This document shows, one piece after another, positions 1-64,000 of a stretch of 64,000 bases of DNA (positions within the stretch are counted from its first letter, which is position 1; every line of letters begins with the position of its first letter). The position numbers and the translations under genes are program-made. The notes beneath the pieces were generated by a model. It was not told where the DNA came from, ran no database searches, and saw only the letters and a program-made list of their open reading frames with translations. Source of the DNA: Biomaibacter acetigenes (GTDB lineage: Bacteria > Bacillota > Thermosediminibacteria > Thermosediminibacterales > Tepidanaerobacteraceae); NCBI RefSeq assembly GCF_003691585.1, contig NZ_CP033169.1:2728001-2792000 (forward strand), given 5' to 3'.

Positions 1-1421
<1,421 letters not shown>

Positions 1422-2995
1422 TTATGCGTCGCTCCTCAAAACAGATTACGCATTGAAGGAGAATCCGTTGTTTTTTCGCCACATCTTCTTCCACGGGATC
1501 GTCAAACCCCAGAAGATAGGTGGCAATAAAGCCCATTATATATGATATCACCAGACCCAACAAATAGTAAATTATTTTATCGGGTTGTATCAAGGCTGCC
1601 AGCGGGATACCCGAAATACCCAGACCTTTTGCTCCCACTGTAAACAATGCCTGGAAGGCTCCACCAAATGCGCCTCCTATGCATGCGCCTATAAAAGGTC
1701 TTCCAAGAGGCAATGTAACGCCGTAAATAAGAGGTTCGCCTATTCCGAGAATGCCTACCAGTATGGATCCCTCGATAATCTTTTTGAGCTGTTTGCTCCT
1801 GGTCTTTACGTAGACTGCCAGGGCGGCCCCCACCTGTCCGGCACCCGCCATGGCTAGGATAGGCAGAAGCACCGTTACCCCGGTAGATTCAATCAGCTGG
1901 ACATGGATGGGAGTCAAGCCCTGATGAAGTCCGGTCATTACGAGAGGCAAGAATGTGCCTGACAGAATGAATCCTGTAATAAAACCGGCTTTCCCCGCTA
2001 TTGCCACTTTGACAGCATTTCCAATACCATCTGCAATGACTCCGCCCAGGGGCTGCAGCACATACAGTGTGGCAAATCCCGCAATGAGAATGGTTAACAG
2101 CGGTGTAGCAAGAAGTTCAATAGTATTGGGCATTCTCTTCCGTATACTTTTCTCGAGGAAGCTGGCAAAAGCGGCAGCTATAAGCACCGAAATAATACCG
2201 CCCCTGCCGATAGTTAATGCCTTGCCCGAAATCTGAATATTGGCCAGAGCAGGATTGTAGATGATGCCTGCGATAATTCCGCCTATAGTGGGTGAGCCGC
2301 CGAACTCCCGGGCGGTATTCATACCCACCATAATACCCATGTAGGTAAATATGGTGCTTCCCAGCAGGCCAAGCATGGCCAGCAGGTTTTTATCGGCGAT
2401 CCACTGGAATTTGGTAGCCACATTGGTAATGCCCAGGATCAAGCCTCCGCCGATGAGGCCGGGTATTAATGGGATGAATATGCTGGCTATGCGCTTGAGC
2501 ATCAGTTTAAAAGGCGTTTTATTTTTTTCATCTATAGCACTTTTTATTTCTCTGGCATCACCGAGCTTCATTCCCACCATTTTTGACAGCTCTCCTGCTA
2601 CTTTAGCGGCTGCTCCGGGACCAAGCACTATCTGAATTCCCTCACCATTGTCAAGTAGTTTTATTACGCCGCTTACGGCATTTACCCCTTCTTTTTTTAC
2701 CCGGGATTTATCCTTTACTTCGACTCTTAAACGGGTCATGCAATTGGTTATAGATATTATATTTTCTTTTCCACCGAGATTTTCCAGAATGGAAACGGCC
2801 ATATCTTTTTCTCTAGACACTATACTCTACCTCCTGTTTTTTTCAAATTATCTTTTCTACAAAAATGCGTTCAAATGTAGACATGTTATCTTAAAAAGGC
2901 GTGATTAGTAAGTAATGATCACCTCCGGACTCATAGATTTTTCTTGTAAAGATTTCACCCCCGGAAATATTTTTTCAGCATTGACATGTTAAAAA

Positions 2996-3010
2996 TGAAA
3001 AATTGTTTCA
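2996..3010. promoter_or_regulatory. Candidate RpiR/MurR operator palindrome
   Basis: TGAAA-N5-TTTCA lies between the regulator's stop and murP, about 175 bases upstream of murP. The TGAAA/TTTCA shape is typical of RpiR-family operators. Regulation of murP-mupG-murQ by the adjacent RpiR protein is inferred. Confidence 0.5.
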
Positions 3011-3027
3011 TGCATGGCTAAAAAAAA

Positions 3028-3870
3028 TTAGTACTTTCTTATAGAAACAGCCTCGCTGGTATTTTCCAGGTATTTTACTATTTCGTCGTACTTTCTGCAG
3101 GCGATGATGGAAAATAAAATATCTATCGCATTCAACTGGGCCATCCGGGATGCCATGGCGGCGCTTCTAAAAATTGCTTCATTAGACGTAATGAATAGCT
3201 TTATATCAGATACAAGGGTTATTGGCGAATTTCCGAATCGGGTAATGCATATGGTGGTGGCTCCCGCATTTCTAGCAAGCTTCAGGGCGTCGACGGTGTC
3301 CGCCGTCTGACCGGAATAGGATATACCTACAGCCACATCGTCTTTTGTCAGATTCGCTGCCGATACCAGCTGCATGTGGGAATCAGTATATGCGGTGCAG
3401 GATTTATTTATCCTCATGAATTTGTGCATGGCATCCTGAGCTACAATGGCCGATGCCCCAACTCCGTAAAAATCTATCTTTTTGGCTTCCAGCAGTGCAT
3501 CTACGGCTTTCTTGACCTCTTGACGGTTTATCACATCCATGGTACTTTCTATAGCCTGCATGTTGTTCTTGGATATTTTTGCTATTATTGTCTCGATATC
3601 ATCATCGGCGCTTACAACGCCCTGAATCTTTCTCATTTTAAAGGCTATGTCCGACGAAATCTTTATCTTTAAATCCTGATAGCCTTTATATCCTAAAGTT
3701 CTGCAAAATCTCACTACACTGGCCTCGCTGGTCTTGCACCTTTTGGCCAGCTCCGAGATCGGTATGTCACAAAGATCCTGCGGACTTTTCAAAATATAGT
3801 CGGCAATCTTTTTTTCCGATGGCTTTAGATTATTGATAATTGCCTGGATTTTTTCAAGATCTCCCGGCAT
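3028..3870 (-). CDS. RpiR-family transcriptional regulator (MurR-like)
   Basis: 280 residues. The N-terminal HTH_6 domain (residues 1-77; ISELAKRCKTSEASVVRFCRTLGYKGYQDLKI) is followed by a SIS sugar-phosphate domain (about 125-260; IDFYGVGASAIVAQDAMHKF, ISYSGQTADTVDALKLAR). Family members sense phosphosugars. The position directly upstream of murP, on the same strand, points to MurNAc-6P or GlcNAc-6P as ligand, which is inference. The start is supported by GGAGGTGAAACC just upstream. A TGAAA-N5-TTTCA palindrome lies between it and murP. Confidence 0.9.
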   Translation of the reverse strand: MPGDLEKIQAIINNLKPSEKKIADYILKSPQDLCDIPISELAKRCKTSEASVVRFCRTLGYKGYQDLKIKISSDIAFKMRKIQGVVSADDDIETIIAKISKNNMQAIESTMDVINRQEVKKAVDALLEAKKIDFYGVGASAIVAQDAMHKFMRINKSCTAYTDSHMQLVSAANLTKDDVAVGISYSGQTADTVDALKLARNAGATTICITRFGNSPITLVSDIKLFITSNEAIFRSAAMASRMAQLNAIDILFSIIACRKYDEIVKYLENTSEAVSIRKY

Positions 3871-4198
3871 GGTTTCACCTCCGTCTTCAGAAGTCAGAGG
3901 CCGGAAGTCAGATTAAGTTGGATTTGCCGAAAAAGCTAATCTTCTATTCCAACCTCTTTTGTGAGTCAAGGGGGTTCCTGTTACTTATACCAAAATAATT
4001 TCTATATAAGTTATATTCTATATAAAACGTAAAAATCCTTCTTATAAATAAATTTTTTATGAAATTTTATTTCATCTTCTGCATGAATTTCTCCAATACC
4101 TTCAGATGTCAGTCAGTGGATGGTCGCCAACTACCAAAAATTTTAATGCCTTACATCCCCCTTGAGGGATACTCCGGGCAGTAGTTTGTAAAACAAAG
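3871..4198. repeat. Intergenic stretch with dispersed repeat copy 1 (3885-3951)
   Basis: No gene is seen here. Bases 3885-3951 (CTTCAGAAGTCAGAGGCCGG onward) match the spacer at 29302-29370 almost base for base for about 55 bases, and part of 55289-55316. The rest is AT-rich and probably carries the promoter of the rpiR gene. A TTCTATATAAG / TATTCTATATAAA duplication lies near 4000-4025. Confidence 0.75.
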
Positions 4199-4231
4199 AA
4201 CCGGTGGACTTTTTGATCCACCGGTTTTATA
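4199..4231 (-). terminator. Intrinsic terminator hairpin
   Basis: A perfect 9-bp stem ACCGGTGGA/TCCACCGGT around a CTTTTTGA loop, followed by TTTTAT on the plus strand and, on the minus strand, by TTCTTTGTTTT. It probably ends the EIIA/nagE transcript downstream of the amidohydrolase fossil, and may be bidirectional. Confidence 0.65.
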
Positions 4232-4256
4232 ACAAAAAACTACTCCCATTGTCTAT

Positions 4257-4574
4257 TTACATAGGCCTTATCCAGAACGCATCGATCTGCAAGAGGGTTT
4301 GACCGAGCCCCGAGTAATGCATGTGGGATTCGATGATGCCCGGGATCACGGTTTTTTGCTCCAGATCTCTAACCTATGTGTTTTTATCAATGTAATTTTT
4401 GACTTCTTCATCATTTCCCACATAGATCAATTTGTCGCCTTTTACTGCCAGCGCCGTGGCTTTAGGACTTTTTTTATCGACGGTATATATGTTGCCGTTT
4501 ACAAAGACCTTATCTGCCTTTTGGGTCTGTGCAAAAATCATAGGAGAACACAAACTTATCATCAGCATCACCAA
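4257..4574 (-). pseudogene. Amidohydrolase (YtcJ-like) N-terminal remnant with in-frame stop
   Basis: A short frame starts with a signal-like segment (MVMLMISLCSPMIFAQ) and the amidohydrolase beta-strand ADKVFVNGNIYTVDKKSPKA. It is stopped by TAG after YIDKNT. The same frame continues with VRDLEQKTVIPGIIESHMH, the metal-binding HxH motif region of YtcJ-type hydrolases, then YSGLGQTLLQIDAFW, and ends after about 36 codons. The full family is over 500 residues. A nonsense change (GAG to TAG would fit) plus a 3' deletion explains it. It sits 13 bases after the EIIA gene. Confidence 0.85.
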
Positions 4575-4587
4575 AATAAGTATACAC

Positions 4588-5085
4588 CTACTTCATTTTA
4601 ACATTCATCAGCACATCTCGGCCTTTCATTACCTCTTTTTCCCCGGTGAATTCTATCTCTTTTATACCGTCACCTTCGGGCAAAACTATGGGGCTTTTAA
4701 GGGAGTAATTGTTTTTTGCGATGAGCTTCATGTCAAACTCTATCAATGGCTCTCCGGTCTTCACATCCTGGCCTTCAGTTACCAGGATGATAAAACCTTC
4801 ACCTTTTAGATTAACCGTGTCAATGCCTATGTGGATAAGGACCGCAAGGCCCTCTTTTGATTCTACCACTAGCGCATGGCCGGTGGAAAATACCTGTTTA
4901 ACTCTACCATCAAATGGGGCTACTACAATCCCTTCCGACGGTTCAATGGCCATGCCGTCGCCTACCATTTTCTGGGCAAAAACTTCATCGGGAAGGTCCG
5001 ACAGGTTGAGGACCTTGCCGCTCATAGGTGCTTTGATTATAACATGATTGTTGTTGTTATTGTTGCCGAAAATGCCGAATAGCAA
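4588..5085 (-). CDS. PTS glucose-family EIIA component
   Basis: About 165-residue soluble phosphocarrier, full length for EIIA-Glc. It has the PMSGKVLNLSDLPDEVFAQKM core, FSTGHALVV, and the phospho-acceptor His in VLIHIGIDTVNLKGEGF. Two TTG codons fit the N terminus: TTG 5091 lies only 2 bases from the AGGAGG site, whereas TTG 5085 is 8 bases away and is preferred. An odd run of six Asn near residue 9 comes from an AAC/AAT microsatellite. It lies 66 bases downstream of nagE, and probably phosphorylates NagE and perhaps MurP, neither of which has its own EIIA. Confidence 0.92.
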   Translation of the reverse strand: MLFGIFGNNNNNNHVIIKAPMSGKVLNLSDLPDEVFAQKMVGDGMAIEPSEGIVVAPFDGRVKQVFSTGHALVVESKEGLAVLIHIGIDTVNLKGEGFIILVTEGQDVKTGEPLIEFDMKLIAKNNYSLKSPIVLPEGDGIKEIEFTGEKEVMKGRDVLMNVKMK

Positions 5086-5151
5086 CTGCAAATCCTCCTC
5101 AAGTTTTATAAGTTTTATATTAAATCAACCGTGACAAAGTATAAATATATT

Positions 5152-6528
5152 TTACAGCACTTTTTTCATTTCTTCCACTATTAGTTCCGCTTCTGTACCC
5201 ACCACCACCTGGAGGTTGCCGCCTCCCAGTTTCATGACGCCGGTGGCTCCGGCCCGCTTTAATGCAGGCTCATCGACGATAGACTCATCGTCCACCGAAA
5301 GTCTTATTCTGGTGATGCAAGCATCGATAGCCTTTATGTTTTCCTTACCGCCCAGGGCTGTAAGAATCCTGGATGCCCTATCACTCATCTTTATTTCTTT
5401 TACGGTTGCTTCAGTAGCTTCGCCTTCGAGGCGGCCCGGTGTGGGCAGGTCAAATTTTCTTATGATGTATCTGAATACCGCATAATACAGCGCACCATAT
5501 ACTATACCGATAGGTATCAGCAGTATGGGTTTTGTGGCAAGGCCGTAATTCAACACATAGTCGATGAGGCCTGCCGAAAAACCGAAACCGTCTTTAATCC
5601 CCAGCGCCCAGGTGAGGGCCAGGGAGACACCTGTGAGGAGGGCATGGGTAAGATAAAGCACCGGAGCCAGGAACATAAAAGCAAACTCTATGGGTTCAGT
5701 GATGCCCGTAAGGAATGATGTGAGCGCAGCGCTAATGAGAACACCGCTGACCGCCCTTCGCTGGGACTCTTTTGCCTCATGCAACATAGCGATACAGGCG
5801 GCAGGCAGGCCGAACATCATGATGGGGAAAAACCCCGTCATGAAGATGCCTGCATTGGGATCTCCTGCAAAGAACCTGTTCAAATCACCAGTCACTACCT
5901 GCCCGGCACTGTTGGTAAACTCGCCGAATACAAACCACACAAGGCTGTTTATCACATGATGCAGACCAAAGGGAATCAAAAGCCTGTTTAAAGTGCCGTA
6001 TACGAATACTCCCAGAGCTCCGGCACCTATAGCCCACTCACCCGCGGCATAAATGGCCTTTTGAATGGGAGGCCATATCAAGCCGAAAAGAATACCTAAC
6101 ACCAGCATAGCACCGGAAGTTACGATGGGGATAAAGCGCCTTCCGCCGAAAAATCCTAAAAAGGTCGGTAGCTTTATATCCTTGTATTTGTTATATAAGG
6201 AAGCCGCTACAATACCCGTTATAATTCCGCCCAGAACTCCCATGTTTATATCCTTGTTCATGGCTGTGAGGACCGATGAGAGCACATAGTATCCTACGCC
6301 GCCCGCCAGTGCCGCCGCACCTGCGCCCCCGGCAAGACCCATGGAGACGCCCAGGGCGAAGATCACAGGAAGGTTGCCGAAGATGGCATTGCCGCCCGCC
6401 ATTATGACGGGGATGTTAAATACATCCGGAGCACCAAGCCGGAGTAACAGCGCCGCTGCCGGCAGCACTGCCACCGGTGCCATCAAAGCCTTTCCAAGCT
6501 TTTGAAGATTGCCGAGCTGATTTTTCAT
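5152..6528 (-). CDS. nagE: PTS N-acetylglucosamine-specific EIICB permease
   Basis: 458 residues counted from ATG 6528, which has GGGGGATTTAGG upstream; an upstream in-frame ATG at 6579 has no good RBS. The EIIC domain (1-370) opens with LQKLGKALMAPVAVLPAAALLLRLG and carries the substrate-site signature GITEPIEFAFMFLAPVLY. GDLNRFFAGDPNAGIFMTGFFPIMMFG is more like NagE than PtsG. A C-terminal EIIB domain (about 385-458) has the phospho-Cys in IDACITRIRLSV. It imports GlcNAc as GlcNAc-6P, feeding nagA and nagB downstream. EIIA is supplied by the next gene. A leader RNA target for a BglG-family antiterminator precedes it. Confidence 0.93.
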   Translation of the reverse strand: MKNQLGNLQKLGKALMAPVAVLPAAALLLRLGAPDVFNIPVIMAGGNAIFGNLPVIFALGVSMGLAGGAGAAALAGGVGYYVLSSVLTAMNKDINMGVLGGIITGIVAASLYNKYKDIKLPTFLGFFGGRRFIPIVTSGAMLVLGILFGLIWPPIQKAIYAAGEWAIGAGALGVFVYGTLNRLLIPFGLHHVINSLVWFVFGEFTNSAGQVVTGDLNRFFAGDPNAGIFMTGFFPIMMFGLPAACIAMLHEAKESQRRAVSGVLISAALTSFLTGITEPIEFAFMFLAPVLYLTHALLTGVSLALTWALGIKDGFGFSAGLIDYVLNYGLATKPILLIPIGIVYGALYYAVFRYIIRKFDLPTPGRLEGEATEATVKEIKMSDRASRILTALGGKENIKAIDACITRIRLSVDDESIVDEPALKRAGATGVMKLGGGNLQVVVGTEAELIVEEMKKVL

Positions 6529-6634
6529 AATCCTAAATCCCCCTTTATTTTTCTTGTTTGAATTTCTTTTTCTTCCCACCTTTAATGTTCTTATATTGTT
6601 TTATTTTTAGATAATCACCTCCCTTTTGTAAAAC

Positions 6635-6677
6635 AAAAAGAGCTGAGAAAGGGTATAATACAAACCCCTCCCAGCTC
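6635..6677 (-). terminator. Leader terminator of nagE, overlapping the antiterminator target
   Basis: On the minus strand, GAGCTGGGAGGGG pairs imperfectly with CCCTTTCTCAGCTC, followed by UUUUUG. Its 5' arm shares GAGC (6674-6677) with the preceding RAT element, so the two structures exclude each other. Transcription into nagE should stop here unless the antiterminator protein binds. Confidence 0.85.
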
Positions 6678-6702
6678 ATGCCTGCTTTACCAGTAACACG
6701 CC
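6674..6702 (-). promoter_or_regulatory. RAT: ribonucleic antiterminator target for LicT/GlcT-type protein
   Basis: The 29-nt element reads GGCGTGTTACTGGTAAAGCA then GGCATGAGC. The TGTTACTG...GCAGGCA core matches the SacY/LicT/GlcT RNA hairpin, with paired flanks and two internal loops. It overlaps the nagE leader terminator by 4 nt. The adjacent antiterminator gene is the obvious ligand protein. Confidence 0.85.
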
Positions 6703-6769
6703 GGAATTTTGCTGATATTTACTTCCATTTTTATATTAGCATATATTTTTTAGAAAATCAATATATTTT

Positions 6770-7606
6770 TCAACTCGAGACCCTTATCCGTTGGATATGA
6801 AGCGCCAGATACCCCAGCTCATCCTGAGGCGGATTCTTTCCCATCCTCTCCCGGATGAATCCGGCTATCTTTTCGGCAACCTTATAGCTTTGACCGAATT
6901 CCTTTTTTATTCTTGCCTGAAGCGGGTTTTTTATAGGGATGTCCCTGTCGACGCGCTCCAGGGCAAATCTCAAGTGCACCAGGAGCCTGGCAAAATTTAT
7001 TTCATCCCTATCAAGTTTTAAGCCCAGTTCTTCCTCTATTATCTCCACCATCCTGTTTATCATGGAGGTGTATTTTACTGTCCTGGAAAGTTCCCGGTTC
7101 GCCCTGGCGGAATGCAGGTGCATAGCTATAAATCCCTTTTCCCCATCCGGGATCTTCACATTAAACTTTTGCTCTATCATGTCGGCGGCCTTGCAGGCCA
7201 GCTCATAGTCTTGAGGATACAGTGCCCTGATTTCTTCCAGGAACGGATTTTCTATCTCCAAATTTCCGGCCAGGCGCTCCAGGGTAAAGTTTATATGGTC
7301 AGCCAGGGCCACATGGATGTGTTCATTGAGCGGCTCATCCAGCTGCTTTGCCACCATGGCCAGGATCTCCTCGGTGAGGCCTATGATTTGTCTATCGACA
7401 CTATCCAGAATATTTTTATACTGTTTGTACTGGGCTTCATCGAAAAAATAAAATATCTTTTCTATTTTCTCCTCATCCACTTCTTTTCCGGGTTTTGCCT
7501 CAAACCCAAGACCTCGCCCCACCAGCACCGCTTCCTCACCGGATTTTACATCCTGCGCCATGACCACATTATTGTTCAGTATCTTTTTTAATATAAAATT
7601 TCGCAC
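6770..7606 (-). CDS. BglG-family transcription antiterminator (GlcT/LicT-like)
   Basis: RNA-binding antiterminator controlled by PTS phosphorylation. An N-terminal CAT RNA-binding domain (KKILNNNVVMAQDVKSGEEAVLVGRGLGFEAKPG) is followed by PRD1 (about 65-170; conserved His in NEHIHVALADHINFTLERL and GFIAMHLHSAR) and PRD2 (about 175-277; LLVHLRFALERVD, LGYLALHIQRI). All four regulatory His are visible. GTG 7606 is the likely start, because GGGGGAT lies 6 bases upstream; ATG 7621 would absorb that RBS. The gene lies upstream of a RAT-terminator pair and nagE, so nagE control is the natural inference. Confidence 0.92.
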   Translation of the reverse strand: MRNFILKKILNNNVVMAQDVKSGEEAVLVGRGLGFEAKPGKEVDEEKIEKIFYFFDEAQYKQYKNILDSVDRQIIGLTEEILAMVAKQLDEPLNEHIHVALADHINFTLERLAGNLEIENPFLEEIRALYPQDYELACKAADMIEQKFNVKIPDGEKGFIAMHLHSARANRELSRTVKYTSMINRMVEIIEEELGLKLDRDEINFARLLVHLRFALERVDRDIPIKNPLQARIKKEFGQSYKVAEKIAGFIRERMGKNPPQDELGYLALHIQRIRVSS

Positions 7607-7803
7607 TATAAGATCCCCCATTGGAACATTTATTGCCTCGGCATCGAATTCATTATAACAAAAATTTTGAATCCCGTCAGTAAATATTGACTATATTTTT
7701 ATTTGAGTTAAAGTGCGGCTAGTTTAAACTCTACCCATATCTATAAATTTTTGATATAATGTCTGCAAACGTTCAGTATTTTAGATGATAAGGAGATATT
7801 TTC

Positions 7804-9192
7804 ATGAATGAGCTTTCATTAGAAGCTTTTAATCCAATTTTGTCACCGAATTTAGTAGTATATAGAAACATCCTTGAGGATCCGGCACTTGAGATGCTAA
7901 GGGAAATCATAGAGTCTGCTTTAAAAGATGAATCGACACCCGGGATTTATCACTATATTACCTGCGCTTTGCGGAAAGCAGCTTCAAAATATCACGAGTT
8001 TTTAGGTTTACTGGTGAAAGAGGGAGAAATTGAAGGGGAAATCGTGACAGGCAATTTATGGAAGGACCATCTTCTAAATCTTATGCTTTTCGATGAAAAT
8101 CCCTTCAGCTTGAATTGTGAAAAAAGGGGGCTTTCCGGAGTAGGAAGTAATCTGAAAGCTTTAGTAGAGCGGGACTTAATGGAGCTTAAGAGGTTATATG
8201 ACTTTAATTTTGATAATCTTACGGAGTTTTTAAAAGAAAAGGGGCCTGATCTTGATATAAGAGCTTTCCCTTCAGATTACCATATCACAAAAGATAGCTC
8301 TAACAAGGAGCGGGAGTTTTATTTTACCCAAAGGCAAATTTTAAAGCAAAAACTGGACAAGTCCAGGGATTGGTCGGAAAATCTTGAAGACCTCGCTGTA
8401 TTTTATAATAAGTTCGGTTGCGGCAAGTTCGGAAGGTACTGGGGATTCATACTCGATGAAACTCCAGATGGTATAAGGCTTGAGGGGGTTTCGGAGCTTG
8501 ACCCGGTAAGGTTGTCCGATCTGGTGGGCTACGAATCTCAGAAAAAAGAGGTGCTGGAAAACACCCGTCAGTTTGTGAAGGGATATCCCGCCAACAACAT
8601 GCTGCTCTACGGAGATAGAGGCACCGGTAAGTCTTCCACCATAAAAGCCCTAATCCATGAGTTTGGGAAAGAGGGCTTGAGGCTTATAGAAGTGCCCAAA
8701 TTTCAGTTGATTTACCTAAGGCAGATAATTACATGGCTTAAGAAGCGGCCCCAGAGATTTATCATATTTATCGACGATCTTTCTTTCGAGGAGCACGAAA
8801 CGGAATACAAGTATCTAAAGGCCATGCTGGAAGGAAGCCTTGAGGCTCCGCCGGAAAATGTGCTCATATATGCTACATCCAACCGCCGTCACCTTATCCG
8901 GGAGTTTCATAGCGATGCGGCGGGTGATGAAATCAAAGCCCGGGATACGGTCCAGGAAAAGCTATCTCTTTCCGACAGATTCGGCATTACCGTGATATTC
9001 CCATCGCCAGACCAGGAAGAATACTTGAACATTGTGAAGGGTATAGCCAAGAGCAAGGGTATAGACATTGAACCGGCAAAGTTAAGGGAACTGGCCCTTC
9101 GGTGGGAACTCTGGAACAACCAGCGCTCAGGCCGCACCGCCCGGCAGTTTGTGGATGATTTATTGGGGAAAATTTCTGCAGGCAATATATAG
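7804..9192 (+). CDS. DUF815-family AAA ATPase
   Basis: 462 residues. The N-terminal 190 residues have no motif I recognise. The C-terminal ATPase (about 230-455) has Walker A GDRGTGKSS, Walker B FIIFIDDL, sensor-1-like YATSNRRHLI and an arginine-rich C terminus (NQRSGRTARQFVDDLL). This is the DUF815 architecture (COG2607), whose cellular role is not established to my knowledge. It is monocistronic and divergent from the antiterminator gene; AAGGAGATATTTTC precedes the ATG. A candidate structured RNA follows about 35 bases later on the same strand. Confidence 0.88.
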   Translation: MNELSLEAFNPILSPNLVVYRNILEDPALEMLREIIESALKDESTPGIYHYITCALRKAASKYHEFLGLLVKEGEIEGEIVTGNLWKDHLLNLMLFDENPFSLNCEKRGLSGVGSNLKALVERDLMELKRLYDFNFDNLTEFLKEKGPDLDIRAFPSDYHITKDSSNKEREFYFTQRQILKQKLDKSRDWSENLEDLAVFYNKFGCGKFGRYWGFILDETPDGIRLEGVSELDPVRLSDLVGYESQKKEVLENTRQFVKGYPANNMLLYGDRGTGKSSTIKALIHEFGKEGLRLIEVPKFQLIYLRQIITWLKKRPQRFIIFIDDLSFEEHETEYKYLKAMLEGSLEAPPENVLIYATSNRRHLIREFHSDAAGDEIKARDTVQEKLSLSDRFGITVIFPSPDQEEYLNIVKGIAKSKGIDIEPAKLRELALRWELWNNQRSGRTARQFVDDLLGKISAGNI

Positions 9193-9225
9193 CAATATAT
9201 ATATATATATTATAGACGAAAAATA

Positions 9226-9365
9226 GAGGATTTCCGACCGGTGGGGTATCTGAAAGGTTTTGATCTGGTGAGAGCCCTGGACTACCGCACGGCAACGCCA
9301 GTAGGGTGGTCTGATCCGATATTCCCCTTATAATATCGGTGATACCCGATATCTGCCGGGCATTT
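9226..9365 (+). ncRNA. Candidate structured RNA of unknown class
   Basis: No credible coding frame lies between the ATPase and nagA, but pairing is dense. A closing stem GGGTATC (9244-9250)/GATACCC (9341-9347) encloses two arms. One is a multi-part arm, GATC/GATC (9262-9265/9313-9316) and GACTACC/GGTGGTC (9280-9286/9305-9311), capped by GGC-AAC-GCC. The other is an 8-bp hairpin CCGATATT/AATATCGG (9317-9339). A TATATTATAG-like -10 lies just upstream and a strong terminator follows at 9448. Strand is chosen from this order. I could not match it to T-box, SAM, FMN, SRP, 6S, tmRNA or RNase P. Confidence 0.5.
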
Positions 9366-9447
9366 AGTGTCAAATCATCAACAATAAATATTGTTTGTGT
9401 ACAACTACAGTCGGACAAAAGTTATATTCTTTTTAGCGGTCAAATAA

Positions 9448-9471
9448 AAAATCCTCCACGCGGAGGATTTT
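9448..9471. terminator. Bidirectional terminator between the RNA candidate and nagA
   Basis: Perfect 10-bp stem AAAATCCTCC/GGAGGATTTT with an ACGC tetraloop, flanked by A- and T-rich sequence on both sides. The nagA stop codon overlaps its edge, so it can end the nag operon on the minus strand and anything transcribed from 9226 onward on the plus strand. Confidence 0.8.
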
Positions 9472-10657
9472 AGTAAACTTTGGTACCGCCTATTATTACC
9501 CTTTTTACTGTTATATTATCATCAAATATTACAAGGTCCGCATCTTTGCCGATTTCGATGCTGCCCTTTGTATCCGCAAGGCCTATAGCCCGGGCGGGAT
9601 TCAGGGTGGCCATGCGGACAGCATCGGGAAGCGGTACACCCACCATGTGGACCATATTGTAAATAGCCCTGTCCAGGGTAAGGGTGGAACCGGCCAGGGT
9701 ACCGTCGGAAAGCCTTGCGGCCCGGTTTCTTACGATAACTTTTTGCCCTCCGAGTGTATATTCCCCGTCAGAAAGCCCACAGGCCATCATAGAATCGGAA
9801 ACAAGGATCACTTTATCCCTGCCCTTCATTCTTACCACCATCTGCATGGCGGCAGGGTGAAGATGTATGCCGTCACATATCATCTCACAGTATACTCTTT
9901 CATCGATTAGAGCCGCCCCAACTATGCCCGGTTCACGATGGGAAAAACCCCTCATGCCGTTGAAGATATGGGTGGCTTGAGTGATGCCGCGATCTATGCC
10001 TTTTTTAGCCTGGTCAACGGTAGCGTCAGTGTGCGCTGCGGATACCGTGATTCCCCGGGACCTGAGATTTAATATGGCCTCCAGTGCCCCCGGCAGCTCC
10101 GGGGCCAGAGCCACCACCCTTATGGTATCCCTGGAAATCTTTATTAAATCCTCCAGTTCCCTGATATCGGGGTTTTTTATGTGTTCGGGCGGCTGGGCGC
10201 CTTTTCTGGCCATGGAAAAATAGGGGCCTTCCAGATAGATGCCCAACAGTTGAGCCTTACAGCTTCCCTGGAAATGAAAGGTAAACCCAGCGCGGTCCTG
10301 TTCCAGAATATAATCCGCCGCATTTTTTACCGCCATTTTCGTATCTTCATAGGGTGCCGTCATGGTCGTGGCCAAAAATCCCGTCACTCCACGGCTTATA
10401 TGGAATCGGGCCATAGTTTCCAGTGCCTCGAAGGTGGCTTCCATCATATCATGGCCGAAATTTCCATGGTTGTGGATGTCTATAAACCCCGGGGAGAGAT
10501 AATGGCCGCCGGCGTCTATGACTTCATCGAAGAAACCGGTGTCCGACTGATGGTCATTGATGATATCGGTGATTTTTCCATCTTTGACAATTACATTATG
10601 GTTTTCCAGTATTTCATACGGAGTGATCACTCGGACGTTTTTTATTAAGATGGCCAT
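9470..10657 (-). CDS. nagA: N-acetylglucosamine-6-phosphate deacetylase
   Basis: Removes acetate from GlcNAc-6P to give glucosamine-6P. At 395 residues it is normal length, with the amidohydrolase fold: SPGFIDIHNHGNFGHDMME (metal HxH region), GIYLEGPYF, SAAHTDATVDQAKKGIDRG, THIFNGMRGFSHREPG, ICDGIHLHPAA, and catalytic VSDSMMACGLSDGEY. The ATG at 10657 lies inside the 3' end of nagB; the 44-base overlap is longer than usual and coincides with a repeat-derived extension of nagB. With nagE and nagB it completes GlcNAc use. Confidence 0.96.
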   Translation of the reverse strand: MAILIKNVRVITPYEILENHNVIVKDGKITDIINDHQSDTGFFDEVIDAGGHYLSPGFIDIHNHGNFGHDMMEATFEALETMARFHISRGVTGFLATTMTAPYEDTKMAVKNAADYILEQDRAGFTFHFQGSCKAQLLGIYLEGPYFSMARKGAQPPEHIKNPDIRELEDLIKISRDTIRVVALAPELPGALEAILNLRSRGITVSAAHTDATVDQAKKGIDRGITQATHIFNGMRGFSHREPGIVGAALIDERVYCEMICDGIHLHPAAMQMVVRMKGRDKVILVSDSMMACGLSDGEYTLGGQKVIVRNRAARLSDGTLAGSTLTLDRAIYNMVHMVGVPLPDAVRMATLNPARAIGLADTKGSIEIGKDADLVIFDDNITVKRVIIGGTKVY

Positions 10658-11447
10658 AAAAACACTTCCCTAACATAAATTTTTTAAGAGAACCGTCCCC
10701 TGACTCATGACTCATGCTTGAATAAAGCATTGCCGCCTCTTCGTCAATGATAACCGTCACATCCTTATGGAGAAGCAGGAAGGAAGCGGGATTTTTTGTG
10801 GAAACCGCATTTTCATCCAGAAGCTCGGCCATGATTTCGGCCTTGTTTTTACCGCTGGCAAGAAGCACTATCTTTTTGGCCTGAATGATGGTGCCCAGCC
10901 CCATGGTTATAGCCTGTTTTGGCACTTCGTCCATGGATTTAAAAAACCTGGAATTGGCCTCAATGGTGTTTTGGGTCAAATTTGTGAGGTGGGTGGCGGT
11001 CAAAAGTTCATCACCCGGTTCGTTAAAGCCTATATGGCCGTTTTGACCTATCCCCAGAAGCTGCAGGTCTATACCTCCGTACTTTGCAATTTCTTCATCA
11101 TATTTCTTGCAGTGGGCTTCGACATCTCCTGCCATTCCATCAGGGATATGGATATTTTCAGGTTTAATATTCACGTGCTTGAAAAAGTTCTCAAACATGT
11201 AGTAATGATAGCTCTGGGGGTTATCCATTGAAATGCCGTAATACTCATCAAGGTTAAATGTCACCACTCTTGAAAAATCCAGGCCTTCTTCCCGGTAAAG
11301 CCTTACCAGTTCTTGATATGTTCCAAGAGGTGTGCTTCCGGTGGCAAGTCCCAGCACCAGGTCTGGCTTTTTCTTTATCTCAGAAGCGATGATCCTGGAA
11401 GCCCGCCGGCTCAAATCTGAGTAATCCTTTGCAATTATTAAATCCAT
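10614..11447 (-). CDS. nagB: Glucosamine-6-phosphate deaminase with repeat-derived C-terminal tail
   Basis: Converts glucosamine-6P to fructose-6P and ammonia. Motifs: LGLATGSTPLGTYQELV (phosphate loop), FNLDEYYG (catalytic Asp), LGIGQNGHIGFNEPG (catalytic His) and AITMGLGTIIQAKK. The family usually ends soon after VIIDEEAA; here a further 35 or so residues (MSHESGDGSLKKF onward) follow. They are encoded by a copy of the GGGGACGGTTCT repeat that occurs elsewhere in the window, so the tail is probably acquired and not functional. Start is ATG behind GGAGGTATCAGT. Confidence 0.95.
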   Translation of the reverse strand: MDLIIAKDYSDLSRRASRIIASEIKKKPDLVLGLATGSTPLGTYQELVRLYREEGLDFSRVVTFNLDEYYGISMDNPQSYHYYMFENFFKHVNIKPENIHIPDGMAGDVEAHCKKYDEEIAKYGGIDLQLLGIGQNGHIGFNEPGDELLTATHLTNLTQNTIEANSRFFKSMDEVPKQAITMGLGTIIQAKKIVLLASGKNKAEIMAELLDENAVSTKNPASFLLLHKDVTVIIDEEAAMLYSSMSHESGDGSLKKFMLGKCFYGHLNKKRPSDHSV

Positions 11448-11556
11448 ACTGATACCTCCACATAAACATATTTATAGATTGGTTCTTATTGTTCAACAAT
11501 ATTTACGGCAATCCCAATTTTGTAAAGTGTTTAATTTGCCCAACACCCATAAACAT

Positions 11557-12270
11557 TCATCCCCGACTAAGGTTAACGGTTATTTTAAACTGGTCGGACC
11601 TATAATAAGATACTTCGTAATAAATTAAACCGGTTGCAAAATTCACGCTTTCCACCTTCAAAAGGGGCATGGGCTCCTCAAGTTTGAGCAGTTCTTCCAG
11701 AAAAGGTGTGGACGTGGTTGCAGAAAAACTGGTCTTAGATCCCTTGATTTCCATACCGTACTCATCTTTGAGGATATTATACAGGGAACCGGTAAGGTCT
11801 TTCTCTTCTATATCCGGGACAAATTCCTCCGGAATGTATACAGTCTCCAGAGCTACAGGAATCCCATCGGCCTTCCTTGCCCTTGTTATTTTAAAAATAT
11901 TGTCTTCGTCTTTTATGCCCAGGGTGGCAGACAGATTCCCCGCAGGAATTTTCAAAAATTCCACTATTTCGGTCTCGGGCTTCATGCCTCTGGCTTTGAC
12001 CATCTCCGTAAAGCTCATCAAGCCTTCCTGCTCGATGCGGGGGATGACCACAAAGCTACCGCGGCCCCTTTCCCTCACTATGATTCCTTCTGACTCGAGC
12101 TCTTTTAAAGCCTGCCTCACGGTCATGCGGCTTATGCCGAAGTTTTCACAGTATTCCCGCTCGGAAGGTAATGGATCCCCGGGCTTCAAGTTTCGTTTTT
12201 CTATATCTTCTTTAATTATTTTTTTTAGCTGAAAATAAACGGGTATAGGGCTTTTTTTATCTAACAACAT
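11557..12270 (-). CDS. nagR: GntR/HutC-family regulator of amino-sugar genes (NagR/YvoA-like)
   Basis: 237 residues. An N-terminal winged helix (about 1-75; PGDPLPSEREYCENFGISRMTVRQALKELESEGII) is followed by a UTRA effector domain (about 90-235; ITRARKADGIPVALETVYIP). NagR proteins bind GlcN6P or GlcNAc6P and repress nag genes. It lies about 110 bases upstream of nagB on the same strand, giving nagR-nagB-nagA. A TTGTCTATACAT half-palindrome upstream may be its own operator. Confidence 0.9.
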   Translation of the reverse strand: MLLDKKSPIPVYFQLKKIIKEDIEKRNLKPGDPLPSEREYCENFGISRMTVRQALKELESEGIIVRERGRGSFVVIPRIEQEGLMSFTEMVKARGMKPETEIVEFLKIPAGNLSATLGIKDEDNIFKITRARKADGIPVALETVYIPEEFVPDIEEKDLTGSLYNILKDEYGMEIKGSKTSFSATTSTPFLEELLKLEEPMPLLKVESVNFATGLIYYEVSYYRSDQFKITVNLSRG

Positions 12271-12308
12271 TTTTTCTCACCCCAAAATTATTATATCATA
12301 TAGATGAA

Positions 12309-12325
12309 TAGTTGTCTATACATTT
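12309..12325. promoter_or_regulatory. Candidate NagR (HutC-type) operator
   Basis: TTGTCTATACAT (12312-12323) contains the TGT-N4-ACA symmetry typical of HutC-subfamily operators and lies about 40 bases upstream of the nagR start. Autoregulation is inferred. Confidence 0.4.
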
Positions 12326-12431
12326 TAAAATATATAAATGATGGGGCTCTTTTTAGCGACCTCTACAAGTTAATAAAGTTAAGTGCCCGGCACCATTAAG
12401 ATACTCCTACCGATGGACCTGCTCATCTGAC

Positions 12432-12554
12432 TTACTTTATTATATCCAGCAAAAAATCCATCATTTCCAGCTCGTTTTCACATATAAGTTTTATAAAATC
12501 GGCGCAATCACCGTCAACATGGCATTTATCCACGGAATCATAATAACGAAATGT
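12432..12554 (-). pseudogene. C-terminal fossil of a Fic-family-like protein
   Basis: Minus-strand frame of about 40 codons ending in a proper TAA: TFRYYDSVDKCHVDGDCADF, then IKLICENELEMMDFLLDIIK. The pattern YY(D/E)...K.H..GD.(T/A)DF.KL resembles the extreme C terminus of Fic/DOC-type proteins. There is no start and no upstream coding sequence. It is flanked by GTGCCCGGCACC (about 12381) and GGTGCCATGCACC (about 12590), short inverted repeats related to others in the window, which suggests deletion or rearrangement at repeats. Confidence 0.55.
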
Positions 12555-12608
12555 TGGTCACCTGGTCCACCATAAATTTCCTCAGTTAGGTGCCATGCAC
12601 CTTTGACA

Positions 12609-12638
12609 TTTGACAGCTGTCAAAATATATCATATTAT
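12609..12638 (+). promoter_or_regulatory. arsR promoter with overlapping palindromic operator
   Basis: TTTGACAGCTGTCAAA (12609-12624) is a perfect 16-base palindrome. It contains a consensus -35 TTGACA (12610-12615), followed after 17 bases by TATTAT (12633-12638). Its position over the -35 of the ArsR-type gene suggests autorepression. Confidence 0.75.
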
Positions 12639-12671
12639 TAATATATAATATAAACATTAAAGAGGGATCCT

Positions 12672-12977
12672 ATGGATAAAGAGAAATATAGGGATAAACT
12701 TTCAAAAACCGCCGAGATCTTGAAGGCCATCGGCCACCCGGCCAGGCTTTGCATCATTTGTAAGTTGATGTGTAAAGACTGTAACGTGTCCACCATGCAA
12801 AACTGCCTGGACCTTCCTCAGTCTACGGTTTCCCAGCATCTTGCCATCTTAAAATCCAGGGGCATAATCGAGGGAAAAAGAAAAGGCGTAGAGGTCATCT
12901 ATTCCATCGCCAATGAAGATGTCAAAAAGATCATAAATGCTCTTTTTGAGCCGGAGGAACTGCCTGCAGATGAATAA
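12672..12977 (+). CDS. ArsR/SmtB-family winged-helix repressor
   Basis: 101 residues, one winged-helix domain: AEILKAIGHPARLCIICKLM, then LDLPQSTVSQHLAILKSRGIIEGKRKGVEVIYSI. Several Cys are clustered (CIICKLMCKDC and MQNC), so metal or redox sensing is possible. I do not see the exact ELCVC motif of ArsR arsenic sensors, so the ligand is open. GAGGGATCCT precedes the ATG. There is no target gene downstream on the same strand, so the visible target is only its own promoter. Confidence 0.88.
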   Translation: MDKEKYRDKLSKTAEILKAIGHPARLCIICKLMCKDCNVSTMQNCLDLPQSTVSQHLAILKSRGIIEGKRKGVEVIYSIANEDVKKIINALFEPEELPADE

Positions 12978-12980
12978 AAA

Positions 12981-13013
12981 AAACGGCATGTGTAAAACAT
13001 ATGCCGCCTTTTT
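12981..13013. terminator. Terminator after the arsR-type gene
   Basis: CGGCATGTGT-AAA-ACATATGCCG stem (one G-U pair) followed by CCTTTTTG on the plus strand; the minus strand also has a T-run (from the A-run at 12976-12983), so it may also end the peptidase transcript. Confidence 0.8.
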
Positions 13014-13046
13014 GTTGTCTATTGGTATAGCCGTCGATGGGTAAAG

Positions 13047-14690
13047 TCAGCTCTTCGCTAGACTTTCCACCGCAAACTTCAGGAGCCGGGGAGTAATATT
13101 GAGTGAATATGAAAGTTCCAGCCTTTCGGTGTATTTGTGGTCATCTTTGCCCGACGGCCCCAGATTCAACACGGGGATGTCCAGTTTCGCCAGCTCGTTT
13201 AGCGGTATATCATAGATTTCTCTCCAGCCGGGCATATTGTCCGATAAAGCCTTCAGTTCTTCAGCTTTTCCCTGGAAGCCGAAATAGCTGAGATCGGTAA
13301 TACCGGCAAAGTATTCCACCACTTTCATTTCTATGCCGTAACTTTGCCGTGCTTCCTCGATAACTTTATCTACAGCCTTCATAACATTTTTCTCTTCTTC
13401 TGTCCGCCCCAGATTGCCTCTATGAGGATAGTAAGGAGGCAGGAATCCTACAATTATCATGGGGGCCTTATCGGGATAATACTTCAAAAGCTCCCCTACC
13501 AGGCTGATGGCTTTGTCTCTTTCATCAAGACTCTCCGGCAGGGATGCTATATAGTGTTTCACATGTTCCGACATATTTCCCGGGAAATTCCGACATACCT
13601 TTTCTTCAAGCTCTCCATATGTGATAACCTTCGTTTGCCAGGATATACCAATATCTTGGCCTGATTTTTTAGAATAAGATGCCGCGGTTTTTCTAAGGTG
13701 GTCAACTGCCATGCTAAAAGCTTCGGCAGCCGCTCTTTTCATGCTTTCCAGGATTTGAGCCGGAGATTTTGAGACGGTGAGAAGATTATAATAGGCCACC
13801 GCCCTTTCCGGTAAAGTCACCGAATAGGCATCCCGTAGATCTTTGAGCTTAAGGCATGTGGGGGGAGAAAAAACTTCACTCCCTTTAAAATCTATAAAAT
13901 CAGGTCTTGCTTCCAATGCAATATTTAGATAAGAAGCCATCAAAGTAGCATTTAATCCGTTAAAATAGTCTCCCACATGAGTTTCCTTACCGACAAAGTA
14001 AAAAAACGGCATTATCTTTCCTACGGTACCTGTAAATATGTAACGATGGTCATCATCCGGCGCTCCAGGGCCGGAGGGCTCACAGTTTATGGCTGCTATA
14101 TAGTCAAGACCCAGTTCTTTTTCCAGTTCCATGAGATGTGAGACTGCACCCCTCATGCCGGTGGAGTTGTTTTCCTCATCGGGCACCGCCAGGAATGCCA
14201 GATTTGCGCTAAGCTTGCAGGGATTTTGAGCGGCTTCTGCCAGGAGCGCCATCTCTATGGCAAGGCCACACTTCATGTCCGAAACGCCCCGTCCAAATAT
14301 GTAATTTCCGGATTCCAGGTCCTTTGCGGCATCCTCCGGAAGTTTTTCCTTTGAGAGCCGCCGGGTGTATTCCACCGGATCAAAAGCATACTCCTTCAGG
14401 GCACCGTAACCTTCTACAGCCACCACATCGTAGTGACCCGTCAAAATGATCGTCTTTTTGACGCTAGGCTCTGCCTTCACCAGGGCAAAAACCACCTGTC
14501 GCTCCAATGGATCGTTATTGATGGGCAGCAGCTTTAGATAATCCGGATGATTTTTAAAATAAGGTAACTCCTCCAGCTTGCCGTATATCATCCGGGCCAT
14601 CTTTATCTCTCCCGGCGTAGCGGAGATGCTGGGAACTGATACCAGCTCCAGCATAAGCTTAAATATGCCTTCATGGTTGTTTTCGATCAA
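13047..14690 (-). CDS. M20-family peptidase, RocB-like
   Basis: 547 residues, typical of the RocB branch of M20 metallopeptidases. Metal-site motifs: ILTGHYDVVAVEGYG (His, Asp), IFGRGVSDMKCGLAIEMALL (bridging Asp), FLAVPDEENNSTGMRGA (catalytic Glu), and GPSGKDDHKYTERLEL (C-terminal His). RocB is linked to arginine catabolism in Bacillus, but its true substrate is unsettled and no arginine genes lie nearby. The next upstream gene on the strand is a CoA-binding protein 37 bases away. Confidence 0.88.
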   Translation of the reverse strand: MIENNHEGIFKLMLELVSVPSISATPGEIKMARMIYGKLEELPYFKNHPDYLKLLPINNDPLERQVVFALVKAEPSVKKTIILTGHYDVVAVEGYGALKEYAFDPVEYTRRLSKEKLPEDAAKDLESGNYIFGRGVSDMKCGLAIEMALLAEAAQNPCKLSANLAFLAVPDEENNSTGMRGAVSHLMELEKELGLDYIAAINCEPSGPGAPDDDHRYIFTGTVGKIMPFFYFVGKETHVGDYFNGLNATLMASYLNIALEARPDFIDFKGSEVFSPPTCLKLKDLRDAYSVTLPERAVAYYNLLTVSKSPAQILESMKRAAAEAFSMAVDHLRKTAASYSKKSGQDIGISWQTKVITYGELEEKVCRNFPGNMSEHVKHYIASLPESLDERDKAISLVGELLKYYPDKAPMIIVGFLPPYYPHRGNLGRTEEEKNVMKAVDKVIEEARQSYGIEMKVVEYFAGITDLSYFGFQGKAEELKALSDNMPGWREIYDIPLNELAKLDIPVLNLGPSGKDDHKYTERLELSYSLNITPRLLKFAVESLAKS

Positions 14691-14726
14691 CTTCTACACC
14701 CCCTATCCTGAATATGTTTTTCGACT

Positions 14727-15110
14727 TCACCTGGTCAAACTATACACGCAGGCATCATGAATTACATTTAATCCTGCATTCTGGGCGGTCTTTATAGCTC
14801 TTTCACTTTCGGCTCCGGGCTGCATCCATATGTATTTGATGCCCAGTCTAATACACTCACCTACGATTTTCTCCGTAACCTGAGGTGGTGTCACCAGGTT
14901 TACCACTTCAGGAATTTGGGGTAGGGACTCCAGGTCTGGATAACAGGTATCCCCATCCACATTTTTAATCTTTGGGTTAATGGGAAAAACTCTATATCCC
15001 AGCTTTTTCAAGTTTTTAAAGATCTTATAGGCGTATTTGCCCTCCCCGGAAAAAGAGCCTATAACTGCCCAAACTTTTTTGCTGAGCATCTGCTGAATTA
15101 AATCTTCCAT
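14727..15110 (-). CDS. CoA-binding Rossmann protein (YccU/COG1832 family)
   Basis: 127 residues covering one CoA-binding domain, the usual size. Visible features are VWAVIGSFSGEGKYAYKIFKNL (nucleotide loop), GYRVFPINPKIKNVDG and KYIWMQPGAESERAIKTAQN. It may bind CoA or acyl-CoA; no physiological role is established. It has a clear GGAGGGTTTATGT before ATG 15110 and probably shares a transcript with the RocB-like gene. Confidence 0.85.
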   Translation of the reverse strand: MEDLIQQMLSKKVWAVIGSFSGEGKYAYKIFKNLKKLGYRVFPINPKIKNVDGDTCYPDLESLPQIPEVVNLVTPPQVTEKIVGECIRLGIKYIWMQPGAESERAIKTAQNAGLNVIHDACVYSLTR

Positions 15111-15511
15111 ACATAAACCCTCCGTTTTTAGTTATCTTTTTGAATCGACAAGTGGGTGCTGCTACCGAAGCCGCTTTCAGAAGTTATAGAACATTTTAAC
15201 TTTAAGGTATCATACATTATTGCAGTAAACTAGTACTAATTTCCAAAACATCTAATCTCCTTTGAGAATATACGGTACCTTCTTCTTCATTGTACCATGC
15301 GATGGGTTTATGTCAATGCGGGGGACAATTAAAGGTCAGACAAAGTGGAACCGGCCCCGGTTTGCGGCATTTTGAGCCACCCATCGGTGCGTTCCGGTCA
15401 ATGCCCACCATCATAAGAGTTTCAACTTCCATTTTTTACATATCCTCCTCCCGATCAGGGCCACCTTGAAATTTTCAAATAAAAGTCTGTTTCACTCTCG
15501 CTTTACAATTT
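15111..15511. other. Gene-free stretch, possible insertion-element scrap
   Basis: No convincing gene. Between 15320 and 15450 the minus strand has an RBS-like GGAGGATATG followed by a short frame (MEVETLMMVGIDRNAP) and GGTGGCTCAAAATGCC. The latter faintly recalls end sequences of IS21-type elements, but no transposase remains. The rest presumably holds the promoter for the CoA-binding gene. Confidence 0.3.
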
Positions 15512-16279
15512 TTACAGGTCTTGCACCGATACGCCTTTCCGGATTTCCTCTAAAATTTCTTCCATACTTCTTACCACTAAAGGATAATCTACTACAGGCC
15601 TTTCCACCAGTATTACCGGTATATTCAATTTTGCAGCCGCCCTCAATTTTTCCATGACTCCGCCGCCGGGACCGCTGTCTTTGGTAACCACCACACCGGC
15701 CCGGTAATCTTTGAACATACAGTAATTCAATTGCAAACTGAAAGGCCCTTCCATGGCGATAATTTCTCCCGGCAAAAAACCCAGGTCTTCACATTTTTTC
15801 AGGACATCGCTTGTGGGGAGGACCCTGGCGATGATGTGTTTTCCCTGTTTTTTAAGGATGGCAAATTTGTCCAGGTTCCTGCTGCCGATAGTGAGAAAAA
15901 TTCTTTCATGTTTTCGTGCTTCAGCTACGGCTTCATCGAAGGTTTTCACCTTTATTAAATTGGGAAAAAAATATTCTCTGCTATCTTCCCGCTCATACCT
16001 TATTAATTTAACTTTTGTATTTTTGCAGGCCTCAATGGCATTGAGGCTTATTTCCCTTGCAAAGGGATGGGTGGCGTCGATTACCAGCTCTACGTTTTTC
16101 TCCCGGATAAAACATTCGAGGGAATTTCGGTTTAAAGGTCCCGTTCTTGCCCTTGCCTTTCCTTCCAGGAGCTTTCCTCCATAATCCGTCGCCGTGCTGG
16201 CAATAACGGGAAAGTTCAGACTCGAAAGCTTTTCCGCAATCTCTCTACCCTCTTTTGTGCCCGCAAGAACCATAATCAA
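15512..16279 (-). CDS. cbiJ: Cobalt-precorrin-6A reductase
   Basis: NAD(P)H-dependent reduction step of corrin synthesis. About 255 residues counted from TTG 16279, which overlaps the cobJ/cbiH stop (TTGA) and has GGGGG upstream; ATG 16273 is the alternative. The N terminus IMVLAGTKEGREIAEKLSSL is the family's nucleotide loop. ELVIDATHPFAREIS, LRYEREDS-like KLIRYERED and VTKDSGPGGGVMEKLRAA are further CobK/CbiJ motifs. It is the last gene of the cbi operon in this window. Confidence 0.93.
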   Translation of the reverse strand: MIMVLAGTKEGREIAEKLSSLNFPVIASTATDYGGKLLEGKARARTGPLNRNSLECFIREKNVELVIDATHPFAREISLNAIEACKNTKVKLIRYEREDSREYFFPNLIKVKTFDEAVAEARKHERIFLTIGSRNLDKFAILKKQGKHIIARVLPTSDVLKKCEDLGFLPGEIIAMEGPFSLQLNYCMFKDYRAGVVVTKDSGPGGGVMEKLRAAAKLNIPVILVERPVVDYPLVVRSMEEILEEIRKGVSVQDL

Positions 16280-17004
16280 AGGACATACCCCCTGGGTGTA
16301 ACCATTTTGCCTCCGGTTATAAAGGTACTGCTGTTCCCTATAATTATTAGCGTAGTCATATCGATATCGTATTTTAATAAATCTCCGAGTTTTGTGACGA
16401 GTGTAATCTCTCCCTCTCGCGACGCATTTTTTACGATACCGCAAGGAGTGCTGGAACATCGATATTTGAGGACAATATCCAGCGCCCGGGGCAGGTTATC
16501 TTTTCTCTCGCGGCTTTTCGGATTAAAAAGGGCTATGACAAAATCAGCCCGGGCGGCCATTTCCAGCCTTTTTGCAATGGCTTCCCATGGGGTCAGATGG
16601 TCTGAAAGACTTATCGACGCAAAGTCGGTCATCAGGGGCGCTCCCAGCAGGGAGGCTGCAGCACTTACGGAGCTTACTCCGGGTATAATTTCAATGTCGG
16701 TATCAACATTCTTTTTTGCAAGCTCGTATAAAAGCCCCGCCATGCCGTATATTCCCGGGTCTCCGCCGCTAATGAGCGACACCTTTTTACCCAGGCTGGC
16801 CAGCTCCAGGGCTTTTCTGCACCTTTCAGTTTCCTGCCGCATGCCGGAATAGATTATGTCTTTATCCTTTACCAGGTCCCTGACGAGGTTTATATAAGTT
16901 ATGTACCCGATAACGACATCACAGTCCCTCAGCGCTCTTATGGCTCTCACGGTCATATCCTGATACCGTCCGGGACCTGTTCCCACAACTTTAATCCAGC
17001 TCAT
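16276..17004 (-). CDS. cbiH: Cobalt-precorrin-3 C17-methyltransferase
   Basis: SAM-dependent methyltransferase that contracts the macrocycle in the anaerobic route. 242 residues with the tetrapyrrole-methylase motifs KVVGTGPGRYQDMTVRA, VSLISGGDPGIYGMA, PGVSSVSAAASLLGAPL, HDF-like ISLSDHLTPW, and FVIALFNPKSRERKDNL. It overlaps cbiG by 14 bases and cbiJ by 4, implying translational coupling. Confidence 0.95.
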   Translation of the reverse strand: MSWIKVVGTGPGRYQDMTVRAIRALRDCDVVIGYITYINLVRDLVKDKDIIYSGMRQETERCRKALELASLGKKVSLISGGDPGIYGMAGLLYELAKKNVDTDIEIIPGVSSVSAAASLLGAPLMTDFASISLSDHLTPWEAIAKRLEMAARADFVIALFNPKSRERKDNLPRALDIVLKYRCSSTPCGIVKNASREGEITLVTKLGDLLKYDIDMTTLIIIGNSSTFITGGKMVTPRGYVL

Positions 17005-18121
17005 AAAACCCTCCGTAAAACATACATTTATATATCGCCAGAGTGATTCCTCTGTCTTTGTAATAGCCCAATTCTACGCCGTGCAAACTTGCAAGATAGG
17101 CTGAAGGCTTTGCCACCGCTCCCACGCCCGTAGTCTTCTTCACGAAAGGAGAAACGGGAAATTTGCTTTCCACTTTTGCAAGCTGCCCGGTGTTATAATA
17201 TTTTACCGGCACATCTAGGTGCCGGGCCAGCATATTTATGCATTCTTCATTTTGTTTGATATCAATGGTGGCAATACATCCTATTCCCTTTTCGCTTAAA
17301 TCGAGTTCTTTCAAAGCTTTTTTCACCAGGGCCAGCAATGCTTCAAAGGCTGTGCCCCTTTTTGTCCCGATACCCAGCACTATATTTCGGGGCCTCAATA
17401 TTACATAAGGAATGTCCCGCGGTTTGATATTGGCGTCGGTTATGAAAACAGCAGCGGCAGCATCCTGGGGAATTGGACCGAAGGCATCGGCCGGGCTTTC
17501 GGAGAAAGCCTTGCTGTAAAAAGCCGCCGTCGTGCCCCGGAGCCTTTTTTTCATCTCATTTAATATATTTTCCGGAAAGTCGGGTTCTACCATGAACACC
17601 ACCTTCTCGCCGTTGACCAGGCAGGCGCTCACCTTTTTGAGGTCAGCTAAACTTTCTATGTAAAATCCAATCTTCCGGGCCATGACGTCGATACCCTCAA
17701 AACCCGCGGTGTCGCTGGCCGTGGTCACCACCGGCACGGCTCCCAGGACCCCGGCCACCCTGACGGCCAGTTCGTTGGCGCCTCCCAGGTGTCCCGATAG
17801 GAGGCTTACGGCAAATTTCCCTTGCTCGTCTACCGCCACCACGGCAGGGTCCACCGTCTTCCCCTTCAGTACTTCCGCTATGGCCCGTACTGCAATACCC
17901 GCCGCCGTAAGGAATACAAGACCGTCGTATTTATCAAAAATACCATGGACAAATTCTATAAAGTCTCCCTTTATTGGGTGAAAACTTCGGGCATCCGGGG
18001 GCGCATACTTTTCGAGGACATAAAGGTCACCGCCCAGCTCTTTTACTATTATTGCCCCCAGTCGAGACCCGTTTCTGGTAACGGCGATCACCGCCAACTT
18101 CACGGCATCCCCTCCCGGCAT
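16991..18121 (-). CDS. cbiG: Cobalt-precorrin-5A hydrolase
   Basis: Opens the delta-lactone and releases acetaldehyde in anaerobic B12 synthesis. 376 residues: N-terminal domain (VFLTAAGIAVRAIAEVL, VAVDEQGKFAVSLLSGHLGGANELA), a mid region, and the CbiG C-terminal domain (VLGIGTKRGTAFEALLALV, FPVSPFVKKTTGVGAVAKPSA). It overlaps cbiF by 22 bases. CbiG marks the anaerobic, early-cobalt pathway. Confidence 0.95.
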   Translation of the reverse strand: MPGGDAVKLAVIAVTRNGSRLGAIIVKELGGDLYVLEKYAPPDARSFHPIKGDFIEFVHGIFDKYDGLVFLTAAGIAVRAIAEVLKGKTVDPAVVAVDEQGKFAVSLLSGHLGGANELAVRVAGVLGAVPVVTTASDTAGFEGIDVMARKIGFYIESLADLKKVSACLVNGEKVVFMVEPDFPENILNEMKKRLRGTTAAFYSKAFSESPADAFGPIPQDAAAAVFITDANIKPRDIPYVILRPRNIVLGIGTKRGTAFEALLALVKKALKELDLSEKGIGCIATIDIKQNEECINMLARHLDVPVKYYNTGQLAKVESKFPVSPFVKKTTGVGAVAKPSAYLASLHGVELGYYKDRGITLAIYKCMFYGGFYELD

Positions 18122-18888
18122 CCCGGTTTTCCACAGCTATTGCCGGCAGCCCGGAAGCCGTGGCTGAAAGCCGTATGGTACAGCCTGGAATATTCGTATT
18201 TTCCCTCCAGAAAATCGCCCACCAGGATGATGGCGGTCTTATCTATCCCCGCTTCTTTTGCTTTCTTCGATATATCTTTCAGAGTTCCCACTACTACCTT
18301 CTGTTCCGGCCAGGTAGCCTTGTAAACTACCGCCGCCGGTGTATCGGGATTGTAAGAGTCCGCAAGTTCCTCTACAACCTTTTTAATCTTATCGGCACTT
18401 AAAAATATCGCCATGGTGGCCTTGGGCTCCGCCAGAGATTTCAGGCTTTCCCTGTCGGGGACTGGCGTCCTACCTCCCATCCTGGTTACGATGACGGTCT
18501 GGCTCACTCCGGGCACTGTAAGTTCCTTTTTCAACACTGCTGCAGCGGCGGTGAGGGAACTTACACCGGGGCACACTTCGTAGGGAATACCGAGTTCGTT
18601 CAGTTTTTCCATCTGTTCTCTTATGGCACCGTAAATGGAAGGATCCCCCGTGTGGAGCCGGGCTACATCCTGACCCCTGTTATGGGCTTTTCTCATTATT
18701 TCAATGATCTCCTCCAGATTTAGACATGAACTGTCATAAATTTTTGCATCCTTTTTTGCGTACTTTAATATTTCCGGGTTGACGAGAGAGCCGGCATAAA
18801 TTACGACATCGCAGGCACCCAGAAGCCTCATTCCTTTAACCGTGATGAGTTCCGCATCTCCGGGGCCAGCGCCGATAAAATGTATCAT
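18100..18888 (-). CDS. cbiF: Cobalt-precorrin-4 C11-methyltransferase
   Basis: 262 residues, class III SAM methyltransferase: IHFIGAGPGDAELITVKGMRLL, VARLHTGDPSIYGAIREQM, CPGVSSLTAAAAVLKKEL, VIVTRMGGRTPVPDRESL. The ATG overlaps the cbiL stop by 4 bases. The last 20 or so residues (HGFRAAGNSCGKPGCREGMP) lie in the overlap with cbiG and look unconserved. Confidence 0.95.
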   Translation of the reverse strand: MIHFIGAGPGDAELITVKGMRLLGACDVVIYAGSLVNPEILKYAKKDAKIYDSSCLNLEEIIEIMRKAHNRGQDVARLHTGDPSIYGAIREQMEKLNELGIPYEVCPGVSSLTAAAAVLKKELTVPGVSQTVIVTRMGGRTPVPDRESLKSLAEPKATMAIFLSADKIKKVVEELADSYNPDTPAAVVYKATWPEQKVVVGTLKDISKKAKEAGIDKTAIILVGDFLEGKYEYSRLYHTAFSHGFRAAGNSCGKPGCREGMP

Positions 18889-19574
18889 CCGCCCATCTTC
18901 CTTCCGATTATCAGTGAAAGGTAATCCAATTTTTTCCTCCGGTATTTTTCCAGGTCAAAGGTAACCTCTTCATCTTCATGGCCACCTCTTATAACTAGCC
19001 CTGCTTTAAAACCCCCGGCCTTCAACAGGTCCACCGTTCTGTCGTAGTTTCCGGATACCTTCATCAATACCACACTTTCAAAATCATCGAGGATTTTTTT
19101 CATTGTTTTTTCATCCTCGGCAGGCACTACCGCAAAAGGACGGTTCCCTCGAGCTATGGGCATTTTGAGTTTTGATGCTGCCGCCGAAAAGGAAGTCACA
19201 CCCGGGATGGTCTCAATTTTGAATCCTTCAAGCCTTTCTATAACATAAATATAAGTGCTGTATATCATAGGGTCTCCCAGGGTAATGAAGGCTACGTCCC
19301 TGCCATCCACAAGCAGCTTTTTTATCTTTTTTGCATTTTCATCCCATACGGATTCAAGGATATCCCTTTCCCGGGTCATGGGAAATTCGAGCTTTAAGAC
19401 CTCGCCTTTGATGTAAGGCTTTGCAATGTCGAAGGCAATGCTCTCCCCCTTCCCTGATGGAACCATTACCACATGAACCCGTTCAAGAATCTTTACGGCC
19501 TTCAAAGTAATCAGTTCCGGGTCTCCGGGGCCCACGCCTACGCCGTATAATTTACCGGTGGAGATTTCTGACAT
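18885..19574 (-). CDS. cbiL: Cobalt-precorrin-2 C20-methyltransferase
   Basis: 229 residues from ATG 19574, which has GGGAGG ten bases upstream; a start at 19613 would add 13 residues before the conserved N terminus. Motifs: LYGVGVGPGDPELITLKAVKIL, VAFITLGDPMIYSTYIYVIERL, IPGVTSFSAAASKLKMPI. It methylates C20 of Co-precorrin-2, the first committed methylation after cobalt insertion by CbiX. Confidence 0.94.
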   Translation of the reverse strand: MSEISTGKLYGVGVGPGDPELITLKAVKILERVHVVMVPSGKGESIAFDIAKPYIKGEVLKLEFPMTRERDILESVWDENAKKIKKLLVDGRDVAFITLGDPMIYSTYIYVIERLEGFKIETIPGVTSFSAAASKLKMPIARGNRPFAVVPAEDEKTMKKILDDFESVVLMKVSGNYDRTVDLLKAGGFKAGLVIRGGHEDEEVTFDLEKYRRKKLDYLSLIIGRKMGG

Positions 19575-19666
19575 ATACGGTATTCCTCCCTTATATTCCG
19601 CAGATATTTTCAATAAATAAAACCTTCCACGCTACCCAGAGTCTTTATGGTGCTCCTTTTTACCGA

Positions 19667-20242
19667 TTATGCTTTTACCGATAGAATAAATACTGGATTT
19701 CGAGCCTGCATCAAAGTGCTGCCGCCGACCCTTACTGACCTTGCAACATTCACAAGGATTGTTTCCACTTCGTAGCCGCCGGCATAAAGGAACTCTTGAG
19801 CCCGATGAACGGTTTCCATCGTAACGGCGTTTATGACTATAACACCACCAGCCTTCAGCCTTTGCATTACCACTGTCAGAATCTCCGCAATTTTGCCTCC
19901 GGAGCCGCCGATGAAAACCCTGTCGGGGTCCGGCAGGTCAAAGAGTACTTCCGGTGCCTCGCCGGGCACCGCCGTAAGATTTAATGTTCCGAAGGCTCCG
20001 GTATTTTGCCTGATAAGTTTTAAGGCCTTCTCATCTTTTTCTACCGCATACACCCGGCCTTCCTTGCAGTAAAGGGCCGCCTCCACGGAAACTGCCCCCG
20101 TGCCCGCGCCGATATCCCATACCGTGAAGTCTTTTTTCAGCCTTAATTTGGAGAGGGATATGGCCCTTACCTCCTCTTTTGTCATGGGCACATCCCCTCT
20201 TACAAAAAGTCCGTCGGGGATGCCGAAGGCATATTCCCACAC
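19667..20242 (-). CDS. cbiT: Cobalt-precorrin-6B C15-methyltransferase (decarboxylating)
   Basis: 191 residues with the Rossmann methyltransferase signature VWDIGAGTGAVSVEAALYC, then PDRVFIGGSGGKIAEIL and GGVIVINAVTMETV. It starts at GTG 20242 inside the end of cbiE (43-base overlap). CbiE and CbiT are separate here, whereas aerobic CobL fuses them. Confidence 0.94.
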   Translation of the reverse strand: MWEYAFGIPDGLFVRGDVPMTKEEVRAISLSKLRLKKDFTVWDIGAGTGAVSVEAALYCKEGRVYAVEKDEKALKLIRQNTGAFGTLNLTAVPGEAPEVLFDLPDPDRVFIGGSGGKIAEILTVVMQRLKAGGVIVINAVTMETVHRAQEFLYAGGYEVETILVNVARSVRVGGSTLMQARNPVFILSVKA

Positions 20243-20838
20243 GTTATCACCACCACGTTGATGTCAAACTTTTTCCGGCTCTGCGCCAGTTCTTCGACGG
20301 TGTATCTTTCTATGACTTCATTATCGTAGGAAAGGTTCTCCCCCACATATAAAAACCTGTCTTTTATCCCGCTATCTTTTAAAAGCCGGGCTATAAAGGG
20401 AGGGTCATGGTTCTCATCAGTCAGTACCACCAGAGTGCCGTATTCCTTCACCCGGGTTATGATATCCGTCTTGCGCCCGTGAAGGCTTACCACAGCCACA
20501 TCCTTCATGGGCATCCCAAGCTTTGCCATGATGTACTGGACCGAACTTATGCCCGGGATCACTTCCACTTCTTCTTTGTTTACATATTTCAATACCACGT
20601 CCAGGATGCCGTAAAGGCCTGGATCTCCCGATGCCAGGATTACTACGCGGCCCTTTCGGTTTAAAATATCCTTAAAATCCAAACCTGTTTCTATGGCTAT
20701 TTTCACGCACTCCAGTTCTTCAAACAGTTTCAGATGCCTTTTTCCTCCCACCAGCACATCGGCCTGCTCTATCCTTCGGAGGGCCGCCGGGACAATGTAT
20801 TCCCGCGCTCCGGGCCCCACTCCCACAACGGTTACCAA
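20200..20838 (-). CDS. cbiE: Cobalt-precorrin-7 C5-methyltransferase
   Basis: 212 residues: VTVVGVGPGAREYIVPAALRRI, RVVILASGDPGLYGILDVVL, VIPGISSVQYIMAKLGMPM, and a CbiE-type SLHGRK motif. Starts at ATG 20838, overlapping the cbiD stop by 7 bases. Confidence 0.94.
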   Translation of the reverse strand: MVTVVGVGPGAREYIVPAALRRIEQADVLVGGKRHLKLFEELECVKIAIETGLDFKDILNRKGRVVILASGDPGLYGILDVVLKYVNKEEVEVIPGISSVQYIMAKLGMPMKDVAVVSLHGRKTDIITRVKEYGTLVVLTDENHDPPFIARLLKDSGIKDRFLYVGENLSYDNEVIERYTVEELAQSRKKFDINVVVITCGNMPSASPTDFL

Positions 20839-21939
20839 TTCTCATCCCCCCGTATCCTGGCCAGAAGCCCCCTCTTCAGGGAAATGAGGTCAACGCCTAC
20901 TTTCAACCGACCGCCGGTATACCATGTGCACTTATCCGCAATCCTCCGGGCCACAAATCTTGAAAACTCTCCGATGTCAATGCCCGCTTTTTCCAGAATT
21001 TCCATAGCTTCTTCCGAGGTGCCGGAGGAAAGTACGTTGTCCACCGTTTCCTTTTTTGCTCCGAAATGGGCTCCGTAGGCCGCCATTATCTCCGCCCTGG
21101 CGTCGGCGACGCGGCCTGCGGTGTTGAATATTCCCGCCGCCACCTTTATGAGCTTGCCTATATCACCGATGAGCCATATCTTTTCAAAACCGTATTCCAC
21201 CGCCTTTTCCAGCATAAAGTCCAGAAAATTGCCGTAGGATACTATGAGGCTTTCATCCACACCATTTTTTACGGCATAGTTTTTTTCCGTAATTTCCGGG
21301 TGTCAGGACTACTTTTTTTTGACCCCGGGCCGCTATCATAGATAGTTCCAGGGCCAGGGTCTCTTTTAAGGCTTCCAGGGACATAGGCTCTACAATGCCG
21401 GTGGTACCGATGATGGAAAGCCCGCCGACAATTCCCAGCCGGGGGTTGAAGGTCTTTCCGGCTACTTCCTCTCCGCCGGGAATGCTCAGGATTATTCTTA
21501 CACCGCAGCCTTCCTGCATTACCTGCATCACTTCTTTGATTATCATGGCCCTGGGGACGGGATTTATGGCAGGCTCGCCGGGCTTTGCCGAAAGGCCCGG
21601 CCTGGTGACAATGCCTATACCTTCTCCAGCAGCTATCACGATACCCTCTTTGCCGGTTTTTTCAGCCCTGGCATATACCACAAGGCCGTCGGTCACATCG
21701 GGGTCATCTCCCGCATCCTTTCTCACTCCGCACTCTGCCCATTCATCGCCTTTTTTCGGGTCCTCTATCCTGAGGGTGAGAAGCCAGCCTTTTGGTGTGT
21801 CAATGTCCACCGTCTCCGGTACATCCTCATGAAAAAGCATATATACGGCGGCTTTAGATGCGGCGGCAGCGCATGTCCCGGTGGTATAGCCATATCGGAG
21901 CTTTTTGTTACCCTTTACGACAAATTTTTCCATTTTCAT
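20832..21939 (-). pseudogene. cbiD: Cobalt-precorrin-5B C1-methyltransferase, interrupted by a +1 frameshift
   Basis: The N-terminal frame (21253-21939) has RYGYTTGTCAAAASKAAVYM and GGLSIIGTTGIVEPMS, then ends in a spurious GKKLCRKKWCG. The second frame (20832-21260) continues the protein (ESLIVSYGNFLDFMLEKAV, FSRFVARRIADKCTWYTGG). Reading A6 instead of A7 at 21280-21286 gives GNYGKNYAVKNGVDESLIV and joins both halves into one normal CbiD of about 370 residues. The gene is central and its neighbours are intact, so a sequencing error is as likely as a real lesion. It lies between cbiC and cbiE. Confidence 0.92.
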
Positions 21940-22558
21940 CTTTTAACATATATAAAAGGGCATTTACTATAGCCACCGCCATGGTACTGCCGCCCCTTCT
22001 GCCCCAGGCAACAATATAAGGAATACCGGAGGCCACCAGGGCTTCCTTGGACTCCGCCGCTCCCACAAACCCTACCGGTACGCCTATGACCAGATCCGGC
22101 TTTATCCTGCCCTCCTCTGCGAGCTCCAACAACTTGAAAAGCGCCGTAGGAGCGTTGCCGATGGCAAATATCCCGCCCCCTCCGTCCTGCGCCGCCGCCA
22201 TAATGGAAGCCATAGCTCTGGTTATGCTAAGTTCTCTGGATTTTGCCGCCACATCCGGATAGTCTACGTAGCATTTGACAACACATCCTGCAGCTTCCAA
22301 AGCTTTCCTGTTTATCCCGGCTTCCACCATCCTGGTGTCGGTGACTATCCGGCAACCCCTTCGCATGGCGGCAAGCCCTGCCTCTACCGCTTCTTCGGAA
22401 AAATCCATGATCCCCGCATACTCAAAATCTGCCACCGAATGGATTACTCTCCTGACTATGGCCCATTCCTTTTCGTCAAACTTTCCTCTATCCACATGCC
22501 CTTCGATGATTTCAAAGCTCTTTTTTTCAATTTCCAGGGGATCTCTGACATATTCCAT
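21908..22558 (-). CDS. cbiC: Cobalt-precorrin-8 methylmutase
   Basis: 216 residues. It moves a methyl from C11 to C12 to yield cobyrinate. Motifs: HSVADFEYAGIMDFSEEAVEAG (catalytic His), IGNAPTALFKLLELAEEG, GVPVGFVGAAESKEAL, WGRRGGSTMAVAIVNALLY. Overlaps the cbiD start by about 30 bases. Confidence 0.95.
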   Translation of the reverse strand: MEYVRDPLEIEKKSFEIIEGHVDRGKFDEKEWAIVRRVIHSVADFEYAGIMDFSEEAVEAGLAAMRRGCRIVTDTRMVEAGINRKALEAAGCVVKCYVDYPDVAAKSRELSITRAMASIMAAAQDGGGGIFAIGNAPTALFKLLELAEEGRIKPDLVIGVPVGFVGAAESKEALVASGIPYIVAWGRRGGSTMAVAIVNALLYMLKDENGKICRKG

Positions 22559-22573
22559 ATAAAAACACCTTCC

Positions 22574-22948
22574 TTATAATTCGACAAGATTTCCCTTCGC
22601 TCTTTCGGAGATGATACCGCAGATCCTGTCGTCGTACCCTATGGGTTCTGCCAGGGCAATGCGCACTTCGGGGCAAATGGCTTTCACTTTTTTTAACTCT
22701 TCGGGGATGTCTTTGAGTACGTGATTTCCCGTAAAAAGAAATGCCGGTGCCGCCACAATTTCTGTAATTCCTTTACTGACAAGTTTATTCACCGATTCGG
22801 CTAGGTTCGGCCTGTTGAACTGGAGAAAGGCTACCTCCACATCCCGGTATTCCCCGGCTGCCTTTAACTTTTCCGCTATTTTATACACCGTTTCTTCAGT
22901 ACCCTGCGCCCTGCTGCCGTGGGCCAGTATCAATAAAGCCCTGTTCAT
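22574..22948 (-). CDS. cbiX: Sirohydrochlorin cobaltochelatase, short form
   Basis: 124 residues, the length of the small (single-domain) CbiX. It inserts cobalt into sirohydrochlorin. Metal and catalytic His are in LLILAHGSRAQGTEE and FLFTGNHVLKDIPEEL. Its ATG overlaps the cbiA stop by 4 bases. Confidence 0.93.
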   Translation of the reverse strand: MNRALLILAHGSRAQGTEETVYKIAEKLKAAGEYRDVEVAFLQFNRPNLAESVNKLVSKGITEIVAAPAFLFTGNHVLKDIPEELKKVKAICPEVRIALAEPIGYDDRICGIISERAKGNLVEL

Positions 22949-24330
22949 TTAAACTCGCTCCTTTTTAAAAATTCAAGGCACTTTCTTAAAAAGTTTTCCG
23001 CTAAATTCGGATATGCAAAGAAATCAATGTGAACATAAGTGGCAAGGCAATTTTTGAACCGATAACCGCATCGCCATTTCTCCGGCTTGCCGGGCTTACC
23101 CACCAGGTAGCATGTATTTTCAAAAAATCCCACCATCTCCGAATGGTGAAACTCATGTCCCCTGAGTTTAAACCCTTTTTCCGCCAGCACATTTTCGGAC
23201 GTCACTTCCGCCTCCACATAGCCAAAGTGCTGGAGGCGTCTGGTCATGACGGCTTCTATATCGTAAACACCCGCCATAGGATAGCCTTTACCCTCCTGGT
23301 CCCTTATACACCTTGAAAGATACATAAATCCTCCGCACTCGGCATAGGTGGGAAGGCCCGATTCAATGGAATTTTTTATGGACTCCAGCATGGGGAGGTT
23401 TCTGCTTAACTGCCCGGCAAACATCTCCGGAAAGCCCCCGCCCAGATAAAGCCCCGATATGCCGTCAGGAAGAGCGATATCATGCAGGGGGCTGAAGGGA
23501 ACCAGCTTTGCCCCCATATCCCGGAAAACCTCCAGCCCGCTTTGGTAATAGAAGTTAAAGGCCTCATCCATGGCCACGGCGATTTTCACCGCTTCATTGT
23601 TTACACAAAAATCTGCAAAAGCTGGGACCTGCCCTTTAATATCTAAAGATCCTGCTTTTTCTGCGGTCCTTAAAATCCCGTCCAGGTCAATATACCTTTC
23701 TATATAACTGTACAGCCTGTGGAATTTCTTTTTCAATCCCTCCATCTCATAGACCGGGACCAGTCCAAGATGCCTTTCGGGAAGGCAAAGTTCCGGGTCG
23801 CCGGGAATAAATCCAAATACGGGGACGCCGGTGTCCCTTTCGATACTCTGCTTTAAAAGCTCGTAGTGTTTTTGGCCACCTACCTTATTTAATATGACGC
23901 CCGCAATGTTTACTTCCCGGTCAAAGTCCCGAAAGCCCCCCACCATGGCTGAAGCGCTCCGCGCCATGCCCGATGCGTCAATCACCAGGATGACGGGCAA
24001 ATTTAGTATTTTTGCCACATGGGCACTGCTCCCGAAGCCTTGTGTATCCAAACCGTCAAAGAGCCCCATGACTCCTTCCACCAGGGCGATGTCCCCGTCG
24101 GATTTTAGGCCGTAAAGGGCCTTGAGCCTTTCCTCGCCAAGCATGAATACATCAAGGTTATATGAAACCCTGCCGCAGACGAATTTATGATAAGCCGTAT
24201 CTATGTAATCCGGCCCCACCTTGAATGGAGTTACTGTATATTTTTTTGACAGTGCTCCCAGCAGCCCCAAACCTACGGTGGTCTTGCCCGATCCGCTGTG
24301 GGTCCCGGCTATCATTACGCCTTTGCCCAA
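22945..24330 (-). CDS. cbiA: Cobyrinate a,c-diamide synthase
   Basis: 461 residues. The N-terminal dethiobiotin-synthetase-like ATPase (IAGTHSGSGKTTVGLGLLGAL; VEGVMGLFDGL) is followed by a C-terminal triad-type glutamine amidotransferase (GLYLGGGFPEMFAGQLSRN; nucleophile Cys in PTYAECGGFMYLS). Amidates the a and c side chains of cobyrinate. Overlaps cbiO by 16 bases. Confidence 0.95.
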   Translation of the reverse strand: MGKGVMIAGTHSGSGKTTVGLGLLGALSKKYTVTPFKVGPDYIDTAYHKFVCGRVSYNLDVFMLGEERLKALYGLKSDGDIALVEGVMGLFDGLDTQGFGSSAHVAKILNLPVILVIDASGMARSASAMVGGFRDFDREVNIAGVILNKVGGQKHYELLKQSIERDTGVPVFGFIPGDPELCLPERHLGLVPVYEMEGLKKKFHRLYSYIERYIDLDGILRTAEKAGSLDIKGQVPAFADFCVNNEAVKIAVAMDEAFNFYYQSGLEVFRDMGAKLVPFSPLHDIALPDGISGLYLGGGFPEMFAGQLSRNLPMLESIKNSIESGLPTYAECGGFMYLSRCIRDQEGKGYPMAGVYDIEAVMTRRLQHFGYVEAEVTSENVLAEKGFKLRGHEFHHSEMVGFFENTCYLVGKPGKPEKWRCGYRFKNCLATYVHIDFFAYPNLAENFLRKCLEFLKRSEFK

Positions 24331-25154
24331 AATAAATCCTCCCTTCTAAGTTCCAGGATATTTCTGGGCAATCTATCGAAAATAAAGCCTTTTTGCTTTA
24401 AAACTTCGCATATTTCTAAGAGCAGCGGCTTTTTCAAATCCGCCTCTTTTAAAAGCTTTTCATTTTGAAAAATTTCTGTTGGAGTTCCTTCCCCGGCTAC
24501 CTTCCCGTCTTTCAAGATAAATACATAATCAGCCCAGGAATAGGCCAGCTCCACATCATGGGTGGATAAAATCACCTGCTTTCCCTTCCTGCGGAGTTCC
24601 TCCAGTATTTCCAGGAGCTTTTCCACATGCTTCGGGTCCAGGTATGCCGCAGGTTCGTCCAGGATAAGCACCTCGGGATCCATGGCCAGCACATCTGCGA
24701 TAGATACCCTCTTTTTCTGGCCATAGCTCAAAAAATGGGTGGGCCTGTGTTCTAATTCTTCTATTCCCGCAGCTTTTAAAGCCTCCTCCACCCTTTTTTT
24801 AACTTCGGTGATGGGAAATCCAAGGTTCATGGGACCGAAGGAGACTTCCTGAAAGACGCTGCCTGCGAACAGCTGAGTATCCGGGTCCTGAAATACTATG
24901 CCCACTTTTTTTCTGAGATTAATAAGGTAATATCTGGAGTACCTTATCTCCTGGCCCCTGTAAAAAACCCTTCCGCTCTTCGGCCTCAATATGCCGTTAA
25001 AGTGGAGGAACAGGGTGGATTTGCCGGACCCGTTGGGACCTAATATCGCAATATTTTTGCCCTTTTCTATTGCCATGGAGATCCCATTTAAGGCCCTTAT
25101 GCCCCCTGGATACTCAAAAATCACATCCCTCATCTCCAGGATGTAATCGTCCAT
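24315..25154 (-). CDS. cbiO: Cobalt ECF transporter ATPase
   Basis: 279 residues from ATG 25154 (RBS GGAGGTGG, 6 bases away). ABC ATPase motifs: Walker A ILGPNGSGKSTLFLHF, Q-loop FQDPDTQLF, signature LSYGQKKRVSIADVL, Walker B VLILDEPAAYLDP, H-loop STHD. Energises cobalt uptake with CbiM, CbiN and CbiQ. Confidence 0.95.
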   Translation of the reverse strand: MDDYILEMRDVIFEYPGGIRALNGISMAIEKGKNIAILGPNGSGKSTLFLHFNGILRPKSGRVFYRGQEIRYSRYYLINLRKKVGIVFQDPDTQLFAGSVFQEVSFGPMNLGFPITEVKKRVEEALKAAGIEELEHRPTHFLSYGQKKRVSIADVLAMDPEVLILDEPAAYLDPKHVEKLLEILEELRRKGKQVILSTHDVELAYSWADYVFILKDGKVAGEGTPTEIFQNEKLLKEADLKKPLLLEICEVLKQKGFIFDRLPRNILELRREDLFWAKA

Positions 25155-25927
25155 TTTATTCCACCTCCGGAAAGCCACGCCAAAAGCAGAAGCAAAATCT
25201 CCGCAGATACAATAAAAAGGATATTCCTGAGGGATGGCGAAAAGTTTTTTGTCAGGACCTTCAACTCCCCGTCGTATCCTCTTGCCTCCAGCGCCGTATA
25301 TAGCCTTTCAGAATCTCTATAGGATTTTAGAAATAGTGAAGATATGAGCCTTCCCAGAGAATTAAGGGCAGCCTTCGAAGTTATATATCCCAGCCGGGAA
25401 GACTGGGATATATATATCCTTTCGGAATTTTCCATGAGCACGAACAAAAACCTGTACATAAGCTCCATGAGCTCCAGGAGAAGCGCCGGCACTTTCAGAC
25501 TTTTCAGCACCATGACAAGATCTATCATGGGGGTTGTAAGAGCCAGAAAATACAGGCAGGAAACTAAAGCCATAGACCTGAAAAAGAGCATACCCGATAT
25601 CTTCATGCTTTCCCGAGTTATTCCGATGGTGATGTCAAATAACGAAAATTTTATCAATGCTCTGCTTCCGGCAGGAACTATATTTATCATCAGCGTCAAT
25701 ACACCGGTTAAAACAAATGAAAGCGGGAGGGCAAGTATTTTCAGGCAAACCCTCACCGGTATTCCCGCTTTAAATACTAAGATGGTTCCCATCATGAAAA
25801 CAATCGCTAGATTTAAATATACATTCGGAATAAAGCCCACTGCCATGGTGGCCAGTGTAAATAACAGCTTTTCAGCGGGATGAACGTCTTTTAGTTTGTT
25901 TGAATATGTGTAATTATCTATCAGCAT
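25130..25927 (-). CDS. cbiQ: Cobalt ECF transporter transmembrane component
   Basis: 265 residues from ATG 25927, which overlaps the cbiN end; longer in-frame starts read into cbiN. Five or so membrane segments. The C-terminal cytoplasmic helix carries the Ala-Arg-Gly coupling motif (YTALEARGYDGEL), with SYRDSERLY just before. The N-terminal [20 protein letters not shown] is CbiQ-like. Confidence 0.93.
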   Translation of the reverse strand: MLIDNYTYSNKLKDVHPAEKLLFTLATMAVGFIPNVYLNLAIVFMMGTILVFKAGIPVRVCLKILALPLSFVLTGVLTLMINIVPAGSRALIKFSLFDITIGITRESMKISGMLFFRSMALVSCLYFLALTTPMIDLVMVLKSLKVPALLLELMELMYRFLFVLMENSERIYISQSSRLGYITSKAALNSLGRLISSLFLKSYRDSERLYTALEARGYDGELKVLTKNFSPSLRNILFIVSAEILLLLLAWLSGGGIKWTITSWR

Positions 25928-26207
25928 TTTTCTTCGCCCTGGCAAGTCCGAAATAGTAACCGATAAATCCCGCTCCCATGGCGGCCTGAAGGGCAAATAG
26001 AAGACTTTCTATCTCACCGCTGGGAGGCTCCCACAGCGGCTTAAACCATGGTTTAAAATCCGCGTTCACCTGGGTAATGACTTCTTCCGCCATGTCGTCG
26101 GCCCCTCCGAATTTTGCATCTTTTAGTGTTAAAAGCGGGTAAATCGAAAGAAGTATCACCAGCAGAGCAAGAATCAAATTTTTTATAAAAAAGTTTTTAT
26201 CTCTCAT
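25914..26207 (-). CDS. cbiN: Cobalt transporter small subunit
   Basis: 97 residues with two membrane segments (residues 9-25 and about 68-88) flanking an extracytoplasmic loop with [22 protein letters not shown], the CbiN signature. Couples to CbiM in cobalt-specific ECF systems. Confidence 0.93.
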
Positions 26208-26947
26208 GGCGGACCTCCTTTGAAATTAACCAAAGTCCGGTGAGCATTTCTTCATTATATGCGGTAAGCAAATTTATAACCATTACCGATAACAGTCCCT
26301 CGCTGATGGCAAGAGGCACCTGGGTTACCGCAAATATACCCATAAATTTTAAAAAAGATGCGGCAAATCCGCCGGGATTTGCGGGAAACGCCAGGGCCAG
26401 CTGGAGGGAAGTGGTAACATAGGTGAGCAAATCTCCCAGGGCTGCCGCCAAGAAGACTGAAAGCCACCTGGGTCCCCCAAATTTATTTACCCCTCTGTAG
26501 ACCAGATAGGATACAATGGGCCCCGCCACCGCCATGGAGAATGTGTTTGCTCCAAGAGTGGTTATACCTCCATGGGCCAGCAGCAGTGCCTGAAAGATAA
26601 GTACAATCATCCCCAGCACGCTCATAACCCACGGCCCGAAGAGAATGGCACCAAGGCCTACTCCGGTGGGATGGGAACAGCTGCCCGTTACCGACGGGAG
26701 CTTGAGGGCGGAAAGCACAAAGGCGAAAGCTCCGGCAAAGCCCCAGCAGCATTTTCACCCGGGGGTTGGCATCAACGAGCTTTCGTATGGAGTAAAGCCC
26801 CAGTATGACGAAGGGAAGGGCGAGCAAATCCCACATCACGGCCCACTTCAGCGGCAGGTATCCTTCCGTTATATGCATGGCCAGGGCCGGACGGGGTATC
26901 CATAACATCATCGCGGTAAAAAATAATATACTTCTAAACATTTCCAT
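26197..26947 (-). pseudogene. cbiM: Cobalt ECF substrate-binding component, interrupted by a frameshift
   Basis: The upstream frame encodes a signal-like start, then MHITEGYLPLKWAVMWDLLALP (N-terminal His of mature CbiM) and NPRVKMLL. It then diverges. The second frame supplies [28 protein letters not shown] and the remaining membrane helices. Dropping one G from the G4 run near 26742 restores [16 protein letters not shown] and a full protein of about 250 residues. It is first in the operon, directly behind the cobalamin riboswitch, so a real mutation would disable cobalt uptake. Sequencing error is plausible. Confidence 0.92.
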
Positions 26948-26994
26948 TACCTCCCTGCTTGTTAGCTGTAACCACGGAAAAAAGCTCTTAAGCG

Positions 26995-27032
26995 CTAAAA
27001 AACCCCTTAACTACGAATAGTTAAGGGGTTTT
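26995..27032 (-). terminator. Riboswitch-controlled terminator before cbiM
   Basis: Perfect 13-bp stem AACCCCTTAACTA/TAGTTAAGGGGTT with a four-base loop, followed on the minus strand by a U-run. It lies between the cobalamin riboswitch and cbiM, where the B12-bound state would stop transcription. Confidence 0.85.
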
Positions 27033-27079
27033 AACCTCTGGATAAAATATACTTCCACAATAACACCTCCCTATCTCTC

Positions 27080-27265
27080 GTAGGATAGTGTTCACCGGTA
27101 CAGGCAGGTCTCCTGGCTCAGGTTCATCACCGCCCTATGCCTTCCCGGTTTCCCAGTGGCGTATATAAGGCGGCTCACCTTTACAGTGGCGGGACCGCGC
27201 GGGACTTTCACCCGACTTCCCTATTGGTTCAACCCTCGAAGTTGAACACCTGCACCTGTAATATT
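27080..27265 (-). promoter_or_regulatory. Cobalamin riboswitch of the cbi operon
   Basis: On the minus strand, read 5' to 3': GGGAAGTCGGGTGAAAGTCC, GCGGTCCCGCCACTGTAA, then the 3' B12 box GCCAGGAGACCTGCCTGTAC. These are the conserved blocks of the adenosylcobalamin riboswitch. A terminator follows before cbiM. It would repress the whole cbiMNQOAXCDETLFGHJ operon when B12 is plentiful. Confidence 0.95.
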
Positions 27266-27338
27266 CAGTTTTGCTTAATTATAGAATAATTTACAGCATA
27301 TGTCAAGGTTCATCTTTTTATGGGTTAAGGCCACCCAT

Positions 27339-27698
27339 TTATTCATCGGCAAGCCTCAAACCCAGATTTTTTGCAAAAGCGTAGGCCTCCCTGTATTCGC
27401 GCCGACTTAAGGCTTTTGATATCTCTTCATATTCAAAGGCCTTATGAGCCGGATAATATTGATCCATCAGGTTTACCAGACAATCGGGCGATAATTCCCG
27501 TTTTATAAATTTTAAAACTTCTTTTGTATCCTCAAGGCCTCCGGGCATCATCAGATGCCTTATGATTAAACCGCGGTAGGCGATACCTCTTTCATCGGTC
27601 TTTAAACCTCCCACCTGGCGGTCCATTTCTTTCAGAGCCATTTTAACCTTTTTGGGGTAATCTTTTACTTTTGAATACTTTTGCCCCCGCTCAGCCAA
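27339..27698 (-). pseudogene. C-terminal remnant of a COG1313-type radical SAM protein
   Basis: 119 codons matching the C-terminal part of PflX-like radical SAM proteins: KYSKVKDYPKKVKMALKEM, RQVGGLKTDERGIAYRGLII, RHLMMPGGLEDTKEVLKFI, VNLMDQYYPAHKAFEY. The N-terminal half with the CxxxCxxC cluster is missing. Upstream sequence (27700-27830) holds only a short unrelated frame (LHARGTLIGKNPMELE) I do not recognise. No good RBS is visible. Confidence 0.8.
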
Positions 27699-27892
27699 AT
27701 GGTATTTGAGGAGTGACGGTCGCTTCGTCGTAAAGGATACTGGGGAAAATTCTGCTGAGTCTCTAGTTCCATCGGGTTTTTACCAATAAGGGTGCCCCTG
27801 GCATGGAGCCTTACACCCATATTCTGGTACAAAAAGGGGCTTGTGGGAAAAAAAGTAATATATTATAATATGTTCGTAGGAAAACTGAATAT

Positions 27893-28060
27893 CAAAAACA
27901 GGTGCTCCTCAGGGAGAGAATAGGGAACCGGGTGAAAATCCCGGGCGGTCCCGCCGCTGTAAGCGAGGAATGTTCCTTCAAGAGCCACTGGTCTCTGACC
28001 GGGAAGGGGAAGGAATGTCATGATCCGCAAGCCAGAAGACCTGCCTGTTTTGGGTAACAG
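27893..28060 (+). promoter_or_regulatory. Cobalamin riboswitch of cobT
   Basis: Conserved blocks in order: ACAGGTGCTCC, GGGAACCGGGTGAAAATCCC, GGGCGGTCCCGCCGCTGTAA, and the B12 box GCCAGAAGACCTGCCTGT. A second, independent copy for the plus-strand gene cobT. Confidence 0.95.
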
Positions 28061-28099
28061 CTTTCCACGAGAGATGGAAGCTTACGCAGGGATGATGGT

Positions 28100-28141
28100 A
28101 AAGTTCCTGGATACAGCTCAATGTATTCAGGAACTTTTTTA
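28100..28141 (+). terminator. Riboswitch-controlled terminator before cobT
   Basis: AAAGTTCCTG-ATACA ... TGTAT-CAGGAACTTTTTT: stem of about 14 bp with a T6 tail, 27 bases before the cobT ATG. Confidence 0.88.
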
Positions 28142-28167
28142 TATCATAACAAGAAGGGAGATCTTTT

Positions 28168-29223
28168 ATGGAAAAATTACAGGAAACGGTAAAAAAAATC
28201 CAACCCATTGACCAGCAGGCGGTGGAAAAGGCCGCTCAAAGGCTGGACATGCTTACAAAGCCCCAGGGCAGCCTGGGTGTCCTGGAGGACATCGTCAAAC
28301 AGCTGGCAGGCATCACTGGAAATCCCATCCCCAGGTTGGGCAAAAAGTGTGTCGTTATCATGGCCGGGGACCACGGCGTGGTGGAAGAAGGGGTCAGTGC
28401 CTTCCCTCAGGAAGTCACTCCGCAAATGGTGATGAACTTCTTAAATGGCGGTGCAGCCATAAATGTCTTATCCCGTCATGCCGGGGCGGATATAGTATGC
28501 TGCGACATAGGAGTAGCTTCGGATGTAAAGCATCCTTCCCTTATCATAAAGAAAGTAAGATACGGTACCGCCAACATGGCCAAAGGACCCGCCATGAGCC
28601 GGGAAGAAGCCACACGGGCCATTGAAGTGGGTATTGAAGTAGCCGAAGATAAAATAAAAGGCGGTGTAAATATCCTTGCCACCGGTGAAATGGGCATCGG
28701 TAACACCACTCCGAGCAGTGCCATTTTGACGGTTTTCGGGTGCCCTGTAGAAAAGGTGGTGGGGAGGGGCACCGGGATAGATGACAAAGGTTTAGCCTTG
28801 AAAATAAAAACCATTATAAAGGCCATAGAAGTCAATGACCCCGACCCCTCCGACCCCATAGACGTGCTTTCCAAAGTGGGAGGCCTTGAGATCGCAGGCC
28901 TTGCGGGAGTCATACTGGCTGCTGCCGCCCACAGGATACCCATAGTGATCGACGGCTTCATTTCATCTGCCGCCGCCCTGGTGGCAAGCAAAATAGAACC
29001 CAGGTCCGTGCAGTACATGATTGCTTCCCACGTATCCGAAGAACCGGGCCACAAAATGATGCTGGAAATGATGAGGCTTTATCCCATGCTGCACATGAAG
29101 ATGCGCCTGGGCGAAGGAACCGGAGCGGCCCTTGCTTTTCACATTATAGATGCGGCTACACATATTCAGAGTGAAATGGCGACCTTTGAATCAGCGGGTG
29201 TATCCAGAAGTTCCTCCAGGTGA
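28168..29223 (+). CDS. cobT: Nicotinate-nucleotide-dimethylbenzimidazole phosphoribosyltransferase
   Basis: 351 residues, full length. It makes alpha-ribazole phosphate (or an analogue with another base) for the lower ligand of cobalamin. Motifs: LTKPQGSLGVLEDI, VIMAGDHGVVEEGVSAFPQEVT, NILATGEMGIGNTTPSSA, IDGFISSAAALVA and the catalytic Glu region MRLGEGTGAALA. It has its own cobalamin riboswitch and the RBS AAGGGAG. The other nucleotide-loop genes (cobU, cobS, cobC) are not in the window. Confidence 0.96.
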   Translation: MEKLQETVKKIQPIDQQAVEKAAQRLDMLTKPQGSLGVLEDIVKQLAGITGNPIPRLGKKCVVIMAGDHGVVEEGVSAFPQEVTPQMVMNFLNGGAAINVLSRHAGADIVCCDIGVASDVKHPSLIIKKVRYGTANMAKGPAMSREEATRAIEVGIEVAEDKIKGGVNILATGEMGIGNTTPSSAILTVFGCPVEKVVGRGTGIDDKGLALKIKTIIKAIEVNDPDPSDPIDVLSKVGGLEIAGLAGVILAAAAHRIPIVIDGFISSAAALVASKIEPRSVQYMIASHVSEEPGHKMMLEMMRLYPMLHMKMRLGEGTGAALAFHIIDAATHIQSEMATFESAGVSRSSSR

Positions 29224-29393
29224 AAGTGTTGTGCTCAGGCACCTGATCGTTCGGTAAGCCTATTCTAAAGCCCGAGCCTGGCCTGCGGGGTAAGCCGGCA
29301 CCTTCAGAGGTCAGAGGCCGGAAGTCAGATTAAGTTGGATTTGCCGAAAAGGCAAATCCATCTATTCCGACCCCTCACCTCTGACATCCGGCA
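29224..29393. repeat. Dispersed repeat copy 2 with hairpin
   Basis: 29302-29370 repeats the sequence at 3885-3951. Here it forms a perfect stem GGATTTGCC-GAAAA-GGCAAATCC (29336-29359), framed by GTCAGAGG ... CCTCTGAC. The preceding block GCACCTGATCGTTCGGTAAG (29239-29258) and GGGTAAGCCGGC recur at 55225-55287. Function unknown. Confidence 0.8.
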
Positions 29394-29962
29394 TTATTTT
29401 TTTCTATATTTCGGCGGTTCGGTGTCATATAGATTGTTGCCGTGACTGTCTATGACCACTATAGCCGGGAAATTCTCCACATAAAAGCGGTGGATGGCCT
29501 CGGTGCCTAAATCTTCGTAGGCCACCACCTCCACTTTTTTGATGCTCCTGGCGATAAGGGCGGCGGCGCCCCCCACCGCCCCGAAATATACGGCACCGTA
29601 TTTTTCATGCCCTCAATGACTTCTTTGGATCTTTCCCCTTTACCTAGCATGCCCTTAAGGCCCCGCTCCAGCAGCGGCACCGTGTAGGGGTCCATGCGGT
29701 AGCTGGTGGTGGGTCCAGCGGAGCCTGCCGCATAGCCGGGCTTGGCCGGAGCCGGACCTACATAGTAGATTATTTGCCCCTGCAAATCCACCGGAAGCTC
29801 TTCCCCCCTGCCGATAAGCTCCATAAGCCTCTTGTGAGCCGCATCCCTGCCGGTATAGATTATGCCGCTAACAAGCACACTATCCCCGGCTTTTAAAGCT
29901 CTCACCTCTTCATCGGTCAGAGGCGCTTTTATTTTTTTAAGACCCTTTTTATCTGTTTCCAT
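29394..29962 (-). pseudogene. fumB: Class I fumarase (or L-tartrate dehydratase) beta subunit, interrupted by a frameshift
   Basis: The first frame reads IKAPLTDEEVRALKAGDSVL, SGIIYTGRDAAHKRLMELI, YYVGPAPAKPGYAAGSAGPT and TSYRMDPYTVPLLERGLKGM, then goes wrong after EGMKN. The second frame begins [30 protein letters not shown] and ends in PPKYRKK. One extra A in the A5 run near 29608 gives [19 protein letters not shown] and a normal subunit of about 190 residues. It pairs with the alpha subunit upstream. Symbol by homology; fumarate vs tartrate is not decided by sequence alone. Confidence 0.88.
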
Positions 29963-30066
29963 TAAAATTCTCCTAATTTATAAATGATTTTAATGTAAAA
30001 GTCACTCTCGGCGGTTGTGACGGCCCTGGCACTGGTTACAAATCAAGACCTCATATAACTTTTGCC

Positions 30067-30912
30067 TTATACTATAGCTTCCGCATGACGGCATGCATGA
30101 CAGCAAATGTTGACGGCCACCGGAAGGCATGCAATGTGGGTGGGGAAATGCTCGATGTGCACCGCAAGGGACGTAATCCTTCCCCCCAATCCCCCGGGGC
30201 CGATGCCGGATTTATTGATCTCCTGCAGGATTTCTTTTTCTAATTTTGCATATCTTTCATCCGAATTTTGCTGATCCAGCGGCCGTAGCAATGCTTTTTT
30301 GGAAAGCAGTGCTGCCTTTTCCATGGTGCCCCCTATACCCACACCTATAATTGTAGGAGGGCACGGATTCGGCCCTGCCTGTTTCACCGTGTCTACCACA
30401 AATTTTTTAACGCCTTCCACTCCGTCGGCGGGCTTTAACATCTTTACGGCGCTCATGTTCTCGCTTCCGGCACCTTTCGGGGCGGCTATAATTCTTATGC
30501 CGTCTCCGGGAACAATATCTATATATATAACTGCCGGCGTGTTGTCGCCTGTATTTTTTCGCTCAAAGAGGGGATCCGATACCACCGATTTTCGAAGGTA
30601 GCCTTCCTGATAAGCCAGTCTTACGCCCCGGTCTACAGCTTCCTGAAGATCCCCACCGATTATCCTTACATCCTGCCCCAGCTCTATAAACACCACCGCA
30701 AGCCCAGTGTCCTGGCACATGGCAATTTGCTCTTTTTTTGCAATCTCGTCGTTTTTTATGATCTGTTCTAAGATGGACTTTCCTACCGGGGACTCTTCGG
30801 TATCTAGAGCTTTTTTCAGTTCATCTAAAACATCGCAGCCTATCACATAATTTGCCTGCATAAATAGATCTTTTATAGTTGTAGTTATGATCTCTGCTTT
30901 TATCTCTCTCAT
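30067..30912 (-). CDS. fumA: Class I fumarase (or L-tartrate dehydratase) alpha subunit
   Basis: 281 residues, the separate N-terminal [4Fe-4S] subunit. Cluster Cys are plausible in AMCQDTGLAVVFIELG, AGPNPCPPTIIGVGIGGTME and HIACLPVAVNICCHACRHAEA. The enzyme hydrates fumarate to malate and is oxygen-sensitive, consistent with an anaerobe. The beta subunit follows after about 100 bases. Confidence 0.92.
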   Translation of the reverse strand: MREIKAEIITTTIKDLFMQANYVIGCDVLDELKKALDTEESPVGKSILEQIIKNDEIAKKEQIAMCQDTGLAVVFIELGQDVRIIGGDLQEAVDRGVRLAYQEGYLRKSVVSDPLFERKNTGDNTPAVIYIDIVPGDGIRIIAAPKGAGSENMSAVKMLKPADGVEGVKKFVVDTVKQAGPNPCPPTIIGVGIGGTMEKAALLSKKALLRPLDQQNSDERYAKLEKEILQEINKSGIGPGGLGGRITSLAVHIEHFPTHIACLPVAVNICCHACRHAEAIV

Positions 30913-31122
30913 AAGTTCTCCCCCATCCAGTTATCTATTATTATCGTCATCAGGGGAATAGAATGGAAACCTTTCTTTAAACTTTATATATATATATATA
31001 TTTTACCACCTTTTTCGTTAAAATAATAGAAATAACTTTGAGGTGGTATGCCAGTTTTGGTCATTCGTTCATTATTCAATAATAAATAATATATGTAAAA
31101 AATAATTCGGCTCTGCGCCGAA

Positions 31123-31404
31123 TTATATTTCATCGACATCCACAAATTTTGCGATTATATCTGATACAGGAATGAGCAGATATTCTACTTTATCATGGGT
31201 GATTTTCGTGCCGGACATTTCTTTATATATGACCCTGTCGCCCACCGCCACTTCATCGAAGGAACCTGGGGATAAAGCCACTACTTCGCCTTGAGTGACG
31301 TTTTCCTGAGCAGCCCGGGGTATTATGATCCCTCCGATGTTCTTTTCCGATTCACTTTCTAGTTTTATAAGAGCATAATTGTTGACAGGCTGAATTTTAT
31401 TCAT
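31123..31404 (-). CDS. GroES-like co-chaperonin, divergent second copy
   Basis: 93 residues from ATG 31404 (AGGAGG 8 bases upstream). GroES fold: PVNNYALIKLESESEKNIGG, IIIPRAAQENVTQGEVVALS, VGDRVIYKEMSGTKITHDKVEYLLIP. The mobile loop is IGGIIIPRAA. It is clearly different from the canonical groES at 33955 and lacks its own GroEL and any CIRCE element. The gene just upstream, 14 bases away, encodes a thioredoxin/glutaredoxin fusion, suggesting a redox-linked chaperone role (inference). Confidence 0.88.
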   Translation of the reverse strand: MNKIQPVNNYALIKLESESEKNIGGIIIPRAAQENVTQGEVVALSPGSFDEVAVGDRVIYKEMSGTKITHDKVEYLLIPVSDIIAKFVDVDEI

Positions 31405-31418
31405 TAAATTTTCCTCCT

Positions 31419-32075
31419 TCAATTTATCCCCAGTAATTTATCTATCTTGGGACGATCAAAACCTACAACAAAAGTTCCGTCGATGTCAAGCTGAGGCACA
31501 CCAGTCTGACCGGTCCTTTTAACCAATTCCGCCGCCGCCGACGGGTTCTGGGATACATTTATTTCCCTGAAAGGTATGCGGTTCTTTGAAAGATATGCCT
31601 TAGCGGCTGCACACCACGGACATGAGCTGGATGTATAGATTACCACCCTGTGGCTTTTACTTTCGGCACCGGGCTTTGCCGGGTTTGTTGTAGCACCCGG
31701 TGATATAAGCCTTTCGTAGTAGTCTTCACTTTGAAGCCCATAGACCATCTCCATAGGTATACCTTGCTTAAATACCATTACGGCTGGGACCGCATCTACA
31801 CCGTATCTCGGGTGGATATCTTTTATTTGGGATACATTGACGGAAAATATAGGAATCTGTGGATTTTTTATTTTTAATTTATTTAGAGTCGCTAATGCTT
31901 TTCTGCTTTTTTCCGACCTATCCGAGTAAAATATAAGTATAATATTTTCGCTGTAAGTTTTTCTGATCTCATCGAAATGTCCAAGGCCCCTTACATTTTC
32001 CACACCTTTTTCTTTCCAGTCATTCCGCTGACTTTGGCCTTGTGTTTTCTTATCATCGGTCCCTAAAATTGCCAT
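31419..32075 (-). CDS. Thioredoxin-like/glutaredoxin fusion protein
   Basis: 218 residues. The first domain (about 25-135) is thioredoxin-like (ENIILIFYSDRSEKSRKALA ... VDAVPAVMVFKQG, cis-Pro present), but the CxxC is replaced by SDRSEKS, so it cannot do dithiol chemistry. After a Pro/Ser-rich linker, the C-terminal glutaredoxin domain (about 147-218) has the active site SSSCPWCAAAKAYL and GVPQLDIDG. It is translated just ahead of the GroES paralog. The substrate is unknown. Confidence 0.87.
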   Translation of the reverse strand: MAILGTDDKKTQGQSQRNDWKEKGVENVRGLGHFDEIRKTYSENIILIFYSDRSEKSRKALATLNKLKIKNPQIPIFSVNVSQIKDIHPRYGVDAVPAVMVFKQGIPMEMVYGLQSEDYYERLISPGATTNPAKPGAESKSHRVVIYTSSSCPWCAAAKAYLSKNRIPFREINVSQNPSAAAELVKRTGQTGVPQLDIDGTFVVGFDRPKIDKLLGIN

Positions 32076-32240
32076 AATCCTTCACCTCCAATTTTGGTAA
32101 TTTTATTATACTATTATTTTTTTTCGCTGTCAATAAGTAAGTAAAGAATTTTTTGAGAGAGGGAATATCCATAAAGTTTAATGCAAAATACGATAATGTT
32201 GCAAAGGCAAATTAAAAAGGGGCAACTTTATGCCCAACAA

Positions 32241-32276
32241 TAAAAAACCCGCCGATTTTTTTTGATCGACGGGTCT
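32241..32276 (-). terminator. Terminator of groESL
   Basis: On the minus strand, ACCCGTCGAT ... ATCGGCGGGT (one G-U) followed by a U6 run; located about 45 bases after the groEL stop. Confidence 0.8.
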
Positions 32277-32316
32277 TTTGTTCTCATATTTATCCGGGGT
32301 TTGTCTTTTATTAATA

Positions 32317-33954
<1,638 letters not shown>

Positions 33955-34239
33955 TTACTGTATTATGGCAAGAACATCGCTTTGTCTCAAGATGAGGTAC
34001 TCTTCGTCATCGATCTTGACCTCGGTGCCGGCATACTTGGAGAATATGATTTTATCCCCAACTTTAACTTCCAGAGGCACTTTCTGACCGTCGATGATTT
34101 CACCGCTGCCCACTGCCAGAACTTCGCCCTTCTGGGGTTTTTCCTTGGCAGTATCGGGCAAAACGATGCCACCTTTGGTCCTTTCCTCTTTCTCCAGAAC
34201 TTTGATGACAATGCGGTCACCTAATGGTTTGATGTTCAT
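33955..34239 (-). CDS. groES: Co-chaperonin GroES
   Basis: 94 residues: [40 protein letters not shown] (mobile loop), [38 protein letters not shown]. It directly follows a CIRCE operator. Confidence 0.97.
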
Positions 34240-34274
34240 TTATACCCCTCCTTTTAATTATTGGCTCCCATCTG

Positions 34275-34335
34275 TTAGCACTCTCACTCAGTGAGTGCTA
34301 ATCACAAGATATATCTTATACAAAGCCTCCGTCAA
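34275..34335 (-). promoter_or_regulatory. CIRCE operator (34275-34301) and promoter of groESL
   Basis: TTAGCACTC-N9-GAGTGCTAA matches the HrcA-binding CIRCE exactly. Upstream on the minus strand, TTGACG (34335-34330), 16 bases, then TATATC (34313-34308) form a plausible sigma-A promoter, so HrcA would block initiation. Confidence 0.93.
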
Positions 34336-34531
34336 AATCAATTCCTTTTATCCGTTTTTTCCCAGAAAAAATGTTGCTTTTCCCGGTTTATCTGGATATT
34401 TATGTAGATTTCGTGAATTTTCACCAGATATCTTAAGGTTTTAAACGCAGTGATTTGAGAATTTTTTTGACAGGGGCTTACTTCAATATTTTTTCCAGCA
34501 TAAACTAAAATATGCATAAAAAACCTGAAAA

Positions 34532-35101
34532 TCAGCGGAGTTTCTTTAATTCATCGTATCTAAAGCAGCTTACAATATGGTCATTTACCAGACCCATAGC
34601 CTGCATATGGGAGTAGATTATGGTGGAACCTATAAATTTAAAACCCCGGTTTTTTAGATCCCTGCTTATTTCATCGGAAACTCTGGTTTTTGGCGGTATC
34701 TCCGAAATACTTTGCCATGTATTAACTATGGGCTTATAGTCTACAAATCGCCATATGTAGTTGTCAAAACTACCAAACTCCTCCTGAATTTCCAGGAACC
34801 TCCGGGCATTGTTTATGGAAGATTCTATCTTTCTTATGTTTCTTATGATCCCCTCATCTTTCATCATGGCCTCTATTTTTTTCTCATCATACTTTGCAAC
34901 TACCCGGGGGTCAAAACCGGCATAAGCCCTCCTGTAGTTTTCCCTTCGCCGCAGTATGGTAATCCAACTCAACCCCGCCTGGGCCGACTCCAGCACCAGG
35001 AATTCAAAGTGCTTCCTATCGTCGTGTACTGGAACCCCCCATTCCTCGTCATGATACTTCACATAAAGCTCATCATCGCCGCACCAGGGACATCTTTGCA
35101 T
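34532..35101 (-). CDS. tag: DNA-3-methyladenine glycosylase I
   Basis: 189 residues. Removes 3-methyladenine from alkylated DNA. Motifs: QRCPWCGDDELYVKYHDEEWG (zinc ligands and catalytic Glu), AGLSWITILRRRENYRRAY, GFKFIGSTIIYSHMQAMGLVNDH (C-terminal zinc His). Normal length, apparently monocistronic. Confidence 0.95.
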   Translation of the reverse strand: MQRCPWCGDDELYVKYHDEEWGVPVHDDRKHFEFLVLESAQAGLSWITILRRRENYRRAYAGFDPRVVAKYDEKKIEAMMKDEGIIRNIRKIESSINNARRFLEIQEEFGSFDNYIWRFVDYKPIVNTWQSISEIPPKTRVSDEISRDLKNRGFKFIGSTIIYSHMQAMGLVNDHIVSCFRYDELKKLR

Positions 35102-35151
35102 TTTTACACCTCACTTATCTTATGATTTTTTTGAACCAATGGATTAATTCA

Positions 35152-35216
35152 GGTGTAAAAAGTCGACGGAGGCAACAAGCGAATGCCGACAACACAATAA
35201 TGTGACTTTTTACACC
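35152..35216. repeat. 65-base inverted-repeat element
   Basis: GGTGTAAAAAGTC (35152-35164) and GACTTTTTACACC (35204-35216) are perfect 13-base inverted termini around 39 bases. A further TTTTTACACC lies at 35101. It could be a MITE-like insertion or a large hairpin between tag and the PIN gene. Confidence 0.55.
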
Positions 35217-35294
35217 GGAACAAAGTTTATTTTACCAATTGCAGTTTTAATTAACAATCTCATCAAATAAACATAAATATTTAAGTGATAAACA

Positions 35295-35702
35295 TTGATA
35301 GTCTTTGTAGATACCAGCGCCATCGCAGCACTGCTAATCAAAAATGATTCCAACCATCTTTTATCTGTAGACATTTTAAAAAGGCTAACAGAACAAGGTG
35401 CTGAACTAATCATCTCCAATTTTATTGTGGCCGAAACTTACAACCTTTTATCGGCAAGAACTCATCCTAGTTTAGCCCGTCGGTGGTTCTTGACCAATAC
35501 ATGGAATGTGGAGTCCGTCACCGATGCCGACGAAAAAAGTGCGAAAAGTATCATCGAAAAGTATGAAGGCAAAGACTTTTCTTATACGGATGCCACCAGT
35601 TTTGCTATGATCAAGAGACTAAATATTGACAGAGCTTTTACTTTTGATCATCATTTCGAGCAGTATGGCATTAATAATAAAGTAACTTTGGTTGCGGTAT
35701 AA
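35295..35702 (+). CDS. PIN-domain protein (VapC-type), no partner antitoxin
   Basis: 135 residues from TTG 35295. PIN acidic residues: IVFVDTSAIAALLIKND (Asp), FIVAETYNLLSART (Glu), YTDATSFAMIKRLNI (Asp) and FTFDHHFEQYG (Asp). This is the classic ribonuclease toxin pattern. No antitoxin-like gene precedes it, only a repeat and AT-rich sequence, and its RBS is weak. Possibly orphaned. Confidence 0.8.
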   Translation: MIVFVDTSAIAALLIKNDSNHLLSVDILKRLTEQGAELIISNFIVAETYNLLSARTHPSLARRWFLTNTWNVESVTDADEKSAKSIIEKYEGKDFSYTDATSFAMIKRLNIDRAFTFDHHFEQYGINNKVTLVAV

Positions 35703-35820
35703 AAAGTTACTTTAGTGGCAGTGAAGGCCCTGGCACCTAACCCATTTTTTTGTGGCCCTTGAAATGAAGTTATATTTATTGTATAATCCATATATATTAA
35801 TATATATGGAGGAGTATAGT

Positions 35821-36021
35821 TTGAAAAAAGCATATATCAATCCGAAAAAATGTGACAGGTCGCCTTTTTGTCCCGCCAAGAGGATTTGCCCTGAAGCTGC
35901 CATTATTCAAGATAGAATTGGCCTTTTCGGAGCGGGGCCTGCAAAGGTCGATCAGGAAAAGTGCATAGGCTGTACAAAGTGTGTCAGGGTTTGCCCGGCC
36001 GCGGCGATTTCCATGGTATGA
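35821..36021 (+). CDS. Small 4Fe-4S ferredoxin-like protein
   Basis: 66 residues from TTG 35821, chosen because GGAGGAG lies 6 bases upstream. The C-terminal cluster motif CIGCTKCVRVCP is perfect; the N-terminal Cys (CDRSPFCPAKRICP) are spaced unusually, so only one standard cluster is certain. TATAAT and a TATATA-rich stretch lie upstream. Redox partner unknown. Confidence 0.82.
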   Translation: MKKAYINPKKCDRSPFCPAKRICPEAAIIQDRIGLFGAGPAKVDQEKCIGCTKCVRVCPAAAISMV

Positions 36022-36056
36022 CAAAAGCCCATCTCCAAAAAGGAGGTGGGCTTCTT
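36022..36056 (+). terminator. Hairpin after the ferredoxin gene
   Basis: AAGCCCATCTCC/GGAGGTGGGCTT stem (G-U pairs) followed by CTT; a weak T-tract, so only a moderate terminator call. Confidence 0.55.
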
Positions 36057-36086
36057 AACGCTGTTCTTTCTATGACGTATGGTTTT

Positions 36087-36335
36087 TCACACAACATGGT
36101 CGGCTATCTGGGACCTTGTCAATAGCCTGCCCTTGTTTCTCATAAAATACTCTAAAACCGCATATTCCTTGGCCGTAAGTTCTATGGGCTTGCCGTCTCG
36201 TGTCACAACATGTGTATTTGTATCCAGGGTCATATCTTTCACTTTCAAAACAGTCTCCCGGCTTGCTCCTTGTCCTCTCAAAAGTGCCCGAATCCTTGCC
36301 AAAAGTTCATAGAAGGAAAAAGACCCCTGATTCAT
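36087..36335 (-). pseudogene. OmpR/PhoB-family response-regulator fragment
   Basis: 82 codons covering only the linker (FSFYELLARIRALLRG) and most of the winged helix (LTAKEYAVLEYFMRNKGRLLTRSQIADHV) of an OmpR-type regulator. Receiver domain and final beta-hairpin are missing. It abuts a NifX-like fragment, so it is part of a mosaic of fossils. Confidence 0.82.
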
Positions 36336-36339
36336 TCAA

Positions 36340-36440
36340 TCCCCTGATGGCGTTTGGACCCACATTCCCCGTGATGAGAGCGTGTGCTCCCTTATCTACC
36401 ACAAATTGGGCTATTTGCACGCCGGTACCGTGACTTCCGG
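36340..36440 (-). pseudogene. NifX/NifB-type cofactor-protein fragment
   Basis: About 33 codons: GSHGTGVQIAQFVVDKGAHA then LITGNVGPNAIRGLNESG. This is the glycine-rich segment of dinitrogenase iron-molybdenum cofactor-like domains. No start or end of its own; sandwiched in frame-discordant fashion between ATPase and response-regulator pieces. Confidence 0.7.
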
Positions 36441-36446
36441 GCGGTC

Positions 36447-36896
36447 TTTTTTACCAGCGAAACCAGTTTGCCAGAATTTTTCTCAGCTATTCCCAGCCTG
36501 GCATGGACCATGGGGCCGTATCTGGTGTCGGAGATAAACCAGTGGCCCGAAAGAGTGTCAACCATGTCAATGGCTTTCTGGGAGCAAATATTGTAGCATA
36601 CCCCGCAGTCCTCGCAAAAAGTGGGGTTTACTTTAAAATCTTTGATGGCATCAAAGCGGCATACTGTTTCACATTTGCTGCACCTGATGCATTTATGTTC
36701 ATTTATGCGGGCCTTCTGACTTCCCCAGAACTTACTTAAAGGTATCTTTAATCTCAGGTTTCAAAAGCAGGTACAGGTCGGCGGCGTCCACATCACAGTC
36801 GGTTAAAACCGCATCTTTTGCTAAAGCCGCAAGAGAGGCCGTAACTGTAGTCTTTCCTGTGCCGCCTTTACCGCTCAGTACAACTATTTCCTTCAT
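36447..36896 (-). pseudogene. MinD-superfamily ferredoxin-ATPase remnant, frameshifted and truncated
   Basis: MKEIVVLSGKGGTGKTTVTA (Walker A) to KPEIKDTFK, then TAA. Removing an apparent 4-base AAGT duplication restores FWGSQKARINEHKCIRCSKC then ETVCRF and FCEDCGVCYNICSQKAIDMV, the two inserted 4Fe-4S motifs of this ATPase family. The frame dies after LVSLVKK, less than two thirds through. A 26-codon tail of a preceding gene (CSGNGCKVGGGN...IERRAEA) overlaps its ATG. Such ATPases normally come in pairs beside NifX-like and Mrp genes, as the debris here suggests. Confidence 0.8.
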
Positions 36897-36968
36897 GCCT
36901 CCGCCCGCCTTTCTATGGCCTTCCATAAGTCGGCAAAATTTCCACCACCTACCTTGCAGCCGTTCCCG

Positions 36969-37793
36969 CTACATGTGTACATTTATCTTTACCCAGCTTG
37001 CCATATCTTTCACATTGTCACTTTGGTACTTCTCTATCTCACCTTTATCGCAGAGTTCCGAAAGTTTATGGTCGATGGGCAGAGAAGCAAGATACGGTAT
37101 ATTTGCATCCTCTGCGGCTTTTTTTCCTCGACTTTCCCCGAAGACATCGATTTTTTCACCGCATTTGGGGCAAATCATATAAGCATAGTTTTCCACCAGG
37201 CCCAATATCGGGATATTCATCATCTCGGCCATCTTTATGGCCTTATTTACCACCATCACCACCAGATCCTGGGGTGAAGACACTATGATAAGACCGTTTA
37301 AGGGCAAAGACTGTAAAACTGTAAGGGGAGCGTCACTGGTTCCGGGAGGCAGGTCCACCAGGAGATAATCCAAATCCCCCCATACGACATCGGTCCAAAA
37401 CTGTCTTATGGCACCGGCAATAAGGGGCCCCCTCCATATGACAGGCTCATCTTCGTTGTTGAGCAGAAGATTTAATGACATTATCCTTATTCCAGAGGAA
37501 GTTTCAGGGGGAATGAGGCCGAATCCCATATCCTCGGGACGCTTCTTTATGCCGAATATCCGGGGTATACTGGGCCCGGTTATATCGGCATCGAGGATGC
37601 CCACTTTATGCCCTTCTCTTTGAAGGCTCACCGCCAAAAGTCCGGTAACGGTAGATTTGCCCACACCGCCCTTGCCGCTCATGACAGCTATCACATTTTT
37701 GATGCGGTTAAGCTCATTTGGGGCTAGCCTTCCTATGCCCCCGGCATTAACCCTATGCCCTTCGTGATTATTGTTTTCTGTGTTTTGATTCAT
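36969..37793 (-). CDS. Mrp/NBP35-family P-loop ATPase (Fe-S carrier type)
   Basis: 274 residues from ATG 37793 (AAGGGA about 10 bases upstream; ATG 37802 would sit on the RBS). Walker A IAVMSGKGGVGKSTVTG, ADITGPSIPRIFG, LLVDLPPGTSDAPLTVLQSL and the C-terminal Cys pair MICPKCGEK. Mrp proteins carry Fe-S clusters or act in their assembly. It is followed by fossils of a related ATPase and a NifX-like gene, and preceded by DUF134. Confidence 0.92.
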   Translation of the reverse strand: MNQNTENNNHEGHRVNAGGIGRLAPNELNRIKNVIAVMSGKGGVGKSTVTGLLAVSLQREGHKVGILDADITGPSIPRIFGIKKRPEDMGFGLIPPETSSGIRIMSLNLLLNNEDEPVIWRGPLIAGAIRQFWTDVVWGDLDYLLVDLPPGTSDAPLTVLQSLPLNGLIIVSSPQDLVVMVVNKAIKMAEMMNIPILGLVENYAYMICPKCGEKIDVFGESRGKKAAEDANIPYLASLPIDHKLSELCDKGEIEKYQSDNVKDMASWVKINVHM

Positions 37794-37854
37794 CAAAAAC
37801 ATCCCTTCATATAATTTTAATTTGATTTAATTTTGGTTTTACTGTCTCCAAAGA

Positions 37855-38316
37855 TTAGTCAGAATGCCTTCCATCACCGCCATGACACCATCCTCTTCTA
37901 TGCCCGGTAAGGGAAAATTTCTTGCCATGGCATTTGGGGCACTCCATATCCTCGTCAGGTTCTCCCGGATGTTCCTCCTGCCAAACATGGCCGCACGTGC
38001 TACACTCTAAGGATTGTAGATATTTGTAATTTCCACCTTCAATGCGTATAGCTTTGGCATTGATTAATGCATCGGCCACCTTGCTTCGAGCGGAATTTAT
38101 GATCCTAAAAAAAGTAGGCCGGGATACCCCCATCTTTTCGGCACAATCTTCCTGCTCCAGGCCCTCCATGTCTTTCAACCTGATAGCCTCAAGTTCTTCC
38201 ACCGTAAGCACCACTTCATCCAGCTGCCTCAAAGGGACTCCTGCGGGTTTAAAATATGTTATCTCCGGCAGAAATTCCACTTTACGCCAAATTGGCGGTC
38301 TGGGCATACCACCCAT
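37855..38316 (-). CDS. DUF134-family DNA-binding-like protein with zinc ribbon
   Basis: 153 residues. N-terminal [20 protein letters not shown] and a sigma-like helix-turn-helix ([39 protein letters not shown]) typify DUF134. The C terminus adds a zinc ribbon: [11 protein letters not shown] ... CPKCHGKKF. Family usually neighbours NifX-like and MinD-type ATPase genes, matching this context. Regulatory role is probable but not proven. Confidence 0.88.
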
Positions 38317-38433
38317 CTCCTATCATTTATTAAACTTTATTGACACTTGATTACCGTGTCCATTGCATTTACTCCAGGTTGTCCTGCAACTATCAGTCAT
38401 TTGGCCATTAGTAAAAAACAAATGCCTTTGTTT

Positions 38434-38632
38434 TCACTTAAGCCTTCGAAGTTTTCCCTGCCCTTTGGAAATCACATTTATGGACGGCTTTTTTTCCAAT
38501 ACTTCTTGGATTGTCTTTTCCAGGTCAAATTCAAAGGCAGGACCGTAATCTATCATATTTCCGGCTATGGCAAGTTTTGCTGCTACATATAGTCTTTCCT
38601 TTTTGTCATTAAATTTTCCCAGCTGACGTTAG
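38434..38632 (-). pseudogene. DUF89/ARMT1-type phosphatase fragment
   Basis: About 65 codons: KKERLYVAAKLAIAGNMIDY, GPAFEFDLEKTIQEVLEKK. The AxxxAxxGNxIDxG motif is the metal-site region of DUF89 damage-control phosphatases. Both ends are lost (TAA upstream, TGA after KLRRLK). On the same strand just downstream, a 16-codon stub AGQPGVNAMDTVIKCQ ends at about 38341 and is not identified. Confidence 0.65.
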
Positions 38633-38741
38633 GATTTTAGCCCGGATCTTATCGTCTAAATCCTTTGCGGCATATTATTGACATATGCCCAAATAAATTA
38701 TATCATAGTTTCATAATCTATCAATAGAGAAAAAAACTTTA

Positions 38742-38964
38742 AAATTATTACGAATATCCGGGGAAGGATACCGTCATCGAATACAATACCGAAGAGTTTT
38801 CTTCGGTATGCCCATGGACGGGTTTACCCGATAATGCAAAACTAACTATCAATTATATACCTGATAAAAAACTTGTGGAGTTAAAATCCCTTAAATATTA
38901 CCTTACATCTTACCGCAATGTGGGTATATTGGAGGAACATGCTATAAATACAAATATCGATTAA
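38742..38964 (+). pseudogene. QueF (preQ0 reductase) fragment
   Basis: A plus-strand frame right after a TAA reads [60 protein letters not shown]. This is unmistakable QueF, including the catalytic Cys (SVCPWTG). It has no start codon and ends after INTNID, about 55 residues short. The stop abuts the ribH stop on the other strand. Confidence 0.85.
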
Positions 38965-39428
38965 ACCAGCATCTTTTTTAGATTTGCCATTTCGATGGCG
39001 GTGAGCGCCGCATCCCAGCCCTTGTTTCCTGCTTTTGTGCCCGCCCGTTCTATAGCCTGTTCAATGGTGTCGGTGGTTAAAACCCCAAATATGGTGGGCA
39101 CTTCTGATTCCAGCGAAACCAGTGCTATACCTTTGGAGACCTCCGCCGCTACATAGTCAAAATGCGGTGTGGCCCCACGAATGACGGCTCCCAGGCATAT
39201 GACCGCATTAAAGCGGCCGCTTTGGGCCAGAAGTTTTGCTGCAAGGGGTATCTCGAAGCTCCCCGGCACCCATACCACCTCGATGTCTTCATCACAGGCG
39301 CCGTGGCGGCCAAGACAGTCCAGTGCGCCTTCCAGAAGCTTCCCGGTGATAAATTCATTGAAGCGGCTTATAACAATGCCGAATTTTAGATTTTCAGCCG
39401 AAAGTTTTGCCTCTATTTTTTTTATCAT
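38961..39428 (-). CDS. ribH: 6,7-dimethyl-8-ribityllumazine synthase
   Basis: 155 residues. Condenses the pyrimidine intermediate with dihydroxybutanone phosphate. Motifs: [58 protein letters not shown] (catalytic His), [24 protein letters not shown]. Last gene of ribD-ribE-ribBA-ribH. Confidence 0.97.
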
Positions 39429-39441
39429 ATCAAAGTCCTCC

Positions 39442-40650
39442 TTATAGCCAGTGGCCTAATTTTTCTTTCTTGGTCTGTAAATATCTTATGTCATATTTCG
39501 TCGGCGGAATTTTAAGTGGCACCCTTTCCGTTATCTCCAGGCCATACCCCGAAAGGCCCACTACCTTTTTGGGATTGTTGGTCAAGAGACGCATCTTGCG
39601 TAAACCCAGGTCTTTTAATATCTGGGCCCCAATACCGTAATCCCTCAAATCGGCCTCAAATCCTAGCTTCAAGTTGGCTTCCACTGTGTCAAACCCCGCA
39701 TCTTGAAGAGCATATGCTTTAATCTTATTAGCAAGGCCTATCCCACGGCCTTCCTGGCGCATGTATAAAACAACCCCCTTTTTCTCCTTTTGTATCATTT
39801 TCATAGCTTCTCTCAGTTGGGGCCCACAGTCACACCTCTTGGATGAAAAGACATCTCCAGTGAGGCATTCGGAGTGGACTCTGACGAGGGGTACATCCTC
39901 GGGGTTTATTTGGCCCTTCACCAGTGCCACGTGGGTTTCGCCGCAAGTTAAATCTTCATAACATAATAGATCAAATTCGCCGTACTCCGTGGGCAACTTT
40001 GTCTGGGCGACTTTTCTTACCATCTTCTCCCGAGTTTTTCTGTATCTTATGAGCTCTTCGATGGTAATAATCTTTAATCCGTGATTTTCGGCAAAGCTCA
40101 TGAGATCCTGTAGCCTTGCCATGGTGCCGTCGTCCTTCATAATCTCACATATGACCCCGGCAGGATAAAGCCCCGAAAGCCGGGCAATGTCCACCGCAGC
40201 TTCCGTGTGGCCCGCCCTTCTTAGCACTCCGCCACTTTTAGCTATCAGCGGGAAAATGTGCCCCGGCCGCCGAAGGTCCTCGGGTTTGGTGGAAGGGTCA
40301 ATTAGGGCTTTTATGGTTTGGGCCCTATCATAGGCCGAGATCCCCGTGGAATTTTCTATGTGATCCACGGTCACCGTAAAAGCCGTGCCCATATGCTCCG
40401 TATTTTGCCGCACCATGAGCGGCAGATCCAGCTGTCTTGCCCTTTCCTCGGTTATGGGAGCGCATATGAGCCCCCGGCCGTAGGATGCCATGAAGCTGAT
40501 GGCTTCGGGAGTTACCTTTTCAGCCGCCATCAATAGATCTCCCTCATTTTCCCTGTCCTCGTCATCCACAACTATGACCATCTTTCCTTGCTTAATATCC
40601 TTTATGGCTTCTTCAATGGTGTTGAACTTAAATCCCGTCAATGTTGCCAT
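39442..40650 (-). CDS. ribBA: Bifunctional 3,4-dihydroxy-2-butanone-4-phosphate synthase/GTP cyclohydrolase II
   Basis: 402 residues. RibB domain (1-200): [58 protein letters not shown]. RibA domain (about 205-400): [20 protein letters not shown] (zinc Cys), [36 protein letters not shown]. Supplies both precursors of lumazine. Confidence 0.97.
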
Positions 40651-40664
40651 CTCCTTGTTAATTT

Positions 40665-41426
40665 TTAAAATCCCCAGGATCTTAAAACGTCCTCCGTCAA
40701 ACCTTTGCCAGAATTATCATTGCCTGTATCATCGGAGGATCTGGTACCGGTCAAAAACTTAATCACATACTTGCCCAGGATATCCGTCTCTATATTGACG
40801 GTATCCCCGGGGCCTTTATAATTCAAAACCGTGGATTTTAAGGTATGGGGGATAAGGGAAACTTTAAATGCCGTAAGATATACCGGCCCCGGGCTTTGTT
40901 TTATTTCCACTTCATTCCTCTTATTAGCTTCAATGGAAGCAAAACGCATATTTGTTTTTGTTCCCCGGGCTTGCTCTACTTTCTGCACCGTCAGGCTGAT
41001 GCCGTCTACGGCAATGGAACCTTTGGGGATTATCTCACTGGATAATTCTGGCGGAACACTTATCAAAAAGGCTACCGCATTGCCTTCAGGGTATTTTTTT
41101 ATGATTTTGCCGGTGCAGTCCACATGGCCCAATACCATGTGGCCTCCAAACCTGCCGCCGGGACTCACGGCTCTCTCCAGATTCACATAATGACCCTGTA
41201 CCAGCTCCCCAAGATTGGTGCTCTTTAGAGTTTCGGGCATCATATCGGCCGTAAAGCCGTTTTTTTGGACTTTTGCGGCGGTCAGGCAAACTCCGTTCAC
41301 CGCCACACTGTCCCCAACTCTTAACCCCTCTAGAACTTTGCGGCAGGAAATTTCTATTGCGGCTCCCGATGGCGTTTTTAAAATCTGTGAAATACATCCG
41401 ATTTCTTCAATGATGCCGGTAAACAT
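40665..41426 (-). CDS. ribE: Riboflavin synthase, alpha subunit
   Basis: 253 residues from [10 protein letters not shown] at 41426. Two tandem lumazine-binding barrels: [20 protein letters not shown] and [20 protein letters not shown] in the first, [15 protein letters not shown] and [16 protein letters not shown] in the second. An extra Ser/Asp-rich tail after [13 protein letters not shown] is longer than in most homologues. Dismutates two lumazines to riboflavin. Confidence 0.96.
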
Positions 41427-41433
41427 ATTTCGA

Positions 41434-42522
41434 TCACCCCTTGTAAGCTTCCAGCATGATATCTTCACCTATTTGCTCCAAAGACCCTATGGTAAATCTC
41501 GGGGTCTTTTTTAATTCATCAACAAAAAGGTTTCCGACGGAGCTTAAGCCCTCCGCCCCTATCAGCCTTGGTGCCACAAATATTATGAGCTTGTCCAGAA
41601 GTTCTTCCTTTGAAAGCGACGCCAGAAGTCTTGAACCGCCTTCCACCAGGACTCCGGTTATGCCCATAGTTCCGAGGATTTCAAAAAGTTGCGGTAGATT
41701 TACCATATCACCGCCGTTGCTTTCTGTCTCTATGATATCGGCACCGAGCTCTTTTAAAACCCGCATTTTTTGCCTGTCTGCCTTTTGAGTAGCGGCAATT
41801 ATAACTTTGCCGCTGTCCTGGAACAAACGGGCATTTACGGGAATTTTCAGGGTAGAATCCACAACTATTTTCACAGGATCTTTTTCTCGGCCGGGCAGGC
41901 GGCATGTCAAGAGCGGATCATCGGCCAGCACCGTGCCGATGCCCACCATAACGGCATCATAACGACTGCGAAGTTCGTGGGCTCTAATCCGGGCCGGTTC
42001 CCCGGTTATCCATCGAGATATTCCGGAGGATAATGCAATCTTGCCGTCCAGCGACTGAGCTATTTTCCCCACCACAAAAGGTTTTTTTGTGGTGATATAT
42101 TTTATGAATACCTCATTTAACTTCCTGGCTCTTTCCTCCATCACCCCCACTCTTACCTGTATCCCTGCTTCTTCCAGCATCTTAATGCCCCGACCCGAGA
42201 CCAGAGGATTGGGATCCTCCATGGCGGCAACCACTCCTGTCACTCCGGCTTTTATTATGGCCTGCACACAGGGTGGTGTTCTACCGTAATGGCTGCAGGG
42301 CTCCAGAGTAACAAAAAGTTCAGCACCTCTAGCCCTTTCGCCGGCCTGTTTTAAGGCCAACACTTCCGCATGGGGCTCTCCGGCCTTTTTATGGAAACCT
42401 TCACCGATGATCTCTCCATCCTTTACCAGCACCGCTCCCACCATGGGGTTGGGGCTGGTGGAACCCACCCCTTTTTCGGCCAATCTTAAAGCTCTTTCCA
42501 TAAAAAATTTGTCCCTATCCAT
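41434..42522 (-). CDS. ribD: Bifunctional riboflavin deaminase/reductase
   Basis: 362 residues from ATG 42522 (GGGAGG 6 bases upstream). Deaminase domain: GSTSPNPMVGAVLVKDGEII, KKAGEPHAEVLAL (zinc His, Glu), VTLEPCSHYGRTPPCVQAII. Reductase domain (about 150-362): YDAVMVGIGTVLADDPLLTCR, VLVEGGSRLLASL. First gene after the FMN riboswitch. Confidence 0.96.
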   Translation of the reverse strand: MDRDKFFMERALRLAEKGVGSTSPNPMVGAVLVKDGEIIGEGFHKKAGEPHAEVLALKQAGERARGAELFVTLEPCSHYGRTPPCVQAIIKAGVTGVVAAMEDPNPLVSGRGIKMLEEAGIQVRVGVMEERARKLNEVFIKYITTKKPFVVGKIAQSLDGKIALSSGISRWITGEPARIRAHELRSRYDAVMVGIGTVLADDPLLTCRLPGREKDPVKIVVDSTLKIPVNARLFQDSGKVIIAATQKADRQKMRVLKELGADIIETESNGGDMVNLPQLFEILGTMGITGVLVEGGSRLLASLSKEELLDKLIIFVAPRLIGAEGLSSVGNLFVDELKKTPRFTIGSLEQIGEDIMLEAYKG

Positions 42523-42607
42523 AATTACCTCCCTACAGGCAATAAAATAAAAATCCCTTAAGGAAAATCCAACCTCTCCCACCGAGCCGGAAGTTCTTAA
42601 CTTATGA

Positions 42608-42645
42608 CAAAATAAAAAACCCTGAAGAAAAATCTTCAGGGCGTG
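42608..42645 (-). terminator. FMN-riboswitch expression-platform terminator
   Basis: CCCTGAAGA-TTTTT-TCTTCAGGG on the minus strand followed by TTTTTTATTTT. It lies between the riboswitch and ribD. Confidence 0.87.
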
Positions 42646-42675
42646 TTGGCATAACTAATTAATACCGCCTAACTT

Positions 42676-42815
42676 CGTCTTCTTCCATCCAGACTTTACT
42701 GTCGGCCCCGGAATCACACCGGATCTACCTTTCGGCTCGCGGGCTTGAAGCTTTCGCTTTTTACCGCCGGTCAGGAATTGAAGGTTTTACCTTCTCACCT
42801 TGCCCTGAAGACTAT
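42676..42815 (-). promoter_or_regulatory. FMN riboswitch (RFN element)
   Basis: Minus strand carries the conserved blocks: CTTCAGGGCAAGGTGAGAAG, AATTCCTGACCGGCGGTAAA, AGCCCGCGAGCCG, TCCGGTGTGATTCCGGGGCC and GACAGTAAAGTCTGGATGGA. It should shut off ribDEBAH when FMN is high. Confidence 0.95.
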
Positions 42816-42991
42816 CTTATTAAATTTTCTTAAATAATAACACATAAATTGATTGAAGGCAATAGTAAAAAGTTTGCAAGTTTTTTGAGTCAGGGGTCGG
42901 TTTTTTGACTAATTTAAAGCGGAAAATTCAGAAGCAGTGGGATTGCTCTGGACTTCCTATTTCAGATACAATTAAGATCTCACCGGTTTTT

Positions 42992-43477
42992 TTATTTTCC
43001 GCAATCTTTTACCTGGCCTTTTAATACTTCCACTGCGTGAGGCAGGGCCGGGAGTATTACGTCGAGATTTTCCCGGACGGCTTTGGGGCTTCCGGGGAGG
43101 TTCACGATGAGGGTTCTGCCGCGGGTTCCGGCCCGGGCTCGAGAGAGCATGGCATGAGGAGTCTTTTCCAGGCTCTTTTGCCTCATAGCCTCAGGAATTC
43201 CGGGAACCTCCTTTTCTATCACTGACAGGGTGGCTTCGGGAGTATTGTCTCTTGGTGAAAAGCCGGTGCCTCCGGTGGTGAGGATAATATCGGCACCTTT
43301 TTCACACATCTGAAGCATGGTCTCTTTTAATACATCAAGGTCATCGGACACTACTCTGTAGTCCATCACCTGTCCGCCGATGTCCTTTACCATTTCCTCT
43401 ATTACTTTTCCGCTCACATCTTCCCGCTCTCCTCGAGCTCCCCGATCACTGGCGGTCAGGATAGCTATTTTTATCAC
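42992..43477 (-). CDS. mogA: Molybdopterin adenylyltransferase-like protein (MogA/MoaB)
   Basis: 161 residues: ILTASDRGARGEREDVSGKV, DIILTTGGTGFSPRDNTPEA (pterin-binding GGTG), MLSRARAGTRGRTLIVNLPG and SPKAVRENLDVILPALPHAV. Activates molybdopterin by adenylylation before metal insertion. MogA and MoaB cannot be told apart by eye. Heads the distal part of the moco gene set. Confidence 0.92.
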   Translation of the reverse strand: MIKIAILTASDRGARGEREDVSGKVIEEMVKDIGGQVMDYRVVSDDLDVLKETMLQMCEKGADIILTTGGTGFSPRDNTPEATLSVIEKEVPGIPEAMRQKSLEKTPHAMLSRARAGTRGRTLIVNLPGSPKAVRENLDVILPALPHAVEVLKGQVKDCGK

Positions 43478-43536
43478 TATATCACCTCAATCTCATTTTT
43501 GTCCAGAATAAATTGTAAGTTTTTTTCCCTTAAATC

Positions 43537-43971
43537 CTATTCCGTCACCACATCTATACTATCTCCGGCGGATACAACCCCACCTCTGAGTACCTTTGCG
43601 AAAATCCCCTCCCGGGGCATGATGCAGTCGCCGGCCTGCTCGTATATGGCACATCTGGCATGACATTTCTTGCCTATCTGGGTTACCTCCAGCAGTGCAT
43701 CTCCGGCTCTTAGCTTTGCGCCCACGGGTAGAGCTGTCAGGTCTATGCCTTCGGTGGTGAGGTTTTCGGCAAAATCCCCGGGACCGACTTTCAGACCCTT
43801 ATCTATCATTTTAGCTATGCTTTCCGCGGCCAGAAGGCTCACCTGGCGGTGCCAGCTGCCACCATGGGCATCGCCCTCTACTCCAAAGTTTTCCACAAGG
43901 CGGGCAGAACTTACATTTACCTTGCGTTCACCTTTATTTTCGCTCTTACAAACAGCTATAATCTTGCCCAT
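43537..43971 (-). CDS. MOSC-domain protein
   Basis: 144 residues: FGVEGDAHGGSWHRQVSLLA, FAENLTTEGIDLTALPVGAK, ALLEVTQIGKKCHARCAIYE. It has the conserved metal-sulfur carrier Cys (KKCHARC). Stand-alone MOSC proteins often sit with mogA/moaC in anaerobes; the exact role is unknown. Confidence 0.92.
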   Translation of the reverse strand: MGKIIAVCKSENKGERKVNVSSARLVENFGVEGDAHGGSWHRQVSLLAAESIAKMIDKGLKVGPGDFAENLTTEGIDLTALPVGAKLRAGDALLEVTQIGKKCHARCAIYEQAGDCIMPREGIFAKVLRGGVVSAGDSIDVVTE

Positions 43972-44040
43972 AAGTATTTTCCTCCTATATTACCTTTGTA
44001 AATTTATAATACTGACATGATGGATATTCCACCGCATTTA

Positions 44041-44535
44041 TCAATATTTTACAAAAACGTTTTCATTCCTTATATATTCCCCGCTTTTTCCTCCGCTTTT
44101 TTCCATAAGGCAGATATCCTTTATCACCATGCCTCTATCGACGGCCTTGCACATGTCATATATAGTAAGACAAGCCACCGACACCGCCGTGAGGGCTTCC
44201 ATCTCCACCCCGGTTTTGCCAACGGTGGTAACCCGGGCTTCCACGCCGATGGCGCTCTTATCTTCATATATCTGAAACTTTACATCCACACCTGTAAGAA
44301 ATATATTGTGGCACATGGGTATGATGCGGGAGGTTTCCTTGGCGGCCATGATGCCGGCCACCTGGGAAACCGCCAGCACATCACCCTTTTTCGCCCGGCC
44401 CTCCACTATCATCTTTAAAGTTTCGGGCTTCATCTCAATAAATCCCCGGGCCACGGCCACCCGCTCGGTATCCGGTTTTTCGCCTACATTTACCATGCGG
44501 GCTCTGCCTTCCTCATCAAAATGTGTAAATTCCAT
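44041..44535 (-). CDS. moaC: Cyclic pyranopterin monophosphate synthase
   Basis: 164 residues: MVNVGEKPDTERVAVARGFI, KKGDVLAVSQVAGIMAAKET, IIPMCHNIFLTGVDVKFQIY (catalytic His/Cys region), VGVEMEALTAVSVACLTIYD. With MoaA it converts GTP to cPMP. Follows moaA by 4 bases. Confidence 0.96.
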   Translation of the reverse strand: MEFTHFDEEGRARMVNVGEKPDTERVAVARGFIEMKPETLKMIVEGRAKKGDVLAVSQVAGIMAAKETSRIIPMCHNIFLTGVDVKFQIYEDKSAIGVEARVTTVGKTGVEMEALTAVSVACLTIYDMCKAVDRGMVIKDICLMEKSGGKSGEYIRNENVFVKY

Positions 44536-44539
44536 CGTG

Positions 44540-45511
44540 CTATCCCCCTATCTGCCACATCTTTCGAAAGTGACCCGCATTTTCCTCAGGCTTCATATGA
44601 TGACATACGGGCTTTTTTAGTAGGGCCTCTTTAAACAACCGTCTGAGGTGCTCATCACCCTTTTTCTCCCGAAGAGCAGTTTTTATATCTATCTCCAGGT
44701 CCGATTCCAGGCAGGGCTTCAGCTTACCGTCGGCGGTAAGGCGCACCCGGTTGCAGGCATCACAGAAATGGCGGCTGATGGGGGTTATGAATCCTACGGC
44801 TCCGACAGCCCCCGGTGCCCTGTAATATACCGCAGGCCCCGCTCCAGCAGGTGCGCCGGTGGGTATAAGTTTTTCTTTTATCAAGGCTTTTATTTCATCT
44901 GCAGAAATATATCTGCCCTGCCCCCATCCCTTTTCCCCCAGGGGCATGAGCTCAATAAACCTGATATAAATCGGATGATTCATGGTAAGATTTACAAAAT
45001 CCTCAATCTCGTCGTCGTTAAAGCCCTTCACCATCACACAGTTTATCTTAACAGGGATGAGGCCCGTCTCAAGGGCCGACTCTATGCCGCAGAGCACATC
45101 GGAAAGTTTTCCCCATCTTGTGATTTTGTGAAACCTTTCGGACTTTAAGCTGTCAAGGCTGATGTTTACCCTATCAAGCCCTGCTTGCTTTAAATCCCGA
45201 GCCATGAATGAAAGCAGCGAGCCATTGGTGGTCATGGAAATATCCCTTATGCCGTCTATGGCCCGAAGTTCCCGGATAAAACCCACCACACCCTTTCTCA
45301 CCAGCGGTTCGCCACCGGTAACTCTGACTTTGGAAATACCCAGGGGGGCTACGGCCTTGACAAACTCCAGAATCTCCTCAAATCTCAGGATGTCCATGTG
45401 ACTTTTAGATTCCACACCTTTTTCCGGCATGCAGTAAAGGCAGCGGAAATTGCACCTGTCCGTTATGGAAATCCTGAGGTAGTTTATTTCCCTTCCGATG
45501 GCATCTTTCAT
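44540..45511 (-). CDS. moaA: GTP 3',8-cyclase
   Basis: 323 residues from ATG 45511 (GAGAGGAG upstream). Radical SAM motif RISITDRCNFRCLYCMPEKG, SAM-binding VRVTGGEPLVRKG, C-terminal cluster FCDACNRVRLTADGKLKPCL and the terminal double Gly (MWQIGG) needed for activity. First step of molybdenum cofactor synthesis. Confidence 0.96.
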   Translation of the reverse strand: MKDAIGREINYLRISITDRCNFRCLYCMPEKGVESKSHMDILRFEEILEFVKAVAPLGISKVRVTGGEPLVRKGVVGFIRELRAIDGIRDISMTTNGSLLSFMARDLKQAGLDRVNISLDSLKSERFHKITRWGKLSDVLCGIESALETGLIPVKINCVMVKGFNDDEIEDFVNLTMNHPIYIRFIELMPLGEKGWGQGRYISADEIKALIKEKLIPTGAPAGAGPAVYYRAPGAVGAVGFITPISRHFCDACNRVRLTADGKLKPCLESDLEIDIKTALREKKGDEHLRRLFKEALLKKPVCHHMKPEENAGHFRKMWQIGG

Positions 45512-45556
45512 CAAACCGCTCCTCTCTATCATTTTAAACTCGATTCCCCAGGCATT

Positions 45557-45626
45557 GTCACGGACGGTTCTTCCCACGCGCCGGAGTGTATATGGAAATG
45601 TGTCAATGGAACCGTCCCCGTGGCAC
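45557..45626. repeat. Inverted-repeat element with GGACGGTTC arms
   Basis: TGTCACGGACGGTTC (45556-45570) and GAACCGTCCCCGTGGCA (45609-45625) form near-perfect inverted ends around 38 bases. The same ends occur at 10686-10710 and 47597-47625. The element lies between moaA and the MoeA-PBP gene and provides the latter's stop codon. Confidence 0.7.
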
Positions 45627-47543
45627 GATAGTCACTTTGCCCGTATCGCGGGTGTCGTAGCCTCCCAGGGCTTCCACCTTTTGCTTGAATTCATCGGTGT
45701 TTATGACCTGAAGCATCTTCTTTACCGAATCCAGATGGTAAAATTCCTCGGGTATAACAAGGTCATACTCTTCCGGCGATATCGGGATAAAGTCCAGGTT
45801 AAGGGCATTGGCAGCCGCCAGGATCCCCAGGCCCGCATCGGCGCTGCCTCCAGCCACCGCTGCCGCTACCGCCATATGGGTATATTCCTCCCGGTCATAT
45901 CCCCGGATTTCATCGGGAGATATCCCCAGCTGCTTTAATTTTAAATCCAGAAGCAGCCTGGTGCCGGCTCCCCTCTGGCGGTTGATGAAAAGTACATCGG
46001 GCCTTCTTAAATCCTCGATGCTTTTTATTGCTTTAGGGTTGCCTTTCGGTACCATAATGCCCTGCTGCCGGTAGATGAGATTTACCAGGACTACTCCCTT
46101 TTCCAGAAGATACCTTTTTATATAGGGCACGTTGTATTCCCCGGTATCGGGGTCCAGAAGGTGAATGCCCGCCATGTGGCATTCACCCCGCTTTAATGCC
46201 ATGATCCCTCCCATGCTCCCCACGTGGGCGGAAGAGATATTGAGCTCCGGGTAATATTTTTTGACTTCATTGGCGAGGAGGTCAAGGGTTATATCATGGC
46301 TTCCTATTATGACAACGGTGTTTTCAATCTCATATCCTGGCCTCAAAAGCTCCACTTCCACCTGTTCCCCGGCCTCCAGACCTTCCTTTAATGCCGGTAT
46401 CCTGGCGATGCCGTCGGCTCTCACCATGGACATGATAACACCGGCGCCCCGGGGAAGGGGAGAGGCGCAGACCCGCTCTCCTATACGCCCGAGCTTTACT
46501 CTGAGGAATTCCTCGGTGCCGATGGACGACACCACCCGCCGGGACATGACGGCATTTATCTTTTCCGGCTCCGGTTCCGGGATTCCCTGCATCAAATAAA
46601 TCAATGGCTTCACAAAGAGGTTCATGGTAAGAACCGCCGATACCGGATAGCCGGGAATGCCCATAACAGGTTTTTCGCCTATTCTTCCAAGCATCACGGG
46701 TTTTCCGGGCCTTATGGCCACGCCGTGAACCAGCAGTTTACCCAGTTCCGCTATACATGATGAAGTATAGTCCTCAGACCCTGCCGAAGAACCCGCGTTA
46801 ATTATGACCGCATCAGCTTTTTCCAAGGCTTCCTGAATTTTTTGTTTTATTTTTTCATAATCGTCTTCAACCTTTTCCATCACCAGGGCCTGACCGCCCC
46901 ATTCTTCCACAAACCCGGCCAGCATAGCAGAATTGTATTCTATGATATCCCCGGGTTTTAAAACCGTCCCAGGGGATACCAGTTCGGTTCCCGTGGGGAT
47001 TATAGCTACAATCGGTTTTTTCCTCACAGCCACCTGCACATGCCCTCCCGCCAGGATGGCTCCCAGATCCTGGGGCCGCAGCCGGTGATTTTCCGGCACG
47101 ATGAGTTCAGTGGCCACTATGTCCTCCCCTATCCCCCTCACGTTGTCCCAGGGGGAGTAGGATTTGATTATCTCCACTTCTCCATCACCCACCGGATGGA
47201 CCTCTTCAATCATTATCACCGTGTCGCATCCGGGGGGAAGGGGGTCCCCGGTGTCAACATATTTAAAGTGGATTCCTTCTTTTAACCTGACGGGATTACT
47301 GTCATCGGCTCCGAAGGTATCCTTTGCCGCCACCGCAATGCCATCCATGGCCGCCGCATGGTAATGGGGCGACGAAATTTTAGCAAAAACTGGCTCTGCC
47401 GTAACCCTTCCCAGAGCCTTCCGGACATCCAGGATCTCCGGCTCCCGGGACTTTAAAATCCCAGCCTCCTGCAGGTCCTCAAAAAATAACTTCTTTGCTT
47501 CTTCCAGAGGCATATTGTCCAGATAAACATCCCTTTTCTTCAT
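45603..47543 (-). CDS. MoeA domain fused to a periplasmic-binding-protein-like domain
   Basis: 646 residues. The N-terminal MoeA part (1-410): DGIAVAAKDTFGADDSNPVR, YNSAMLAGFVEEWGG, NAGSSAGSEDYTSSCIAELG, GIPGYPVSAVLTMNLFV. The C-terminal 220 residues are a PBP-like (LysR-substrate/ModA-type) domain: NTVVIIGSHDITLDLLANEV, LFINRQRGAGTRLLLDLKLK. This fusion is known in anaerobes and may sense or deliver molybdate or tungstate; that is inference. The last residues (PRGRFH) and stop are encoded by a dispersed repeat. Confidence 0.9.
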   Translation of the reverse strand: MKKRDVYLDNMPLEEAKKLFFEDLQEAGILKSREPEILDVRKALGRVTAEPVFAKISSPHYHAAAMDGIAVAAKDTFGADDSNPVRLKEGIHFKYVDTGDPLPPGCDTVIMIEEVHPVGDGEVEIIKSYSPWDNVRGIGEDIVATELIVPENHRLRPQDLGAILAGGHVQVAVRKKPIVAIIPTGTELVSPGTVLKPGDIIEYNSAMLAGFVEEWGGQALVMEKVEDDYEKIKQKIQEALEKADAVIINAGSSAGSEDYTSSCIAELGKLLVHGVAIRPGKPVMLGRIGEKPVMGIPGYPVSAVLTMNLFVKPLIYLMQGIPEPEPEKINAVMSRRVVSSIGTEEFLRVKLGRIGERVCASPLPRGAGVIMSMVRADGIARIPALKEGLEAGEQVEVELLRPGYEIENTVVIIGSHDITLDLLANEVKKYYPELNISSAHVGSMGGIMALKRGECHMAGIHLLDPDTGEYNVPYIKRYLLEKGVVLVNLIYRQQGIMVPKGNPKAIKSIEDLRRPDVLFINRQRGAGTRLLLDLKLKQLGISPDEIRGYDREEYTHMAVAAAVAGGSADAGLGILAAANALNLDFIPISPEEYDLVIPEEFYHLDSVKKMLQVINTDEFKQKVEALGGYDTRDTGKVTIVPRGRFH

Positions 47544-47596
47544 ATAAAAACTCCTTATATATATTCTATTTATATATATTCTATTTAAGCTTCGTT

Positions 47597-47625
47597 AAAA
47601 AGACAGAACCGTCCCTGTGTCTTTT
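47597..47625. repeat. Short ACCGTCCC-family repeat
   Basis: AAAAGACAGAACCGTCCCTG then TGTCTTTT between the two moeA-type genes: inverted AAAAGACA/TGTCTTTT arms around GAACCGTCCC. Related to the elements at 10686 and 45557. Just 5', TATATATTCTATTTA is tandemly duplicated (47553-47586). Confidence 0.65.
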
Positions 47626-47628
47626 CCC

Positions 47629-48870
47629 TTAATATATTTCTACCTCCACCAGTTCGCCTTCTGCCACTCCCTGCTTTTCGGACGGGATACGGGCTAATCC
47701 GTGGGACTCTACCATATTGGAAATGAGCCCCGATTTTCCCAGAACCGGCACCGCCCAGAGCTCTTCTCCCCTTTGCTCCAGCTTAACCCTTATAAAATCC
47801 TGTCTTCCTGCGGCGGATGCTATATTCCTGGACATCCTGGCATAGACTCTCGTTCCCCCGAAATCTTCGGGCCTTCCCAGCATCGTGGATATAATGGGCC
47901 TTACGAGTATTTCAAATATCACCATGGCCGAGACCGGGTGACCGGGAAGACCGATGATGGGCTTGCCATCCACCACTGCCACCACCGTGGGCTTGCCGGG
48001 TTTTACCGGAAGGCCGTGGGCCAGCACACCGGGTTTTCCCAGGCTTTCGATAACCTTCACGGTGTGGTCCCTGGCACCCACCGAACTTCCGCCGGACAGG
48101 AGCACCATATGGCTCTTTTCCAGGGCGGCTTTTACGGCATCATATAAATCCTCGAAATTATCCCTCACTATGCCCTGCGGTAGGGGCAAACCTCCCCATT
48201 TCATCACTTCTCCGCAAATGGCATAGGTGTTTATATCTCTCACTTCCCCGGGCTTAACAGATGATGCAGGAGGCTTTATTTCATCACCGGTGGAAATAAC
48301 CGATACTGCAGGGGGCTTTACTAATTTTATGCGGTCAATACCCACCGCCGCCAGTGCTCCCAAATCCTGGGGCCTCAACGTATGACCTTTTTTTAGCACC
48401 ACACTGCCCTTTTTTATATCTTCCCCCTTTTCCACCACGTTTTCTTTCGGCGCCACCGGCTTTTCGGCGCAGAGGATGGTGTCATCCATTAGTTGTGTAT
48501 ATTCCAGCATAACGACGGCGTCAGAACACTCGGGCAGCATGCCGCCGGTGGGTATTTTTGCTGCCTCACCGGTTGAAAGTTTGATTTCTGTTTGCTCACC
48601 CATCCTGATTTCGCCCACGAGGGTCAGGAGTGCGGGCATGGATTCGCTAGCCCCGAAGGTGTCCCTGGCCCTCACCGCAAAACCATCTACGGTGGAGCGG
48701 TTAAAGGCAGGGATGTCTTCCGGTGAAACAATGTCCTCCGCCAGCACCCTGTTGTAAGCCTGGAGTAAGTTCGCTTCCTCAATTTCGGGCTTATAGCCCT
48801 CCAGATGTTTTTTCAAAATCTCTTTCACCTGTTCTACGGTGACAGCACTGAATAAAGCCAATGGATTCAT
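47629..48870 (-). CDS. moeA: Molybdopterin molybdotransferase
   Basis: 413 residues, full-length MoeA: FNRSTVDGFAVRARDTFGAS, AAKIPTGGMLPECSDAVVML, LLSGGSSVGARDHTVKVIES, LPGHPVSAMVIFEILVRPII, and a domain IV tail (GLARIPSEKQGVAEGELVEV). Inserts molybdate (or tungstate) into adenylylated molybdopterin. Two MoeA-type proteins in one cluster may split Mo and W use (inference). Confidence 0.95.
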   Translation of the reverse strand: MNPLALFSAVTVEQVKEILKKHLEGYKPEIEEANLLQAYNRVLAEDIVSPEDIPAFNRSTVDGFAVRARDTFGASESMPALLTLVGEIRMGEQTEIKLSTGEAAKIPTGGMLPECSDAVVMLEYTQLMDDTILCAEKPVAPKENVVEKGEDIKKGSVVLKKGHTLRPQDLGALAAVGIDRIKLVKPPAVSVISTGDEIKPPASSVKPGEVRDINTYAICGEVMKWGGLPLPQGIVRDNFEDLYDAVKAALEKSHMVLLSGGSSVGARDHTVKVIESLGKPGVLAHGLPVKPGKPTVVAVVDGKPIIGLPGHPVSAMVIFEILVRPIISTMLGRPEDFGGTRVYARMSRNIASAAGRQDFIRVKLEQRGEELWAVPVLGKSGLISNMVESHGLARIPSEKQGVAEGELVEVEIY

Positions 48871-48934
48871 TCCTTTCGTGATAAGGCGTAACCTGCCCGC
48901 AAAATACAGTTGAAATATATATTCTACAATTTTT

Positions 48935-48974
48935 AATATTATCCTTCTTTTATTTCGTATGAAGGAATAATATT
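48935..48974. promoter_or_regulatory. Inverted repeat between moeA and the MFS gene
   Basis: AATATTATCCTTC (48935-48947) and GAAGGAATAATATT (48961-48974) pair with one bulge around 13 bases, in the divergent promoter region. It could be an operator for one or both genes or a hairpin in either leader. Confidence 0.4.
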
Positions 48975-49034
48975 AATTGTGTCGAATCAATTTATCAAGC
49001 CGGATGAAAACGGACCAAAAATGGAGGTTTTATA

Positions 49035-50324
49035 TTGTTACAGCATCAGGAAAAAAGCATGGATGAAAAAAGAAAGCTTGCCATCAATTTTTATGCCATC
49101 AGTTTTGATGCTATCTTTTTCAACATTTCCTCGGCCTTTCTGGACCCGGGCACGGTGATACCGTCTTTTGTGAGCATGCTGACAAATTCCCCCATATTGA
49201 TCGGACTTACCACCACCATCAGGAACTGCGGATGGTTTTTACCACAACTGCTGGTAGCCCACCGGGTGGAAAGCCTTCCCTACAAAAAGCCCGTGGTACT
49301 CTGGGCCGGCGGTAGCCTCCGGCTCTCCATCGGCATCATGGCGTTTTCAGCGCTGCTGGCAGCCAGAAATCCGGGCCTTGCCTTGAGCTTATTTTACCTG
49401 TTTTTTGTCATACTGTCCTTTTCTGATGGCATAACGGGAGTGCCGTGGATTGACATTTTCGCGAAATCCATCCCTCCCAGTAGCAGGGGCAGGTACTATG
49501 CCCTGACCCAGTTGTTGGGCGGAAGCCTGGCTTTTGGAGCCGGTTTCCTTATAAAAAATATCCTGGACAGTAAAGACTTTGTCTTTCCTAACAATTATTT
49601 TATCATTTTTATGATGGGTTTTATCCTTGCCGCCATGTCTTTTATTTCTTTTATCCGGGTAAGGGAAAACATATCCGAAACAAAGCCGGGTCAGGAGGAT
49701 TTAAGGGTTTTTTTAAGCAAAATCCCGGTTTTATTAAAAAGCGACATGACCCTGAGGAAACTCATTCTGATTAATACCCTGGTGAGGTTTTTTTTCCTGC
49801 CTCTGCCCTTTTATGTCATTTTCGCCAGGGAAAACCTGGGGCTCTCCAATGACGTGGTGGGGTTTTTCGTATCTTCCCAGATGCTGGGATATGTGCTGGC
49901 CGGAGTGGTTCTCGGTAGAATCAACGACTACAGTGGAAGCAGGATGGTTATCTTGATAACCGGTTTTGCAACAACGCTTCAGCCTGTTCTGGCTCTCGCC
50001 AGTTACTGGCTGCATTTGAAGGGCTATCCTTTTATCCTGCTTTACACCGCCATCTTTGCATCTATTGGAATAACTTACAGCGGAGTCTGGGTGGGTATAT
50101 TCAATTATCTTTTAAAAATCGCCCCCGAAGAAAAAAGGCCATTATACATAGGTCTCTTGAACACAGTGACCGCCCCCACTACATTTCTTCCAATAATAGG
50201 GGGGCTTGTGATAAATAATTTTAATTACACATTTTTATTTATAATGACTTTCGCCATTGTCTTTACCGGCTTTATACTGTCGTTTACCATAAAGGAACCA
50301 GATATCATACAAAAAAAATTATAA
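49035..50324 (+). CDS. Major facilitator superfamily transporter
   Basis: 429 residues, about 12 predicted membrane segments (e.g. KPVVLWAGGSLRLSIGIMAF, LALSLFYLFFVILSFSDGIT). PPSSRGRYYALTQLLGGSLA, in the loop after the fourth segment or so, recalls uncharacterised MFS proteins of Firmicutes. TTG 49035 is the start, with GGAGG exactly 7 bases upstream; the next ATG has none. Substrate unknown. Confidence 0.85.
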   Translation: MLQHQEKSMDEKRKLAINFYAISFDAIFFNISSAFLDPGTVIPSFVSMLTNSPILIGLTTTIRNCGWFLPQLLVAHRVESLPYKKPVVLWAGGSLRLSIGIMAFSALLAARNPGLALSLFYLFFVILSFSDGITGVPWIDIFAKSIPPSSRGRYYALTQLLGGSLAFGAGFLIKNILDSKDFVFPNNYFIIFMMGFILAAMSFISFIRVRENISETKPGQEDLRVFLSKIPVLLKSDMTLRKLILINTLVRFFFLPLPFYVIFARENLGLSNDVVGFFVSSQMLGYVLAGVVLGRINDYSGSRMVILITGFATTLQPVLALASYWLHLKGYPFILLYTAIFASIGITYSGVWVGIFNYLLKIAPEEKRPLYIGLLNTVTAPTTFLPIIGGLVINNFNYTFLFIMTFAIVFTGFILSFTIKEPDIIQKKL

Positions 50325-50342
50325 AAATACCTCACTTTGTTA

Positions 50343-50371
50343 GTGACAATTTATGAAAACTGGATTATAAT
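50343..50371 (+). promoter_or_regulatory. Promoter of the liv operon
   Basis: GTGACA (50343-50348), 17 bases, TATAAT (50366-50371): a near-consensus sigma-A promoter about 30 bases before the riboswitch. Confidence 0.75.
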
Positions 50372-50404
50372 AAAAAATAAAATTTATACTTAAATCTTTT
50401 CGGT

Positions 50405-50542
50405 GGGAGTGTACCTAGGGTTCCGGCAATAAGCGGCAGGTCCAAGCGGTACAGCAAGAAATTGTACACCGTGGGTATAAAAGACCCCAGCGGTAGGTTC
50501 CACCTGTATTTTGTCATGGGTGAAACTGCCGTTTTTATTTTT
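50405..50542 (+). promoter_or_regulatory. ykkC-family (subtype 2) riboswitch, probably ppGpp-sensing, with terminator
   Basis: The ykkC hallmark CCTAGGGTTCCG (50414-50425) is followed by GCAGGTCCAAGCGG and ACACCGTGGGTATAAAAGAC. GTGTAC/GTACAC pairing and GGG/CCC arms are visible. Next comes a terminator arm pair CGGTAGGTTCCACC ... GGGTGAAACTGCCG followed by TTTTTATTTTT (to 50541). In the known ykkC subdivision, subtype 2a binds ppGpp and sits before branched-chain amino acid genes in Firmicutes. Here the downstream genes are livKHMGF, so ppGpp is the favoured ligand (inference); guanidine or PRPP types are the alternatives. Confidence 0.85.
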
Positions 50543-50633
50543 CCGGGAGGTGGTGATTAAAGTATTATTATTGTTTTCAATATCCTTTAATGTGGTAATA
50601 TTTTAATTATTTTACATTAAAAGGGGGATCTTT

Positions 50634-51812
50634 ATGTTTAAACTTTCAAAAACCCTGGCTTTAACCATCGTAATTGCGTTGACAATCCTGGCGCTGGCCG
50701 GATGCGGGCAAACACAATCCACCGGTTCTTCCAGTTCTTCAAGTTCGGATTCTTCCCAGCAGGCAAAAAGTGATGATGTAATCAAAATCGGTACACTCGG
50801 ACCTCTTACGGGAAATACCGCCACCTATGGTATAAGCACCAAAAACGGCGTAGAGGTGGCCGTGGATGAGGTAAATAAAGCCGGTGGCATCAACGGAAAA
50901 CAGGTAAAACTATTTTCCGAAGATACCCGCGGAGACCAGACCGAAGCCGCCAATGCAGCCACAAAACTCATCGAACAGGATAAGGTCATAGCCATTGTAG
51001 GTGGTGTGTTGAGCTCCGAGACCATGACCGCCGGACCAATAGCCAACGATGCTAAAGTCGTAATGATTTCTTCTTCTTCAACGGCTTCAGGAATCCCGGA
51101 TATAGGAGACTATATCTTCAGAAACTGTCTTTCTGACGATGTACAGGCCACACAGCTTGCCGAATATGCTGCCAAAGACCTGGGGCTTAAGAAATTCGCC
51201 ATAATGTTCACAAACAATGACTATGGCCTTTCGCTCAAAAACGCCTTTGAGAAGAAAGCCAAAGAAGTAGCGCAGGTGGTGGACATAGAAACATACAACG
51301 ACGGCGAAAGTGATTTCAGAGCTCAGCTCACCAAGATAAAAGGATTCAATCCCGATGCCCTTTATATTGCAGGATACTACACCGAGGCAGCGAAAATTGC
51401 CCAGCAGGCTCAGGAACAGGGATTAAAGGTCCAGATCCTGGGAGCCGACGGATTCTACTCTCCCAAGCTGGTAGAGCTCGGCGGCAAAGCCGTGGAAGGA
51501 GCCATCTTCACCGCAGGATTTTTTGCAGATGACCCAGCCGAAGCCGTGCAAAACTTTGTAAAAGCCTACAAAGAAAAATATAACGCCGAGCCCGACATGT
51601 TCGCCGCCCAGGCTTATGACGCAGCCAAGATCCTGCTTTCCGCCATAAAGAACGCCAATGGAGCCGGCGGAGAAGCACTGCAGGCCGAAATGGCCAAGAC
51701 CAGGGATTTTCCTGGTATCACCGGAAACACATCCTTTGCTGAAAACGGCGATGCTGTAAAGGATATCATCATATTGAAGGTTGAAAACGGCAAATTCACA
51801 AAGCTCCGTTAA
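50634..51812 (+). CDS. livK: Branched-chain amino acid ABC transporter, substrate-binding lipoprotein
   Basis: 392 residues. Signal peptide with lipobox LALAGCGQ, then a Ser-rich linker and a type-I periplasmic-binding fold: IKIGTLGPLTGNTATYGIST, KNGVEVAVDEVNKAGGINGK, VSSETM-like GGVLSSETMTAGPIANDAKV, KFAIMFTNNDYGLSLKNAFE. Captures Leu/Ile/Val outside the membrane. AAAGGGGGATCTTT is the RBS. Confidence 0.95.
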   Translation: MFKLSKTLALTIVIALTILALAGCGQTQSTGSSSSSSSDSSQQAKSDDVIKIGTLGPLTGNTATYGISTKNGVEVAVDEVNKAGGINGKQVKLFSEDTRGDQTEAANAATKLIEQDKVIAIVGGVLSSETMTAGPIANDAKVVMISSSSTASGIPDIGDYIFRNCLSDDVQATQLAEYAAKDLGLKKFAIMFTNNDYGLSLKNAFEKKAKEVAQVVDIETYNDGESDFRAQLTKIKGFNPDALYIAGYYTEAAKIAQQAQEQGLKVQILGADGFYSPKLVELGGKAVEGAIFTAGFFADDPAEAVQNFVKAYKEKYNAEPDMFAAQAYDAAKILLSAIKNANGAGGEALQAEMAKTRDFPGITGNTSFAENGDAVKDIIILKVENGKFTKLR

Positions 51813-51836
51813 AAACAAAATTCCGTCAAAACATGG

Positions 51837-51863
51837 GTCAATGGACGCCCCGCGTCCATTGAC
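51837..51863 (+). promoter_or_regulatory. Perfect 12-bp hairpin between livK and livH
   Basis: GTCAATGGACGC-CCC-GCGTCCATTGAC with no T-tract behind it. In binding-protein operons such stems often stabilise the upstream mRNA and let the binding protein be made in excess over the permease. Confidence 0.65.
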
Positions 51864-51881
51864 TTTCCCATTTAGAAAGGA

Positions 51882-52775
51882 ATGGATAACCTCATGTTCT
51901 TTTCGCAGTTTTTCGCGCAGGTTATAAACGGTTTGACACTGGGAAGCACTTATGCCCTCATAGCTCTGGGTTACACCATGGTCTACGGCATCCTGGAACT
52001 TATAAATTTTGCCCACAGCGAAATTTATATGACAGGCGCTTTTGTGGGCTTGATGATGGTCACTGTTTACAAACTTCCTTTTGCCATAGCGTTGCTGGCG
52101 GGAATGGCCGGTTCCTGTATTCTGGGAGTAGTCATTGAGAAAGTGGCTTACAAGCCTTTAAGAAAGGCAAACCGTATAGCACCCCTCATCAGTGCCATAG
52201 GAGTATCCATATTTTTACAAAATGCTGCGCTGCTTGCTGCGGGGCCTCAGGCAAGAGCATTCCCTGCTAATTTTAAAATCACAGGTTTAAATTTTGGTAT
52301 TATCCAGATTTCTTCCCTGCAGCTTTTAATACTGATAATATCCGTCTTTCTCATGGTAGGACTTCATTTTCTCATACAGAAAACCAAAATCGGGCAAGCC
52401 ATGAGGGCAACGGCCCAGGATAAGGAAACCGCCCAGCTAATGGGTATCAAGATAGACAGGGTCATATCCTTTACCTTCGCCATAGGGTCGGCCCTGGGCG
52501 GTGCCGCCGGTGTTCTGGTAGGAGTATATTTTAATTCTGCCGACCCCATGATGGGATTTTTCCCCGGACTTAAAGGCTTTGTAGCCGCCGTGCTGGGAGG
52601 TATAGGCAACATCCCCGGTGCCATGGTGGGAGGTCTTATTCTGGGTCTTGCGGAGGTATTGGGAGCCGTGTATATGTCGCAGTATAAAGATGCCATAGCC
52701 TTTGCGGTGTTGATACTTATTTTGCTGTTTAAACCTACGGGCCTTATGGGCCGCAGGGTTCAAGAGAAAGTGTAG
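51882..52775 (+). CDS. livH: Branched-chain amino acid ABC transporter permease LivH
   Basis: 297 residues, about 8 membrane segments: QVINGLTLGSTYALIALGYT, MVYGILELINFAHSEIYMTG, and the EAA-like loop RATAQDKETAQLMGIKIDRV. The ATG at 51882 lies only one base after AAAGG; ATG 51894 is a possible alternative start. Confidence 0.94.
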   Translation: MDNLMFFSQFFAQVINGLTLGSTYALIALGYTMVYGILELINFAHSEIYMTGAFVGLMMVTVYKLPFAIALLAGMAGSCILGVVIEKVAYKPLRKANRIAPLISAIGVSIFLQNAALLAAGPQARAFPANFKITGLNFGIIQISSLQLLILIISVFLMVGLHFLIQKTKIGQAMRATAQDKETAQLMGIKIDRVISFTFAIGSALGGAAGVLVGVYFNSADPMMGFFPGLKGFVAAVLGGIGNIPGAMVGGLILGLAEVLGAVYMSQYKDAIAFAVLILILLFKPTGLMGRRVQEKV

Positions 52776-52784
52776 GTGTAGCTG

Positions 52785-53687
52785 ATGAATTATTATTTAC
52801 AGGTACTGATGGTAATAGGAATAAACATAATCCTTGCCGTAAGCCTCAACCTTGTATCGGGTTTCACCGGACAGCTTTCCCTTGGGCACGCCACTTTCAT
52901 GGGCATCGGCGCCTATACCGCCACACTGCTGGCTCTTAAACTCCATGTTCCCTTTTTGATCGCCATAATCATCGGAGCCGTAACAGCGGCCTTTTTTGGC
53001 TTTATCATCGGTGTCCCCACCCTCAGGCTCAGGGGTGATTATCTTGCTATTGCAACATTAGGCTTTGGGGAAATCATGAGGAACATTCTACTGAACCTCA
53101 AGATCACCGGCGGCCCCATGGGACTTCGGGGTATCCCCAAGGTAACCAACATATATATTGTGGCGGCAGCGGTCATCATGGTAATATTTTCTTTAAATAG
53201 AATAATGAATTCCCGGGTGGGCAAAGCCTTTATAGCTATCAGGGAAGATGAACTTGCAGCCGAAGCTATGGGGATTAATACAACCAACTACAAAATCCTG
53301 GCTTTTGCCATCGGTGCCTTTTATGCAGGCATTGCCGGAGGTCTTTTCGCCTTCCTGTTCCGTTATATTAATCCCAATAATTTCGGTTTCATGAAATCCA
53401 TAGAGATCCTGTGTATGGTGGTCCTCGGCGGCATGGGCAATACTGCGGGAGCCATACTGGGCGCCGCCATGCTGACAATTTTACCGGAATTTTTAAGGTC
53501 GGTATCTCCGGTGATTTCTCAGTATCGCATGGTCTTTTACGGACTTTTGCTGGTGGTGATGATGATTGTAAGGCCCCAGGGCCTGCTGAGCGACACTTCC
53601 TTTAGTTTTCTCAAATCATCTATGTTCAGAAAGATGAGACCCGGAAAAATTGCCAGAAGGGAGGGCAATGAAAGTGACGCTTCTTGA
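52785..53687 (+). CDS. livM: Branched-chain amino acid ABC transporter permease LivM
   Basis: 300 residues: NIILAVSLNLVSGFTGQLSL, GHATFMGIGAYTATLLALKL, TLRLRGDYLAIATLGFGEIM, IREDELAAEAMGINTTNYK. Second permease subunit. Its 3' end overlaps livG by about 20 bases. Confidence 0.94.
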   Translation: MNYYLQVLMVIGINIILAVSLNLVSGFTGQLSLGHATFMGIGAYTATLLALKLHVPFLIAIIIGAVTAAFFGFIIGVPTLRLRGDYLAIATLGFGEIMRNILLNLKITGGPMGLRGIPKVTNIYIVAAAVIMVIFSLNRIMNSRVGKAFIAIREDELAAEAMGINTTNYKILAFAIGAFYAGIAGGLFAFLFRYINPNNFGFMKSIEILCMVVLGGMGNTAGAILGAAMLTILPEFLRSVSPVISQYRMVFYGLLLVVMMIVRPQGLLSDTSFSFLKSSMFRKMRPGKIARREGNESDAS

Positions 53688-54456
53688 AGGTAAAAACCTC
53701 ACCATGGTTTTCGGCGGCCTGGCAGCCCTGGACTCAGTGGATATAAGCATAAATAAGGGAGAAGTATTGAGCCTCATTGGCCCCAACGGTGCGGGCAAAA
53801 CGACCCTTTTCAACCTTCTTACGGGCGTTTATTCACCCACCCGGGGTTCCATAAGCTTCAAACAAAAGGAGATAAAAAACCTCAAGCCCTATGATATTAC
53901 AAAAATGGGCATTGCCCGCACCTTTCAAAACATCAGGCTTTTCGGCGAGATGAGCGTGCTGGATAATGTAATCATAGGGCAGCATTGCCGCACCGGTACC
54001 GGCGTATTTGGAGCGATCTTCAGGGGACCTGCGACCAGAAAGGAAGAAAGAAAGGTGCGGGACAGGGCCATGGAGATTCTCAACTTTGTAGGTCTTGATA
54101 GCGAAGCCGGAGAAAAAGCCAAAAACCTTCCTTACGGCAAGCAACGGCGTCTTGAAATGGCCCGGGCTCTGGCCACAGACCCCGATTTGATATTGCTTGA
54201 TGAACCTGCCGCAGGAATGAACCCCCAGGAGACCAATGAGCTAATAGGACTGATCGATAAAATAAATGACATGGGAAAAACCGTTCTCCTGATTGAGCAT
54301 GATATGAAGCTGGTCATGGGCATTTCCCAGAGGATAATGGTGCTGGATTACGGTAAAAAGATCGCCGACGGACCTCCGGAAAAGGTGCGAAATGACGAGA
54401 AAGTTATAAAGGCTTATCTGGGTGACAGGGCCGGCAAGGAGGACCGTGCATGTTAA
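53668..54456 (+). CDS. livG: Branched-chain amino acid ABC transporter ATPase LivG
   Basis: 262 residues from ATG 53668 (GGGAGGG upstream; the earlier ATG 53650 is inside livM without RBS). Walker A LIGPNGAGKTTLFNLLTGVY, Q-loop ARTFQNIRLF, signature LPYGKQRRLEMARALA, Walker B LILLDEPAAGMNP, H-loop IEHDM. Overlaps livF by 7 bases. Confidence 0.94.
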   Translation: MKVTLLEGKNLTMVFGGLAALDSVDISINKGEVLSLIGPNGAGKTTLFNLLTGVYSPTRGSISFKQKEIKNLKPYDITKMGIARTFQNIRLFGEMSVLDNVIIGQHCRTGTGVFGAIFRGPATRKEERKVRDRAMEILNFVGLDSEAGEKAKNLPYGKQRRLEMARALATDPDLILLDEPAAGMNPQETNELIGLIDKINDMGKTVLLIEHDMKLVMGISQRIMVLDYGKKIADGPPEKVRNDEKVIKAYLGDRAGKEDRAC

Positions 54457-55154
54457 AACTTAACAATGTTGTAACTCATTACGGAAACATACAGGCATTG
54501 AAGGGCATTTCACTGGAAATTAACCAGGGTGAGATAGTGACGGTAATAGGTGCCAACGGGGCAGGTAAAACCACCACCCTGAAGGCTATCTGCGGCCTGG
54601 TGAATATTACTTCGGGAAAAATTTATTTTCAGGGAAAGGATATCACCGACAAACCCACCTCGGATATCGTTGGTTCAGGCATAGCCATGGTCCCGGAAGG
54701 CCGGAGGGTCTTTCCTCGCATGACTGTGCTGGAAAATCTGCAGCTCGGTGCATACCTGAATGGAGATAAAAACCAGATAAATAAAGACCTGGAACGGGTC
54801 TTTGAACTCTTTCCCATTTTGAAACAGCGTTTAAAACAGGTAGCGGGCACTCTTTCGGGCGGCGAGCAGCAGATGCTGGCCATGGGGAGAGCTTTAATGG
54901 CAAGACCAAAGCTGCTTCTCCTGGACGAACCCTCCATGGGGCTTGCCCCCATGATTGTTTCAAACATCTTTGATATTATCCAGGAAATAAACCGGAGCGG
55001 CACCACCATCCTCCTGGTGGAGCAAAACGCCCATATGGCGCTGTCCATAGCACATAAGGGGTATGTAATAGAAACTGGAAAGATAGTCATGGAGGACACA
55101 GCCGATAATTTACTTCACAATGAACAGGTTAAAAAGGCGTATTTAGGGGAGTAA
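54450..55154 (+). CDS. livF: Branched-chain amino acid ABC transporter ATPase LivF
   Basis: 234 residues: Walker A VIGANGAGKTTTLKAICGLV, signature LSGGEQQMLAMGRALM, Walker B LLLLDEPSMGLAPM, and VEQNA at the switch His position, as usual in LivF. Last gene of livKHMGF. Confidence 0.95.
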   Translation: MLKLNNVVTHYGNIQALKGISLEINQGEIVTVIGANGAGKTTTLKAICGLVNITSGKIYFQGKDITDKPTSDIVGSGIAMVPEGRRVFPRMTVLENLQLGAYLNGDKNQINKDLERVFELFPILKQRLKQVAGTLSGGEQQMLAMGRALMARPKLLLLDEPSMGLAPMIVSNIFDIIQEINRSGTTILLVEQNAHMALSIAHKGYVIETGKIVMEDTADNLLHNEQVKKAYLGE

Positions 55155-55194
55155 AAATGTTCTACTTCCCTTTTTTATTTATGCCTCATGTAAA

Positions 55195-55320
55195 GGGTCA
55201 CTTCCAGCGACAGTGAAGACCTGGGCACCTGGTCATTCGGTAAGCGCTTCTTGCGCCCGCTCCTGCGCCATGAGGGTAAGCCAGCCTTTTTCAGAAGCCA
55301 GAGGTCAGAAGTCAGAAAAT
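55195..55320. repeat. Dispersed repeat copy 3
   Basis: GCACCTGGTCATTCGGTAAG (55225-55244), GGGTAAGCCAGC and TTCAGAAGCCAGAGGTCAGA recur, in the same order, at 29239-29320. CAGTGAAGACCTGGGCACCT (55211-55230) is close to CAGTGAAGGCCCTGGCACCT at 35719-35738. No coding capacity. Confidence 0.7.
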
Positions 55321-55368
55321 GGTGCTGCCGGCCTTCACTTGTCGCCTTCATCGATTTTCACACCGAAA

Positions 55369-56268
55369 TCATTTATTTATTTCCTCTAAAGTCCTCACGT
55401 CGGCAGGTTTTGGGGGTATGGCCGGCATAAGTTCCGTTATCAGGACGCCACCGAAGATGAGGGAGAATCCGAATAATGTCCTCAGGGTCATGGTTTCTCC
55501 CCAGAAGATAAGGGAAAAAAGCCCGGCGAATACCGATTCCATGCCCATGATGACCGCTGCATGGGTGGAACTGGTATATTTTTGGGCAATGTTTTGAATG
55601 GCAAAGGCCCCGGCGGTGCAAAAGATTACCGCATATAATATAGCTGTCCAGATCATAGGATCGATGGTTACCGGGAAGGGCTCCAGCCAAAAACTCATGA
55701 CCATAGTCAGTAAGCCCGTCACTCCGGTCTGTAAAATGGCTATGTTTATGGGATTTGACTTTTTGACGTACTGTTCGGTATAAATTATCTGAAGTGCGAA
55801 GGCTACCGCACATAGCAAAGTGAGGGCATCTCCAATATTTATGGTAAAGTCTTCATTGATGGAAATTATCCCAAGGCCGGTGAAGGTGACGATGGCTCCC
55901 AGTACCTGAAACCACCCCGGAAATTCTTTTGTCAGGAAAAACGCCAGAAACGGCACCAGCACCACATATATGCTGGTTATAAATCCCGACTTCCCGGGTG
56001 TAGTATAAAGAAGTCCGATGGTCTGGGTGACAAATCCCATAAATACACATAGACCGATAATCAACCCGCCTTTTAATTCCTCTTTCGAAAGTTTTCTGAG
56101 CTGCCGGTTAAAAATGATTGCCAGAAAGATTGAAGCCAGTGTAAATCTAATGCCAAGATACAGGTAGGGTGTTATTTTTGTAAGTGCGTTTTTCATGACC
56201 ACAAAATTAAGACCCCAGGTCATGGTGACCAGTAGCAGGGCCCCGTCTGCCAAAAGGCTCTTTTTCAA
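55369..56268 (-). CDS. EamA/DMT-family transporter
   Basis: 299 residues from TTG 56268 (GGAGGAG 6 bases upstream). Ten membrane segments in two EamA repeats: LLVTMTWGLNFVVMKNALTK, PYLYLGIRFTLASIFLAIIF; and ADALTL-like GDALTLLCAVAFALQIIYTE, ESVFAGLFSLIFWGE. Probable metabolite exporter, substrate unknown. Lies convergent to livF. Confidence 0.9.
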   Translation of the reverse strand: MKKSLLADGALLLVTMTWGLNFVVMKNALTKITPYLYLGIRFTLASIFLAIIFNRQLRKLSKEELKGGLIIGLCVFMGFVTQTIGLLYTTPGKSGFITSIYVVLVPFLAFFLTKEFPGWFQVLGAIVTFTGLGIISINEDFTINIGDALTLLCAVAFALQIIYTEQYVKKSNPINIAILQTGVTGLLTMVMSFWLEPFPVTIDPMIWTAILYAVIFCTAGAFAIQNIAQKYTSSTHAAVIMGMESVFAGLFSLIFWGETMTLRTLFGFSLIFGGVLITELMPAIPPKPADVRTLEEINK

Positions 56269-56347
56269 TATTATCTCCTCCGGACCAAAACTGTCCATAT
56301 TTATTCTCGAAGTTGAAGCATTTTTTTATTTCATTTTCGAATTTTAA

Positions 56348-56794
56348 TCAGCAGTTGTCTGATAATTCTTCAAAAGGGTTTATAACCACTATCTCTTCAT
56401 AATATTGCCCATGATTAAGATCTTCTGACCAAATGACATCACAATTCAATTTTTTTGCGCTGCATATTATAAGAGAATCCCAGAAGGAAAGTTTATTTCT
56501 TTGTTGAATATCAATGGCATATAAAATATCATTCACATCAGGTATATGAACATTCCATTCCTTAAGATCGGTAATAATTCTAGCAGCTTTATCAGTTAAA
56601 ATAGGTTTTGCTATTTTTTGAACCACGGTTACATAAAATTCCTGAAGTACTTGAATGCTTATACAACCCTGCCGGGATTCCCATAAGTTTGTTAAAAGCT
56701 TTCGCGCTCTTTCATATTTTTTACCGGCACTTCTATCATGGGCATAAACCAGTACATTAGTATCTATAAACTGACGTTTGAAATTATCGTTCAT
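56348..56794 (-). CDS. PIN-domain toxin (VapC-like)
   Basis: 148 residues. Acidic PIN residues: FIDTNVLVYAHDRSAG (Asp), SIQVLQEFYVTVV (Glu), LSFWDSLIICSAKKL (Asp) and IWSEDLNHGQ (Asp). Overlaps the upstream ribbon-helix-helix gene by 11 bases, the usual toxin-antitoxin order. Expected to cleave RNA when not bound by antitoxin. Confidence 0.9.
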   Translation of the reverse strand: MNDNFKRQFIDTNVLVYAHDRSAGKKYERARKLLTNLWESRQGCISIQVLQEFYVTVVQKIAKPILTDKAARIITDLKEWNVHIPDVNDILYAIDIQQRNKLSFWDSLIICSAKKLNCDVIWSEDLNHGQYYEEIVVINPFEELSDNC

Positions 56795-57035
56795 GAAGAT
56801 CCTCTCTTCGCCAATTTATTTTACCGCAGGTATCTAACTCAAAACCTGTTTCTAATATAGATAAATGATGCTTTTTAGCCTTTTCATAAGAATCCTCTTT
56901 GTGAACTATTTCTTCCAAAGTCTTTGTCAAAAGAGCTGATATAGATATCTGCTTTTCGATGGCTATATGTTTAATTTTTTTTAAAAGTTCTTTGGGAATA
57001 GAAAGAGTAATGTTCTGATATTGCATTTTTATCAC
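56784..57035 (-). CDS. Ribbon-helix-helix antitoxin
   Basis: 83 residues: QNITLSIPKELLKKIKHIAI (beta-strand and first helix of an RHH/CopG fold) and ISALLTKTLEEIVHKED; the C-terminal 30 residues would wrap the toxin. A perfect CACGTA-TT-TACGTG palindrome lies 18 bases upstream, the likely autoregulatory operator. Confidence 0.85.
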   Translation of the reverse strand: MIKMQYQNITLSIPKELLKKIKHIAIEKQISISALLTKTLEEIVHKEDSYEKAKKHHLSILETGFELDTCGKINWRREDLHER

Positions 57036-57052
57036 CTCTGATTATATATTAT

Positions 57053-57066
57053 CACGTATTTACGTG
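57053..57066. promoter_or_regulatory. Operator palindrome of the toxin-antitoxin operon
   Basis: CACGTATTTACGTG is a perfect 6+2+6 inverted repeat next to the RHH gene start, within an AT-rich promoter-like stretch (ATTATATATTATCACG). Confidence 0.65.
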
Positions 57067-57081
57067 TAATGCAATCATAAT

Positions 57082-58497
57082 TTATTTTTGCAGACTATTT
57101 AAATACTGCAGTATTACTTCTCTTACTATAGGCCCTGCAATGGCCCCGCCTCCGCCGGCGTTTTCCACCACCGCCGCCACGGCAATCTTAGGGTTTTCCG
57201 CCGGTGCAAAGCCCACAAACCAGGCATGGGTCTTTCCGAAGGGATTCTGAGCACTACCGGTCTTGCCGGCCACGGTTATCCCCTTTATATATGCCGGAGT
57301 GCCGGTACCGTTCTGCACTACATCCACCATGAGGGCCTTTACCTTGTCGGCAACGCTTTTATCTAATACCTGCTTCAGGGTTTCAGGTTTATGAACCGTT
57401 CTTGTTATCCCCAGGGGAGAGACGGATTTTTGAAGGATGTAAGGAGTAACCAGCTTGCCGCCGCTGGCAATCACCGATGCTACTCGGGCCATCTGCAGCG
57501 GAGTTGACAGTATCTTTCCCTGACCTATGGAATCTTCGGCCACTTCCACCTCTCCTCCCAGCAAGGGCGGCCTGGGGATGGTGCTGGTGGCTATGGGAAT
57601 ATCGGCATTTACTCTGGCATTGAACCCAAAGGCTTCGGCCATGGAAAAGAGATTATCCATTCCCACTTCCTGGCCTATTTGAATAAAAACCGTGTTGCTG
57701 GAATACCTGAAGGCATTGGTAATATCATAGTTGCCGGGCCACAGGCCCTCATAATCTCTTATTATCCTGCCGTTTATTTTTATATATCCAGGAGTGTAGT
57801 ATATCTTTTTCTCTATTTCCGGATGGCTGGTAAGGGCGGCAGTCAGGGTTATAATCTTAAAGGCGGAGCCGGGAGGATATAATCCCTGAGTGGCACGGTT
57901 TATCAGGGGTTTATCCGGGTTTTTCACCAGGCCGTCCCACTTATTTTGAAGGTTTGAAGAGTCATATCCCGGCGAACTCACCACGGCCAGGAGGGCTCCC
58001 GTATTGGGGTCCATGGCCACCAGGGCGCCGCGCCTGCCCCGGAACATTTTGTAAGCGGTTTTTTGCAATTCCGCATCTATGGTGAGATATGCGTCATTGC
58101 CCCTGTCGGAAACCCCCAGGATCTTCTGGCGAAGCAGAACCATGGGGTCCTTTTCGAGAACTCCCAGCAGTTCGCCGTTAAAAACATCTTCCAGACCTGC
58201 CCTTCCAAGCCTCCTGTCAGAGTATCCCACCAGCGGACCTAAGGCCTCGCCGCCGGGGTATATCCTTTTTTTGACATTATCCTCTATAACCGTATCGGCC
58301 AGTGGCCTACCCTTAGTATCGTAGATGGTGCCCCTTATGACCCTATCTTCCTGCTCCCAGAGCCTCCGGTTGTATGAGCTCTGAATAAGTTTTTCCCTCT
58401 CATAGGCTGTAAAATAGGAAAGGTATATAATAAGGGAAATGAAAAGCCCGCAAAAAATCCCGAAAATAATCTTTGTATTTTTTCTGAGCCTATCCAT
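57082..58497 (-). CDS. Class B penicillin-binding protein (PbpA/FtsI-like transpeptidase)
   Basis: 471 residues. One N-terminal membrane anchor (IIFGIFCGLFISLIIYLSYF), a dimerisation region, and the transpeptidase with SxxK (PGSAFKIITL), SxN (FRYSSNTVFIQIG) and KTG (VAGKTGSAQNP). Cross-links peptidoglycan outside the membrane. Overlaps ftsW/rodA by 8 bases and belongs to an FHA-FtsW-PBP trio like the FhaB-RodA-PbpA set of actinobacteria. No PASTA domains. Confidence 0.93.
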   Translation of the reverse strand: MDRLRKNTKIIFGIFCGLFISLIIYLSYFTAYEREKLIQSSYNRRLWEQEDRVIRGTIYDTKGRPLADTVIEDNVKKRIYPGGEALGPLVGYSDRRLGRAGLEDVFNGELLGVLEKDPMVLLRQKILGVSDRGNDAYLTIDAELQKTAYKMFRGRRGALVAMDPNTGALLAVVSSPGYDSSNLQNKWDGLVKNPDKPLINRATQGLYPPGSAFKIITLTAALTSHPEIEKKIYYTPGYIKINGRIIRDYEGLWPGNYDITNAFRYSSNTVFIQIGQEVGMDNLFSMAEAFGFNARVNADIPIATSTIPRPPLLGGEVEVAEDSIGQGKILSTPLQMARVASVIASGGKLVTPYILQKSVSPLGITRTVHKPETLKQVLDKSVADKVKALMVDVVQNGTGTPAYIKGITVAGKTGSAQNPFGKTHAWFVGFAPAENPKIAVAAVVENAGGGGAIAGPIVREVILQYLNSLQK

Positions 58498-59713
58498 CGG
58501 CTTCCTCTCTCCTCTCGTTCAAGCGGATACCGTTTAATATCCCCAGGGAAATAAAACTCATGACCATGGAGCTTCCGCCATAGCTCATGAAGGGCAAAGT
58601 GACTCCCGTCATGGGAATGAGTTTTATCACGCCGCCTATAATGGTAAATATCTGAAGTCCAAACAAAGTAGAAATCCCAAGAGCCACCAGGGCCAGAAAG
58701 CTGTCCCTGACCGTAAGGGAAATTTTTATGCCCCGGTATACCAGCAGGAAATACACGATAATCAACGCTGCTGCTCCCAAAAAACCGAACTCCTCGGAAA
58801 ACCCCGAAAAAATGAAGTCCGTGGTAACCGCAGGAATGTATTCCGGGTGCCCTAAACCCAGGCCGGTTCCAAAAAATCCTCCCTGGGCAATGGCAAAAAG
58901 GGACTGAACTATTTGATATCCCCTTCCGGGCACATCCTGCCAGGGGTTCAGCCAGGCTTCCACCCTCACTCTCACATGACCGAAAAGATAGTATCCCAAA
59001 ACTGCGGCAACGCCCGATACAGCCAGGCCCGCCGCTGTCAAATCCCACCGCGAAGTGGCCGCAAACACCAGGGCAAGAGCTGTCAGGTAAAACAGCATGG
59101 CCCCACCGAGGTCCCTGGCCAGGGCCAGAAGCCCCACAGCCGCCAGGACCTCCCCCGTCAACCACAGAACCTTATCTATCCTGCCGTCCTTTAATCTTCC
59201 TGCCAGAAAGAGTACAAATGTTATCTTGGCCAGCTCCGAGGGCTGGAAGGAATATCCCGCCAACTGTATCCAGCTTCTGGAGCCCCCTTTTTCCACTCCA
59301 AATACCAGCGGAATCACAAGAAGTATTATAGTAATGACAAAAAAATAAAGCGGGTTTATTTGAAGCTTTACCCAGTATTTAATAACTATGGAACTCAGAA
59401 TAAAAGCCAGCACCCCCAGGGCAAACCAGTTTATCTGCTTTAAAAATACGGCCGGGTTTATCCTGTAAAGCATTATAAGCCCCAATTCGGTTATAAAGCA
59501 GGCCAGGATGAAAAGGGCAGGGTCCTGGCCGTACAGCAGATAATTGGTCAAAAAATAACCTGTAAACATGATGGCCGCAAAGGCTATGGCCCCATATATG
59601 GGTATCGGAGAAAAGGGCGTGGCTTTGAGAGACAGAAGCAAAAAGGCAATAAAACCGATGAGAGCTGTGGCGCTCAGTGTCTTGTTATAAATTGCTTCCA
59701 TTTTTAATTCCAC
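58490..59713 (-). CDS. FtsW/RodA/SpoVE-family glycosyltransferase
   Basis: 407 residues, about ten membrane segments. GTG 59713 is the start (GAGGAGG 7 bases upstream). SEDS motifs: KGGSRSWIQLAGYSFQPSEL, AKITFVLFLAGRL, GLGHPEYIPAVTTDFIFSGF, SEEFGFLGAA, IPMTGVTLPFMSYGGSSMVM. Polymerises lipid II with its cognate class B PBP, here the next gene. Division, elongation or spore role cannot be told from sequence. Confidence 0.93.
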   Translation of the reverse strand: MELKMEAIYNKTLSATALIGFIAFLLLSLKATPFSPIPIYGAIAFAAIMFTGYFLTNYLLYGQDPALFILACFITELGLIMLYRINPAVFLKQINWFALGVLAFILSSIVIKYWVKLQINPLYFFVITIILLVIPLVFGVEKGGSRSWIQLAGYSFQPSELAKITFVLFLAGRLKDGRIDKVLWLTGEVLAAVGLLALARDLGGAMLFYLTALALVFAATSRWDLTAAGLAVSGVAAVLGYYLFGHVRVRVEAWLNPWQDVPGRGYQIVQSLFAIAQGGFFGTGLGLGHPEYIPAVTTDFIFSGFSEEFGFLGAAALIIVYFLLVYRGIKISLTVRDSFLALVALGISTLFGLQIFTIIGGVIKLIPMTGVTLPFMSYGGSSMVMSFISLGILNGIRLNERREEADG

Positions 59714-60119
59714 GGCTTTCCCTCCTCAAAAATGTAAATTTCTTATCTCCCAGTACCACTTCATCATTTTCCTTCAACCTGAAAGGTTTTTTTATCTTCT
59801 TTCCATTTACAAAGGTGCCGTTGGTGCTGTTCAAATCCTGTATCAACATACTCCTGCCCCTTTTAGTTATAAGGGCATGTTTGCTGGAAAGAAACGGATC
59901 ATCAATGACAATGTCGGAATCCGAAGCCCTTCCGATGGTATTTATGGGGAAAAGGGGATATTCCATTCCATCATCAGCCACAAGGTAAAACCCCGTTTCC
60001 CCAGGGTTTTGCTTATCCACGGTTAAGTCATAAACCATTACTTTTAAAAAATTATATAAAAAATAGTAAATAATTCCTATGAGGACAAACTTTCCCACCT
60101 GGACCAGAAGTTCATACAT
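59685..60119 (-). CDS. FHA-domain protein with N-terminal membrane segment
   Basis: 144 residues from ATG 60119 (AGGTGG 5 bases upstream). One membrane helix (VLIGIIYYFLYNFLKVMVY), then an FHA domain (about 60-140): IGRASDSDIVIDDPFLSSKH, ALITKRGRSMLIQDLNSTNG, TFVNGKKIKKPFRLKENDEV. It should bind phosphothreonine on a partner. Overlaps the FtsW/RodA gene by 29 bases, suggesting kinase-linked control of wall synthesis. No kinase gene is in the window. Confidence 0.92.
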   Translation of the reverse strand: MYELLVQVGKFVLIGIIYYFLYNFLKVMVYDLTVDKQNPGETGFYLVADDGMEYPLFPINTIGRASDSDIVIDDPFLSSKHALITKRGRSMLIQDLNSTNGTFVNGKKIKKPFRLKENDEVVLGDKKFTFLRRESRGIKNGSNL

Positions 60120-60249
60120 GAAAACCACCTCTATAATATTATATCACAAAATATAAGTGGTAATCTTTTCCCATTGCTGTCCTTAAACTTACAGTATAAA
60201 AAGAGCCAAAAATCCTTATTCTAAAATTAAAGAAGGAGGGAACAATTAA

Positions 60250-60750
60250 ATGAAAAGATTTTTATCTTCTCTTTTGATATTGCTAACGGTTTTTTCGCTC
60301 GCCCTGGGCGGATGTTCTGTTAGCCGTAAACCTGCACCAAAGCCAGCTCCTCCCAGCAGAGTTACACCGGCACCTACAAGAACACCGGCTCCAAAGCCTG
60401 CCGCCCCGACAGCCCACGCTCTTGCCACTAAACTGGCCAGTGCGGCCGAAAAAGTGGAAGGCGTAAAATCGGCCACTGTGGTCGTTTCCGGTTCTACAGC
60501 TTTTGTTGGATTGGAGATAAAACCCGGCATCGAAGCCAAAAAAACCAATGAAATCAAATCAAAGGTAGCCGATGCCGTAAAAAGAGCCGATGCACGCATC
60601 AAAGCCGTCAATGTGACTACAGACCCCAACCTGATAACCAGGATCAAAAAGATAGCGGAGGGTATCCGGGCCGGAAAACCGCTTTCAAGCTTTACCAGAG
60701 AACTCACTGAAATAACCCGCCGTATGGTTCCAAAAGGCAAAGTAAAATAA
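60250..60750 (+). CDS. YhcN/YlaJ-family sporulation lipoprotein
   Basis: 166 residues. Signal peptide with lipobox LALGGCSV, a Pro/Lys/Ala linker (PAPKPAPPSRVTPAPTRTPA), then the YhcN/YlaJ domain (AEKVEGVKSATVVVSGSTAF, VKRADARIKAVNVTTDPNLI). Family members are found in spores. AAGGAGGGAACAATTAA is a strong RBS. Monocistronic with its own terminator; divergent from the FHA-FtsW-PBP cluster. Confidence 0.9.
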   Translation: MKRFLSSLLILLTVFSLALGGCSVSRKPAPKPAPPSRVTPAPTRTPAPKPAAPTAHALATKLASAAEKVEGVKSATVVVSGSTAFVGLEIKPGIEAKKTNEIKSKVADAVKRADARIKAVNVTTDPNLITRIKKIAEGIRAGKPLSSFTRELTEITRRMVPKGKVK

Positions 60751-60796
60751 GAGCGAAAAATCCTGCGTACAAAGCGCAGGATTTTTCGCTCTTTTT
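60751..60796. terminator. Long perfect terminator after the YhcN-like gene
   Basis: 17-bp perfect stem GAGCGAAAAATCCTGCG/CGCAGGATTTTTCGCTC followed by TTTTTA. It also abuts the stop of the truncated YdcF-like gene on the other strand. Confidence 0.9.
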
Positions 60797-61142
60797 AAAA
60801 TAAATGAGTTTCTTCGTAAACGGTATCCCCGGAAATTCCCCTGCGGATAAGCTCGTCTCTTGCCGCCCTACCTTCAGGAATGGGATTGGAAGTCCCAATC
60901 CCAGCTGTTGTTATAATAGCAGGAGCATAACCGTGCCTGTAAAGTGTCTCCGCCAGATTGATGCGCTCCAGCAAGGCAGGGCTTGGGCCGTCTCGCCATA
61001 CGGCTGCACCCAGGACAATTATAGCATCGGCTTTTTCGGGTTCACAATTTCGCCCGTACCACTCAATATATACATACATTCCCCCTATTAATAGGACCAA
61101 TAGGATAACCATAGTAAATGCAGCATAAATAAACCGTCTCAT
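60795..61142 (-). pseudogene. SanA/YdcF (DUF218)-family protein, C-terminally truncated
   Basis: 115 residues: membrane anchor (FTMVILLVLLIGGMYVYIEW), then the DUF218 start ADAIIVLGAAVWRDGPSPAL, LAETLYRHGYAPAIITTAGI. It stops after GISGDTVYEETHLF, where the family normally continues with SRST-type residues for another 60-90. The stop lies against the neighbouring terminator hairpin, so the 3' end seems deleted. Could still be a short functional variant, but unlikely. Confidence 0.75.
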
Positions 61143-61159
61143 AATCCTGCTCCGTAGAG

Positions 61160-61648
61160 TTATTTTAATTTATTCGCCAAATTCCAGAGTGCGTCGCCGG
61201 TCAATCTGTAAACAGTCCATTCGTCCATTGGTCTTGCACCTAAAGATTTATAGAAATCTATGGATGGCCTATTCCAATCCAATACGGACCATTCCATGCG
61301 GCCGCAGTTACGTTCCAGCGCCAGATTAGCCAAAAAAGCAAAAAGCTTTTTGCCAAATCCCCTGCCGCGATATTCCGGTCTTATGTATAAATCTTCAAGG
61401 TACAAGCCTCGCTTGCCGAGGAAAGTGGAAAAGTTATGGAAGAAAAGGGCATAACCTACGGGTATATTATCATACTCCGCAATAATGACTTCAGCATCTT
61501 TTCTGTCAAACAAAGATTCTTCCAGCAAATGCTCATCTGCCGTCACTTCGTGCGGCAGCTTTTCGTATTCGGCCAGTTCTCTGATTAATTGAAGAATCAA
61601 TCCGGTATCTTTTCTCTCAGCAAATCTGATACTAAAATTGTCGCACAC
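61160..61648 (-). CDS. GNAT-family N-acetyltransferase
   Basis: 162 residues from GTG 61648 (GGGGGG about 9 bases upstream); a longer frame from 61705 adds an unconserved N terminus. FSIRFAERKDTGLILQLIRE, ALFFHNFSTFLGKRGLYLED and LYIRPEYRGRGFGKKLFAFL (acetyl-CoA loop), then VLDWNRPSIDFYKSLGARPM. Closest by eye to diamine/spermidine N-acetyltransferase-type proteins; substrate not certain. Confidence 0.9.
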   Translation of the reverse strand: MCDNFSIRFAERKDTGLILQLIRELAEYEKLPHEVTADEHLLEESLFDRKDAEVIIAEYDNIPVGYALFFHNFSTFLGKRGLYLEDLYIRPEYRGRGFGKKLFAFLANLALERNCGRMEWSVLDWNRPSIDFYKSLGARPMDEWTVYRLTGDALWNLANKLK

Positions 61649-61711
61649 AGCAGTATTCCCCCCTTCTATGTTGAAACACAACAACGTTTTTTTACCTTGA
61701 AACATCGCTTT

Positions 61712-61906
61712 TTATCTTGCAAATATCCTCACATCAGTTATCATAACAGTTATAATATACATTGTAAATACAGGACTGTGTCGCAAAAATTGAAAAAGCC
61801 GGCTTTCATTTCCCGGTGCAGGCATGATAGCCCTGAAACATCCCGTAAAAATCAGGGTGGCGGCAATAAAGACTCCGAGAATGTAGATTAAATAACCCCG
61901 TTTCAT
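61712..61906 (-). CDS. Small membrane protein of unknown function
   Basis: 64 residues with a strong RBS (GGAGGAATAAGATA before ATG). A first hydrophobic segment (YLIYILGVFIAATLIFTGCF) may be a membrane helix or lipoprotein signal; a second (FTMYIITVMITDV) lies near the end. No family recognised. The good RBS is the main evidence that it is real. Confidence 0.55.
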   Translation of the reverse strand: MKRGYLIYILGVFIAATLIFTGCFRAIMPAPGNESRLFQFLRHSPVFTMYIITVMITDVRIFAR

Positions 61907-61965
61907 TATCTTATTCCTCCTGTGTCGGGATTAAATGCAGAATAAACGAATGCATCATGGATGCC

Positions 61966-62880
61966 TCATTCAAATCTCTTCAGGTCACTCCATTCAAAGG
62001 TCCATTCGGGTGTAACCAAAGCTCTTTCAGGCTTTATGGCATACCAGGGGCTCATGCCCGGATCATCATGATTCTTGAGGACGTGTATATCCTGGGCAGG
62101 CATGTAGCTCTGGGCTAGCATAAAAATTTTTTCTCCGGTTTCCCTGTTTTCCGCCATGTCCACTACGATTACACAGTGGCCGGGAGTACCTCCCTGTATA
62201 AAAACATCTCCGATTTCCATTTTCTCCAATGCCACCGGTTTCAATTCCCTTGACAGAGACAAAGTCCCGGCATACGAAAATACCGTATCCAGGTATCTCC
62301 TGAAGTCTTCATAATCGGCAGAATGCCCTGCGGTCTTTACCCATGCAGCTTTGTTGCCGGAGACCTTAATTCTGTATCCCTGCATCCACTTGCTGTAATC
62401 GGCCCTGAAGCCGTTTGTGAAGTTAAAGTGAATCCTGTCATACTGTCTTTTCCCGAACAGATACTCCGCCCTCAACCGGATAACGGCATCGGCACACTGC
62501 TGCAGGTCCTTTGTCCCCACATCCATGTCTATGACGGCTTCGTACACATCATTGCCTTTTACTCTCCCGTCGTAATAATGAACCTTCGAGCCATGGGGCT
62601 TAAGCGGCAGGTTTCTTAAATACTCTCCAAAAGACCCAGGTTCAACCTGTACTCTCTCAAATCCGTGCGGGGCATTTATCCGCTCAAACAAGGTTTTGCC
62701 GTTTTCGTTGATAATATTTTTGCCCCCACCATGCTTTGCGGTAGGCGCCTGCAAAACCTCCCCGCCCGTTCTATTCCCCTGATGCCCTTCCTGAATACTG
62801 CCGCAAATATACGATGCCAGATTCATCAAAGCAAAAACGATCATACCCAATAAAAGACAGATGAAGATCTTTCTTTTCAT
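61966..62880 (-). CDS. DUF4846-family secreted protein
   Basis: 304 residues from ATG 62880 (AGGAGAG upstream). N-terminal membrane/signal segment (IFICLLLGMIVFALMNLASY), then the DUF4846 domain: ERINAPHGFERVQVEPGSFG, YLRNLPLKPHGSKVHYYDGR, DLQQCADAVIRLRAEYLF, HFNFTNGFRADYSKW, GDVFIQGGTPGHCVIVVDMA. Conserved His/Cys (PGHCVIVVD) suggests a possible enzyme, but no activity is known to me. Lies next to an ECF sigma gene, divergent. Confidence 0.88.
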   Translation of the reverse strand: MKRKIFICLLLGMIVFALMNLASYICGSIQEGHQGNRTGGEVLQAPTAKHGGGKNIINENGKTLFERINAPHGFERVQVEPGSFGEYLRNLPLKPHGSKVHYYDGRVKGNDVYEAVIDMDVGTKDLQQCADAVIRLRAEYLFGKRQYDRIHFNFTNGFRADYSKWMQGYRIKVSGNKAAWVKTAGHSADYEDFRRYLDTVFSYAGTLSLSRELKPVALEKMEIGDVFIQGGTPGHCVIVVDMAENRETGEKIFMLAQSYMPAQDIHVLKNHDDPGMSPWYAIKPERALVTPEWTFEWSDLKRFE

Positions 62881-63137
62881 ATTTAACTCTCCTGAAAAAA
62901 ATTCAGCCCAATATCGCCATATAAGGATCATACTTTGAAGCCGTGCTGAAAAAATCGGCTTATTCCTATTCCACCCTTTTCCAGTATCTAAATCATGCCA
63001 TATTCACTGCTTCTTTTACAGGCTTTCCGGCACTGCAGGTTATAAAAAAAACCCCTGCGCTACCCCTTACATTCTACCATAAAAAGTTATATACTGATAT
63101 TGAAAATTTTTTTACCATAAATTATCTCTATTTTTAG
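62881..63137. other. Gene-free divergent region
   Basis: No gene recognised between the DUF4846 gene and the ECF promoter. It is AT-rich with weak, unconserved frames only. Confidence 0.6.
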
Positions 63138-63163
63138 GGAACTTTTATGTCAACTCTCCCGTC
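63138..63163 (+). promoter_or_regulatory. ECF-type promoter of the sigma factor gene
   Basis: GGAACTT (63138-63144), 15 bases, CGTC (63160-63163), 23 bases before the sigma-factor ATG. The GGAAC ... CGTC pattern is typical of ECF sigma promoters, so autoregulation is likely. Confidence 0.65.
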
Positions 63164-63186
63164 TTTTATTAAAACCGAGGTGCAGC

Positions 63187-63792
63187 ATGGACCTGTTAAA
63201 ATTAGTCAATAAATCTAAATATAAAGATAATAAAGCGTTTCAGGTGCTGTTTGAGTTGTTCTATGATGAAGTTTACCGGATCGCTTACCTAATTACCCAG
63301 AGCCGCGCCATGTCAGAAGATGCCGCCCAGGAAGCGTTTTTAAAAGCTTTTGAACGGCTGGATACATTGAAAGAACCAAAAAAATTCGTATCATGGATAA
63401 AATCCATTACCGCCCGCTGCGCAATCGACATATTGCGGCAGCAAAAATGTCTCACAGTGCTTGACGAATTTGCCGATTACCCTAATGGCGATTATATATC
63501 CCCGGCCGTGCTGCCCCAGCCTGAAACTGAAGCCGAACGCCGGGAACTTAAAGCAAAACTACGAGAAGCCATATATTCCTTAAATCCCATACACAGGCAG
63601 GTAGTGGTCTTAAAATACTACCTGGGCTTTGATACCCGGGAAATCGCACGGACTCTTGATTTGCCTCCGGGCACTGTCAAGTCCCGCCTGCACCGGGCCT
63701 TAAAAATTCTGAACTTAAAAATATCCAGCGATAAAAACTTTCCCTTGCCCGTGTATAAGACCATAACAAAAAAGGAAGGGACCCAGCAATGA
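63187..63792 (+). CDS. ECF RNA polymerase sigma factor
   Basis: 201 residues. Region 2 (FQVLFELFYDEVYRIAYLIT, MSEDAAQEAFLKAFERLDTL) and region 4 (NPIHRQVVVLKYYLGFDTRE, IARTLDLPPGTVKSRLHRAL). Its stop overlaps the ATG of the next gene (ATGA), the usual arrangement with an anti-sigma factor. Signal sensed is unknown. Confidence 0.93.
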   Translation: MDLLKLVNKSKYKDNKAFQVLFELFYDEVYRIAYLITQSRAMSEDAAQEAFLKAFERLDTLKEPKKFVSWIKSITARCAIDILRQQKCLTVLDEFADYPNGDYISPAVLPQPETEAERRELKAKLREAIYSLNPIHRQVVVLKYYLGFDTREIARTLDLPPGTVKSRLHRALKILNLKISSDKNFPLPVYKTITKKEGTQQ

Positions 63793-64000
63793 AAGAATCT
63801 TACCTGGAAGACCTGATAAAAGACACATTACTCGAAGAAGCTCAACGGATTGACGTACCTCCCTCGGACACGGTTTGGGCAAAAATCGACGCTGCACGTA
63901 AAAAAAAGAAACTTTTCCATAGTCTTTTGCATAAAAACGGGGCTTTTCGCTTTCAACTGGCAGCCGCAAGTTTGATAATATTTATTCTTGGGACGCTTTT
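63789..64000 (+). CDS. Probable anti-sigma factor, N-terminal part (cut by window edge)
   Basis: About 70 residues visible: a hydrophilic cytoplasmic part (EEAQRIDVPPSDTVWAKIDA, RKKKKLF) and the start of a membrane helix (LAAASLIIFILGTLF). ATGA overlap with the ECF sigma gene suggests it is the cognate membrane anti-sigma. No zinc-binding HxxxCxxC motif is seen, so the class is open. Confidence 0.75.
   Translation, partial: MKESYLEDLIKDTLLEEAQRIDVPPSDTVWAKIDAARKKKKLFHSLLHKNGAFRFQLAAASLIIFILGTL

Follow-up and report, generated by a model that had tools for sequence, protein, structure and literature searches.

The window (the whole stretch of Biomaibacter acetigenes DNA that was analysed, 64,000 nucleotides) carries a leader in which a promoter, a ykkC-type aptamer and a terminator follow one another ahead of five genes of branched-chain amino-acid import, livKHMGF (50634-55154; Table 1). 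The names LivK, LivH, LivM, LivG and LivF are the top NCBIfam matches of the five open reading frames, all of them below the curated cutoffs, and the Pfam support is clear. The initial annotation had described a ykkC hallmark and a terminator between a good promoter and livKHMGF, and all of these were located, the hallmark UACCUAGGGUUCCG lying at 50412-50425. The span given for the element, 50405-50542, was nearly right; the full element occupies 50402-50542. Near the operon, on the opposite strand (56348-57035, -), a PIN-domain-like gene follows a small gene in a toxin-antitoxin-like arrangement, according to open reading frames only.

Table 1. Coordinates of the liv leader and of the genes behind it (positions in the window)
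Feature	Position	Strand	Basis or remark
Sigma-70-type promoter, GTGACA-17-TATAAT	50343..50371	+	11/12 consensus positions agree; consensus match only
ykkC subtype 2a (predicted ppGpp) aptamer	50402..50504	+	own 2a model 96.0 bits over 50397-50507; covariation, n=41 sequences
Aptamer helices	P0 50402-406/500-504; P1 50410-415/448-453; P1a/P1b 50418-443; P2 50454-465; P3 50469-493	+	
C at guanidine-I A46 position (= C49, PMC6031431)	50447	+	alignments
ACACCG with C75 equivalent (C50467)	50466..50471	+	alignments; C75 role: PMC6031431
CAG between CCC and CGG, place of G96 without G	50488..50490	+	A by own count; numbering inferred
Intrinsic terminator, stem 50489-50507/50516-50533, U tract 50532-50542	50489..50542	+	folding, shuffles, relatives
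livK, substrate-binding lipoprotein	50634..51812	+	PF13458; top NCBIfam match NF011933, below cutoff
livH, permease	51882..52775	+	PF02653; top NCBIfam match NF008011
livM, permease	52785..53687	+	PF02653; top NCBIfam match NF008450
livG, ATP-binding protein	53668..54456	+	PF00005 + PF12399; top NCBIfam match NF008449
livF, ATP-binding protein	54450..55154	+	PF00005; top NCBIfam match NF008626

The ykkC core, namely P1, P2, P3 and UAGGGUUCCG, is present in the aptamer (RF00442 alignment; pairing counts, n=41). When the published fold was applied to 41 aptamers, 92.6% of cells were paired, against 28-47% with the partners slid, and covariation amounted to 0.331 as compared with 0.129 after shuffling. 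Changes on both sides were noticed in 15 pairs of this fold, including all five pairs of P0, a helix (GGUGG/CCACC) built from the conserved 5' and 3' ends. In 13 liv leaders the same fold paired 97.6% of cells. The extra helix P0 is mentioned among the published markers of subtype 2a (PMC6031431).

Guanidine-I (RF00442) is the sole ykkC model in Rfam 15, where no separate 2a model was returned. It aligns end to end at 50404-50495, over all 107 positions, with 41.8 bits and an E value of 2.5e-6 over 361 nt, and because this score lies below the curated cutoff of 63, the Rfam scan at gathering threshold missed the aptamer. Elsewhere in the genome RF00442 gave two more weak matches, L003 (E 0.19) and L004 (E 2.2), which were treated as chance. 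The idea of a guanidine-I riboswitch can draw on the fact that this family is the only meaningful Rfam match, and on the P1-P3 core and UAGGGUUCCG common to both RNAs; nevertheless the match is 21 bits under the family cutoff, and a guanidine-I label taken from it was rejected as a mislabel.

Relatives were gathered by scanning named genomes for a DNA pattern (at least 118 stretches) and by searching the family and the order to which the window belongs, and were sorted into classes by the downstream gene. The subtype models comprised 20 ilv-linked sequences for 2a, 24 purine-linked sequences for 2b and 11 sequences for guanidine-I, the 2a training set being free of the window, of its family and of any liv sequence. 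Comparison of ykkC subtypes by covariance models, which had been put forward as the way of checking the initial annotation, gave 2a (ppGpp) as the best match with 96.0 bits, followed by 2b (PRPP) with 64.7 and guanidine-I with 27.3, in a comparison that covered these three subtypes. A best match to guanidine-I or PRPP, which the initial annotation had named as speaking against it, did not occur. The automatically derived consensus structure of model R1 differs from the published ykkC fold, so that its score is mainly sequence-based, and the structures that RNAalifold gave to models R1 and R2 match the published fold in part only. Therefore the comparison was redone with sequence-only profiles, which gave 82.2, 54.9 and 9.2 for 2a, 2b and guanidine-I respectively, and the published fold was tested separately.

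The subtypes are also distinguished by single nucleotides. C49, in contrast to A46 of guanidine-I, and G96 of PRPP aptamers are used as subtype criteria, and C75 pairs with the guanine of ppGpp (PMC6031431); the mapping of the window onto this numbering was inferred from G104 and G105 of that paper. At the A46/C49 position the window has a pyrimidine, C50447, where guanidine-I has A, and C50467, the equivalent of the conserved C75, stands in ACACCG where guanidine-I reads ACACGG. Guanidine-I RNAs lack P0 as well, so the window differs from them at all three points. Members of that class exceed 100 bits with the guanidine-I model, compared with 27.3 for the window, and no guanidine-related gene lies nearby; a guanidine-I riboswitch at this place is hardly conceivable.

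A PRPP riboswitch (2b) would tie liv to the supply of purine precursors. In its favour, 2a and 2b have most conserved letters in common, the scaffold with P0 included, and the window reaches 64.7 bits with the 2b model. This score is nevertheless 31 bits under that of 2a. The region of 50488-50490 reads CCC-CAG-CGG, with no G at position 96, whereas CCC-R-G-N-CGG was found in 51/51 parsed purine-linked aptamers among the matches listed, and among these matches the amino-acid-linked aptamers were cleanly split from the purine-linked ones. The exchange G96A turned a PRPP aptamer to ppGpp with a switch of about 40,000-fold (PMC6031431). Both the invariant G96 and the purine genes of 2b are absent here, the gene context being amino-acid transport, and the PRPP reading is considered extremely improbable. 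By sequence and structure, the leader belongs to ykkC subtype 2a.

The pairing of aptamer and liv is conserved. Within the window's family (Tepidanaerobacteraceae), the aptamer precedes liv in 12/13 genomes, and the same arrangement occurs in a Symbiobacterium MAG (L153) and in L200 (family f24, same phylum), where LivK is 73% identical and a terminator-like sequence of its own is present. The marker nucleotides and P0 are kept throughout the family, as they are in two further lineages that have liv. A search of the phylum with R1 gave matches in 200/399 genomes, a figure that includes other ykkC subtypes and so cannot be read as the number of ppGpp riboswitches.

The terminator stem (50489-50533), followed by UUUUUAUUUUU, has a folding energy of -18.7 kcal/mol, and 0/200 shuffles were as stable (z -3.7). 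It was not listed by a simple terminator scanner, presumably because the stem is interrupted. In the 13 liv leaders 90.4% of its cells are paired, with weak covariation and one pair changed on both sides. Aptamer and terminator are predicted to be mutually exclusive folds: 50491-493, 50500 and 50502-504 are common to the terminator and to the 3' strands of P3/P0, and when folding was predicted for transcripts of increasing length, the minimum was P0-P3-like with ends at 50507-50515 and became the terminator fold once 50535 was reached. The minimum free energy structure of the full leader has non-native 5' pairing in place of P1-P2, and the energy balance is no proof of switching. In a ppGpp riboswitch the ligand is reported to strengthen the closing helix in its competition with the terminator (PMC10687018). 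Since the 3' strands of P3/P0 also serve in the terminator here, ligand binding should therefore block termination, and an ON switch with ppGpp would follow from the arrangement as in that report.

It can be said that the liv leader is very probably a ykkC subtype 2a (ppGpp) riboswitch controlling the operon by transcription antitermination, with the ligand assigned by homology. The probable ppGpp riboswitch of the initial annotation is thus upheld as a prediction, to which the 2a score, the marker nucleotides, P0, the gene context, the conservation and the logic of the terminator all contribute. In the proposed course of events, aptamer helices P0-P3 would be complete before the terminator is transcribed. 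At high (p)ppGpp the ligand would pair with the conserved C of ACACCG and stack on P0, so that P0 stays closed, as does the base of P3, and their 3' strands are barred from the terminator; with the terminator blocked RNA polymerase would read into livKHMGF. At low (p)ppGpp the 3' strands of P3/P0 would pair with 50516-50533 and transcription would stop at the U tract. Given an ON switch by (p)ppGpp, amino-acid starvation would thus raise the import of branched-chain amino acids. The locus would add a conserved case of amino-acid import governed by an RNA that senses the alarmone directly.

Thermosediminibacter oceani is an organism that we take to belong to the same order as B. acetigenes. For its ilvE riboswitch, micromolar affinities for both ppGpp and pppGpp have been shown (PMC10112252). 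The ppGpp riboswitches of T. oceani and Desulfitobacterium hafniense ilvE have P0-P3, the markers, control by a terminator and downstream amino-acid genes in common with the window; they control ilvE, whereas the predicted one of the window would control the liv importer. No paper naming livK with a ppGpp riboswitch was found in the literature searched, the gene list of the 2018 PNAS ppGpp-riboswitch work being outside the search. It is well supported that the liv leader represents a new but ordinary example of a known regulator.

Natural 2a aptamers vary in their preference for ppGpp or pppGpp, and one assay found alarmone binding for 25/30 of those predicted (PMC12373219, PMC10112252). Such variation would allow a 2a scaffold whose specificity has moved to pppGpp, pGpp or another nucleotide, or one that has lost its response and acts as a plain attenuator; set against the markers and P0 kept in the family and in two other liv lineages, this is regarded as very unlikely. 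It is likewise very unlikely that the liv-linked aptamers form a ligand-shifted 2a branch, for example one that favours pppGpp or some other nucleotide above ppGpp; if true, the same cell would use different alarmones to set import and biosynthesis.

The genome encodes one RelA/SpoT homologue, which counts in favour of the ppGpp reading, and CodY. CodY boxes with up to three mismatches were absent near the promoter, and their number in the window was no higher than chance. The acetolactate synthase (ilvB) genes of the genome follow T-boxes (L010, L019), with no ppGpp aptamer detected before these T-box-led genes; in sister genera ilvB is preceded by a tandem of ppGpp aptamer and T-box-like element. 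The family thus lends itself to a natural comparison of the ways in which starvation signals are divided between import and biosynthesis.

The second ykkC aptamer of the genome (C1:3135830-3135926) lies before a glutamate synthase gene, named by ORF reading. This aptamer (L001 1491-1604, -) obtained nearly equal scores of 48.6, 45.7 and 42.7 bits with the three subtype models, as did its relatives. Another genome of the family has a ykkC aptamer, probably of subtype 2c, ahead of a NUDIX hydrolase gene (L044 1501-1605). Aptamers of 2a type were also seen upstream of an AMP-forming CoA-ligase-like gene (L078, L090), peptide ABC transporters (L055, L108) and a sodium-dependent transporter (L137, L192), contexts of which none was named in the literature searched. 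Other riboswitches of the window include two divergent cobalamin riboswitches (27086-27268, -, 123.7 bits, and 27883-28062, +, 134.4 bits), of which one precedes a cbiM-like gene and the other a cobT-like gene (names by ORF reading), and an FMN riboswitch (42673-42816, -; 106.7 bits). The cbiM-like gene (26197-26947, -) is divided between one frame at 26197-26718 and an overlapping one at 26483-26947, a split that points to a frameshift or to an error in the assembly. On ORF reading only, two adjoining moeA-like genes occupy 45603-48870 (-), and one of them has a C-terminal periplasmic-binding-like domain.
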